NCBI GenBank assembly: GCA_009840355.1
Contig: VXNZ01000026.1
Span: 1 to 36,910 of the forward strand
Direction of reading: 5' to 3'
From: Chloroflexota bacterium
GTDB lineage: Bacteria > Chloroflexota > Dehalococcoidia > Lucifugimonadales > JADFKI01
Length of the DNA stretch: 36,910 nucleotides
Shown here: positions 1 to 36,910 of the stretch, one piece after another
Layout: every line of letters begins with the position of its first letter
How positions within the stretch are numbered: position 1 is the stretch's first letter
Program-made: the position numbers and the translations under genes
The notes under the pieces: generated by a model
Database searches by the model: none
What the model saw: the letters and a program-made list of their open reading frames with translations, nothing else
Told to the model about the DNA's origin: nothing

Positions 1-49
1 CCCCAATCCCCCCGGCCCCCAGCCCCGCGGCGGCCGGGGGGGGGGGGGC
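1..49. other. Low-complexity contig end
   Basis: The first 49 bases are almost only C and then G, ending in a long G run. Together with the G and A runs at the other end of the window this looks like the unreliable tip of a contig rather than biological sequence. Confidence 0.6.
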
Positions 50-160
50 AGAGACAGGGGCGGATACCGTGGCGGGCGCGACCGGGACCGCGACCGGGAC
101 CGTGGCGACCGGGACCGTGGCGGCAGAGACCGCGGCGGCAGGGGCGGCTATCGCGGGTAG
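2..160 (+). CDS. 3' end of an Arg/Gly-rich protein (partial)
   Basis: A frame open from the window edge ends in TAG at 158-160. From about position 47 it encodes a tail built almost only of Arg, Gly, Asp and a few Tyr, in RGG, RDRD and GGYRG arrangements. Such tails are known as disordered RNA-binding extensions at the C-termini of bacterial DEAD-box helicases, RRM or cold-shock RNA-binding proteins, and some RNases. The folded domain lies outside the window, so the protein cannot be named. The first ~15 codons fall in the doubtful C/G run. A good terminator starts 42 bp downstream, which supports this being a real gene end. Confidence 0.55.
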   Translation, partial: PNPPGPQPRGGRGGGGRDRGGYRGGRDRDRDRDRGDRDRGGRDRGGRGGYRG

Positions 161-201
161 CGCCTGACATCGCGGCGCGCAATCCAACGCAAGTAACATC
201 G

Positions 202-238
202 GAAACCCCGGCATTGAGCTCGGGGTTTCTGCTTTATC
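202..238 (+). terminator. Rho-independent terminator after the RG-rich gene
   Basis: A perfect 9-bp stem, GAAACCCCG at 202-210 and CGGGGTTTC at 221-229, encloses a 10-nt loop and is followed by a moderately T-rich stretch (TGCTTTATCC). It lies 42 bp after the stop codon at 158-160. Confidence 0.75.
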
Positions 239-473
239 CAGGGTCTTTCGGTTATTGCGTTCCTCTGCCATGTCATTTCAAGTCATTCACCATGTCATTT
301 CGAGCGAAGCGAGAAGTCTGAAATCGCTGGCTATGGACTGCCTTGTTTTTGCACAGAGATTTTAGACTCTGAACGAAGTGAAGAGTGACAACCGAAAGAC
401 TCTGTGCGTTATCGCTCTTTATTGAAGTCGCTTGTGGTAAAGTGAGGCACATCCTATTCGCAAAGTCTGAGCA
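239..473. repeat. Intergenic region with dispersed-repeat sequence
   Basis: No convincing gene. The piece around 298-330 (GCGAGAAGTCTGAAATCG) recurs with one change near 21391-21412, so it is probably a dispersed intergenic repeat. A GCACAGAG near 351 and its complement CTCTGTGC near 401 form widely spaced arms around 350-410. A possible extended -10 (TGGTAAAGT, 435-443) sits about 30 bp before the next start codon. Confidence 0.35.
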
Positions 474-1634
474 ATGGCAAATCCTGAGCTGCAAGCCGAA
501 TCCGGCCCCGTATCCGAGCGCGCCCGGATAACCAGCCTTGACCTGATTCGCGGCATCGCCGTGCTGGGCATACTGCTGATGAACGCAGTCTCGTTCAGGT
601 ACGGCACTGCGCCTTACTTCAACTTGAGCGCGGGCGGTTCGGAGACATGGCTGGACTGGACGGTTGGCATATTCGGCGAGATATTCGTCGATCAGAAGTT
701 CATGGGGCTGTTCTCGCTGCTGTTCGGCGCGGGCATGATACTCTTCATCGACCGCGCATCCACTAGGGGCGGGCGCGCCGTTCTGCTGAACATGTGGCGC
801 AACGCATTGCTGCTGCTTATGGGCGTCCTGCACTACATGCTATGGGACGGCGATGTTCTGATGATATACGCAATATCGTCAGTATTTCTGATTGCCCTGC
901 GAAATCTGCCGAACAAGGCGCTCATATCAATCGGCGTCGTGGTGTTCGCGCTGTCTATTGGCGGTGCGCTGCTGGCGCAGTACATCGCAGACGCTACAGG
1001 CACTTCCCTTGCCGGAATATGGACGCCTGGCGAAATCAACACGGAAGACTTAATAGGCTTCCCGATACTGTTCGGCTATTTCCTGCGCGGCTTGGGGCTG
1101 ATTCTAATCGGTGCGGGCATCTATCGCACGGGCTTCATGAACGGCGGCATGGCGTCAAGTCTCTATCGCAGGACGGCGATTATTGGGCTGGGCGTCGGGC
1201 TGCCTCTAGCCGCGCTCGGCGTGGTGTTTACCGCGCTAGGGGACTACTCGCGAGAAGTGGCGTTTATCGGGCAGATTCCGAACACGCTTGGGACCATTCC
1301 GGCGTCTCTAGGCTATATGAGCCTCATAATCCTGTGGAACAACGGCGCCGACAACCGGCTGAAGCGCCGGCTGCGCGCAGTCGGCAGGATAGCGCTGACA
1401 AACTATCTGACACATACGATATTCGGCGTGCTGACGCTTTCTGTGCTGCTTGCCGACGCCGCATGGCTCAACCGCTCGGCAATCCTAGTATTTGTACTCG
1501 CGGTATGGGCGCTGCAGCTATGGTGGTCGCAGGCTTGGTTGAGCCGCTTTTTGTACGGACCGGCGGAATGGGTCTGGCGCGTCGCGACATATAGGAAAAT
1601 CCAGCCGCTGCGCCGTGTGCGAGAACCCGCCTAA
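474..1634 (+). CDS. DUF418 family membrane protein (YeiB-like)
   Basis: A 386-aa polytopic membrane protein. After about 20 polar residues, the start of the first helix (TSLDLIRGIAVLGILLMN) is the classic opening of the DUF418/YeiB family, followed by a conserved block with the motif FGAGMILF near residues 85-92. About nine or ten hydrophobic segments follow, with a C-terminal DUF418 region ending in a short basic tail. The family is related to acyltransferase-3-type membrane proteins, but its biochemical role is not established, so no substrate is assigned. The ATG at 474 fits the family N-terminus; no strong Shine-Dalgarno precedes it. It is transcribed alone, convergent with dnaN. Confidence 0.85.
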   Translation: MANPELQAESGPVSERARITSLDLIRGIAVLGILLMNAVSFRYGTAPYFNLSAGGSETWLDWTVGIFGEIFVDQKFMGLFSLLFGAGMILFIDRASTRGGRAVLLNMWRNALLLLMGVLHYMLWDGDVLMIYAISSVFLIALRNLPNKALISIGVVVFALSIGGALLAQYIADATGTSLAGIWTPGEINTEDLIGFPILFGYFLRGLGLILIGAGIYRTGFMNGGMASSLYRRTAIIGLGVGLPLAALGVVFTALGDYSREVAFIGQIPNTLGTIPASLGYMSLIILWNNGADNRLKRRLRAVGRIALTNYLTHTIFGVLTLSVLLADAAWLNRSAILVFVLAVWALQLWWSQAWLSRFLYGPAEWVWRVATYRKIQPLRRVREPA

Positions 1635-1795
1635 ATGGTGTGGTAAGGGCGGCGTTGCAGCGCAGCGGCTCGCGGAGCGGTGAATTGCCACTTTTGCCCG
1701 CCTTCCCAGCCTCCCCCCAAAGGGAAAGGTACTTATGGGAAAGGGGCAATAAAGTAGGACAGTGCTGCGGGCGCTTGCGTTGTGATTGGCTTACG

Positions 1796-2926
1796 CTACC
1801 ACTGCACATACATCGGCATTACCACATGCACATAGTCGTCGCCTTCGGCGGGCTTGATCACGCCGGGGCTTGACGGCGACGATACTTCCATCGCCACATC
1901 GCCGTTGATGACTTCAAGCACGTCGGTGAGGTATTGCGTGTTGAAGGCGATCTTTGCCTCTTCGCCTTCAACAGCCGCGCCTAGTTGCCCTTCGTTGTCG
2001 CCCACTTCCTCGGAACGCGATGAGATTGTCAGACGGCCGGGCGCCTCTTCTTCGCCGCCCGCCACTTGCAGACGTATGATGCCGTTGCCGTCCCGGGCGA
2101 ATATCGCCGCGATACGCGTGGCGCGCAGGAAGTCGTCCGAGTCGATGACGACGCGCGTCGTGTGGCTCTGCGGTATGAGCTGGTTGTAGTTGGGGAAGTT
2201 ACCCGCAATCAGCGATGACACAATCTCCACGTCTTCCACGCGGAACAGCGCCTGATTGCTGGACGGCGTTACCATGAATTCCACCGCGCGCTGCTGTGTT
2301 CCGAGCAGGCGGCTTATCTCGTTCAGCACGCGCGCCGGTATCAGGAACTCGATGTCCTCGCTGGGCGGCTCTGCCAGCTTGCCGCTGTACACGGCGAGCC
2401 GGAATCCGTCCGCGGCTGCGAACTTGAAGTCGCTGCCGGTGATTTCCGTCTTCACGCCCGTCAGCACGGGACGCGAGTCTTCTACTGCGGCGGCGAACGA
2501 TACGCGGTCTATCGCCTCACGCAGCACACTCGGCTCAATCTTAGCCGCCACGCCGTCCGCAACTGCGGGAATCGGCGGGAAGTCGTCTGCCGGCGTGCCG
2601 CTGATGTTCGACTCGAAGCTGACGCACTTGATATTCAGACCAATTGGCTGCGCGGTCGTCTCGATGTCGATGCGCTCCGGCGGCAGCGAGTTCACGAAGT
2701 CGCCGAGCAGCCGCGCCGGCACCGTGATTGCGCCTTCTTCTTCGACCTGTGCGCCGATCCAAGTGGTCATTGCCATATTCAGGTCGGTCGCCGAGATTTT
2801 GAGCATCGACTGCTCTGTACTGAGAAGGACATTCTGTGTGATGGGAAGAGTGGATCGCGAGGCGACCGCTCTCCCCACGACCGAGAGTCCGCGCGCCAGA
2901 TTCTCTTGTAGGCAAGATAACCTCAT
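1796..2926 (-). CDS. dnaN: DNA polymerase III subunit beta (sliding clamp)
   Basis: The 376-aa product is the ring-forming processivity clamp that tethers DNA polymerase III to DNA. It has the usual length for three tandem clamp domains: the N-terminal pattern with SRSTLPITQNVLL near 23-35, the central FAAAVEDSRPVLTGV segment, and the family-typical end PMYVQW (bacterial clamps usually end in PMR/PMY-type sequences). The chosen ATG has GGAGG nine bases upstream; an ATG at 2933 is in another frame and too close to that site. dnaA, recF and gyrB are not adjacent, so this is not the classical origin cluster. The upstream 2940-3030 stretch is AT-richer than its surroundings and probably holds the promoter. 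Confidence 0.95.
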   Translation of the reverse strand: MRLSCLQENLARGLSVVGRAVASRSTLPITQNVLLSTEQSMLKISATDLNMAMTTWIGAQVEEEGAITVPARLLGDFVNSLPPERIDIETTAQPIGLNIKCVSFESNISGTPADDFPPIPAVADGVAAKIEPSVLREAIDRVSFAAAVEDSRPVLTGVKTEITGSDFKFAAADGFRLAVYSGKLAEPPSEDIEFLIPARVLNEISRLLGTQQRAVEFMVTPSSNQALFRVEDVEIVSSLIAGNFPNYNQLIPQSHTTRVVIDSDDFLRATRIAAIFARDGNGIIRLQVAGGEEEAPGRLTISSRSEEVGDNEGQLGAAVEGEEAKIAFNTQYLTDVLEVINGDVAMEVSSPSSPGVIKPAEGDDYVHVVMPMYVQW

Positions 2927-3032
2927 TCCTCATGTCCTCCAGTTTGTTCTGTCTTTGGATTTGTTATGTTCATCTAATTATTTTAGCCATAAAGGTCGCG
3001 CCTTTCTAGAAAGAAATCGGACATTTATGACG

Positions 3033-3070
3033 AAAAAATGCGCCATCTATATCGCGTAGATGGCGCATTT
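3033..3070 (-). terminator. Strong intrinsic terminator of the cupredoxin gene
   Basis: A 14-bp perfect inverted repeat, AAATGCGCCATCTA (3036-3049) and TAGATGGCGCATTT (3057-3070), has a 7-nt loop. On the minus strand the stem is followed at once by six T (complement of 3033-3038). It lies 57 bp after the end of the cupredoxin gene and separates it from dnaN. It could also act in the other direction. Confidence 0.9.
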
Positions 3071-3126
3071 CGATGATTGTCAGTTGCCGTGCGGGGCTGT
3101 GTAGGGCTGTGCCGCTAGTCCACCGC

Positions 3127-3606
3127 CTAGTTGATTGTAATCGTGCCAACCATTCCCTGCGCGCTGTGCGGCGTGCAGATTAGCTCGTAGGTGCCTGCTT
3201 CGTCGAATGTGAATGTGAAGTCAATCGTATCGCCGGCTTCGACTTCGACATAAATGTCCAGGTCATCGACCTCGAAGGTGTGGAACTCGGTCTCCGCCGT
3301 CATCGTGAAAGTAACAGTCTCGCCGACGCTGAATGTCATATCGGCGGGGCTGTACGCGTACTCGCCGCTGCCGCCGATGTCCAGCAATCCGACATCAACG
3401 GGCGTTCCGCCACCGCCTGGCTGCCCTGTTCCGTTCTGGCTGCTCGCTACGGCGACCGTAGGCGCGGGCGGAGGTGGCGGCGGCGACATGCGCGGCGCAG
3501 TTGTAGGCGGCGGCGGATCCGGCACGGGCTGCCCGCAGGCAATCACGCCAAGCATCAACACGACGCAAACGCTCGCAAGAACCAACAGATTTCGCTTTTG
3601 CAACAT
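3127..3606 (-). CDS. Cupredoxin (plastocyanin-like) lipoprotein
   Basis: A 159-aa exported blue-copper-type protein. Residues 1-24 are a lipoprotein signal with lipobox GVIAC (Cys24 would be lipidated). Residues 25-70 are a Pro/Thr/Gly-rich spacer, and 80-159 form the cupredoxin domain. All expected type 1 copper ligands are visible: His109 in EFHTFEV, then Cys144, His147 and Met152 in CTPHSAQGM. Such proteins carry electrons at the outer membrane face or hold copper; the partner is not indicated here. The ATG has GGAG nine bases upstream and a second AGGAGG very close to it. It is a single gene with its own terminator at 3033-3070. Confidence 0.88.
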   Translation of the reverse strand: MLQKRNLLVLASVCVVLMLGVIACGQPVPDPPPPTTAPRMSPPPPPPAPTVAVASSQNGTGQPGGGGTPVDVGLLDIGGSGEYAYSPADMTFSVGETVTFTMTAETEFHTFEVDDLDIYVEVEAGDTIDFTFTFDEAGTYELICTPHSAQGMVGTITIN

Positions 3607-3687
3607 AGCCTCCTGCTCCGTAGCTGCCCTACATTGTCGCCCGACAACTTGCTCTTCAGCTGCTTTTCGTCTTCTTATCCGCGTATT

Positions 3688-5079
3688 TCAGTATTTGTAG
3701 AAGTGGTTTTTGATTTCAAACTCGGCGTCTTCGCGCGAGAAAATCGCCCAATTGGCATGCCTTATGGCAAGGTAGGAATTGGCGAGCAACGGTCCCATTG
3801 CGTCCAGCAGAACCGTATCTCGTTCCAACTCTCGGGTGGCGTCTGCCAGCGAAGTGGGTAGTCTGTGGATGTCCCGTCTCGCCAACTCTTCTTCAGTCAA
3901 GCGCGCAGGGTCAACATCAATTCGCTGCGATGTGCTAGGCTGTAGTTCGCGCTTTATGCCGTCTAGTCCTGCCGCAATCAAGCCTCCCAAGGCGATATAC
4001 GGGTTGGAACTGTTGTCGGCTGGGCGAAACTCCAAGTTAGTCGAAGCCATCTCCGCGCCCCAGAAGTTGGATGGTACCCGCAGGGCGGCTTCGCGGTTGT
4101 CCGGCCCGTAGCAGGTGAATGCCGTGCTCCAAGAACCGGGCGAGAGCCTGCGGTAGCTATTCATGCTGGGGCAGGTCAGGGCGACGAGTCCCGGCAGATG
4201 CGCCATTACGCCGCCGATGAAATGATACGCCAACTCGCTGATGTTGTCCGCGTCTTGGGCGTCGTAAAACAGGTTCGTCTTTTCCTCCAAGTCCCAGCCG
4301 CTGAAATGGATGTGGCAGCCGTTGCCCGCTTGCTCTGGAAATGGTTTAGGCGCGAATGATGCGTACATCCCGTGGCGATACGCCACATTCCGCACCGTCT
4401 CCCGATAGATTATATGATTGTCAGCCGCCCTGAGTGCGGGCGCGTGTCGGATGCTCAACTCGTGCTGTCCATGTCCGACTTCGGTGTGATACTGTTCTAT
4501 TCCGATACCTTGTGCTTCCAGCGCCTCGATAATCTCGTCAACGACTTCCTGCGCGAATGTCATGCCGACGCTGGAATTGTCGAGGCTTTCGTCGCAGGGA
4601 ACGAACTTGTCGCCTTCCTTTTCAGTCAAGTACCACTCGGCTTCCATAGCGACTTGAAATCGCAACCCCATAGTCTCCGCTTTTGCGAGCATCCTCTTTA
4701 AGAAATCTCTGGGGCAAGCCTCCCACGGCTCGCGAGACAGGGCTATTAGGTCGCACAACATCAGAGCGCGTTTCGGCGCATAAGGCATGATTGTGAATGT
4801 GTCGGGGTCCGGCATAAGTCTGAACTCGCCCGCGGGTCCCATACCGTCGATGACTTGCAACTGGTCCATATCGCCCATAGCCTGCATCGCGGTGGCAACA
4901 CCGATGCCCGAATCAAGCCTGCTTTCCAAGCCAGAAATGTGGGTGGACTTGCCTCGGATGATGCCGCCGTTGTCGCACCAGAAGAACGATATGAGATGCG
5001 CTCCGGCTTCGCGGGCCTTACGGACGACTTCAGCGCGCTCTATTTCCCTCACGGATTGCCAGAAATCCTTTGAATTCAA
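3688..5079 (-). CDS. Glutamine synthetase family protein
   Basis: 463 aa with the full two-domain glutamine synthetase layout: an N-terminal beta-grasp part (about 20-115) and a C-terminal catalytic domain. Metal- and ATP-site motifs are recognisable but divergent: EAEWY at 146-150 (usually EPEFY), EVGHGQHE at 200-207, GNGCHIHFS at 252-260 (usually GSGMHVHQS), NSYRRL near 308, and the EFRPADNSSNPY block. The adenylylation-site Tyr context of housekeeping GlnA is not seen. These departures fit the gamma-glutamyl-amine ligases (PuuA-like) or other GlnA paralogues better than the ammonia-assimilating enzyme; the amine substrate cannot be read from sequence. The start is TTG: an in-frame stop lies just upstream and no ATG is near. 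A possible extended -10 (TGATAAAGT on the minus strand) lies 20 bp before it. Confidence 0.85.
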   Translation of the reverse strand: MNSKDFWQSVREIERAEVVRKAREAGAHLISFFWCDNGGIIRGKSTHISGLESRLDSGIGVATAMQAMGDMDQLQVIDGMGPAGEFRLMPDPDTFTIMPYAPKRALMLCDLIALSREPWEACPRDFLKRMLAKAETMGLRFQVAMEAEWYLTEKEGDKFVPCDESLDNSSVGMTFAQEVVDEIIEALEAQGIGIEQYHTEVGHGQHELSIRHAPALRAADNHIIYRETVRNVAYRHGMYASFAPKPFPEQAGNGCHIHFSGWDLEEKTNLFYDAQDADNISELAYHFIGGVMAHLPGLVALTCPSMNSYRRLSPGSWSTAFTCYGPDNREAALRVPSNFWGAEMASTNLEFRPADNSSNPYIALGGLIAAGLDGIKRELQPSTSQRIDVDPARLTEEELARRDIHRLPTSLADATRELERDTVLLDAMGPLLANSYLAIRHANWAIFSREDAEFEIKNHFYKY

Positions 5080-5213
5080 CCGAGTTAGTGAACAATTTCA
5101 CTTTATCATTGCGCTCGTTTTCAGTCAATCTTTTTCAGCCTTTGTGGACTGTCCGTCAAGTGTTCTCTATAAGTGCTGATAATGCGAATCGGACCTGCCC
5201 ATAGGAGCGCTGA

Positions 5214-5233
5214 ATTCCTGCGAAATCAGGAAT
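5214..5233 (+). repeat. Dispersed palindrome, copy 1 (ATTCC...GGAAT)
   Basis: ATTCCTGCGAAATCAGGAAT, followed by GACG, is a near-perfect palindrome. Close copies lie at 18346-18365, 30885-30904 and 30961-30980. It resembles the short dRS3-type repeats (ATTCC-N-GGAAT) known from other bacteria. It sits between the divergent GS-like and RidA genes. Confidence 0.7.
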
Positions 5234-5283
5234 GACGATTCGATAATCAGCACGTGCCAAGAATAACTGTTCATCATGTCCCG

Positions 5284-5312
5284 TTGTGCGCCCAATCGCC
5301 GCCTGCTACAAT
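5284..5312 (+). promoter_or_regulatory. Predicted promoter of the ridA-like operon
   Basis: TTGTGC at 5284-5289 and TACAAT at 5307-5312 are 17 bp apart, and the -10 is extended (TGC before TACAAT). The predicted leader is about 55 nt to the ATG at 5375. The same TGCTACAAT occurs before the small ORF at 23424. Confidence 0.5.
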
Positions 5313-5374
5313 TCCAATCGGCAGTCAAATCATCGTTCGTGTCATTCGCGCATCCTTGTCGTCATGGAGTACCT

Positions 5375-5770
5375 ATGTCAGTTCTTCGACATTCAACCGA
5401 AACGCCTTGGGAAGCAGTCGGCGGCTACAGCCGGGCGGTGCGCAGCGGCAACCGAATACATGTCGCGGGCACGACCGCGAGTGGCGCAGACGGCGCGTTG
5501 GGCTTGGACGACGCGGGCGAGCAGGCAAGGGCGATACTGGACATCATCAAGAACGCCATCGAATCGCTGGGAGGCAGCATGTCCGGCGTCGTACGAACGC
5601 GTATATACGTGTCGGACATCGCGCACTGGGAGAAAGTCGCACGGGTGCATGGTGAAGTGTTCGCGGATATTCGCCCTGCGTGCACCCTCGTAGAGGCGAG
5701 GCTCGTGGACGACTCTCTACTGGTGGAAATAGAGGCGGAGGCGGTAGTGGAAGGTGGCGATGCGCTTTAG
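5375..5770 (+). CDS. RidA family (YjgF/YER057c/UK114) protein
   Basis: 131 aa, the normal length for RidA, whose members hydrolyse reactive enamine/imine intermediates or act in related degradation pathways. Visible family features are the N-terminal GYSRAVRSGNRIHVAGT strand pair, the alanine-rich helix around 45-60 (EQARAILDIIKNAIESLGG), the VVRTRIYVSD strand, and the RPACTLVEAR segment that carries the Arg of the active-site pocket. I start at 5375 rather than at an upstream ATG because GGAG lies seven bases before it and the product then matches the family N-terminus. It overlaps the next gene by 11 bp, so the two are translationally coupled. Pairing with a luciferase-like oxidoreductase suggests work on an amine or heterocycle catabolic intermediate (inference). 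Confidence 0.87.
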   Translation: MSVLRHSTETPWEAVGGYSRAVRSGNRIHVAGTTASGADGALGLDDAGEQARAILDIIKNAIESLGGSMSGVVRTRIYVSDIAHWEKVARVHGEVFADIRPACTLVEARLVDDSLLVEIEAEAVVEGGDAL

Positions 5771-6770
5771 CCTGCGCCTAAACAACGACCTGACCGTGCC
5801 GCAGTATGTCGAGCTGGCGCAGCGAGCTGAATCGCTGGGCTTCGACCAGTTCTGGGTCAGCAGCGATCTCTTCCTGCGAAGCGCCGGCGTCATATTGACA
5901 GCAGTCGCGCTGAACACCAATCGCATCCAACTCGGCAGCTGCGTACTGAATCCCTACACTATGAACCCTGCCGAAGTCGCCATGCTCGCAGGAACGCTCG
6001 ACGAAGTGTCGGATGGAAGATTCTTGTTGGGAATAGCGTCCGGTGCGGCGGAGTTTCTCGGCTGGGTCGGCATACGGCACGGCAAGCCTCTGACCGCGAT
6101 GCGCGAATCCGTCGCGGCGATAAGGCGGCTGATGCGCAATGAAAGCGCCGAGTGCGACGGCGAATTTCTGCCGTGGGGCAGTGGGGCGTATATGCGCTTT
6201 CATGTGGAGCGCGAAATCCCGATATACATCGGCGCGATGGGACCGCGAATGTTGCACCTCGCCGGCGAAATTGGCGACGGCGCGCTGCCGCTGCTCTTCC
6301 CGCCGGAGCGATACTACTTCGCACGGCAACAGGTCGATTGTGGGCAAGCGATAAGTGTGAATAACACGGCGGATTTCGATTTCGCCACATGCATCTGGGT
6401 ATCGGCGGCGCAAGACCGGGCAGCCGCGCGGCGCGTTCTTGCGCAGAAGGTCGCCTACTACGGCAGCGCGATGAATGAAACACTGCTTGCCGATTTAGGG
6501 CTATCCACGGTGGACTTCGAGCCGATCAACAAGGCGCTAGTCGATGACCGAGACGAAGCACGCGCAATTGACCTCGTAACGGACAACATGCTGCGCATCG
6601 GCGTCGTGGGCGATGCCGCTGACATCATAGAGCGCTTGGAACCGCTTGTGTCAGACGGCGCGACACATCTTAGTTTCGGTCCGCCGCTGGGGCCGGACTT
6701 CGGAGAGGCTCTGCAAATTCTGGGGCAGGTAGTCCAGCATTTCAAGCTGTCCGATACGCAAGAGAAATAA
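5760..6770 (+). CDS. Luciferase-like (LLM class) flavin/F420-dependent oxidoreductase
   Basis: 336 aa with the bacterial-luciferase TIM-barrel fold. Family signs are VELAQRAESLGFDQFWVSSD near the N-terminus, NTNRIQLGSCVLNPYTMNPAEVA around 55-77, the following GRFLLGIASGAAEF block (analogue of the usual GRF.LGLG.G), and PIYIGAMGPRMLHLAGEIGDGALP around 155-180. It resembles the methylene-tetrahydromethanopterin-reductase-like branch, which uses F420, though FMN-dependent relatives look similar. ATG 5760 is preferred to GTG 5754: AAGG sits five bases before the ATG but runs into the GTG. It starts inside the end of ridA and is followed 17 bp later by the next gene, so the three probably form one transcript. 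Confidence 0.85.
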   Translation: MRFSLRLNNDLTVPQYVELAQRAESLGFDQFWVSSDLFLRSAGVILTAVALNTNRIQLGSCVLNPYTMNPAEVAMLAGTLDEVSDGRFLLGIASGAAEFLGWVGIRHGKPLTAMRESVAAIRRLMRNESAECDGEFLPWGSGAYMRFHVEREIPIYIGAMGPRMLHLAGEIGDGALPLLFPPERYYFARQQVDCGQAISVNNTADFDFATCIWVSAAQDRAAARRVLAQKVAYYGSAMNETLLADLGLSTVDFEPINKALVDDRDEARAIDLVTDNMLRIGVVGDAADIIERLEPLVSDGATHLSFGPPLGPDFGEALQILGQVVQHFKLSDTQEK

Positions 6771-6787
6771 GCGAGCGCAGGCGAACG

Positions 6788-7108
6788 ATGACGGCAATGG
6801 GCAACTACACACGAGTTTTGGTTGTGGCACAGACGCAGAGCCGCGCTGACGAGCTCACCGGCATACTAGAGCGAAACGGCTGTCTAGTATCGGCAACCAC
6901 GAGCGTAACCACTGCGCTGGACATATCCGGCTACTCCGACTTCGACGCGCTGGTGATGGCGGAAGACATACGCCCATCAGAACGCGCCTACCTACGCACT
7001 CAAGTCATCCGCAATCAGCCCAATGCCGTTGTCGTATCCAACCGTGCCTCGCGCTCAGTGATGATCCAGCTCACGCAAGCGTTCAAGGAAGCAGGCGGAG
7101 CGGAATAG
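6788..7108 (+). CDS. Small receiver-like (pseudo-receiver) protein
   Basis: 106 aa. The pattern of alternating strands and helices (RVLVVAQTQSRADELTGILERNGCLVSATTSVTTAL, then DFDALVMAEDI) looks like the first half of a response-regulator receiver domain. The match is degenerate. The acidic pair expected after the first strand is AQTQ, and the normal phosphoacceptor position in the D-x-V-hhD-hP motif is replaced around FDALVMAEDI. The conserved Thr/Ser and Lys are not clear; VVVSNRAS may stand for the beta-4 strand. I therefore call it a non-phosphorylatable receiver-like protein of unknown function. It follows the oxidoreductase by 17 bp with no good Shine-Dalgarno, so start 6788 (or ATG 6797) is uncertain. 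Confidence 0.5.
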   Translation: MTAMGNYTRVLVVAQTQSRADELTGILERNGCLVSATTSVTTALDISGYSDFDALVMAEDIRPSERAYLRTQVIRNQPNAVVVSNRASRSVMIQLTQAFKEAGGAE

Positions 7109-7237
7109 CGGCAAGACTTTTTCCGTATTCCATTTCCAATTACTGACTATTTGGTTTGGAATGGTGATTTATCCGCCGCTTCATACCTTGTCTCTTGCGT
7201 TGCTTTCAATTGGCTGTTCAATGCTTCCTAAAATGAC

Positions 7238-7268
7238 ATTAACCCTTCGTTAATGCTCTGTTTACATG
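7238..7268 (+). promoter_or_regulatory. PHO-box-like triple repeat upstream of pstS
   Basis: TTAAC at 7239, TTAAT at 7250 and TTTAC at 7261 recur with an exact 11-bp period, reading as three 8-mers ATTAACCC, GTTAATGC and GTTTACAT split by 3-bp spacers. PhoB/PhoP-type regulators are known to bind 11-bp-period direct repeats of a TTAAC core (cyanobacterial and Bacillus PHO boxes). It lies about 90 bp before a phosphate-binding-protein gene, as expected for phosphate-starvation control. Confidence 0.5.
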
Positions 7269-7355
7269 CGCTTCGTATCGTTAAGGCAGCCAGAAATCTT
7301 GCTCGAATATCAACGAGGAAGGCGTTACATACTGAGGAGGTATTACTCAATTAAC

Positions 7356-8342
7356 ATGCCTAACTTAAGCAATTTCCGACGAATAGGTGGCGTGTGGAGC
7401 GTCGCCATGATAATGAGCTTGGCGCTTATTTTCGCGCTGGCGTGCGGCGGTGGGGAACAGACGCCCGCAGCCCCGGCCGCTACCGCGGGAGCTGCTCCGG
7501 TGATGGCGCTGAGTGGCACAATCGAAATCGACGGCTCTAGCACAGTCTTCCCCGTGTCCGAGGCGGTCGCTGAAGAGTTCGGCAAGCTGCATCGCGATGT
7601 GCGCGTCAATGTTGGCGTATCCGGGACGGGTGGCGGCTTCAAGCGCTTCACCGTAGGCGAGATCGACATCTCCGACGCTTCTCGTCCCATCAGGGAGAAC
7701 GAGGCAGCCGTTGCTGAAGAGAATGGAATCGAATATTACCCGCTGCGTGTCGCAATGGATGGCTTGTCCGTGATGGTAAGCCTTGAGAACGACTTCGTGG
7801 AGTGCCTGTCCACCGACCAGCTCAAGATGATATGGGAGCCGGGCAGCACCGTCTCCCAGTGGAGCGATGTGAACTCCGGCTGGCCCTCCAAAGACATCGC
7901 CCTCTACGGTCCCGACACCGACTCCGGCACTTTCGACTACTTCACCGAGGAAGTCATGGGTGAGGCACAGCTGAGCCGCCCGGACTACACGGCGAGCGCG
8001 GACGACAATGTGCTGGTGCAAGGCATTGCCGGCGGCAGGTACTCGCTAGGCTACTTCGGCTATTCGTACTATCAGGAAAATGTGGACAAGCTGAAACTGG
8101 TTGCGGTTGACTCCGGCAACGGCTGCGTACTTCCCACATCCGAGAGCATCGAAAACGGCAGCTACTCGCCGTTATCCCGTCCGCTGTTCATCTATGTGAG
8201 CAAGCAGAGCATGGAGCGTCCTGAAGTGAAGGCATTCGTGGAGTTCTACTTGGACAACGCGGCAGAGTTGTCGCAAGAAGTCGGCTATATTAAGCTCGGC
8301 GACGCCGAGTACGCCGCCAACCGTGACATGATCAAGCAGTAA
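7356..8342 (+). CDS. pstS: Phosphate-binding lipoprotein PstS
   Basis: 328 aa from ATG 7356. Residues 1-30 are a lipoprotein signal ending in FALAC (Cys30), followed by a short Pro/Ala linker. The mature part is a periplasmic-type phosphate-binding fold: DGSSTVFPVSEAVAEEF and SGTGGGFKRF carry the phosphate-contacting loops, then ISDASRPI, and YGPDTDSGTFDYF (the conserved Ser-Gly-Thr hinge motif). It captures phosphate for the PstCAB importer. I prefer 7356 over an upstream in-frame ATG at 7266 because the signal peptide then begins correctly and GAGGAGG lies upstream, though at a longish 15-nt spacing. pstC, pstA, pstB and phoU do not follow; a terminator does. So this is a solitary copy, or the transporter is encoded elsewhere. 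Confidence 0.92.
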   Translation: MPNLSNFRRIGGVWSVAMIMSLALIFALACGGGEQTPAAPAATAGAAPVMALSGTIEIDGSSTVFPVSEAVAEEFGKLHRDVRVNVGVSGTGGGFKRFTVGEIDISDASRPIRENEAAVAEENGIEYYPLRVAMDGLSVMVSLENDFVECLSTDQLKMIWEPGSTVSQWSDVNSGWPSKDIALYGPDTDSGTFDYFTEEVMGEAQLSRPDYTASADDNVLVQGIAGGRYSLGYFGYSYYQENVDKLKLVAVDSGNGCVLPTSESIENGSYSPLSRPLFIYVSKQSMERPEVKAFVEFYLDNAAELSQEVGYIKLGDAEYAANRDMIKQ

Positions 8343-8374
8343 TACCCAAACCTAGAAAACTCTTTTCCCAAGTA

Positions 8375-8418
8375 TGGCGCATGCGGGCTCCCTCCTTCGC
8401 ATGCGTCATCACTTTTTT
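8375..8418 (+). terminator. Rho-independent terminator of pstS
   Basis: TGGCGCATGCG (8375-8385) pairs with CGCATGCGTCA (8398-8408), 11 bp including one G-U pair, with a 12-nt loop. After ATC-AC a run of six T follows (8413-8418). It starts 33 bp after the pstS stop. Confidence 0.85.
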
Positions 8419-8453
8419 GTCCCGTCGATGCCGCCACTGCGACGGCGTTGCCA

Positions 8454-8494
8454 CTTTGGATGGGCGCAAGGGCGCGAATTGCCCTCATCCAAAG
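8454..8494 (-). terminator. Hairpin at the 3' end of the sulfatase operon
   Basis: CTTTGGATG (8454-8462) and CATCCAAAG (8486-8494) form a 9-bp stem that continues inward with GC pairs around one bulge. It lies 29 bp past the sulfatase stop on the minus strand. There is no T run, so it may be an mRNA 3'-end stabiliser rather than a terminator. Confidence 0.4.
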
Positions 8495-8522
8495 CCACAA
8501 GCCACCGCACACACCACCGCGC

Positions 8523-10019
8523 TTATAAACTAGGCAATGGCGCACTATCTCCTGTCCGCTGCTGCCACATCCGCAGGCGTGCCGACATGTCGATCACGCG
8601 GTCGCGCTGTGCAGGGTCGTCGAACAGGTTCGTCATTTCGTACGGGTCGCTGTTCATGTCGAACAGCTCACCTTGGTCGCCGGCGCAGAGGGCAAGCTTC
8701 CACCTGTCCGGCGTGATGATGCAGCGCCTTGGCAGCGCGTTCATGCGGTTGATCGCGGCGCTGCCAAGGAAGCGGTCGGGTAGGTTGTCGCTGTTGCCGT
8801 TCCACTCCACGACGACTTCGTTGGCGCTAAGGTCGGCGTCACCGCGCAGCACGGGTGCTAGGCTTTTGCCCTGCAGGTGCGAAGGTGGCGTCTGTCCGAG
8901 CAGGTCGAGCAGCGTGGGAACGAGATCGATGTGGCTTGCGCTGCCTTCGAGCATCGTCTGCTCGCCGCTCAGCCACGGCACGCGCATCGTCAGCGGCACA
9001 CGCGCCGATTCCTCATAGAACGACCGCTTCTCCAGCATGCCGTGGTCGCCTGCCATCTCGCCATGTTCGCTTGTGAACACGACAACCGTGTTGTCCGCGA
9101 CGCCGGCACGCTCCAGCGCGTCGGTAATCTTCTGCACCATGCGATCGACTAGCGTGACGTTTGCAAGATAATGCGCGCGCAGCGTGCGCCAGCCGATCTC
9201 GGTCGTCAGGTCTTGCCCGGACGCGGGATTGTGCGCCATATATGGGTCTTGGGACGGGTCACCGCCTTCATACATATACTGAGTATAGTAGTAGCCTCGC
9301 ACGCGGTTGTACAGCGACACGTTCTCCGGGCGCTGCAAGAACGCCGGACCGACGGGCAATTGCGCCGGGTCGTACATATCGTTCAGCGGACCGTGATACG
9401 GCGGATGCGGCTCGAATGTGCTCACATACAGCACGAACGGCTTGTCGCTGTTGCGCTCGATGAAGTCCGCTGCTTGGTCACCGAGGAACGACGCCATTTG
9501 AAACTCTTCAGGCAGCTCTGATCGTGCGGCAGGCGAGAAGATATACTTGCCCGGCATTCGCTCCAAGTCCGGCTTGAAGCCGTTCGCGACTAGGTGATTC
9601 CAGTATGTGCTATAGACATTGCGGTACTCGCGGCGCGTGTACTCGGGCAGGTGGCCGTCCTCGGTGCTCACCCACTCGTCGAAGCCGTGCTGCCGTATCA
9701 CATCGTCGCCCAAGTGCCACTTGCCGTAGTAGCCGCAGTAGTATTCTTCCGGCAGCATCTCGGCGATTACCGGCGTCTCGCGCGGGAGCACCAGCTGGTT
9801 CACGACCGGACCCGCCTCGTGCGGATATAGCCCAGTCATGATGGAAGCGCGCGCCGGCGTGCAGACCGGCTGCGTGACATAGGCATTCCGGAACACGAAA
9901 CTCTGTGCGGCGAGCGCGTTCAGATTCGGCACATTCAGCCAGTCGTTGCCGTAGCACGCCATGGTATCCGCGCGCTGCTGGTCGCTGAATATGAACACGA
10001 GATTAGGTCTGTCTGCCAT
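8523..10019 (-). CDS. Type I sulfatase (arylsulfatase/choline-sulfatase-like)
   Basis: 498 aa of the formylglycine-dependent sulfatase family, which hydrolyses sulfate esters. The N-terminus RPNLVFIFSDQQRADTM gives the first metal-binding Asp (Asp13). CTPAR at 53-57 is the full C-x-P-x-R signature, with Cys53 oxidised to formylglycine by a maturase not in this window. Later motifs include GKWHLGD, the TSEHGEMAGDHGMLEKRSFYEE metal-site block and HIDLVPTLLDLLG. No signal peptide is seen, which points to a cytoplasmic enzyme. ATG 10019 is chosen over an upstream TTG because AAAGGAG lies just before it. It is the last gene of the minus-strand run after a peptide-type ABC importer, so the transported compound may be sulfated (inference). 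Confidence 0.92.
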   Translation of the reverse strand: MADRPNLVFIFSDQQRADTMACYGNDWLNVPNLNALAAQSFVFRNAYVTQPVCTPARASIMTGLYPHEAGPVVNQLVLPRETPVIAEMLPEEYYCGYYGKWHLGDDVIRQHGFDEWVSTEDGHLPEYTRREYRNVYSTYWNHLVANGFKPDLERMPGKYIFSPAARSELPEEFQMASFLGDQAADFIERNSDKPFVLYVSTFEPHPPYHGPLNDMYDPAQLPVGPAFLQRPENVSLYNRVRGYYYTQYMYEGGDPSQDPYMAHNPASGQDLTTEIGWRTLRAHYLANVTLVDRMVQKITDALERAGVADNTVVVFTSEHGEMAGDHGMLEKRSFYEESARVPLTMRVPWLSGEQTMLEGSASHIDLVPTLLDLLGQTPPSHLQGKSLAPVLRGDADLSANEVVVEWNGNSDNLPDRFLGSAAINRMNALPRRCIITPDRWKLALCAGDQGELFDMNSDPYEMTNLFDDPAQRDRVIDMSARLRMWQQRTGDSAPLPSL

Positions 10020-10127
10020 CGTCAACTCCTTTGTCTATCTACGGACACCGTTTCGCTTGGATAGAAAAGTCTGGGCGGAATGCCATATCCTGCTGCGACC
10101 CATACTCTATGCAATTGCGCGAATAGT

Positions 10128-11048
10128 CTAGCGCACATTCCGCAGTCTGGGGTCTAGCACGTCGCGCAGCGAATCGCCGAACAGGTTGATTGCCAGCACG
10201 ACGAGGGTGATAGCCAGACCCGGCGCAATTGCGATGTGCGGCGCGAAATGGAAGCTCTGCTGTGCGCGCGTGAGCATATTGCCCCAAGACGGGATAGGCG
10301 GCTGTATGCCAATGCCGAGGAAGCTCAGCGCCGCCTCAGCCGTTATTGCCGCGCCGACGCTGACCGCCACCAGCACCATGGACACGGGCAGCGAATTCGG
10401 CACGAGATGGCGGAATATGATACGCGCATCCGAGCTGCCGATGGCACGCGCCGCCTCGACATACTGCATGTTGCTCAATGTCAGTGCGCGTGAACGCACC
10501 ACGCGCACTGAACTCGCGCTGTAGCTGACCGCAAGCGCAATAATGACCACCGGCACGGTAAATCCGAACGCAACGGTTATCGTCATGGCGACGACGATGC
10601 CCGGCAAAATTAGCACCGTATCGACCAGCCGCTGCACAAGCAAGTCGAATAGCTTGCCGAAGTACGCGCTCGCGATGCCCAGCACCGTGCCGAATGCGAC
10701 TCCGATGAGCGGCGCCATAATTCCCACGAACATGGATACTCGTCCGCCGTACAGCAGTCTGCTCACCAAATCGCGGCCGAGTTCGTCCGTGCCAAGCCAC
10801 AGTGTGCCCTCTTCGATTGTCGCTTCGGACATTGGCGGCAGCAGCTGACGCGCTACCGTGCGGTCGGACCTGAAGGGCGATACGAGGTCCGCCAGCAGCA
10901 CCAGCAATATTATCGTGATGAGGACAATGCCGCCGATCGCGCCTGTCGGGTGGCTGCGCCCGAAGTCCAGTAGGCCGCTGCGAATCCGCGCTGCCTTGGT
11001 TATCGAGACTGTACCTTGCATCGCCGCGTCGGGCGTGGCTTGCTGCAA
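10128..11048 (-). CDS. ABC transporter permease, DppC/OppC type
   Basis: 306 aa, the second permease of a peptide/nickel-class importer. An N-terminal helix (GAIGGIVLITIILLVLLADLVSPF) is followed by the family motif WLGTDELGRDLVSRLLYGGR, five further membrane segments, and the coupling (EAA) loop EAARAIGSSDARIIFRHLVPNS, which docks to the ATPase. The C-terminus GDSLRDVLDPRLRNVR is standard for DppC. The start appears to be TTG with AAAGG about ten bases before it; an ATG nine codons downstream has no ribosome site. It follows the DppB-type gene by 60 bp. Confidence 0.9.
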   Translation of the reverse strand: MQQATPDAAMQGTVSITKAARIRSGLLDFGRSHPTGAIGGIVLITIILLVLLADLVSPFRSDRTVARQLLPPMSEATIEEGTLWLGTDELGRDLVSRLLYGGRVSMFVGIMAPLIGVAFGTVLGIASAYFGKLFDLLVQRLVDTVLILPGIVVAMTITVAFGFTVPVVIIALAVSYSASSVRVVRSRALTLSNMQYVEAARAIGSSDARIIFRHLVPNSLPVSMVLVAVSVGAAITAEAALSFLGIGIQPPIPSWGNMLTRAQQSFHFAPHIAIAPGLAITLVVLAINLFGDSLRDVLDPRLRNVR

Positions 11049-11108
11049 TTGAGATGTGCCTTTCAGGTGTTACTGTCGATTGCCGGTTAGTCTATTGTAG
11101 GCCGGCGG

Positions 11109-12062
11109 CTATTCGTAGCGGATGCGCGGGTCTATCCACGCGTAGAGCAGGTCGATGACCAGTATCCACAGCATCATGAATAGCGCGAGTATCAGCACGA
11201 TGCCTTGCACCATTACGAAGTCGCGCGCGCTGGTCGCATCGACTATCTGCTGTCCTAGTCCGGGAAGCGTGAATATACGCTCGATGATGACCGCGCCGTC
11301 CATCAGCGCCGCCACGAGCAAGCCCGCCATCGTCAGCACCGGGATGATGGCGTTGGCGAGCGCGTGCCGCAGGGTTACGACCCAGGGACCCAGCCCTTTG
11401 GCGCGCGCCGTGCGAATGTAATCGTCGCCTATGACTTCCAGCATCGTGGAGCGCGTCATCCTGCTGATGGTGGACGCCGAGCGAAAGCCTATCACCGCGG
11501 CAGGCAGAATCAGCCGCTTTAGTGCGGTGAACGGCTCTTCGAAGACGCTTACATGCTGCACAGGCGGTATCCAATTGAAGAACTTGACTAGGAAAAGCAG
11601 CATTAATATCGCCACCCAGAAGTTGGGCATCGCGATTCCCGCAGCCGTGATGACGCGAATAGTCTGGTCAACCCAACTGCCGCGCCAGATTGCCGATATT
11701 ACGCCCAGCGGCAGCGACCACGCCAGCGCGACCACCACAGATAGGAAGGCAAGCGTCGCCGTAACTTCTATCTTGCTGGCGAGCGCGTCCCAGACCGGGC
11801 GGTCGGCGTAGCGCGAATAGCCTAGGTCGCCGCGTAGGATGTCGCTGAGCCAGCGCCAGTATTGCACATAAAGCGGGTCGTTCAAGCCCCACGCCTCGCG
11901 CAGCGCCTCGATGTCCTCGATGGACGCCACGGATTCCTCGCCCGATGTGATGAACAGCGCCTGATCCCCCGGCAGCACGCGCAGCATGAAGAACAGTATC
12001 GTGCCGAGTAGGAAGAGTGTCGGGATTATCAGGACAAGCCGTCGGAGCGTGTATTTCCACAC
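11109..12062 (-). CDS. ABC transporter permease, DppB/OppB type
   Basis: 317 aa, the first permease of the same importer. The N-terminus WKYTLRRLVLIIPTLFLLGTILFFMLRVLPGD is typical of DppB/OppB. The central part has the EAA-type coupling loop (DYIRTARAKGLGPWVVTLRHALANAIIPVLTM) and a C-terminus ending YAWIDPRIRYE, also diagnostic. I choose GTG 12062: it reproduces the family N-terminus and has GAGG upstream, whereas the longer frame would need a TTG at 12104 with no ribosome site. Partners are the lipoprotein upstream and the DppC-type permease downstream. Confidence 0.88.
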   Translation of the reverse strand: MWKYTLRRLVLIIPTLFLLGTILFFMLRVLPGDQALFITSGEESVASIEDIEALREAWGLNDPLYVQYWRWLSDILRGDLGYSRYADRPVWDALASKIEVTATLAFLSVVVALAWSLPLGVISAIWRGSWVDQTIRVITAAGIAMPNFWVAILMLLFLVKFFNWIPPVQHVSVFEEPFTALKRLILPAAVIGFRSASTISRMTRSTMLEVIGDDYIRTARAKGLGPWVVTLRHALANAIIPVLTMAGLLVAALMDGAVIIERIFTLPGLGQQIVDATSARDFVMVQGIVLILALFMMLWILVIDLLYAWIDPRIRYE

Positions 12063-12188
12063 GGGTGAACCTGCCTCAATTGCTGCCTTAATGCGCAGGC
12101 GCAAGGGATGCGGCTCGGCATATCAATGCCGGATCGTGCCAAATCAAGGCAATATCACGCCGTACCGCGCCGCGCGCTAAACGATAAG

Positions 12189-12227
12189 CGGCAGCAGGGG
12201 CGGGCAAATGCCATGCACCTGCTGCCG
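12189..12227 (-). other. Intercistronic hairpin between binding-protein and permease genes
   Basis: CGGCAGCAGG (12189-12198) and CCTGCTGCCG (12218-12227) form a perfect 10-bp stem just past the stop of the binding-protein gene, without a T run. Hairpins at this spot in binding-protein-dependent operons often stabilise the upstream message, so that the binding protein exceeds the permeases. That role is inferred. Confidence 0.55.
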
Positions 12228-12241
12228 GAGTATAAGATCGA

Positions 12242-14113
12242 TTACCTCTGCGGCGCGCCTTCGCTCAGCCACACGTCGTAAATCCGAGTCTGGATGAACT
12301 TCATCGCCGGGATGGGATCCCAGTTATTCACATAAGACCAAGAAAGCTTGTACTCGTTGAAACGCAGAGTGGGGACTTTTGGAATCCACTGCTCGCGCAT
12401 AATCGTGTCGAGCTCCTTGAACTGCGCATTGCGCTCCGGTCCGGGGAATGTTCGCTTGATTTCGGAGACCTTGTCCAAGTATTCCTGCGGCGGCGCGGCG
12501 TTGTGGTAGAAGGCACCCGCGCCGGGCAGATAGAACAGGTCGATGAAGTTCACAGGGTTCGCCATCGCGACGGCATGGCTGTCGAACATCACCTCGTAGT
12601 TGCCTTCCTGACCACGCGCACGCAGCGGCGCGGTCTCGTAAGTCTCGATGTTCATCTTGATGCCGATGTCCTCGAGCTGCTGCACGATAATCTGCGCGCT
12701 GTCGTTGTTCGCGCCGGAGATGCCCGCGTTCGCCGTGAACTCGGTTACGCCCAGTTCTTCGAACAGACGCTTTGCCTCTGCCTGCGCTTCCTCACGAGTT
12801 GCCTGATCATATCCGTAGTATGTCGAGACATCGCTCAGGTTGGGGTCGGCAGTGCCAAGGAAGCTCACCTGCACGAAGTTGGCGGGCAGCTCTGCTATCG
12901 GCGTGGAAAGCGTCGCCTGTATCGGCGCGCGATGCACGGCGAGGTATAGCGCCCTGCGCGCGCGGATGTCGTCGAACGGAGCCTTTTCGCCATTCATAGA
13001 TATGTACATCACGCCGGGGCTGAACGCCGCTTCCAGGTCTATCTGGTCGCCCAGCGATTCCTTGACGCCCCATGCGCTCGCCAGATTCATTGGTGCGGAT
13101 AGGTCGATGCGGTTGGTTGCAAGCGCCGCCGCTTGTGTGTCCCAGTCGGTGAACTGGATGGTCGTAACCAAGTCTAGGTATGGATACGGCGAGCCGTCCG
13201 GCGCATTGCGGAAGTAATTCGGATTCGGCTCGGACAGCACGAAACTGTCGCGCTCGGTGTCCTTGACTTGGAACGCGCCCGTGCCAATCAGGCGGTCGGG
13301 CGAGTTTATCCCGCCTTCCAGCTCGACTATGTGCTTGGGCAGCATTATGTGCCACGCGTCCGCTAGGTCCAGCAGGAAATCGGCGCTAGGCTGCTTCAGT
13401 GACACCTTGAATGTGGTGTCGTCTATCTTCTCCGTGCCGGCGATGTTTTTGAAGCCGCCCACGCGAGGCTGCGGGATGCCTTCAGGCGGGTTCGCCCAAC
13501 GGTCAAGCGTGAACTCGATGTCTTCCACTGTCAGCGGGTTGCCGTCGTGCCACTGCACGCCCTCGACCAGGTTGACCGTTATCTCGTCAACAGTAGGCGC
13601 AAACTCCCATGTATCGCCGAGGTCGGGCAGCACGTCGATGCCGTTGCGCGGGTTGAACTGCAGGATGCCGCTGTAGTGCCGGTTGAAGTGCTCGGTGAAG
13701 TGCCACACGCCCGCCTGCGTCATGTCCCACTTAGGCGGGAACACGCGCGGACCTACGCCCCAGATGAAATGTCCTCCGCGCCGCACATCGCCGGATCCCA
13801 TCATCGCCGCCGGAGCCGCAGACCTGCCCGCGGGCCTAGTCGGCTGCGCTATTGGCTGCGCCGGTGCGGGTATGACTTGTGATTGGAAGCCCGGGAGTGC
13901 GGGCGCCGCCGGCGCGGGCGCGGCTGGAGCTTGCGGCTGTTGGGCGGCTTGTGCCGGAGCGGGCGCGGCCGGCGCCGCCGGAGCCGCAGCGGGCGCCGCC
14001 TGTGCAGGCGCGGCTACGGGCTGTGCAACCTCCGCCGGTGCGGAACCGCATGCGAGCGCAGCAAGCGTAAATAACGCCGCTGCCATAAGTGCAACTGTCC
14101 TCATGATTTTCAT
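12242..14113 (-). CDS. Peptide/opine-type ABC substrate-binding lipoprotein (SBP family 5)
   Basis: A 623-aa extracytoplasmic solute-binding protein of the SBP_bac_5 (DppA/OppA) family. Residues 1-22 are a lipoprotein signal ending LAALAC. About 25-95 is a long Ala/Pro/Gln-rich linker, and the rest is the binding fold, with LPDLGDTWEFAPTVDEITVNLVEGVQWHDGNPLTVEDIEFTLDRW as the diagnostic N-lobe region. The ligand could be a peptide, sugar oligomer or other organic compound; the family alone does not tell. ATG 14113 and ATG 14104 are both possible starts (the second has GGAG nine bases upstream). It is the first gene of the run binding protein, DppB, DppC, sulfatase. The two ATPase genes usual for this class are absent from the window. 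Confidence 0.9.
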   Translation of the reverse strand: MKIMRTVALMAAALFTLAALACGSAPAEVAQPVAAPAQAAPAAAPAAPAAPAPAQAAQQPQAPAAPAPAAPALPGFQSQVIPAPAQPIAQPTRPAGRSAAPAAMMGSGDVRRGGHFIWGVGPRVFPPKWDMTQAGVWHFTEHFNRHYSGILQFNPRNGIDVLPDLGDTWEFAPTVDEITVNLVEGVQWHDGNPLTVEDIEFTLDRWANPPEGIPQPRVGGFKNIAGTEKIDDTTFKVSLKQPSADFLLDLADAWHIMLPKHIVELEGGINSPDRLIGTGAFQVKDTERDSFVLSEPNPNYFRNAPDGSPYPYLDLVTTIQFTDWDTQAAALATNRIDLSAPMNLASAWGVKESLGDQIDLEAAFSPGVMYISMNGEKAPFDDIRARRALYLAVHRAPIQATLSTPIAELPANFVQVSFLGTADPNLSDVSTYYGYDQATREEAQAEAKRLFEELGVTEFTANAGISGANNDSAQIIVQQLEDIGIKMNIETYETAPLRARGQEGNYEVMFDSHAVAMANPVNFIDLFYLPGAGAFYHNAAPPQEYLDKVSEIKRTFPGPERNAQFKELDTIMREQWIPKVPTLRFNEYKLSWSYVNNWDPIPAMKFIQTRIYDVWLSEGAPQR

Positions 14114-14683
14114 CTCCGTCCCTTAATGATAGGATTTGGCAGAACTTTAAGGCAAAGTCTCGCATTTAGTCAAGTGATGCAGAGGACATCTCGTATATCC
14201 TGAAAGTTCCTTGAAAATCAAAGAGGCATAACATAAACCGTATCTGGTTTAGCGGAAGGGAGCCCGCATATCCCGGGCGACAAATTGATGGGTGAGAGAT
14301 GGAGGCACAAGCAGGCCAAATACTATGGCTATGATCCCGATGACAGGTATGATCTGGAAGAAACGATCCGGCACGGGTCCCTGGCATTAAAGGGATACAC
14401 TGGGTCTTGAATATTACTACAGAGAAATATAGTCAAGGAACTGACGTTGGGTGTTTCCAAGAATTGATGCTATTGCTCCCGATTCTCCTATTGGCCAGAT
14501 TTCAACCTAGCACGAGATTATTGGGTGACAATTGTCTTTGACTGGTAGCAACGCGCCATTCAGCCCTCTATCACCGCGAATAGCAGCGTTGCTGATATTA
14601 GAACACACAACATGGGTGAATGAAGATTATTCTCTCTCTGTATTTGCTCGATATATTGTCAGTCTTGAAGTAACGCGCAGGTG
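14114..14683. other. Long intergenic region between divergent ABC operon and lexA
   Basis: About 570 bp, AT-richer than the flanking genes. It should hold the minus-strand promoter of the ABC/sulfatase operon, though I could not point to a clear -35/-10 pair. The only coding-like piece is the small plus-strand frame at 14288-14410. No long repeat was seen. Confidence 0.4.
14288..14410 (+). CDS. Possible small hypothetical protein
   Basis: A 40-codon frame starting MGERWRHKQAKYYGYDPDD and continuing RYDLEETIRHGSLALKGYTG. The composition, rich in charged and aromatic residues with few rare codons, looks more protein-like than random sequence. The frame also stays open 17 codons further upstream to a TAA at 14234. 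There is no clear Shine-Dalgarno and no family I recognise. It may be a remnant of a longer gene. Confidence 0.25.
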   Translation: MGERWRHKQAKYYGYDPDDRYDLEETIRHGSLALKGYTGS

Positions 14684-14713
14684 TTGACACTTTCGTTCTA
14701 TGTGCTGTACACT
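14684..14713 (+). promoter_or_regulatory. lexA promoter
   Basis: TTGACA at 14684-14689 is a consensus -35, and TACACT at 14708-14713 a fair -10, with an 18-bp spacer. Transcription would start near 14720, inside the inverted repeat at 14709-14749 and about 55 nt before the lexA ATG. Confidence 0.65.
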
Positions 14714-14749
14714 GCGAACATGCGTACTTTGGGCGCATGTTCGCAGTGT
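14709..14749 (+). promoter_or_regulatory. 41-bp perfect inverted repeat over the lexA promoter (putative operator)
   Basis: Arms ACACTGCGAACATGCG (14709-14724) and CGCATGTTCGCAGTGT (14734-14749) are perfectly complementary over 16 bp with a 9-bp centre. Each arm holds CGAACATGCG, which resembles a CGAAC half of the Gram-positive type LexA box (CGAAC-N4-GTTCG). The -10 box overlaps the left arm. Autorepression by LexA is the simplest reading. Confidence 0.6.
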
Positions 14750-14774
14750 TTCAGTTCCAGACAAGGAGGGTGCA

Positions 14775-15440
14775 ATGACTACAAACGTAACCGCAAAGCC
14801 GAAGAAAAAGCTGTCCGAGCGCCAAAGCAACATTCTGGCGTTCATCAAGAAGTTCATGGGCGAGAACCAGTTCCCGCCTACCGTGCGCGACATCCAGGCC
14901 GGCTGCCAGATAAGCTCGACGTCGGTCGTGGACTACAACCTGCATATCCTGCAGCGACATGGCTACCTGCGCCGGTTGCCCGAAGTCTCGCGTGGCATCG
15001 AGCTGCTGGGCGAACACGCGGTATCCCGCTCCAACGTGGTCGCGATTCCCATCTACGGCAGCATCGCCGCCGGTGAGCCGCTGCACATCCCGTCCGTGGC
15101 ATCGCGGCACACGGACGAGTTCGAGTCCTACGATGTTCCGCTGTCCATGGTAACAGGCACCGAGGATGCCTACGGTCTGCGCGTCAAGGGCGATTCCATG
15201 ATAGACGCCTTCATCGCAGACGGCGATCTGGTAATCATGCAGCCGGCTGAGACCGCCGCCACCGGCGAAATGGTCGCCGCCGAACTGCGCGACCGCGACG
15301 AAGTTACGCTCAAGCGCTTCTTTCTCGAAGGCAATACCGTCCGCCTGCAGCCGGAAAACGCTTCAATGGATCCCATCCGCGTCCCAGCCGAGAATGTGAA
15401 GGTTCGCGGTCGCGTAATCGGAGTCATTCGTTCATTCTAG
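14775..15440 (+). CDS. lexA: LexA repressor, SOS regulator
   Basis: 221 aa. Residues ~14-75 are a winged-helix DNA-binding domain (LSERQSNILAFIKKFMGE, then PPTVRDIQAGCQISSTSVVDYNLHIL). The C-terminal half is the S24 autoprotease. The scissile Ala99-Gly100 lies in SIAAGEPL, the catalytic Ser141 in KGDSM, and the Lys180 in EVTLKRF. RecA-filament contact triggers self-cleavage and derepression of the SOS genes. ATG 14775 is set by AGGAGG six bases upstream. The recognition helix region differs from the E. coli type, fitting the CGAAC-type operator seen upstream. No other SOS gene adjoins it; the helicase at 25942 shows no such operator that I could find. Confidence 0.93.
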   Translation: MTTNVTAKPKKKLSERQSNILAFIKKFMGENQFPPTVRDIQAGCQISSTSVVDYNLHILQRHGYLRRLPEVSRGIELLGEHAVSRSNVVAIPIYGSIAAGEPLHIPSVASRHTDEFESYDVPLSMVTGTEDAYGLRVKGDSMIDAFIADGDLVIMQPAETAATGEMVAAELRDRDEVTLKRFFLEGNTVRLQPENASMDPIRVPAENVKVRGRVIGVIRSF

Positions 15441-15490
15441 TTTGGCAGTACGGGCTAGTTTGGCAGTACGGGCAGGACGCAAAGGACTAA

Positions 15491-15518
15491 CCTATCCTAA
15501 CTATCCTGTCCATCCTGC
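15491..15518. repeat. ATCCTGTCCATCCTG dispersed repeat, copy A
   Basis: The CTATCCTGTCCATCC phrase just before copA recurs as its complement near 31061-31084, with weaker echoes near 18287 and 30150. It is probably a dispersed intergenic repeat, and its end lies next to the copA -10 box. Confidence 0.4.
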
Positions 15519-15524
15519 TATAAT
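15516..15524 (+). promoter_or_regulatory. Extended -10 promoter of copA, giving a leaderless mRNA
   Basis: TGC-TATAAT is a perfect extended -10 box ending at 15524, only six bases before the copA ATG. Transcription would begin at about the A of the ATG, and no Shine-Dalgarno exists. The -35 region is poor, as is usual with an extended -10. Confidence 0.65.
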
Positions 15525-15530
15525 GTAGGC

Positions 15531-17996
15531 ATGGCTACCGAAACGCGAGAGCGTATCACAGTACCGATAACCGGCATGACATGCGCGGCGTGCGTGATTC
15601 ATGTGTCGCACGCGCTTGAGGAAGTGCCTGCCGTCGCCGATGTCAGCGTTAGTCTGGCGTCCGAGAAGGCGACCATCGCGCTGGAAGACGGCGCAATCAA
15701 GGTGGACGCGCTGCTGGGCGCCGTGGAAGACGCGGGCTACGGCATCGCCACCGACAAGGTCAACTTTTCCGTGGGCGGTATGACTTGCGCCGCATGCGTC
15801 AGCCACGTCGAACACGCGCTGAACGGCGTTGACGGCGTGCTGGACGTGGGCGTCAACCTGGCGACCGAGCGCGCGGCCGTCGAATACATACCCGGTTTGG
15901 CGGCGGTGTCCGACATGCGCCACGCCATCGAGGACGCCGGTTATTCGCTGCTAGGCGTAGTAGGCGAACACGACGATGCCGCTACGCCGCGTGATGTGCT
16001 GATACTTCGACGTAAGCTCGCTGTCGGCATCGTCATCGCCGCCGCGATTATGGCGCTGATGTTCATCCCCGCCGCGCATGGTCTGTTGCCATACAGCATG
16101 GACTACCTGCTGCTTGCGCTCGCCACGCCGGTGCAATTCTGGTGCGGTAGGCAGTTCTACCATGGCGCTTGGGGTGCCCTGAAGCACCGCACCAGCAATA
16201 TGAATACGCTGATTGCGGTAGGCACTTCGGTCGCCTACTTCTACAGCGTCGCCGTAACTTTGCTCGGCGGCACATTTTTCTTCGCTGATGTGTCCACCGC
16301 TACTTTCTTCGACACATCCACGGCAATCATCGCGCTGGTGCTGCTAGGCAAGTACCTCGAAGCGCGCGCAAAGGAACGCGCATCCAGCGCCATTCGCGGG
16401 CTAATGGGGTTGCAGCCTAGCACCGCCAATGTAGTCCGCGACGGCGTCGAAGCGCAGATTGCCATAGACGACCTGCGTGTCGGCGATGTCGTTCTGGTGC
16501 GGCCCGGCGAGCGCATCCCAGTTGACGGTACGCTGCTTGAAGGCAGTTCGTCCGTGGACGAATCCATGCTCACAGGCGAGAGCCTGCCCATCGACAAGGC
16601 AATTGGCGATGAAGTATTCGGCGGCACGGTCAACGCCGTTGGCAGTTTCACCTATCGCGTAATCAAAGTCGGCCGCGACACGATGCTTGCGAGAATCGTG
16701 CGGCTCGTTGAAGAGGCGCAGGGTTCCAAAGCACCGGTGCAGCGTCTCGCCGATACGGTCGCCGCGTATTTTGTGCCTGCCGTGATAATCGTGGCGGCAC
16801 TCACATTCGCATTCTGGTTGCTGTTAGGTCCGCCGCCCAGCTACATTCATGCCACGCTGACTGCGGTCGCGGTGCTGATAATCGCTTGTCCGTGCGCGCT
16901 CGGCTTGGCGACACCGGCGGCGATAATGGTGGGTACGGGCAAAGGCGCGGAATTCGGCATACTAATCCGCAGCGCGGAATCGCTCGAGCGCGCCCACAAG
17001 GTCAGCGCTGTCGCGCTCGACAAGACCGGCACCCTGACACGCGGCACACCGTCTGTCGTCGAAATTGTCAGCGACGAACTTCCCGACGACGAGTTGCTAT
17101 CGCTCGCCGCATCGGTAGAGCGCGGCTCAGAGCATCCGCTTGGCAAGGCGATTGTCGAAGCTGCGAATGAACGCGGCTTGCGCACAAGCACCGTCGAAGA
17201 TTTCCGCGCGTTGCCCGGATTCGGCGTATCCGCCACACTGAACGGCGACGCTGTGCTGCTCGGCAACCTAGCGCTGAGCCTCAACGAAGGTGTGTCTCTG
17301 AAGGTGTACGAATCTCAGTGGGAGGCGATGGCGGGACGGGGCAACACGCCCGTATTCCTCGCGCGCAACGGCGAAGTTGTGGGGCTGATTGCCATCGCGG
17401 ACACGATACGCCCTGAGGCTAAGTCCGCGGTCTCCCAACTCAAACGCGACGGCATCGATGTGGTGATGCTGACCGGCGACAACCCGCACACGGCGAAAGA
17501 AGTCGCGCGGCAAGTCGGCATCGATCGCGTGGTCGCGGAAGTGCTGCCGGGCGACAAGGCGGCGGAAATCAAGGCACTGCAAGATGCCGGACAGGTCGTC
17601 GCGATGGTCGGAGACGGTATCAACGACGCCCCGGCGCTGGCGCAAGCCGACGTAAGCTTCGCCATCGGAGCCGGCACAGATGTTGCCGCCGAGACCGCAG
17701 ACATCACTATCGTTGGCACGGACTTGCATGCCATATCGAAGGCGATTCGCCTCAGCAAGGCGACGATGCGCTCCATCCGGCAGAACCTATTCTGGGCGTT
17801 CGCATACAATGTCGCGCTCATACCCGTCGCGGCTGGCGTGCTATACCCGCTCTTCGCAGGCAGCGGCGTCCCCGACACGCTCGCGCCGGTGCTAGGCGAG
17901 CACGGCTTCCTCAACCCGATACTAGCGGCGGCTGCGATGGCGGTAAGCTCGGTTACGGTGCTCGGCAACTCGTTGCGTCTGCGGCGGTTCAAGTAG
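15531..17996 (+). CDS. copA: Copper-exporting P1B-type ATPase CopA
   Basis: 821 aa, a Cu(I) efflux pump of the inner membrane. Two N-terminal metal-binding (HMA) domains each carry GMTCAAC, with Cys18/Cys21 and Cys86/Cys89. The membrane copper site CPC is at 453-455. The cytoplasmic ATPase part has the TGES actuator loop, the phosphorylated Asp497 in DKTGT, the SEHPLG nucleotide motif, and [10 protein letters not shown] near 694. Eight membrane helices are expected. Length and order are normal for CopA. It is followed 51 bp later by a YHS-domain protein, a common partner of copper ATPases. The promoter sits directly on the start codon, and no CsoR- or CueR-type operator was recognised, so copper control is not visible here. 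Confidence 0.95.
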
Positions 17997-18047
17997 AGCC
18001 AATTCGTTCTTTGTGCTCTGCCGGAACATGGACACTAGGAGGGAACC

Positions 18048-18248
18048 ATGCTGCTGAAACTATTTAAGGGTAGCCCTGACTTGGCGACCGATCCGGTCTG
18101 CCAAATGGAAGTCGATATGAAGAAGCCAAACGGCGGCACATTCGAATATAACGGCGTGACCTACTACTTCTGCGCGATGGGCTGCAATCGCGCCTTCCAA
18201 CGCGAGCCGGAAGCCTACCTGTCCGGCGAGAAGCAGATTCACATGTAA
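18048..18248 (+). CDS. YHS domain protein, probably copper-related
   Basis: 66 aa, a single YHS domain: DPVCQMEVD at 15-23, a Gly-Gly, then FEYNGVTYYFCAMGCNRAFQREPEAYL. The three Cys (DPVC, and FCAMGC) are the conserved putative metal ligands. YHS domains occur in or next to heavy-metal ATPases and multicopper oxidases and are thought to bind metal; a role in handing over or holding copper for the CopA upstream is inference. AGGAGG lies six bases before the ATG, so it is translated on its own from the copA transcript. Confidence 0.88.
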   Translation: MLLKLFKGSPDLATDPVCQMEVDMKKPNGGTFEYNGVTYYFCAMGCNRAFQREPEAYLSGEKQIHM

Positions 18249-18345
18249 CTCGGACGGGCTGAAAATCACCTGTAAATCATATCCATCCTGTTAAGTTGCA
18301 AGATTTCGTTTCTTTTTGGGTGGTTTTACGATATTACGCCACTAG

Positions 18346-18365
18346 ATTCCTGCTTTCGCAGGAAT
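18346..18365 (+). repeat. Dispersed palindrome, copy 2 (ATTCC...GGAAT)
   Basis: ATTCCTGCTTTCGCAGGAAT, followed by GACGG, is a perfect palindrome of the same family as those at 5214, 30885 and 30961. It lies in the 220-bp gap between the YHS gene and tRNA-Leu, which shows no gene. Confidence 0.7.
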
Positions 18366-18470
18366 GACGGAAGAAATATGACCATCTGAATGGAAACGCT
18401 ATCAACTTGCAATCTTATCGTTGACCTTGCTTCTGCGATAGATAATAATTGACCTGTACCCTCAAACAGT

Positions 18471-18556
18471 GCCGAAGTGGCGGAATGGTAGACGCGACGG
18501 TCTCAAAAACCGTTGGGAGCGATCCCGTGTCGGTTCGACTCCGACCTTCGGCACCA
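18471..18556 (+). tRNA. tRNA-Leu (anticodon CAA)
   Basis: Acceptor arm GCCGAAG (18471-18477) pairs with CTTCGGC (18546-18552), followed by discriminator A and an encoded CCA. The anticodon stem ACGGT/ACCGT closes the loop CTCAAAA, giving CAA. The long variable arm (GGGAGCGATCCC) is typical of class II leucine tRNAs. The T arm is GTCGG-TTCGACT-CCGAC. Confidence 0.97.
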
Positions 18557-18768
18557 CTGTCTGCGTATCGCGAATGGTTGCCTGAATAGTGCGCCTTAGC
18601 CGCTTGACATCTCCTCTCATCCCACCTATATCAACGTCGTGCGCAATATACCGCGCCGCGTTGTTGCTGAATCTTCGCTGCCAGTTTAAGATACGCGCAT
18701 CTCGTTAACGACCTGCGCGGGTTGCGATTCACTTCGCCTGCCCGCGAGAGCGAAAGGATGCTCGTCTT

Positions 18769-19164
18769 ATGGCATACGCTATCAACCATGTACACATCCG
18801 CGCGGCAGACCCGCATGCCTCCGCCGCGTGGTACGAAAAGTACTTCGACGCGAAGATTCTATCCGCGCGCGAGGTGATGCCCGGCACGATTACCATCAGC
18901 ATGGACGCGGGCGGTCCCGTGCGCCTCAATATCTCGTCCAAGCCCGACGGCTCGCCGGACTACCCGGCAGTCGCGGACTTGAACCGCCTGGGACTAGAGC
19001 ATTTCGGCTTTGCCGTGGACGATATTGATGCCGACATGGCGAAATTCGAAGCGGACGGCGTGCGCGTCGTGCTGCCGATTACCGAAGTTACCGGCGGTGG
19101 TCGTTTGTCGTACATAGAAGGACCTGATGACGTGCTAATCGAGCTTGTGCAGCGCAGGGACTAG
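18769..19164 (+). CDS. VOC (glyoxalase/dioxygenase) family protein
   Basis: 131 aa, the size of a two-module vicinal-oxygen-chelate protein. Module 1 begins INHVHIRAADPHASAAWYEKYF, where a His of HVHI is a likely metal ligand. Module 2 contains LEHFGFAVDDIDADMAKFEADG and the closing strand YIEGPDDVLIELVQR, with His and Glu in the metal-ligand positions. Members include glyoxalase I, extradiol dioxygenases and resistance proteins; the substrate cannot be assigned. The ATG at 18769 has AAAGGA about 11 bases upstream. The gene stands 75 bp before the next one and may share its transcript. Confidence 0.85.
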   Translation: MAYAINHVHIRAADPHASAAWYEKYFDAKILSAREVMPGTITISMDAGGPVRLNISSKPDGSPDYPAVADLNRLGLEHFGFAVDDIDADMAKFEADGVRVVLPITEVTGGGRLSYIEGPDDVLIELVQRRD

Positions 19165-19238
19165 GCTGGCTGAATACCCAATTACTAAACAGCCAATGCC
19201 GTTGATAATCCAATTCGCTGAGAATTGAGGTATGCGAT

Positions 19239-19565
19239 ATGAGCGATAACGACGATATGGTTCGCTGGCCGCGCGTGCAGCAGATTCTCGCGGACATCAT
19301 GCAGCGCTGGGAGCGGCGCGAGAAGCGGCGCGGGTTGCCCGGCATCCACGGGTACTACTGGGACACTCCGCAGGAACTCGCAGAAGACGAAGCCATGGGA
19401 ATGAAGTTCATTGAGTCGGGCGTCCCCGGTTCGGAGACCGCGCTCGTCGTTTCGCTGCGTCGCGGTCTAGGCAGCATTCCCAAAATGCCAATGGGTGGAC
19501 CATTCCTAAAGGAAGAGGAAATCCAAGAAATTGAGCGCTGGATTGACGCTGGAATGCCGGAGTGA
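19239..19565 (+). CDS. Small cytochrome-c-like protein lacking the haem motif
   Basis: 108 aa, probably soluble, with no signal peptide. Its second half (SGVPGSETALVVSLRRGLG, KMPMGGPFL, EEEIQEIERWIDAGMPE) closely follows the C-terminal pattern of small c-type cytochrome domains: a MP..G.PL segment that carries the axial Met, then EEI..I..WI..G.P. The CXXCH haem site expected near the N-terminus is absent; that place holds ILADIMQRWERREKRRG. It may therefore be a haem-less derivative with a structural role. GAGG lies ten bases before the ATG. The family match is by eye and needs a profile search. Confidence 0.55.
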   Translation: MSDNDDMVRWPRVQQILADIMQRWERREKRRGLPGIHGYYWDTPQELAEDEAMGMKFIESGVPGSETALVVSLRRGLGSIPKMPMGGPFLKEEEIQEIERWIDAGMPE

Positions 19566-19895
19566 GTGACGTAGAAGCCGCTTCCCCCCTGATGGGCTGA
19601 CATGGGTATGTATTGGAGCGTTTCAGGTATCAAGATGGCTGATTATCTTCAATCCGTGCTCCGGTTGCGGCAAGTTTTCGGGAAGTAACCATATCCGTTT
19701 CCACATCCTGCTTTGACGCATCAGGCGGCGCATGGCTTCCGGCTGTCTTTCCGTGCGCTAACAAAAAGACGCCACAATGCCGCGCCTTTCCCAAGTTCTC
19801 ATACTTGTCCTGTACTTTACTTGCCCTTATCAGCCCTTAATGGAGGGAAGGGACGATTGGTAGCTCGGCGGGGCTTGCCTTGGTTGATTTTATGT
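19566..19895. other. Intergenic region, nothing recognised
   Basis: About 330 bp without a convincing gene, tRNA or terminator-like hairpin on either strand. Confidence 0.4.
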
Positions 19896-19901
19896 CATAA
19901 T
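19893..19901 (+). promoter_or_regulatory. Possible promoter of the dsbA-VKOR operon
   Basis: TGT-CATAAT is an extended -10-like element about 75 bp before the TTG start at 19977. The -35 (TTGCCT at 19875) is badly spaced at 15 bp, so the call rests on the -10. Confidence 0.35.
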
Positions 19902-19976
19902 GGATAGGTTGAGATTTGGCGTATCAATACCGGATGCGCCAATTGAGAATCATCGATTTCAAGGAGCGAAAATAAC

Positions 19977-20642
19977 TTGGAGAACCGAAACAGACTTTGG
20001 ATTATGCTCGGCGGCGGCGCGGTGGCTGTCGTGATCGCGGTCGCCGTTATTGCCGTGGTCGCGCTGAACTTGACCGGCGGCGACAGCAGTGGCGCGCCCA
20101 CCGCCGCCACGGAGTTCCCGGCGCACGCGCACATCCTCGGCGACGCTAACGCGCCCGTTACTGTCGTGGAGTATGGCGATTTCCAATGAGTGCACTGCCG
20201 TGATTTCGCCCTCGGGGCAGGGCGACCGATAAAGGAAAACTATGTTGATTCCGGGCAAGTGCGCTTCGTTTATCGCCACTTCGCGTTCTTGGGGCAGGAG
20301 TCCGTCTGGGCGGCGGAGGCGACCGAGTGCGCCGACGAGCAAGGCCGCTTTTGGGACTACCACGACATCCTGTTCGACAACTGGGCCGGTACAAACATCG
20401 GCGCGTACAACTACAACAACCTCATCGGCTTTGCGCGCATTCTCGAGCTTGATGAGGAGCAGTTCGCAACCTGCCTGAACGAGCGCAGATATGTTGATCG
20501 CGTGCGCTCCGACACGGAGTTTGCGGAGAATAACGGCGTCACATCCACACCGACCGTGTTCGTGAACGGAGAGCGTGTGCGCGGTGTGGACTTCGCGCCG
20601 TTCCGGGACGCCATCGAGGCGGCGCTGGCAGCGACGCAATGA
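19977..20642 (+). CDS. Predicted selenoprotein: membrane-anchored DsbA-like thiol oxidoreductase with in-frame TGA
   Basis: Read through the TGA at 20187-20189, this is a 221-aa DsbA/thioredoxin-fold protein. Residues 7-30 are a membrane anchor, about 40-55 a linker, and 56 onward the domain, beginning ILGDANAPVTVVEYGDFQ. Homologues continue with a CxxC active site; here the first Cys codon is TGA, giving U71-V-H-C74-RDFA. The frame after TGA stays intact for 150 codons and holds the cis-Pro loop GVTSTPTVFVNG. That argues against decay and for selenocysteine, or less likely for a single-base error (TGT or TGC to TGA). A hairpin suited to SECIS follows at 20206. The start is TTG with AAGGAG ten bases upstream. 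The stop overlaps the VKOR start (ATGA), so full-length translation is needed for coupling. Without recoding it would be read as two fragments. Confidence 0.75.
20206..20225 (+). promoter_or_regulatory. Candidate bacterial SECIS hairpin
   Basis: TCGCCCT (20206-20212) pairs with AGGGCGA (20219-20225), a perfect 7-bp stem with the 6-nt loop CGGGGC. The loop begins 23 nt after the in-frame TGA and has G as its second base. Published bacterial SECIS models ask for a loop 16-37 nt after UGA with G in the first two loop positions; both are met. In GC-rich DNA such a hairpin may arise by chance. Confidence 0.45.
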
Positions 20643-21094
20643 CGCTGAGCGCGCGGACAATCTGCTGGTCGGCATCAGTTGCGCTGAGCCTCACTGGGCT
20701 GGCGCTTGCCACATACCTGAGCGTGGTGTATCTGAGCGGCGCGGATTTGGCGTGCGGCGCGAGCGGCGGCTGCGGCGCGGTTACGACCAGCGAATACTCG
20801 CGATTTCTTGGCATTCCCGTGGCAATGTTAGGTGTCGTCGGATATGCCATGCTGCTGCTCGGCAACCTTGCGGCGCTTGGTGTTGCACAGCCTCCGGCAA
20901 TGCTGAGGTGGAGCGTTGCCGGTATCGCGTTCATGGGCTTTGCTTTTTCTGCGTACCTCACTGTGACGCAGGCGTTCCTTATTGGATCGTACTGCATCTA
21001 TTGCCTGACATCCGCGTCCCTGATGACCGTTCTGATGGTGTTGACATTGACGGCGGCGGTGGGGTGGGAGGATTCCGTCTCATTTGGGGATTAG
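20639..21094 (+). CDS. VKOR family protein, disulfide-bond-generating membrane oxidoreductase
   Basis: 151 aa with four or five membrane helices. It carries the complete VKOR residue set: the loop pair Cys39 and Cys45 (ACGASGGCGAV), the conserved Ser51, and the membrane-embedded Cys119-I-Y-Cys122. Bacterial VKOR replaces DsbB. It takes electrons from DsbA-like proteins, passing them to quinone, and so keeps DsbA oxidised. Its ATG overlaps the dsbA-like stop codon by the ATGA arrangement, so the two are coupled and very likely partners at the outer face of the membrane. Confidence 0.92.
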   Translation: MTLSARTICWSASVALSLTGLALATYLSVVYLSGADLACGASGGCGAVTTSEYSRFLGIPVAMLGVVGYAMLLLGNLAALGVAQPPAMLRWSVAGIAFMGFAFSAYLTVTQAFLIGSYCIYCLTSASLMTVLMVLTLTAAVGWEDSVSFGD

Positions 21095-21166
21095 CCCTAG
21101 CACAAGTTTGCCCCATCCGAATCTTGATGATGACCAGCGCCTTGGATGCGGGCTTCGCGGCAGTAG

Positions 21167-21304
21167 TCATCGCAGGCGACGGCCGCGCCATTGGCTGTCT
21201 TCTTCTTCCTCGCGCTTTCGCTTGATGGTGATGTGCGTGCGGTACGCGGCGAAGATAGCGTATGCGATGAGTGCCATGATGAGCAGGATTAGAAGAGGGT
21301 TCAT
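21167..21304 (-). CDS. Small single-pass membrane protein (45 aa)
   Basis: A 45-codon minus-strand frame from ATG 21304, with AAGGA eight bases upstream. The product has one membrane helix (about residues 3-20, LLILLIMALIAYAIFAA), then a strongly charged tail (KRKREEEED, then WRGRRLR). The design, one helix plus a basic/acidic cytoplasmic tail, resembles CcmD-type and other small membrane subunits, but no family was recognised. It lies tail-to-tail with the VKOR gene. Confidence 0.5.
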   Translation of the reverse strand: MNPLLILLIMALIAYAIFAAYRTHITIKRKREEEEDSQWRGRRLR

Positions 21305-21560
21305 GGGCGTGTTCCTTCCGTAAGGTGTTGGGCGCGATTATATCGGCTTGGGACCGGTGTGTTCAAATGCGGCAAAGGGTTATTCCAAGCAGCGCGAGGA
21401 GTCTGAAATCGGCGCGGTTTGAGAAGTGGCGGACCGGTTGGCGTGCGGCGGTTATTTCGCCACCTTGTTAGACTTCCCCCTGAATTGAGATGGGACTCGC
21501 ATCGGCGCTATTCGTTGTGCGGGGATGGCTAGGGGCGTACAATGACATGCGGCATACCTT
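21305..21560. other. Intergenic region before the MFS gene, with repeat remnant and promoter-like box
   Basis: A piece at about 21391-21412 (GCGAGGAGTCTGAAATCG) matches the repeat near 312-330. TACAAT at 21538-21543 would start transcription roughly 10 bp before the ATG at 21561, implying a very short leader without Shine-Dalgarno. Confidence 0.35.
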
Positions 21561-23096
21561 ATGATATTTTCCCGTCTTTCCTTCGCTCGCGGATTATCGC
21601 AGAGCGGTAGTTACAAGTGGTGGGTGTTTCTTGCGCTCGCTATTGGCACATTTACTTCGGTCGCCGATTTTGGCAGCCTCAATGTTACGATGCCCACCAT
21701 CGCCGAGCACTTCGGCACGGACTTGCCTACGACGCAGTGGGTGCTGATTGGCTACGCGCTCGCCATCAGCGCGCTGCTGCTGCCGATGGGCAGGATGTCC
21801 GATATTGTCGGGCGCAAGCGCGTGTATATCGGCGGATTCGTCATCTTTCTAGTCGGCGGCGTGCTCGCGGCGACGTCGGACAGCATCGCAATGCTCATCG
21901 CGTTCAAGATACTGCAGGGCGTAGGCGCGAGCATGACGCAGGGCACCGGCATGGCGATGGTGCTCGCCACATTCGGGAATGAGGAACGCGGCAAGGCGCT
22001 CGGGTCGTTCATCACCGTCGTTGGCACGGGCAATGTCGCTGGGCCTGCGCTCGGCGGCTTTATCGCCGGGACATTGGGCTGGCAGTGGGTCTTCTACTAC
22101 GGAGCCATACTGGGACTGCTTGCAATCGCGGCGGCGGTTCTGGTGCTGGACGGGCGGATATATTCCAAGCGCGGCGTGGGCAGCATGTCCTTCGACTGGC
22201 TCGGCGCGGCACTGTCCACGGCGGCGCTAGTGTCGTTCCTGATGGTGATGACCACCGCGCCGCGACTCGGCTGGACATACCCGCCGGTGCTTGGTGGCTG
22301 CGCCGCGCTCGTGGCGCTGGTCGCCGTGTTTATCTGGTGGGAGCTGCGCTGCGAGACTCCGATGATAGACCTGCGCCTGTTCAGAATGCGCCTCATATCG
22401 CTTGGAGTCGCCTCTCAATTCATATCGTTCATCGGCAACTCGTCGATGCGCTTCCTGTTGCCATTCTACCTGCAGGCGGTTCTAGGATACTCGCCGCAGC
22501 AAATCGGGCTCATCTTCGTGCCGGCGTCGATTTCGATGATAGTTACAGGGCCAATCAGCGGGCGATTGTCTGACCGATTCGGCTATCGCTGGTTCACGGT
22601 GAGCGGGCTGTTCATGTCGGTCTTCGGGCTGCTACTGCTGTCCACGCTGACGACAGAATCATCGGTGTGGATTGTCGCGATAGGCATGCTGCTTCAGACG
22701 GGCGGAACGGGCACATTCTACCCGCCTAACAACTCGTCGATAATGCAGCAGGTGCCGGAGAGACGTTACGGCGTGATGTCCGGCTTCATCAACCTCGTGC
22801 GCAACTCGGGAAACATAACCGGCACAGCGGTTGCCACGGCGATAGTGTCGGCGGTAATGGTGTCTATGGGCTTCCTGCCCAACCTATCCGCGGTAACGGA
22901 AACAGGCGACGCCGGGTTGCTGAACGCCTTTGTGGCCGGATTGCGCACCGCGTACATCATAGTCGCGGGCCTAGTTTTCGTCGCCGTCATATTCTCATTC
23001 ATCCGCCCGACGACTTCAGCAGCGACATCTGCCGTTGCCACTAGCGCAGATGCTAAGTCCGAGGAATCTGGAGCAGAGCCGCAGCAAGTGCGGTAG
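21561..23096 (+). CDS. MFS transporter, DHA2 (EmrB/QacA) type, 14 helices
   Basis: 511 aa, the right size for the 14-helix drug:H+ antiporters. Motif A-like GRMSDIVGRKRVYI occurs after helix 2, helix 1 has the DHA2-typical NVTMPTIAEHF pattern with D-to-V type variation, and helix 5 has the antiporter motif C region (GNVAGPALGGFIAGTLGWQWVFY). A second loop motif, SGRLSDRFGYRW, marks the second half. It probably exports drugs or amphiphilic metabolites across the inner membrane; the substrate is unknown. There is no regulator beside it. The end is followed after one base by a small coiled-coil gene. Confidence 0.9.
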   Translation: MIFSRLSFARGLSQSGSYKWWVFLALAIGTFTSVADFGSLNVTMPTIAEHFGTDLPTTQWVLIGYALAISALLLPMGRMSDIVGRKRVYIGGFVIFLVGGVLAATSDSIAMLIAFKILQGVGASMTQGTGMAMVLATFGNEERGKALGSFITVVGTGNVAGPALGGFIAGTLGWQWVFYYGAILGLLAIAAAVLVLDGRIYSKRGVGSMSFDWLGAALSTAALVSFLMVMTTAPRLGWTYPPVLGGCAALVALVAVFIWWELRCETPMIDLRLFRMRLISLGVASQFISFIGNSSMRFLLPFYLQAVLGYSPQQIGLIFVPASISMIVTGPISGRLSDRFGYRWFTVSGLFMSVFGLLLLSTLTTESSVWIVAIGMLLQTGGTGTFYPPNNSSIMQQVPERRYGVMSGFINLVRNSGNITGTAVATAIVSAVMVSMGFLPNLSAVTETGDAGLLNAFVAGLRTAYIIVAGLVFVAVIFSFIRPTTSAATSAVATSADAKSEESGAEPQQVR

Positions 23097-23097
23097 C

Positions 23098-23358
23098 GTG
23101 GGCAAGTCCCAGCCTTACGAAGTCTTCACCGAAGCCGATAGTTCCGCCAGGGCGTACATCGAACTTCTGGATGTCGAATTCTACTGGGACGGGCAAGAGT
23201 TCGATGTGCTAGATCCAATCACTGTCAAGACAATCGACCGCTGGGAAACCGAACACGAAGCGCGCATGGCAGAGCGCGAGGCACGCCTTGCCGCGGAAGC
23301 GCGTGAACGCGAGTTGCTTGAAGAAATCGAAAGCCTGCGCCGCCGAATCTCGGAATAG
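23098..23358 (+). CDS. Small coiled-coil-tail protein, paralogue of the 23462 gene
   Basis: 86 aa if started at GTG 23098, one base after the MFS stop; the same frame also allows an ATG at 23035 inside the MFS gene. The N-terminal half (DVEFYWDGQEFDVLDP) looks like the end of a Uma2-type (DUF820) nuclease-like domain, whose members often finish with Glu/Arg-rich coiled coils. The second half is such a coiled coil, ending EEIESLRRRISE. The last 28 residues equal those of the protein at 23462. It may be a truncated Uma2-like remnant. I do not assign a function. Confidence 0.45.
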   Translation: MGKSQPYEVFTEADSSARAYIELLDVEFYWDGQEFDVLDPITVKTIDRWETEHEARMAEREARLAAEARERELLEEIESLRRRISE

Positions 23359-23388
23359 CCGCCGACGATTAATGCCCTATTTTGCCTA

Positions 23389-23417
23389 TTTTCAATCGCC
23401 AATCATGATGCTACAAT
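23389..23417 (+). promoter_or_regulatory. Promoter of the leader ORF and coiled-coil gene
   Basis: TTTTCA at 23389-23394 and the extended -10 TGC-TACAAT (23409-23417) have a 17-bp spacer. Transcription would start at or next to the ATG at 23424. Confidence 0.55.
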
Positions 23418-23423
23418 TCCAGC

Positions 23424-23465
23424 ATGCCGAAAACGAACATTTGTTGTTCTGGAGATGCATCATGA
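23424..23465 (+). CDS. 13-codon leaderless leader ORF
   Basis: ATG at 23424 begins six bases after an extended -10 box, so the message would start at about this codon. The frame encodes MPKTNICCSGDAS and its TGA overlaps the next gene's ATG (ATGA at 23462-23465). Start position, promoter and overlap together suggest a leader peptide coupled to the downstream gene. The paired Cys are notable, but no sensing role can be read off. Confidence 0.4.
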   Translation: MPKTNICCSGDAS

Positions 23466-23692
23466 ACGAAAAGCCCCGCAAAATTACCAACGCTTGGGTC
23501 AATCGTACACTGCCCGACATATTCTACGAGACGCCGCAGGAAGCGGTTGAACGCGTGTTAGCAGAGCGCGAGGCGATAGCGGCAGCCGAGGCACGCGCCG
23601 ACAGGGAACGCGAGGCACGCCTTGCCGCGGAAGCGCGTGAACGCGAATTGCTTGAAGAGATCGAAAGCCTGCGCCGCCGAATCTCGGAATAG
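23462..23692 (+). CDS. Small coiled-coil protein (76 aa)
   Basis: Begins MNEKPRKITNAWVNRTLPD, then FYETPQEAVERVLAERE; from about residue 30 it is a continuous Ala/Glu/Arg heptad-like coiled coil ending EEIESLRRRISE. The tail is the same as in the neighbour at 23098. GGAG lies seven bases before the ATG, and the 13-codon ORF upstream overlaps the start. The N-terminal part is not recognised. Possible ideas are a small oligomerising or antitoxin-like protein, or the remainder of a longer Uma2-type gene; none is proven. Confidence 0.5.
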   Translation: MNEKPRKITNAWVNRTLPDIFYETPQEAVERVLAEREAIAAAEARADREREARLAAEARERELLEEIESLRRRISE

Positions 23693-23753
23693 CCGCCCCA
23701 ACCAGGCGAAACATCCGCTATTCCGTCCATCGATGTAATATAGCGTCCGCGCG

Positions 23754-25100
23754 CTACATGCGGCGCATCCTGCCGTAGAAAGCAAAGATACCCACGCCGA
23801 CCAGAGCGAGCGCGACGCCGTTGGCGCTGAGCGCGACGCCAACGCCAATCGCCGCCGTCAGCCATCCCACTTGCAAGTTGCCTATGGGCGCGGTGCCGAT
23901 GCCCACTACCCACGCGCCCATCGCGCGCCCGCGCTGCTCGTTGGGGACGATGTTCTGCATCATGCTCTGCGAGAAGATGTCGGACAACGCCATCGCGCCG
24001 CCTATGATTCCCGTTGCCACGAGCGCGATGATGAAGGCGGTCGACTGCCCAAGTATTGTGTAAGCCTGCACGCTCGCGGCACCGTCAAGCAGGAAAGAGG
24101 AGATTGCGGACGACTGCCCCAGCAGCAGCAGCGCCGCGCCGAATACCATCAGGTTTAGCAGCAGCAGCACTCCCTTACGCCCGACTTCGCCGAACAGCGA
24201 CAGCAGCATTATGCCGACGACCGCGCCGCCGCTTCGGAAGCCGTTCAGCCAGCCGAGACCTTCCGCACCCACATCCAGCACGTCGCGCGCGAGGCTCGGC
24301 AGCGCCGCGCCACTGGAAAAGCCCAGCGTCTCAGTCGCCGCGACGATGATGACCAGCATTCGCAGGGGCTTATTGCGGCGAAGCTCGTCGATGAACTCGC
24401 GCAATATCTGCAATATCGGCTGGCGCGAGCGAGACGCCGCCTGCCCGGGCGAGCGTATGAGACTCAGCAGCAGTGTAGAGACGATATAGCCGCTCGCGAG
24501 CATCCAGTACGCCATGTGCGCGCCGGGGCCGTCAATGAGATAGCCCGCCGCAACCGCGCCCGCAAGGCCGCCCAAGCGCATGCCAAGCCCAACGTATGCA
24601 AGCCCGCTGACGAGATTTTCCCGGCCTACGACATCGAAGGCAAAGCTCTGCCGCGCCGCCTGGTGCATCGCGCTGACGCAGCCGCCCGCGACGGCGAACG
24701 CCAGCAGATGCCAGACTTGCAGCAGTTCAATGTAGATGAGCGCGCCGATGCCCACCATGAGCAGCGCCATGACCATGTTCAGCAGGCGTATGAGCGTGCG
24801 GCGGTCAACCATGTCTGCGATTGCGCCGGCGGGAATGCCGAGAAAGAATAGCGGCGCCATCCGCAGCGCAAGCGCGACGCCGACCATACGCGGGTCGTCG
24901 GTGAGTTCCAGCACCAGCCAGCCGATGATAACCTGCTCGCCCATGAAGCCGATGGCGTCGAAGAACGACGCGGACATCAGCACGCGCAAGTCGCGGTTAC
25001 GCATCACGGGCAAGGAACGAAGGTTGTCCCTCAAATGCCGCACGGGGTTGGAAGAATAGCGCGAGCGCCTAGGAATCTGCACAGTGGCGCTATTATGCAC
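23754..25100 (-). CDS. MFS transporter (EntS/MFS_3-like)
   Basis: 448 aa with about 12 membrane helices. Loop 2-3 has the motif GAIADMVDRRTLIRL, and the segment RQSFAFDVVGRENLVSGLAYVGLGMRLGGLAGAVAAG is typical of the MFS_3 (enterobactin-exporter-like) branch. The C-terminal half holds PNEQRGRAMGAWVVGIGTAPIGNLQVGWL, also characteristic. It presumably exports a small molecule; the cargo is unknown. The start appears to be GTG (25100) without an obvious ribosome site, so the first ~30 polar residues are uncertain. It is monocistronic and opposed to the coiled-coil genes. Confidence 0.85.
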   Translation of the reverse strand: MHNSATVQIPRRSRYSSNPVRHLRDNLRSLPVMRNRDLRVLMSASFFDAIGFMGEQVIIGWLVLELTDDPRMVGVALALRMAPLFFLGIPAGAIADMVDRRTLIRLLNMVMALLMVGIGALIYIELLQVWHLLAFAVAGGCVSAMHQAARQSFAFDVVGRENLVSGLAYVGLGMRLGGLAGAVAAGYLIDGPGAHMAYWMLASGYIVSTLLLSLIRSPGQAASRSRQPILQILREFIDELRRNKPLRMLVIIVAATETLGFSSGAALPSLARDVLDVGAEGLGWLNGFRSGGAVVGIMLLSLFGEVGRKGVLLLLNLMVFGAALLLLGQSSAISSFLLDGAASVQAYTILGQSTAFIIALVATGIIGGAMALSDIFSQSMMQNIVPNEQRGRAMGAWVVGIGTAPIGNLQVGWLTAAIGVGVALSANGVALALVGVGIFAFYGRMRRM

Positions 25101-25279
25101 TCAAATGCGGCGGCGCACAATGCAGGGAGGGTGGGACACGCGGATGCGGCGCGAGTTGTGAGATGCTCTGCCGCGAGTGAATTGTTGTAGGTAGAGTGGC
25201 ATCTGTGGCTAATAATCAAGAAAGTAGTTCGATCCTAGAACGAGGGAATGCGGCGTTATTCCCGGAGGGGTAACATACT
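25101..25279. other. Intergenic region
   Basis: No gene recognised. It contains the upstream sequence of the MFS gene (minus strand) and, at 25263-25270, the GGAGGGG ribosome site of the small broken gene that follows. Confidence 0.3.
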
Positions 25280-25476
25280 ATGACACCCTTTCCCCAAAAC
25301 TCAGGAAGCGCCGTCGAGACCAAAGGGAAGTCTAAGGGCTTAAGTTAGAGATCAGCCAAGGACATGAGTTGGGATACGCAGAGGCGTCTTCCGAATGGCG
25401 GGAATGGTTTGAGGAGTACGAAGGGGCGCGCAAGAACGGCGAGCCTTTCTACAAGCCCCCTCCTGTTAGGCGATAA
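25280..25476 (+). pseudogene. Small frameshifted gene
   Basis: ATG 25280 follows GGAGGGG and encodes MTPFPQNSGSAVETKGKSKG before an early TAG at 25346. From about 25336 a second frame, shifted by -1, runs LEISQGHELGYAEASSEWRE and then WFEEYEGARKNGEPFYKPPP to TAA at 25474. Joined, they give a roughly 65-aa hydrophilic protein. The good ribosome site on one half and the protein-like composition of the other suggest one gene broken by a frameshift near 25336-25345, or a sequencing error. No family recognised. Confidence 0.4.
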
Positions 25477-25496
25477 GCGTTGCTGTCGCGGTGCCG

Positions 25497-25817
25497 TCAG
25501 CTCGCTGGCGGTCTGTAGTTCACCGCCTTGGCGGTCGCATCATCCACAGTCTCCGGCGGAATGAGCACGGTCGTCTTGACACTGCCCGCGCCCGAAGCTC
25601 CCACTACGAGGGACGCCGCGGTGGCGGTCGCGTCATCCGGCAAGTCCGCAATTACATATATGTCGTGGTCCCCGAAAGCGTAATAGAAAGCCTCTACGCT
25701 TCCACCCAAGGCTGCGGCAAGGTTAGCCACAACCTCGCGCCGTTGAGTGCCTCCCTCTTTCAATAGGCCTTGCAGACCCTCTTGCGTGTACGACGCTTGA
25801 AACAGATACTTCGGCAT
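25497..25817 (-). CDS. GYD domain protein
   Basis: 106 aa, a single GYD domain: it begins MPKYLFQASYTQEGLQGLLKEG, continues RREVVANLAAALGGSVEAFYYAFGDHDIYVIADLPDDATATA and ends with a TVLIPPE strand. The family is a small ferredoxin-like alpha/beta fold, common in environmental bacteria and of unknown function; the FGDHDIYVI strand is its signature. AGGAGG lies five bases before the ATG. It sits alone between two genes with which it shows no evident functional link. Confidence 0.88.
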   Translation of the reverse strand: MPKYLFQASYTQEGLQGLLKEGGTQRREVVANLAAALGGSVEAFYYAFGDHDIYVIADLPDDATATAASLVVGASGAGSVKTTVLIPPETVDDATAKAVNYRPPAS

Positions 25818-25941
25818 TTCTTCCTCCTGTGCATTTGATTCCGTGGTAATCGAAAGTGGACGAATTGTGGGACTGCCATGTTAATCGGCGAGAGATGGGC
25901 TTTGCAACCATATGTGCGGTCAAGAGCGCACCGAAGGGCGG

Positions 25942-28464
25942 TCAGTCCAGCTTCTCTATTGGCGCCATGCCCAATAGGAGGCGCTTGATGCCGGCGCCGT
26001 CTCGGAAGGCTACGGTTACTTCGAAGTCGTTGCCGGTTGGTTTGCACTCGGTTACTATGCCCTCGCCGAAGACTTTGTGCATTACTTTGTCGCCAGTGGT
26101 TAGGTGTGGGGATGATGGCGCAGTGTTGCCGCCGCGAATGGGGCGCTGACCCGGGACGCTCGGCGCTCTGCCGAACCTTCGTGTTGGTGTTGGGTTGGCG
26201 GAGCGCTGGGCGGTTGTACGGTTGCCGCTAACTCGTTGGTTGCCAGACTGCCGCGTGCCTGCGGACGGTGTAGTGGCATTTTGGCTGCGTCCTGTGCTTT
26301 CGCGACGTCTTTCGTCCGATGCGGCAAGCGAAGTCTGCGTCCCGTTGGGTGTTCTTGCCCGGCGGCTGGTCGAGCCGCGATTGCCTGCGCCCGGGCGCTT
26401 GGGCTGCGACGGCGCGGCTTGCAGCTCCTGCGGTATATCTAGCAGGAAGCGCGAGGGCATGCCCGGCTCCGAGCCGCCTCGGAATCCTCGCCGGAACGCT
26501 CGCAACAAGTAGAGCCGCTCTTTCGCGCGCGTAACGCCCACATAGCACAGGCGGCGCTCCTCTTCCAACTGCGTGGGGTCATCCACCGAGCGCGAGTGCG
26601 GCAGTAAGCCCTCTTCCATGCCGACCATGAACACCACCGGGAACTCTAAACCCTTCGCCTGGTGCAGAGTTATCAGCGTGATGGCGTCCGCACGCTCTTC
26701 CATGCTGTCCACATCGGCGACCAAGCTAACGCTCTCCAAGAACGCGGTCAGCGCCTCTTCCCTTCCGACATACAAAAATTCGCGGGCGGACGCGCGGAAC
26801 TCTTGGATGTTCTCCATACGCTCTTCGCCGCGCTCTTGGGACAGCAGCCAGCGTTGGTAGCCGCTGCGCTCCAACACGGCATCGATGATGTCCAGCAAGT
26901 CCATGTTGTCGCGCTCTGCCGCGATGCCGCCTACGATGTTTCCGAACGCTATCAAGGCAGTCTTCGCGCGCGCCGTGAACGGGCTGATGGCGGGCGACTG
27001 CATCGCTATGCTTTCGCCGGATAGCGCATCTGCCGGCATTGCTTGATCGCGCTGCGCGTCTCCGGACAACGACTGAATGACCGTGAACTGTGATGTGCCG
27101 GCGTCCCTTGCGGTGCGCGCCAGATGGTCGAGCGTGCGCTGGCCAATGCCGCGCGTGGGCAGGTTGATGACGCGGTTGAGGCTAACATCGTCGTCCGGAT
27201 TGGCGATTAGGCGCAGGTAGGCGATGATGTCCTTGACCTCTTGCCGCTGGTAGAATTTCATACCGCCTACGACCTGATACGGTACGCCGTAGCGCAAGCA
27301 AGCCTCTTCCAGCGCGCGCGATTGCGCGTTCACGCGGTACATTACCGCGATGTCGCCAAGCCCGACGCCGGACGGCTTGCGCCCGACAACGGCTTCCGAA
27401 TTGCGCGTCAGATGCTGTATTTCCCTGATGACGAACTGTGCCTCTTCCTCTTCGTCGTATCCTTCGGCGATGGTGATGGGCACGCCCTCGCCGTTGCGCG
27501 TCCACAAGTCCTTTTCCACGCGCTGCGTGTTGGACGCGATGAGACTGCGCGCCGCGTCGAGTATCGTCTGTGTGGAGCGGTAATTTTCCTCCAACGCGAT
27601 GAGTTTCGCCTTTGGATAGTCGTTTTGAAAGCTCAAGATGTTGCGGATGTCGGCGTTGCGCCAGGTGTAGATGGACTGGTCAGGGTCGCCCACTACGCAG
27701 ATATTCAGGTGATGCCGCGAGAGCTGCTTGGCGATGGCGTACTGGGCGATGTTCGTGTCTTGGAACTCGTCCACCATAAAGTGGACATAGCGTTCCTGAT
27801 ACTTGCTGGCGACATCCGGCACGCGCTCGAAAAGCTGATATGTGCGCAGTATCAGGTCGTCGAAATCGACCGCCGAGCACTGGCGCAGCAGGTCTTCGTA
27901 GCGCTCGTAGGTGCGAACAATAATCTCGTCCCAGTAGCTGCCGGAGCGATGCGCCAAGCCGTCGGGGCCTAACAGCTCGCTTTTGGCGCCGGAGATGCCG
28001 GACAGGATGGAGCGCGGCGGGAATCGTTTTGGGTCGAGTTCGAGTTCTATGAGCGCGCGTTTAACGAGCGCCATCTGGTCGGCGTCGTCGTATATGACGA
28101 AATCGCGGTCAAGCCCGATGTGTTCGCCCTCGCGTCGCAGCACATTCGCGCAGAAGGCGTGGAATGTGGACGCGGTCAGCTGCTCTGCCGCTTGACCTAG
28201 CAGCGGAACGAGCCGTTGGCGCATCTCGCGAGCGGCCTTGTTCGTGAATGTCACGGCTGCGATACGATACGGCGCGATGCCCACAACACGCACCAGATAG
28301 GCGATGCGATGCGTGATAACGCGCGTCTTGCCGCTGCCGGGTCCGGCTACGATGAGCAGGGGGCCGTCAATGGCGGTTACGGCTTCTCGTTGATTGTCGT
28401 TCAGCCCGTCAAGTATCTGCTCTGCGACGTTTCCGACGCGCCCGTCCTGTCTGCGTGAAACCAT
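25942..28464 (-). CDS. pcrA: ATP-dependent DNA helicase, UvrD/PcrA type
   Basis: An 840-aa superfamily 1A 3'-5' helicase for repair and clearing of replication blocks. Visible motifs: LNDNQREAV (Q motif), Walker A GPGSGKT at 41-47, TFTNKAAREM (Ia), DEFQDTN (II), VVGDPDQSIYTWRNAD (III), LEENYRST (IV), ITLHQAKGLEFPVVFMVGMEEGLLPH (V) and VGVTRAKERLYL (VI). Residues ~680-780 are a Ser/Arg/Thr-rich disordered linker, followed by a C-terminal Tudor-like domain (KVMHKVFGEGIVTE) that in PcrA binds RNA polymerase. The linker is longer than usual. GAGG precedes the ATG by five bases. Confidence 0.95.
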   Translation of the reverse strand: MVSRRQDGRVGNVAEQILDGLNDNQREAVTAIDGPLLIVAGPGSGKTRVITHRIAYLVRVVGIAPYRIAAVTFTNKAAREMRQRLVPLLGQAAEQLTASTFHAFCANVLRREGEHIGLDRDFVIYDDADQMALVKRALIELELDPKRFPPRSILSGISGAKSELLGPDGLAHRSGSYWDEIIVRTYERYEDLLRQCSAVDFDDLILRTYQLFERVPDVASKYQERYVHFMVDEFQDTNIAQYAIAKQLSRHHLNICVVGDPDQSIYTWRNADIRNILSFQNDYPKAKLIALEENYRSTQTILDAARSLIASNTQRVEKDLWTRNGEGVPITIAEGYDEEEEAQFVIREIQHLTRNSEAVVGRKPSGVGLGDIAVMYRVNAQSRALEEACLRYGVPYQVVGGMKFYQRQEVKDIIAYLRLIANPDDDVSLNRVINLPTRGIGQRTLDHLARTARDAGTSQFTVIQSLSGDAQRDQAMPADALSGESIAMQSPAISPFTARAKTALIAFGNIVGGIAAERDNMDLLDIIDAVLERSGYQRWLLSQERGEERMENIQEFRASAREFLYVGREEALTAFLESVSLVADVDSMEERADAITLITLHQAKGLEFPVVFMVGMEEGLLPHSRSVDDPTQLEEERRLCYVGVTRAKERLYLLRAFRRGFRGGSEPGMPSRFLLDIPQELQAAPSQPKRPGAGNRGSTSRRARTPNGTQTSLAASDERRRESTGRSQNATTPSAGTRQSGNQRVSGNRTTAQRSANPTPTRRFGRAPSVPGQRPIRGGNTAPSSPHLTTGDKVMHKVFGEGIVTECKPTGNDFEVTVAFRDGAGIKRLLLGMAPIEKLD

Positions 28465-28876
28465 ATTTCCTCGTTCATACTCCCGTACCTGCTACTGCGC
28501 ATCCCGAGCACTTCCGCACATTGCCATTGCCCTACGAATCAGCGAGTCTGACATCATCGCTCTATCTTGCACGGCATATCGTCAACAAGAGTCGTTCGGC
28601 AATCTGTGCCTAATCCCGTTTGTTAGACTGGCGGATGTTCGCGGAGTTGGTTCGGTGAAGATTCGCCGCAGGTTCACCTGTGCTTGGATTACAATGGCAC
28701 AGGACGATGGTAACATCATGCTGTGCAAAATCAAAGTCATTTGTTCGCCTGATTGAGTCTTGCAAGCTTCGAACACCTCTATCCCAGCCTTCTATATCAA
28801 AGGGAAGGGACAGGTAAAGGGGACGGGCAAGAGCTGCCACGAATACTGCATTTTTTGCCAACCCACACCGTTGTCA
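28465..28876. other. Intergenic region between helicase and peptidase genes
   Basis: About 410 bp with no recognised gene. It holds the upstream region of the helicase and, near 28798-28832, a purine-rich stretch of AAGGGA/ACGGG repeats. No clear terminator. Confidence 0.3.
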
Positions 28877-28885
28877 TGATACACT
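28877..28885 (+). promoter_or_regulatory. Extended -10 promoter of the M42-like peptidase gene
   Basis: TGA-TACACT ends nine bases before the ATG at 28895. Transcription would start about three bases before the start codon, with no Shine-Dalgarno present. Confidence 0.5.
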
Positions 28886-28894
28886 AGCAGCATT

Positions 28895-30109
28895 ATGAAG
28901 AAACAAGACCAACATGCACTCGACACACTAGCGGCGCTGGCGGCGAATCCGGCGGCGCCATTCCACGAATGGGCGGTCGCGCGGCACCTGCTCGGCTGGC
29001 TCGCCACGATGGACGGCATGGACTACCGCCGCGACGAGTTCGGCAATATCATCGCGCACTATATCTCGCCGAGCATCGCCGCGATGCCCGAGTCCGAACG
29101 CGAGCCGCCTATCGCATTTGTGGCGCATATGGACCATCCCGGCTACGAAATAATCCGCCCGGCGCAGGCGTCAGGGGATAGCGGTGATGACGCTAACCAT
29201 AGCCACGATAACAACAATAGCAGGCTGTATATCGCGGAGGCGCAGGGCGGAGTGCCGGTGGCGTCGATGACGCATACCGTGCCCGCATTCATCCTGATGC
29301 CGGACGGCGAGCGCATATCCGCAGTGATTCAACCGTTGCCTGCCGATTCGCCGGAGCACGCGGACGGCGAAAGGCTGGTCGCGGTTCGTGTAGATACCGA
29401 TGCGGAACTGCCATTGCGCGCGCCGGTGATCTTCGACCTGCCGGATTTCGGCATCGACGGCGACACGATACGCATGCGCGCGGCGGACGACCTCGCGGGC
29501 TGCGCGGCGATTTTGTGCGCGCTGGAACGCATTATCGCGGATGGCGGGGACTCGGATTTTTACGCAGTTTTCACGCGCGGAGAAGAGGGCGGACTCTTCG
29601 GTGCGCGGCTGTTGGCAGAGGCGGGCACGCTGCCGGAGAATACGCTCGTCGTGTCCGTCGAAACCAGTTCTATCATCCCCGGCGTTACGCAGGGCGAAGG
29701 CATCGTCATACGCACGGGCGACCGCATATACACTTTTGATTCGGACGCCGAGCAGGTGTTCATCGTGGCGGCGGACAACCTTCGCGCGCGAGACAGCGAG
29801 TTCAAGGCGCAGCGGCATCTGATGAGTGGCGGTGGCTGTGAGGCGAGTGGGTTCGCCGTCTTCGACTACGCCGTAACCGGGCTGGCATTCCCGCTCGGCA
29901 ACTGGCACAACGCCACCACGACCATCCCAGACCCGGACGGCGGCGTGGACTCCGAATACATCAGCGTCACCGACTATCTAAGCGGCGTGGCGCTCATAGC
30001 GGAAGCGGGCGTCAGCGTAGCCGCGCGGCGCGACACACCCACCCGCCGCCGACTCCGCGAAATCCCCGACGACGTGCGGCAACGGATGCGGGAGACGGCG
30101 GAGGTGTAG
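28895..30109 (+). CDS. M42/M20-like metallo-aminopeptidase
   Basis: 404 aa, a co-catalytic zinc peptidase of the M42/M28-type fold. Likely metal and catalytic residues: His78 and Asp80 in AHMDHPGYEI, the bridging Asp in RAADDLAGCAA (about 195), Glu-Glu in TRGEEGGLFGARLL (about 227-229), Asp/Glu in VSVETSS, and a late His in GNWHNATT. An insertion-like segment (~88-150) separates the two halves of the catalytic domain, as in M42 enzymes. It probably trims cytoplasmic peptides from the N-terminus. The Asp-rich, His-Asp-Asn piece near residue 100 may be a loop. The mRNA looks leaderless. Convergent with the DinB-like gene. Confidence 0.8.
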   Translation: MKKQDQHALDTLAALAANPAAPFHEWAVARHLLGWLATMDGMDYRRDEFGNIIAHYISPSIAAMPESEREPPIAFVAHMDHPGYEIIRPAQASGDSGDDANHSHDNNNSRLYIAEAQGGVPVASMTHTVPAFILMPDGERISAVIQPLPADSPEHADGERLVAVRVDTDAELPLRAPVIFDLPDFGIDGDTIRMRAADDLAGCAAILCALERIIADGGDSDFYAVFTRGEEGGLFGARLLAEAGTLPENTLVVSVETSSIIPGVTQGEGIVIRTGDRIYTFDSDAEQVFIVAADNLRARDSEFKAQRHLMSGGGCEASGFAVFDYAVTGLAFPLGNWHNATTTIPDPDGGVDSEYISVTDYLSGVALIAEAGVSVAARRDTPTRRRLREIPDDVRQRMRETAEV

Positions 30110-30162
30110 GCGCGGCGAGCGCCACAGAACTCGCGCTCACGTCCTACCCATCCTGATAAGTC

Positions 30163-30819
30163 CTATTCCGGTTCGCTCCTATCCCACCCGTCTAGCATCC
30201 AGTAGCCTACTTGGGGGACTTCGGATACTGTGGGCAAGCCTTGCGCTCGCTTTAGGCGTTGGATGTTGTAGAGGTGCGTGGTTTCTTCGAAGTACATGTG
30301 GCGGAAGGTCGCCTCCAGGGTGGTGGTCTCGGTGCCTGCCTCAGCGTCCAATGTGATGCCATGGGGATGGGCGCTGACGACGAGGGCTCGCTCCGGGTTG
30401 TACTCAGTGACCAGCGTGTTGCTGCGCAGGAAGCCTGCCGTGCGCTCGGAGAGTATCGCTTGAGCCATCTCGATGCCCTCGCGTAGTATGCCGAGAATCA
30501 CGTCCATGTCGTGGTAGCGCACGTCGAGCGCCCTGTCGTTGTCAGACACCGCAATGCCTTCGACATCCTCTATGCCGTGATCGCTTTCCGGGAACAGCGT
30601 GTCCGCCCAGCGCACCGCCATCCAGCGATACAGCAGCGACGCCATGTGGCTCATCTGCCGCCGGATGCTCCATTCAGCCCAGCCCCACTTATCGGAAGTC
30701 CAGTCCAGCTGCTCGTCTGTCAGCCCCTCGACCTCAGGCGCAATCAGGTCGTACAGCGTTCCGTACTCCGGGAACAGCGCCGCAGCCGGCGCATCGTCAG
30801 GTATCCGCTCTGCGCTCAT
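30163..30819 (-). CDS. DinB-like (DinB_2 superfamily) protein
   Basis: 218 aa, predicted all-helical. It has the DinB four-helix layout: a first helix with EVEGLTDEQLDW, then the WSIRRQMSHMASLLYRWM helix with the His at the expected metal position, and a final FEETTHLYNIQRLKRAQG helix with the second His. Members bind a divalent metal; some are thiol transferases using bacillithiol or mycothiol, others have no known role. GGAGG lies eight bases before the ATG. The assignment is by pattern, not by strong identity. Confidence 0.65.
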   Translation of the reverse strand: MSAERIPDDAPAAALFPEYGTLYDLIAPEVEGLTDEQLDWTSDKWGWAEWSIRRQMSHMASLLYRWMAVRWADTLFPESDHGIEDVEGIAVSDNDRALDVRYHDMDVILGILREGIEMAQAILSERTAGFLRSNTLVTEYNPERALVVSAHPHGITLDAEAGTETTTLEATFRHMYFEETTHLYNIQRLKRAQGLPTVSEVPQVGYWMLDGWDRSEPE

Positions 30820-30880
30820 TCGTCAATCCTCCACATATTATCCATATATTAGGTTCTGCGGACACTTCACCATTACGTCC

Positions 30881-30984
30881 CGTCATTCCTGCGAAAGCAG
30901 GAATCCAGAGTCATAGATATAGCCGATTTCTTATCATTTACATCGTCTGAAAAACACTGGATTCCCGCCTACGCGGGAATGACG
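30881..30984. repeat. 104-bp MITE-like element formed by two inverted ATTCC...GGAAT palindromes
   Basis: CGTC plus ATTCCTGCGAAAGCAGGAAT (30885-30904) at the left faces ATTCCCGCCTACGCGGGAAT plus GACG (30961-30984) at the right, in opposite orientation, with CCAG/CTGG inner edges. The 50-bp centre is AT-rich. Single copies of the same palindrome lie at 5214 and 18346. There is no reading frame inside. Confidence 0.6.
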
Positions 30985-31060
30985 ATATGAAATCTTGAAA
31001 TGTCCACAGAGCGTAGGCTATGCACAGAGTTCATGTTACCACTTCGCTGAAACTTACATC

Positions 31061-31084
31061 GATGGACAGGATTGACAGGATAAG
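31061..31084. repeat. GGACAGGAT dispersed repeat, copy B
   Basis: Two tandem GACAGGAT units here match, as reverse complement, the phrase upstream of copA (15491-15518). Confidence 0.4.
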
Positions 31085-31098
31085 ATACGACTATCGAA

Positions 31099-31956
31099 TT
31101 ACACCCCGTCTAGCCACTCCGACATCGCTTCGAACAGCTTCTCTTCGCGGTCCGCGTAGCCGTGGCTGGCACCGGGGATTTGTCGGACTTGAGTATGAGG
31201 GTAGTTGGCGGCTGCTAGGCTGCGGTGGGCTGCGCCGCAGACGGGGAGCTCTTGCGTGCCGCCTATGGCGCACTCTTCGGAGCCGAATATGAAGAGCGTT
31301 GGGCAGCCGGTGTTGGCAGCGTGCGTGGTTACGCTGTAGCGGTTGTCGGGGTTGAAGCAATCGACGAAGGCGCGCGCGCTCCAAGTCGATCCCCAAGGGA
31401 CGCCGGGGCGTAGCAGCGTGTCCGGACGACCTTGTGCGATGTTTCGCTCGGAATCTCGAAATGGCGTCAGGAAATCGTCGCCATGCAAGGCAATTATGCC
31501 TTCGTGGTCGTACTCACCGGGCGACACCGGAATGACCGCTACCACATTAGCGAACCGCTCTTTTGCCTGCGCGTATGTCGCTCGCACCGCGCCGCCGCTA
31601 TGCCCGCCGATGGCTATGCGTTGGTGTCCACGCTCTCGCAGCAAGCCCAGCCAAGCGCCGAAGTCCGCGCGCGAGTCATCGACCGACTCGAAGGCGTAGC
31701 CGGCGAGCGCACCTCCACGCACGCCGTTCGCAACATGGTCGTGTCCACGACGGTTGCCTGTCAGAAAGGCAATGCCGCGCTCTGCCATGCGCTGCCCCAG
31801 TTCTAGGTAAAGGCTGCTGTAGAAGTTGCCGCTGTCGCCGTGAAAGAATAGGATAGCGTCCACCGAGCCGGTTCGTCCCGTGCCGATAGGCGCGAAGTAT
31901 GCGCCCGACAGCGTTATTCCTTCGGGTGTCGTAACTTCGACCAAGTCCGCAAGCAT
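31099..31956 (-). CDS. Alpha/beta hydrolase (Ser nucleophile)
   Basis: 285 aa with a full alpha/beta-hydrolase fold: ILFFHGDSGNFYSSLY at 35-50 (oxyanion-hole loop HGDSG), the nucleophile elbow GGHSGGA with Ser120, FIFGSEECAIGG near the acid strand, and a C-terminal GASHGYADREE with the catalytic His. The size and HGDSG/GHSGG pattern fit a dienelactone-hydrolase- or lipase-like esterase. AAGGAG lies seven bases before the ATG. It is the third gene of a minus-strand run with another hydrolase and an SDR, suggesting a small catabolic operon. Confidence 0.82.
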   Translation of the reverse strand: MLADLVEVTTPEGITLSGAYFAPIGTGRTGSVDAILFFHGDSGNFYSSLYLELGQRMAERGIAFLTGNRRGHDHVANGVRGGALAGYAFESVDDSRADFGAWLGLLRERGHQRIAIGGHSGGAVRATYAQAKERFANVVAVIPVSPGEYDHEGIIALHGDDFLTPFRDSERNIAQGRPDTLLRPGVPWGSTWSARAFVDCFNPDNRYSVTTHAANTGCPTLFIFGSEECAIGGTQELPVCGAAHRSLAAANYPHTQVRQIPGASHGYADREEKLFEAMSEWLDGV

Positions 31957-32124
31957 ATCGGTTCTCCTTTTGGTACGTGTGGCGGGCGCGTTTTGCCAGG
32001 CGGGTATGGTTTGCGCAATCGCATGGCATTTGCCGTTGGCTGCCAGAGCGCATGATATAGCACACGAGCGGCTATGCGAACCGGCGCAAGGCGAAGCTCA
32101 CAAAATAGTCTAGGTCGGTCTCGG

Positions 32125-32886
32125 CTAGGAAGTCGTGGCTACCGGCACGTGCGCCTTTAGGAAGCGGCGGGCGTGGGATACTACTTCGTCGATGTGCTGC
32201 TGCGTATCTTTCCATGGGAATATCGTTACCTCGGCGTTGGGCGCGAGGCTGGCGACTTCCATCGCACACTCGTATGGGTGCGCGGGCACGTTGTCCGGCG
32301 CGACGAGCAGCGGCGTCTTCAGGTTGCGCACGAAATCGCGGTCAACGGTGAACACGAAGTCGGCGCGGCTCGTGTACATGCTGGTCAGGAACTCATGCAC
32401 CGCGTCCATCGTGACTTCAGGACGTCTCTCGCATAGCGGCGGACCCCAGCGCGCGGTGTTGTTCTGGTAAAAGATGTCCGGCGCGTCCGGATTGAACCCG
32501 CTCGGCTGCATCAGCGCCGCCGCCACAATGCGCTCCGGCGCCAACCTGAGCAGGTTGTGGATCATGGGGCCGCCGATGCAAAAGCCCATCACCAAGAACT
32601 CGCCTATGCCGAGATGGTCCATCAGACCGAGTTGGTCGTCGGAGTATGCGTCCCACGGGCGGTCGATTTCCAATGGACCGCCCGACTGCCCCAAATCGGC
32701 GTTTCGCAGGTCGGCGGCGATGCAGCGGAAGTCGTCCTTGTAGGTGTGCATCGGGTTGAACGGCACTGCCGTGTCCAAGCCTGCGATGGTCGAGTTCAGC
32801 CCGCCGCCGGGGATAATCAGCAAAGGGAACCCGGAGCCGACCTCTTCGTAGTAGATGCGAGTGGAGCCTCTTTCGTAGAACGGCAT
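32125..32886 (-). CDS. Alpha/beta hydrolase with Cys nucleophile
   Basis: 253 aa, an alpha/beta-hydrolase: IPGGGLNSTIAG at 25-36 gives the oxyanion loop, and the nucleophile elbow reads MGFCIGGP with Cys103 in place of Ser. A G-F-C-x-G-G elbow is the hallmark of dienelactone hydrolase, although the rest of the protein resembles ordinary fold-family esterases (YYEEVGSGFPLLIIPGGG). The acid is probably the Asp of VAPDNVPAH and the His that of DTQQHIDEV. Ribosome site GGAAGGA upstream. 43 bp after the SDR, so cotranscribed. Confidence 0.82.
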   Translation of the reverse strand: MPFYERGSTRIYYEEVGSGFPLLIIPGGGLNSTIAGLDTAVPFNPMHTYKDDFRCIAADLRNADLGQSGGPLEIDRPWDAYSDDQLGLMDHLGIGEFLVMGFCIGGPMIHNLLRLAPERIVAAALMQPSGFNPDAPDIFYQNNTARWGPPLCERRPEVTMDAVHEFLTSMYTSRADFVFTVDRDFVRNLKTPLLVAPDNVPAHPYECAMEVASLAPNAEVTIFPWKDTQQHIDEVVSHARRFLKAHVPVATTS

Positions 32887-32929
32887 AATATCCTTCCTTC
32901 ATCATCGAATTATTGTCAAGATAAGGCGT

Positions 32930-33712
32930 CTAGTGCATCACCAAGCCACCGTCCACGTTGAACGCCTGTCCGGTGATGTTGCGCGAGCCGGGACCTGCCA
33001 AGAACGCCGCCATGTCCGCAATGTCTTCGGGCTCGTTTGCGCGGCCAATCGGGATGGCGGCGCTCCGCCGCGCTTCCAATTCTTCCTGCGGGATGCCGAG
33101 TTCTTGCGACCGCTGTATCATGCTGCCTTGCGACATTTCCGTGCGGGTAACGCCTGGGCAGATGGCGTTCACGTTGATGTCGTAGCCGCCGAGCTGGTGC
33201 GCGGCAATGTGCGTCATGGAGATTACGGCGCCCTTGCTGGCAGCATAAGCAGCGTTGGAAGTGCCGGAATAGCCCTTGCCCGCGATGGATGCGATGTTGA
33301 TGATTCTGCCACCGTCGCCGCTGCTGATCATCTCGCGGGCGACACGCTGAAGGCAGAAGAAGACGCCGCGCGCGTTGACGCGGTGAATTCTGTCCCAATC
33401 CTCCACTGTCAGGTCCATAATGTCCGCGAAACGGGTAACGCCGGCGTTGTTCACCAGAATGTCGATGCGGCCGAACGCGCTCAGCGCCTCATCGACGACG
33501 CGGTTGATGTCGTCGATATCGCCAATATCCGCTTCGACCGCGATGGCATCGCGCCCAAGTTCGCGGATGTCGATGCTAGTCTGCTCGACCTGCCCGCCGT
33601 TGATGTCCGTGGCGATGATGCTCGCACCTTCGCTGGCGAGCCGCAGCGCGATAGACCTGCCCATCCCCCGAGCCGCGCCCGTAACCAGCGCCACCTTGCC
33701 GTTCAAAGACAT
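32930..33712 (-). CDS. Short-chain dehydrogenase/reductase (SDR)
   Basis: 260 aa, classical SDR. TGAARGMG at 11-18 binds the cofactor, NNAG at 88-91 stabilises the sheet, and Ser142 with Tyr156-x3-Lys160 form the catalytic triad; the PGVTRTEM motif after it is also standard. Asp at the end of strand 2 (IIATDINGG) favours NAD over NADP. Similar to FabG-like and acyl/hydroxy dehydrogenases; substrate unknown. GGGAGG precedes the ATG. First gene of a run with two hydrolases; the three may oxidise and cleave a cyclic ester or similar compound (inference). Confidence 0.9.
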   Translation of the reverse strand: MSLNGKVALVTGAARGMGRSIALRLASEGASIIATDINGGQVEQTSIDIRELGRDAIAVEADIGDIDDINRVVDEALSAFGRIDILVNNAGVTRFADIMDLTVEDWDRIHRVNARGVFFCLQRVAREMISSGDGGRIINIASIAGKGYSGTSNAAYAASKGAVISMTHIAAHQLGGYDINVNAICPGVTRTEMSQGSMIQRSQELGIPQEELEARRSAAIPIGRANEPEDIADMAAFLAGPGSRNITGQAFNVDGGLVMH

Positions 33713-34152
33713 TCCAGTCCTCCCATTCTTGGTGCATGCGTGGCAGATGCTTGGCGGATACTCTAGTTATACATACCTGGCATGCTTGACCGATGTTCCC
33801 GCAGCGGCATCCTGACATTGCATTGCTATACTCACTCTAGATAACAGGGACTATATGTGCGCATTCCAAAGTTGTCAATTGCTGAGTAGCACGCCGCGCA
33901 ATGCGTGTTACAAACCTGACTTGGGCGCATAGTGAAGGGCTAGAATGACTTGCGCGAGTCGTTGCCATACGCGCATGTACGGCGTATCGCCGTTGAGGTG
34001 AATGTACCGAACCGCACGAAATCTCGCGCGTGAGCCTATCACCGTTTTCGCAATGCGGGTCGTTGGCGCAACCATCGGGAGCGGTTCGTGCGCTGCAAGA
34101 ACCCCAATGGACCGACTCAGGAGGCTATGTGATGGAATGCTTGCGTAGAGTA
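33713..34152. other. Intergenic region between the hydrolase operon and the 3' block
   Basis: 440 bp without a supported gene. A -10-like TATAAC on the minus strand (complement of 33766-33771) may serve the SDR gene. A strong AGGAGG at 34120 is followed by a 16-codon plus-strand frame (34133-34183) that I do not regard as a gene. Confidence 0.3.
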
Positions 34153-34929
34153 TTAGCCATCGTCAGGCTCGACATATGTTAGAGACAGCCTCGCATCGGT
34201 CGTTCCTGCCATCAGAGTTAGGATCGCGCCCAAAGCTAATGCCATCGCCCATCCCGCTGCATCAGGACCTTCCGGAAGCGATAACCTAAGGTACTCACTC
34301 ATACCTACTCTGTTCCATGGACCTATTCTGTTCCATGGACTCATTTCAGAAGGGGCTTCCCGACCAGGGGTATGTGCCGTGCGCTGATACCTAAAAGTAT
34401 TATCACTGAATTTTTCAAGTTCTGAGGCAAGTTGGATCCCAGATCCCTTTGCCAATTCGTACACTATCAAGGTTGCTTCCGTACTCCGATGTGATACCTG
34501 AAAGTAATTGGTCATATCAGAGAGATGGAAGAAGTAATTGATCATCTGAGTGAAATGGAAGACCCACGACTCTTGCATTGCTTCAAGTCCGCTCGCCGTT
34601 ACTTGGTATCCCGACAACTCCACTGCGCCAAAGCGGCGCAGGGAGTCGTCGAAACATTGAAGCAGGGCAGGGAGAGCAATAACGATGGGCACCCCGTCCT
34701 CAAGCCCAACCTGCGCCGTCGCAATCCTGAGGGCATCATTCTGTTCGCATAGGTCGGCTTCTTCCATTCTCCAGAAGACCGGCGAAAGAGAGGATGGCTT
34801 GCGTTGCGGTGGAGTGTACCACCCCATAAGCACGGAGCGAGCACGGAAGACGCTGTAAAGGTCTTCATCAGGATGGTAGCCTCCCGAGAGGAAGCGTCCA
34901 AACGCTTCAACGAAGATTGTTCCACCCAT
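34153..34929 (-). CDS. Hypothetical protein with a C-terminal membrane segment
   Basis: 258 aa, no family recognised. It is mostly soluble-looking, with a run of aromatic residues in VFHFTQMINYFFHLSDMTNYF, and ends with one hydrophobic stretch (WAMALALGAILTLMAG) before a short polar tail. An 18-bp tandem repeat duplicates the piece PWNRIG/PWNRVG near residue 200. ATG 34929 is preferred to the TTG before it because GAGGAG lies seven bases upstream. Base composition is more AT-rich than in the neighbouring operons. It follows the 116-aa gene by 41 bp. Confidence 0.6.
   Translation of the reverse strand: MGGTIFVEAFGRFLSGGYHPDEDLYSVFRARSVLMGWYTPPQRKPSSLSPVFWRMEEADLCEQNDALRIATAQVGLEDGVPIVIALPALLQCFDDSLRRFGAVELSGYQVTASGLEAMQESWVFHFTQMINYFFHLSDMTNYFQVSHRSTEATLIVYELAKGSGIQLASELEKFSDNTFRYQRTAHTPGREAPSEMSPWNRIGPWNRVGMSEYLRLSLPEGPDAAGWAMALALGAILTLMAGTTDARLSLTYVEPDDG
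34303..34338. repeat. 18-bp tandem repeat, two units
   Basis: ACCTACTCTGTTCCATGG and ACCTATTCTGTTCCATGG lie head-to-tail with one difference, in frame with the host gene, adding six residues (PWNRIG/PWNRVG). Confidence 0.85.
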
Positions 34930-34970
34930 CAAGACTCTCCTCGCTAATCCCAGCTAGTCATCGTCATCTA

Positions 34971-35321
34971 TTATTCGTATCGTCTGCCGCTTGACGAGAC
35001 GTGACATTTAACATTTACGTTGACCGAGTATCGGTCTGGCGGGTCAATGACCCCCGGTATATCCACATCCACGGTAGCACGGAATCCGGTCATTGTGCGT
35101 CCGTAGCTGCATTTGGCGCGAGCGGGCAGGTCGGCGGCTATCAGGTCGTGTCCAACGTTGTAGATGTTCACCTTATTGGCGGACGCTGCCGCTAACCATA
35201 GGCTAACCTTTGGGTCTGCCAAGTCTTCCGGCGAAAGACCGCTCTCGACCAGCGTAACCAGAAATTGACAGCCCACTAGGGACTTCAGAAGGGCTTCTAC
35301 TCGTGCATCTGTGTTCGCCAT
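34971..35321 (-). CDS. Hypothetical protein, 116 aa
   Basis: No family recognised. The N-terminal half is helical (EALLKSLVGCQFLVTLVESG). The second half has alternating hydrophobic strands (GFRATVDVDIPG and YSVNVNVKCHVSS). No signal peptide or membrane segment. AAGG lies six bases before the ATG, with a second site (AAGGAG) further up. Together with the gene at 34153 it looks like a two-gene unit, conserved or not cannot be told from here. Confidence 0.6.
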   Translation of the reverse strand: MANTDARVEALLKSLVGCQFLVTLVESGLSPEDLADPKVSLWLAAASANKVNIYNVGHDLIAADLPARAKCSYGRTMTGFRATVDVDIPGVIDPPDRYSVNVNVKCHVSSSGRRYE

Positions 35322-35419
35322 CAGCTAACCTTATCTCCTTGGACCTTTGCATGTCATGTTCGCCGCCTTAGCCGCCAAGCCCGAATAGGTGACCTATGAT
35401 TATTGCGCAGGAAAGCAAC

Positions 35420-36124
35420 TCAAGGTTTCTGTGCCGCCCTTACAGTGATATGCCAGGCCCAGTTGGCAATCGCCACGCCCTCGGGGTCTTCCTCCGGGTC
35501 GATGTTCCATTTGGCGAATACCAGCAGGTGGGGCAGTTCGAGCAGTTCGGCAGGAATGCCGTATATCTCGACGGAGTTGCCCGGCCCTGCGCGCATGCAG
35601 GGGTCAACTTGGAATCTCGTGCATTCATACTCTGCGGCAGGCTCCTGGAACTTGCCGAAGTCGCCGCTGACCGACGGGGATTCACCTATGTCGTCAGGAC
35701 GTAAGACCGCGTACCCTTCGACGAATACATAGCCAGGTTCTATGTCAGTATGAAAGCGAATTACCGATTGAGCGGGGTCTATCGCGCTTGCTTCAGGCCA
35801 GATAAAGGGAAGGCTGACCCCGTTCACCCTTGTCACGTGAGCGTCCGCGAAGTCCCAGTCCGCGCTCAGGATGATGCCGTCGGCAGCCGACTTGACGGGC
35901 CCGTCGCTGACCAACTGCACTTTGGGTAGTTCAGGCGGTGGCGGATAGTATCTCAGCAGCAAGGTCTCTTCTTCTTCAGGTTCACTCGGCTCTTCCTCGC
36001 TCGCCGCGGCTGGCTCCACGGCTGGCTCGACTGTCGTAGGGTTGGATGGGGATTGCGCACAGGCGGGGAAAGCCGCCAGAGTGAATAGCAGGGTTGCCAG
36101 CAGAACCATCGTCAGTAATCTCAT
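35420..36124 (-). CDS. Hypothetical exported protein
   Basis: 234 aa. Residues 1-25 are a signal peptide, ending PACAQS with a plausible signal peptidase I site at ACA|Q; the FPAC could be a weak lipobox but lacks the usual residues. Then comes a Glu/Pro-rich acidic linker (~26-60), followed by about 170 residues with a beta-rich look. No family recognised. ATG 36124 has GAGG six bases upstream and is chosen over an in-frame ATG at 36136. Confidence 0.65.
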   Translation of the reverse strand: MRLLTMVLLATLLFTLAAFPACAQSPSNPTTVEPAVEPAAASEEEPSEPEEEETLLLRYYPPPPELPKVQLVSDGPVKSAADGIILSADWDFADAHVTRVNGVSLPFIWPEASAIDPAQSVIRFHTDIEPGYVFVEGYAVLRPDDIGESPSVSGDFGKFQEPAAEYECTRFQVDPCMRAGPGNSVEIYGIPAELLELPHLLVFAKWNIDPEEDPEGVAIANWAWHITVRAAQKP

Positions 36125-36144
36125 AGGACACCTCATACTTAAGG

Positions 36145-36176
36145 AAGAGGCCCTGCCAAAGATTGCAGGGCCTCTT
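36145..36176 (-). terminator. Terminator-like hairpin after the 36214 gene
   Basis: AAGAGGCCCTGC (36145-36156) and GCAGGGCCTCTT (36165-36176) are a perfect 12-bp stem with an 8-nt loop, 38 bp past the stop of the upstream minus-strand gene. The following sequence is CCTTAAG, not a full T run. Confidence 0.7.
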
Positions 36177-36213
36177 TAGCTAGATGGTAAGTCGGTTGCC
36201 GCACGTGCCCAGC

Positions 36214-36747
36214 TTACAGGTTGCAGGGATTATTTGCTATCCTGCTTGTGGTGCCCGTAAGGTACTTCACATTGTCTACGTCGATCACGTAGCCTTCTCC
36301 CGTGACCTTGAACTTGTGATTTGTGCAGGAAGTGGTGCCGTAAGCATAGCCTATGGCGGTGTTTCTCTTGTCATACACCCCGACGCTTCCAATCGCTCGC
36401 CACCCTCCGCCGGTCCAGCCCTGCCACCTCAGCAGTTCAGCATTGTGGCGCATCCTGGGCACCCGGTTGTCGCATTTCCCGCGAATCTTGCCCCTGACTT
36501 TGCTTCCAGACTTCCGGGGTGTGTAGGCGCTCTGCTTGCAGTTTGACGGGGACCCGGAAGACGAGCTAAGCGAGAGGAACGAGCCTAGCGGCGCGAAAAT
36601 CTCTGAGATCGCGTCGGCATCCTGCGATGTGTAGTCGCTGGTCACAGGAACATCATCCTCTTGCGGGCCGTCAGCAAACACCGTCGCCGAAGCCGCCGTA
36701 AGCAGCACTGCAATAAGCAGCAATGAGACAGTTATGCGTGTAGTCAT
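36214..36747 (-). CDS. Hypothetical secreted Cys-rich protein
   Basis: 177 aa, starting at ATG 36747 with AAGGAG seven bases before. Residues 1-26 are a signal peptide (TTRITVSLLLIAVLLTAASATVFA). The mature part is a short acidic stretch followed by a basic beta-rich domain (SAYTPRKSGSKVRGKIRGKC, YAYGTTSCTNHKF) with four Cys likely forming two disulfides. The KSG-x-V-x-G-K...C look resembles small secreted beta-sandwich proteins of actinobacteria and similar phyla, but no named family was recognised. A longer upstream frame runs into the low-complexity contig end and is ignored. Confidence 0.65.
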   Translation of the reverse strand: MTTRITVSLLLIAVLLTAASATVFADGPQEDDVPVTSDYTSQDADAISEIFAPLGSFLSLSSSSGSPSNCKQSAYTPRKSGSKVRGKIRGKCDNRVPRMRHNAELLRWQGWTGGGWRAIGSVGVYDKRNTAIGYAYGTTSCTNHKFKVTGEGYVIDVDNVKYLTGTTSRIANNPCNL

Positions 36748-36809
36748 TTTGACACTCCTTATACAAGAACTCTGGGGATTATTCTTTCTGAGTTGTTGGT
36801 TCCAGCACC

Positions 36810-36856
36810 GGGGGGGGGGGGGGGGATGATTAAAAAAAAAGGGAGGGGGGCGGGGT
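36810..36856. other. Low-complexity contig end
   Basis: Sixteen G in a row from 36810, then nine A, then further G runs. Together with the start of the window this looks like an assembly or sequencing artefact. Confidence 0.6.
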
Positions 36857-36910
36857 GAGGTACTGTGAAGAACTGGTAGAAGAAAAAGAACAAGCACGAC
36901 ACACAGGAGC

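Follow-up and report, generated by a model that had tools for sequence, protein, structure and literature searches.

A predicted selenocysteine-containing DsbA-type oxidoreductase encoded beside VKOR in a SAR202-like Chloroflexota genome

The apparent internal stop codon of a DsbA-like gene in a Chloroflexota genome almost certainly encodes selenocysteine (Sec), as judged from comparative sequence evidence. The gene lies in the window, i.e. the whole stretch of 36,910 nucleotides that was analysed, and its features are listed in Table 1. The full reading, in which the UGA at 20187 is Sec and the product is a membrane-anchored Sec-DsbA with a U-V-H-C site that is reoxidised by VKOR, is very probably correct. 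Sec-DsbA proteins as a kind are already known; the pairing with VKOR and a DsbA set that is Sec throughout are the parts worth following.

Table 1. Positions of the Sec-DsbA gene, its neighbour and the associated signals in the window
Feature	Position	Strand	Basis or remark
Probable ribosome-binding site AAGGAG	19961-19966	+	10 nt before TTG; read from sequence
Sec-DsbA/BdbD-type thiol oxidoreductase, 221 aa	19977-20642	+	Translation, Pfam, AlphaFold, Foldseek
In-frame TGA, predicted Sec71, first residue of U-V-H-C	20187-20189	+	Codon counts in 199 homologues
TGC, resolving Cys74 of active site	20196-20198	+	Column C74 invariant
SECIS-type hairpin, 7 bp	20206-20225	+	Comparison of 18 TGA homologues with 117 Cys homologues
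Hairpin 5' stem TCGCCCT	20206-20212	+	Part of SECIS-type hairpin
Hairpin loop CGGGGC, G at second loop position	20213-20218	+	Part of SECIS-type hairpin
Hairpin 3' stem AGGGCGA	20219-20225	+	Part of SECIS-type hairpin
cis-Pro192 of thioredoxin fold, in TSTPT	20550-20552	+	T191-P192 invariant
VKOR gene, 151 aa	20639-21094	+	Pfam VKOR 2.6e-24; ATGA overlap with DsbA stop

The 221-codon frame on the plus strand was predicted to start at TTG 19977 and to end at TGA 20640-20642, its sole internal stop being the TGA at 20187-20189. A leucine-coded start was found in the same place in two homologues (one in genome G001, one on G004:C1). Residue 71 stood in the context YGDFQ-U-VHC-RDFA and was followed by 150 open codons, and the read-through product matched the Pfam families Thioredoxin_4 (2.5e-33) and DSBA (4.4e-11), both matches spanning the TGA. 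A sequence-only reading of the window had described a single TGA exactly at the first Cys of CxxC and an intact continuation over 150 codons with the cis-Pro motif. Reading of the frame and the Pfam matches bore out its coordinates and its description, and the cis-Pro was located as Pro192.

AlphaFold predicted a DsbA fold with confidence (mean pLDDT 90.6) and a putative N-terminal membrane helix at residues 5-33. The best Foldseek match was BdbD of B. subtilis (3eu4; E 4.7e-14, TM 0.83 by target, 28% identity), and the further best solved relatives were Wolbachia DsbA and corynebacterial DsbA. The product showed the characters of the DsbA family, i.e. a thioredoxin fold with a helical insert, a CxxC-type site and the cis-Pro. 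Its likeness to BdbD and corynebacterial DsbA is one of fold; these proteins use Cys, whereas the window protein carries a predicted Sec at the position of the first Cys. The partners also differ, the window protein being paired with VKOR and BdbD with BdbC, which is of the DsbB type.

The VKOR of the overlapping gene kept all four redox Cys, i.e. the loop pair Cys39/Cys45 and the CxxC pair C119-I-Y-C122; no other VKOR was detected in the genome. Among the closer loci, both Sec and Cys, most also had a VKOR gene directly downstream of the DsbA gene. The mycobacterial and cyanobacterial VKOR-DsbA pathways likewise combine a VKOR with two Cys pairs and an adjacent DsbA-like protein; to our knowledge, the known examples are without Sec. 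In the proposed mechanism, the UGA would be decoded as Sec by tRNA-Sec and SelB under the direction of the hairpin, and the product would sit outside the cytoplasm as a membrane-anchored oxidoreductase of the DsbA/BdbD type with a U-V-H-C site. By analogy with the DsbA family, a Sec71-Cys74 selenenylsulfide would oxidise thiols of exported proteins and, by analogy with the VKOR family, the reduced Sec-DsbA would be reoxidised by the neighbouring VKOR, with electrons passing to the quinone pool. General selenium chemistry suggests that Sec would quicken the exchange and guard the residue against irreversible oxidation.

Of the faster thiol oxidase proposed in the sequence-only reading, the oxidase role is supported by the VKOR partner and is suggested by gene order and by what is known of the families, and the gain in speed is a prediction. 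A selenenylsulfide is, however, usually a weaker oxidant than the disulfide of DsbA, so a genuine Sec-DsbA fold might serve a reductase, an isomerase or a peroxide-linked enzyme instead of a VKOR-fed oxidase. Thioredoxin-fold Sec proteins are often reductases, and no VKOR was found next to the YceI-fused or the FrnE-type relative in this genome. We nevertheless consider this rather unlikely, since the window gene overlaps VKOR by ATGA, the pair is kept in Sec as well as Cys loci and BdbD, the nearest structure, is an oxidase.

The codon at residue 71 was determined in 199 non-identical homologous domains from the fetched loci and was TGA in 82, TGC in 80 and TGT in 37 of them, while TAA and TAG did not occur; the in-frame UGA was thus aligned with a functional Cys (82 TGA versus 117 Cys codons). 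The sequence-only reading had proposed to align Cys homologues across this residue and to look for a SECIS after the TGA. The Cys homologues did align, and a conserved SECIS-type hairpin was found. In 18 of the TGA homologues, belonging to five families (f1, represented by two paralogue groups, f25, f29, f48 and f68), TCGCCCT(CGGGnn)AGGGCGA or a near variant began 17 nt after the TGA, with all seven pairs formed in 18/18, whereas none of the 117 Cys homologues checked formed more than 5/7 pairs. The element was a constrained hairpin within about 40 nt after the UGA, with G among the first loop bases. Its codons were frozen at synonymous sites (GCC 18/18, CTC 18/18, GGG 16/16 and GGG 18/18). 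Conserved residues flanking the hairpin mostly had two to four or more codons in use, and elsewhere in the same genes GCC made up 34% of Ala, CTC 28% of Leu and GGG 17% of Gly codons. When six lineage representatives were compared, columns with the same amino acid had an identical codon in 94% of comparisons at codons +6 to +12, versus 42% upstream of the TGA and 46% downstream of the hairpin. One stem pair was compensated on both sides, from C-G to T-A, in f29. The window sequence folded alone had another hairpin as its lowest-energy structure, and the argument for a SECIS is therefore comparative and not drawn from a single fold. The case for the predicted SECIS is carried by the frozen silent codons, as covariation in the 18-sequence group (one pair, one lineage) is weak by itself. 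Homologues of family f60 showed a different hairpin, of the GCGGCTCAGGTTGAGCCGC type and with its register slightly displaced; these homologues were kept out of the pool of window-type hairpins.

Standard gene callers would split the Sec-DsbA gene, as the sequence-only reading had anticipated, and would report the mechanical GTG-start ORF that is present at 20190-20642. Two separate proteins without Sec, i.e. a 70-residue piece and a GTG-started piece produced by reinitiation, would fit such a split, but this seems very unlikely. The GTG piece lacks the first active-site residue and the preceding strand. The residue after the TGA was V, P, S, I, G or H among homologues, and the GTG is therefore not conserved. 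In addition, the freeze of silent sites in a hairpin at SECIS distance would be left unexplained.

Decoding of the TGA as Sec was also consistent with its distribution. When 118 related genomes were searched at the protein level, the same-frame TGA was seen in three further species of the genus, with 73% identity to the window protein in G003, 73% in G001 and 68% in G004, the last with two copies. A paralogue that each of the five genomes of the genus carries had the same TGA, and so had homologues from further families of the order; a class-wide search of 393 genomes yielded many more TGA homologues. The closest named record was the SAR202 cluster MAG MPND01000053 (73% identical). In the region past the TGA, where amino-acid identity was 71-77% and synonymous sites were near saturation, dN/dS was 0.16 against G003 and 0.22 against G001, indicating purifying selection; beyond the SECIS the values were 0.14 (G003) and 0.19 (G001). 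The value for G004 was discarded because its ungapped alignment slips on an indel. The window belongs to a single metagenome-type assembly, as would suit a sequencing error or a recent nonsense mutation, with TGC or TGT as the true codon or with a pseudogene as the result, and a one-base error or mutation had been the alternative named in the sequence-only reading. Such an explanation is hardly credible. A one-off event is excluded because independent genomes of several species and families carry the identical TGA, and both the purifying selection past the TGA and the column free of TAA and TAG argue against it.

The genome (3.28 Mb in 57 contigs, 97.4% complete, 4.3% contaminated) contained a tRNA-Sec with a score of 66.4 bits, above the Rfam cut-off, and a long variable arm, which ARAGORN reported as SeC with anticodon tca. 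SelA, SelB with a C-terminal wing domain, and SelD were encoded in the same genome. SelD (G000:C14:129387-130307; L135) had an in-frame TGA in SCAGUASKFSP and is probably a selenoprotein itself. A near-complete genome without sel genes had been named beforehand as evidence that would speak against Sec. With these genes present, and with the homologues and the hairpin, the earlier proposal that the organism inserts Sec at residue 71 appears strongly supported. SelB was above cut-off in 105/118 relatives, so that its co-occurrence with TGA-DsbA has little power.

The tRNA with anticodon UCA, and the small number of large window ORFs that terminate at TGA, could likewise point to a genome-wide reassignment of UGA to a standard amino acid (Trp or Gly), of the kind known from codes 4 and 25. 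This has very little to commend it, since the UCA tRNA exceeds the tRNA-Sec cut-off and has the long variable arm, glutamine synthetase, UvrD helicase and the Sec-DsbA stop at TGA where their families end, the TGA column alternates with Cys codons only, and SelA, SelB and SelD are present. No internal TGA aligned to Trp or Gly was seen in conserved genes of the genome. That the 238-aa ORF at 19959-20675 on the other strand is the real gene is the least probable reading of all and may be dismissed, as this uninterrupted ATG frame is without a Pfam match, whereas the plus frame matches DsbA families with a dN/dS of about 0.2.

Elsewhere in the window, the minus strand carried a glutamine synthetase gene ending in TGA and then a separate cupredoxin gene in the same frame, the pair lying at 3127-3606 and 3688-5079. 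The TGA at 3688-3690 (minus), with 186 open codons after it, was considered as a second read-through candidate and was rejected, since glutamine synthetase ends there. A LexA gene followed by a gene for a P-type (heavy-metal, HMA-domain) ATPase was located at 14700-17996 (plus strand), and a tRNA-Leu (caa) at 18471-18556.

Family searches of the genome returned two Thioredoxin_4 and three DSBA-family proteins, two of these being the same genes. All three DSBA-family genes detected had TGA at the first Cys position, and the detected DsbA complement is therefore, by prediction, wholly Sec. The second Sec-DsbA (G000:C11, C11:16055; L129:7180-8688) was a frame of 502 aa in which a lipobox-like start and a YceI domain are combined with a Sec-DsbA domain (UPYC) at the C terminus, and was conserved in 5/5 genomes of the genus without an adjoining VKOR. 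The third gene (G000:C33:70626-71114; L205) was of the FrnE type, with an in-frame TGA in GDYAUPWV (UxxV). A partial DsbB match on C43, a 4.7-kb contig, is possibly a fragment or a contaminant. In a SAR202-like Chloroflexota genome of this completeness, the all-Sec detected set was the least expected result; about 2.6% of the genome is missing, and further thiol oxidases may be present. As 3/3 detected DsbA-family proteins are predicted to be Sec, and as the single VKOR detected is paired with one of them, disulfide formation in this bacterium could be selenium-dependent, although we advance this tentatively. Should selenium be needed for the entire DsbA set, secreted-protein folding in the lineage would hang on a trace element.

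DsbA-like UxxC selenoproteins have been described before, and the window gene therefore adds to a known kind. Nine sequences from the Sargasso Sea were termed 'DsbA-like' (PMC1088965), and Global Ocean Sampling gave 'DsbA 1' (pfam01323) with UxxC and a UxxV form termed 'DsbA 3' (PMC2398784), which is of the same type as UPWV of the C33 protein. They were also described from 41 organisms (PMC5029168), and the group is listed in a 2026 review (PMC13188914). The marine-metagenome proteins resemble the window protein in belonging to the DsbA family, in having Sec for the first Cys and a SECIS just downstream, and in their marine-type source; the sequence-only reading had given Sec for Cys as already known in DsbA-like families. 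In the consulted portions of PMC1088965, PMC2398784 and PMC13188914, Chloroflexota are not mentioned for the DsbA-like family, and the VKOR partner, the YceI fusion and an all-Sec DsbA set are not described. A literature search of incomplete coverage found no paper joining SAR202 with selenoproteins and none joining VKOR with DsbA and selenocysteine. The best NCBIfam match was NF041057, the Rcas_1661 family thioredoxin-like (seleno)lipoprotein, with an E-value of 3.1e-41 along the thioredoxin domain; the family is known to include Sec members and is called 'DsbG-like' in PMC13188914. The window protein fell short of the curated cut-off of 190 bits, with 141.6 bits; the C11 paralogue scored 156.7 bits. 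The window protein also has a membrane helix where the family has a lipoprotein start, and it leaves the N-terminal portion of the model unmatched.

The window gene offers a clean case of a DsbA with a predicted Sec whose likely reoxidase is encoded next to it. Sec orthologues and matching Cys orthologues share an operon context in a single bacterial class, so that the reason for keeping Sec, which might be rate or resistance to over-oxidation, is testable by a one-residue swap. A tree of 142 domains with Sec positions masked required at least nine Sec/Cys changes by parsimony, many deep branches being weak; its well-supported branches force three.

Several variants were observed among the relatives. 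A second window-type Sec-DsbA copy in G004 (G004:C5; L133:4912-6171) was fused behind a lipoprotein-like, helix-rich region of 200 residues and was without an adjoining VKOR. FrnE-type homologues with TGA at the first Cys (UPWC/UPFC) were found in other families of the order (L044, L045, L047 and L048). One locus (L160, minus strand, offset 1671; G456:C46) had two active-site TGAs, giving UPVU (UxxU), while its close relatives had UPVC. Tandem four-gene Sec-DsbA arrays of about 3 kb were present in genus g93 of family f60 (L180, L182, L183, L184 and L193), their genes bearing the differing GCGGCTCAGGTTGAGCCGC-type hairpin, and other members of this genus had two or three Sec-DsbA genes in the stretches read.
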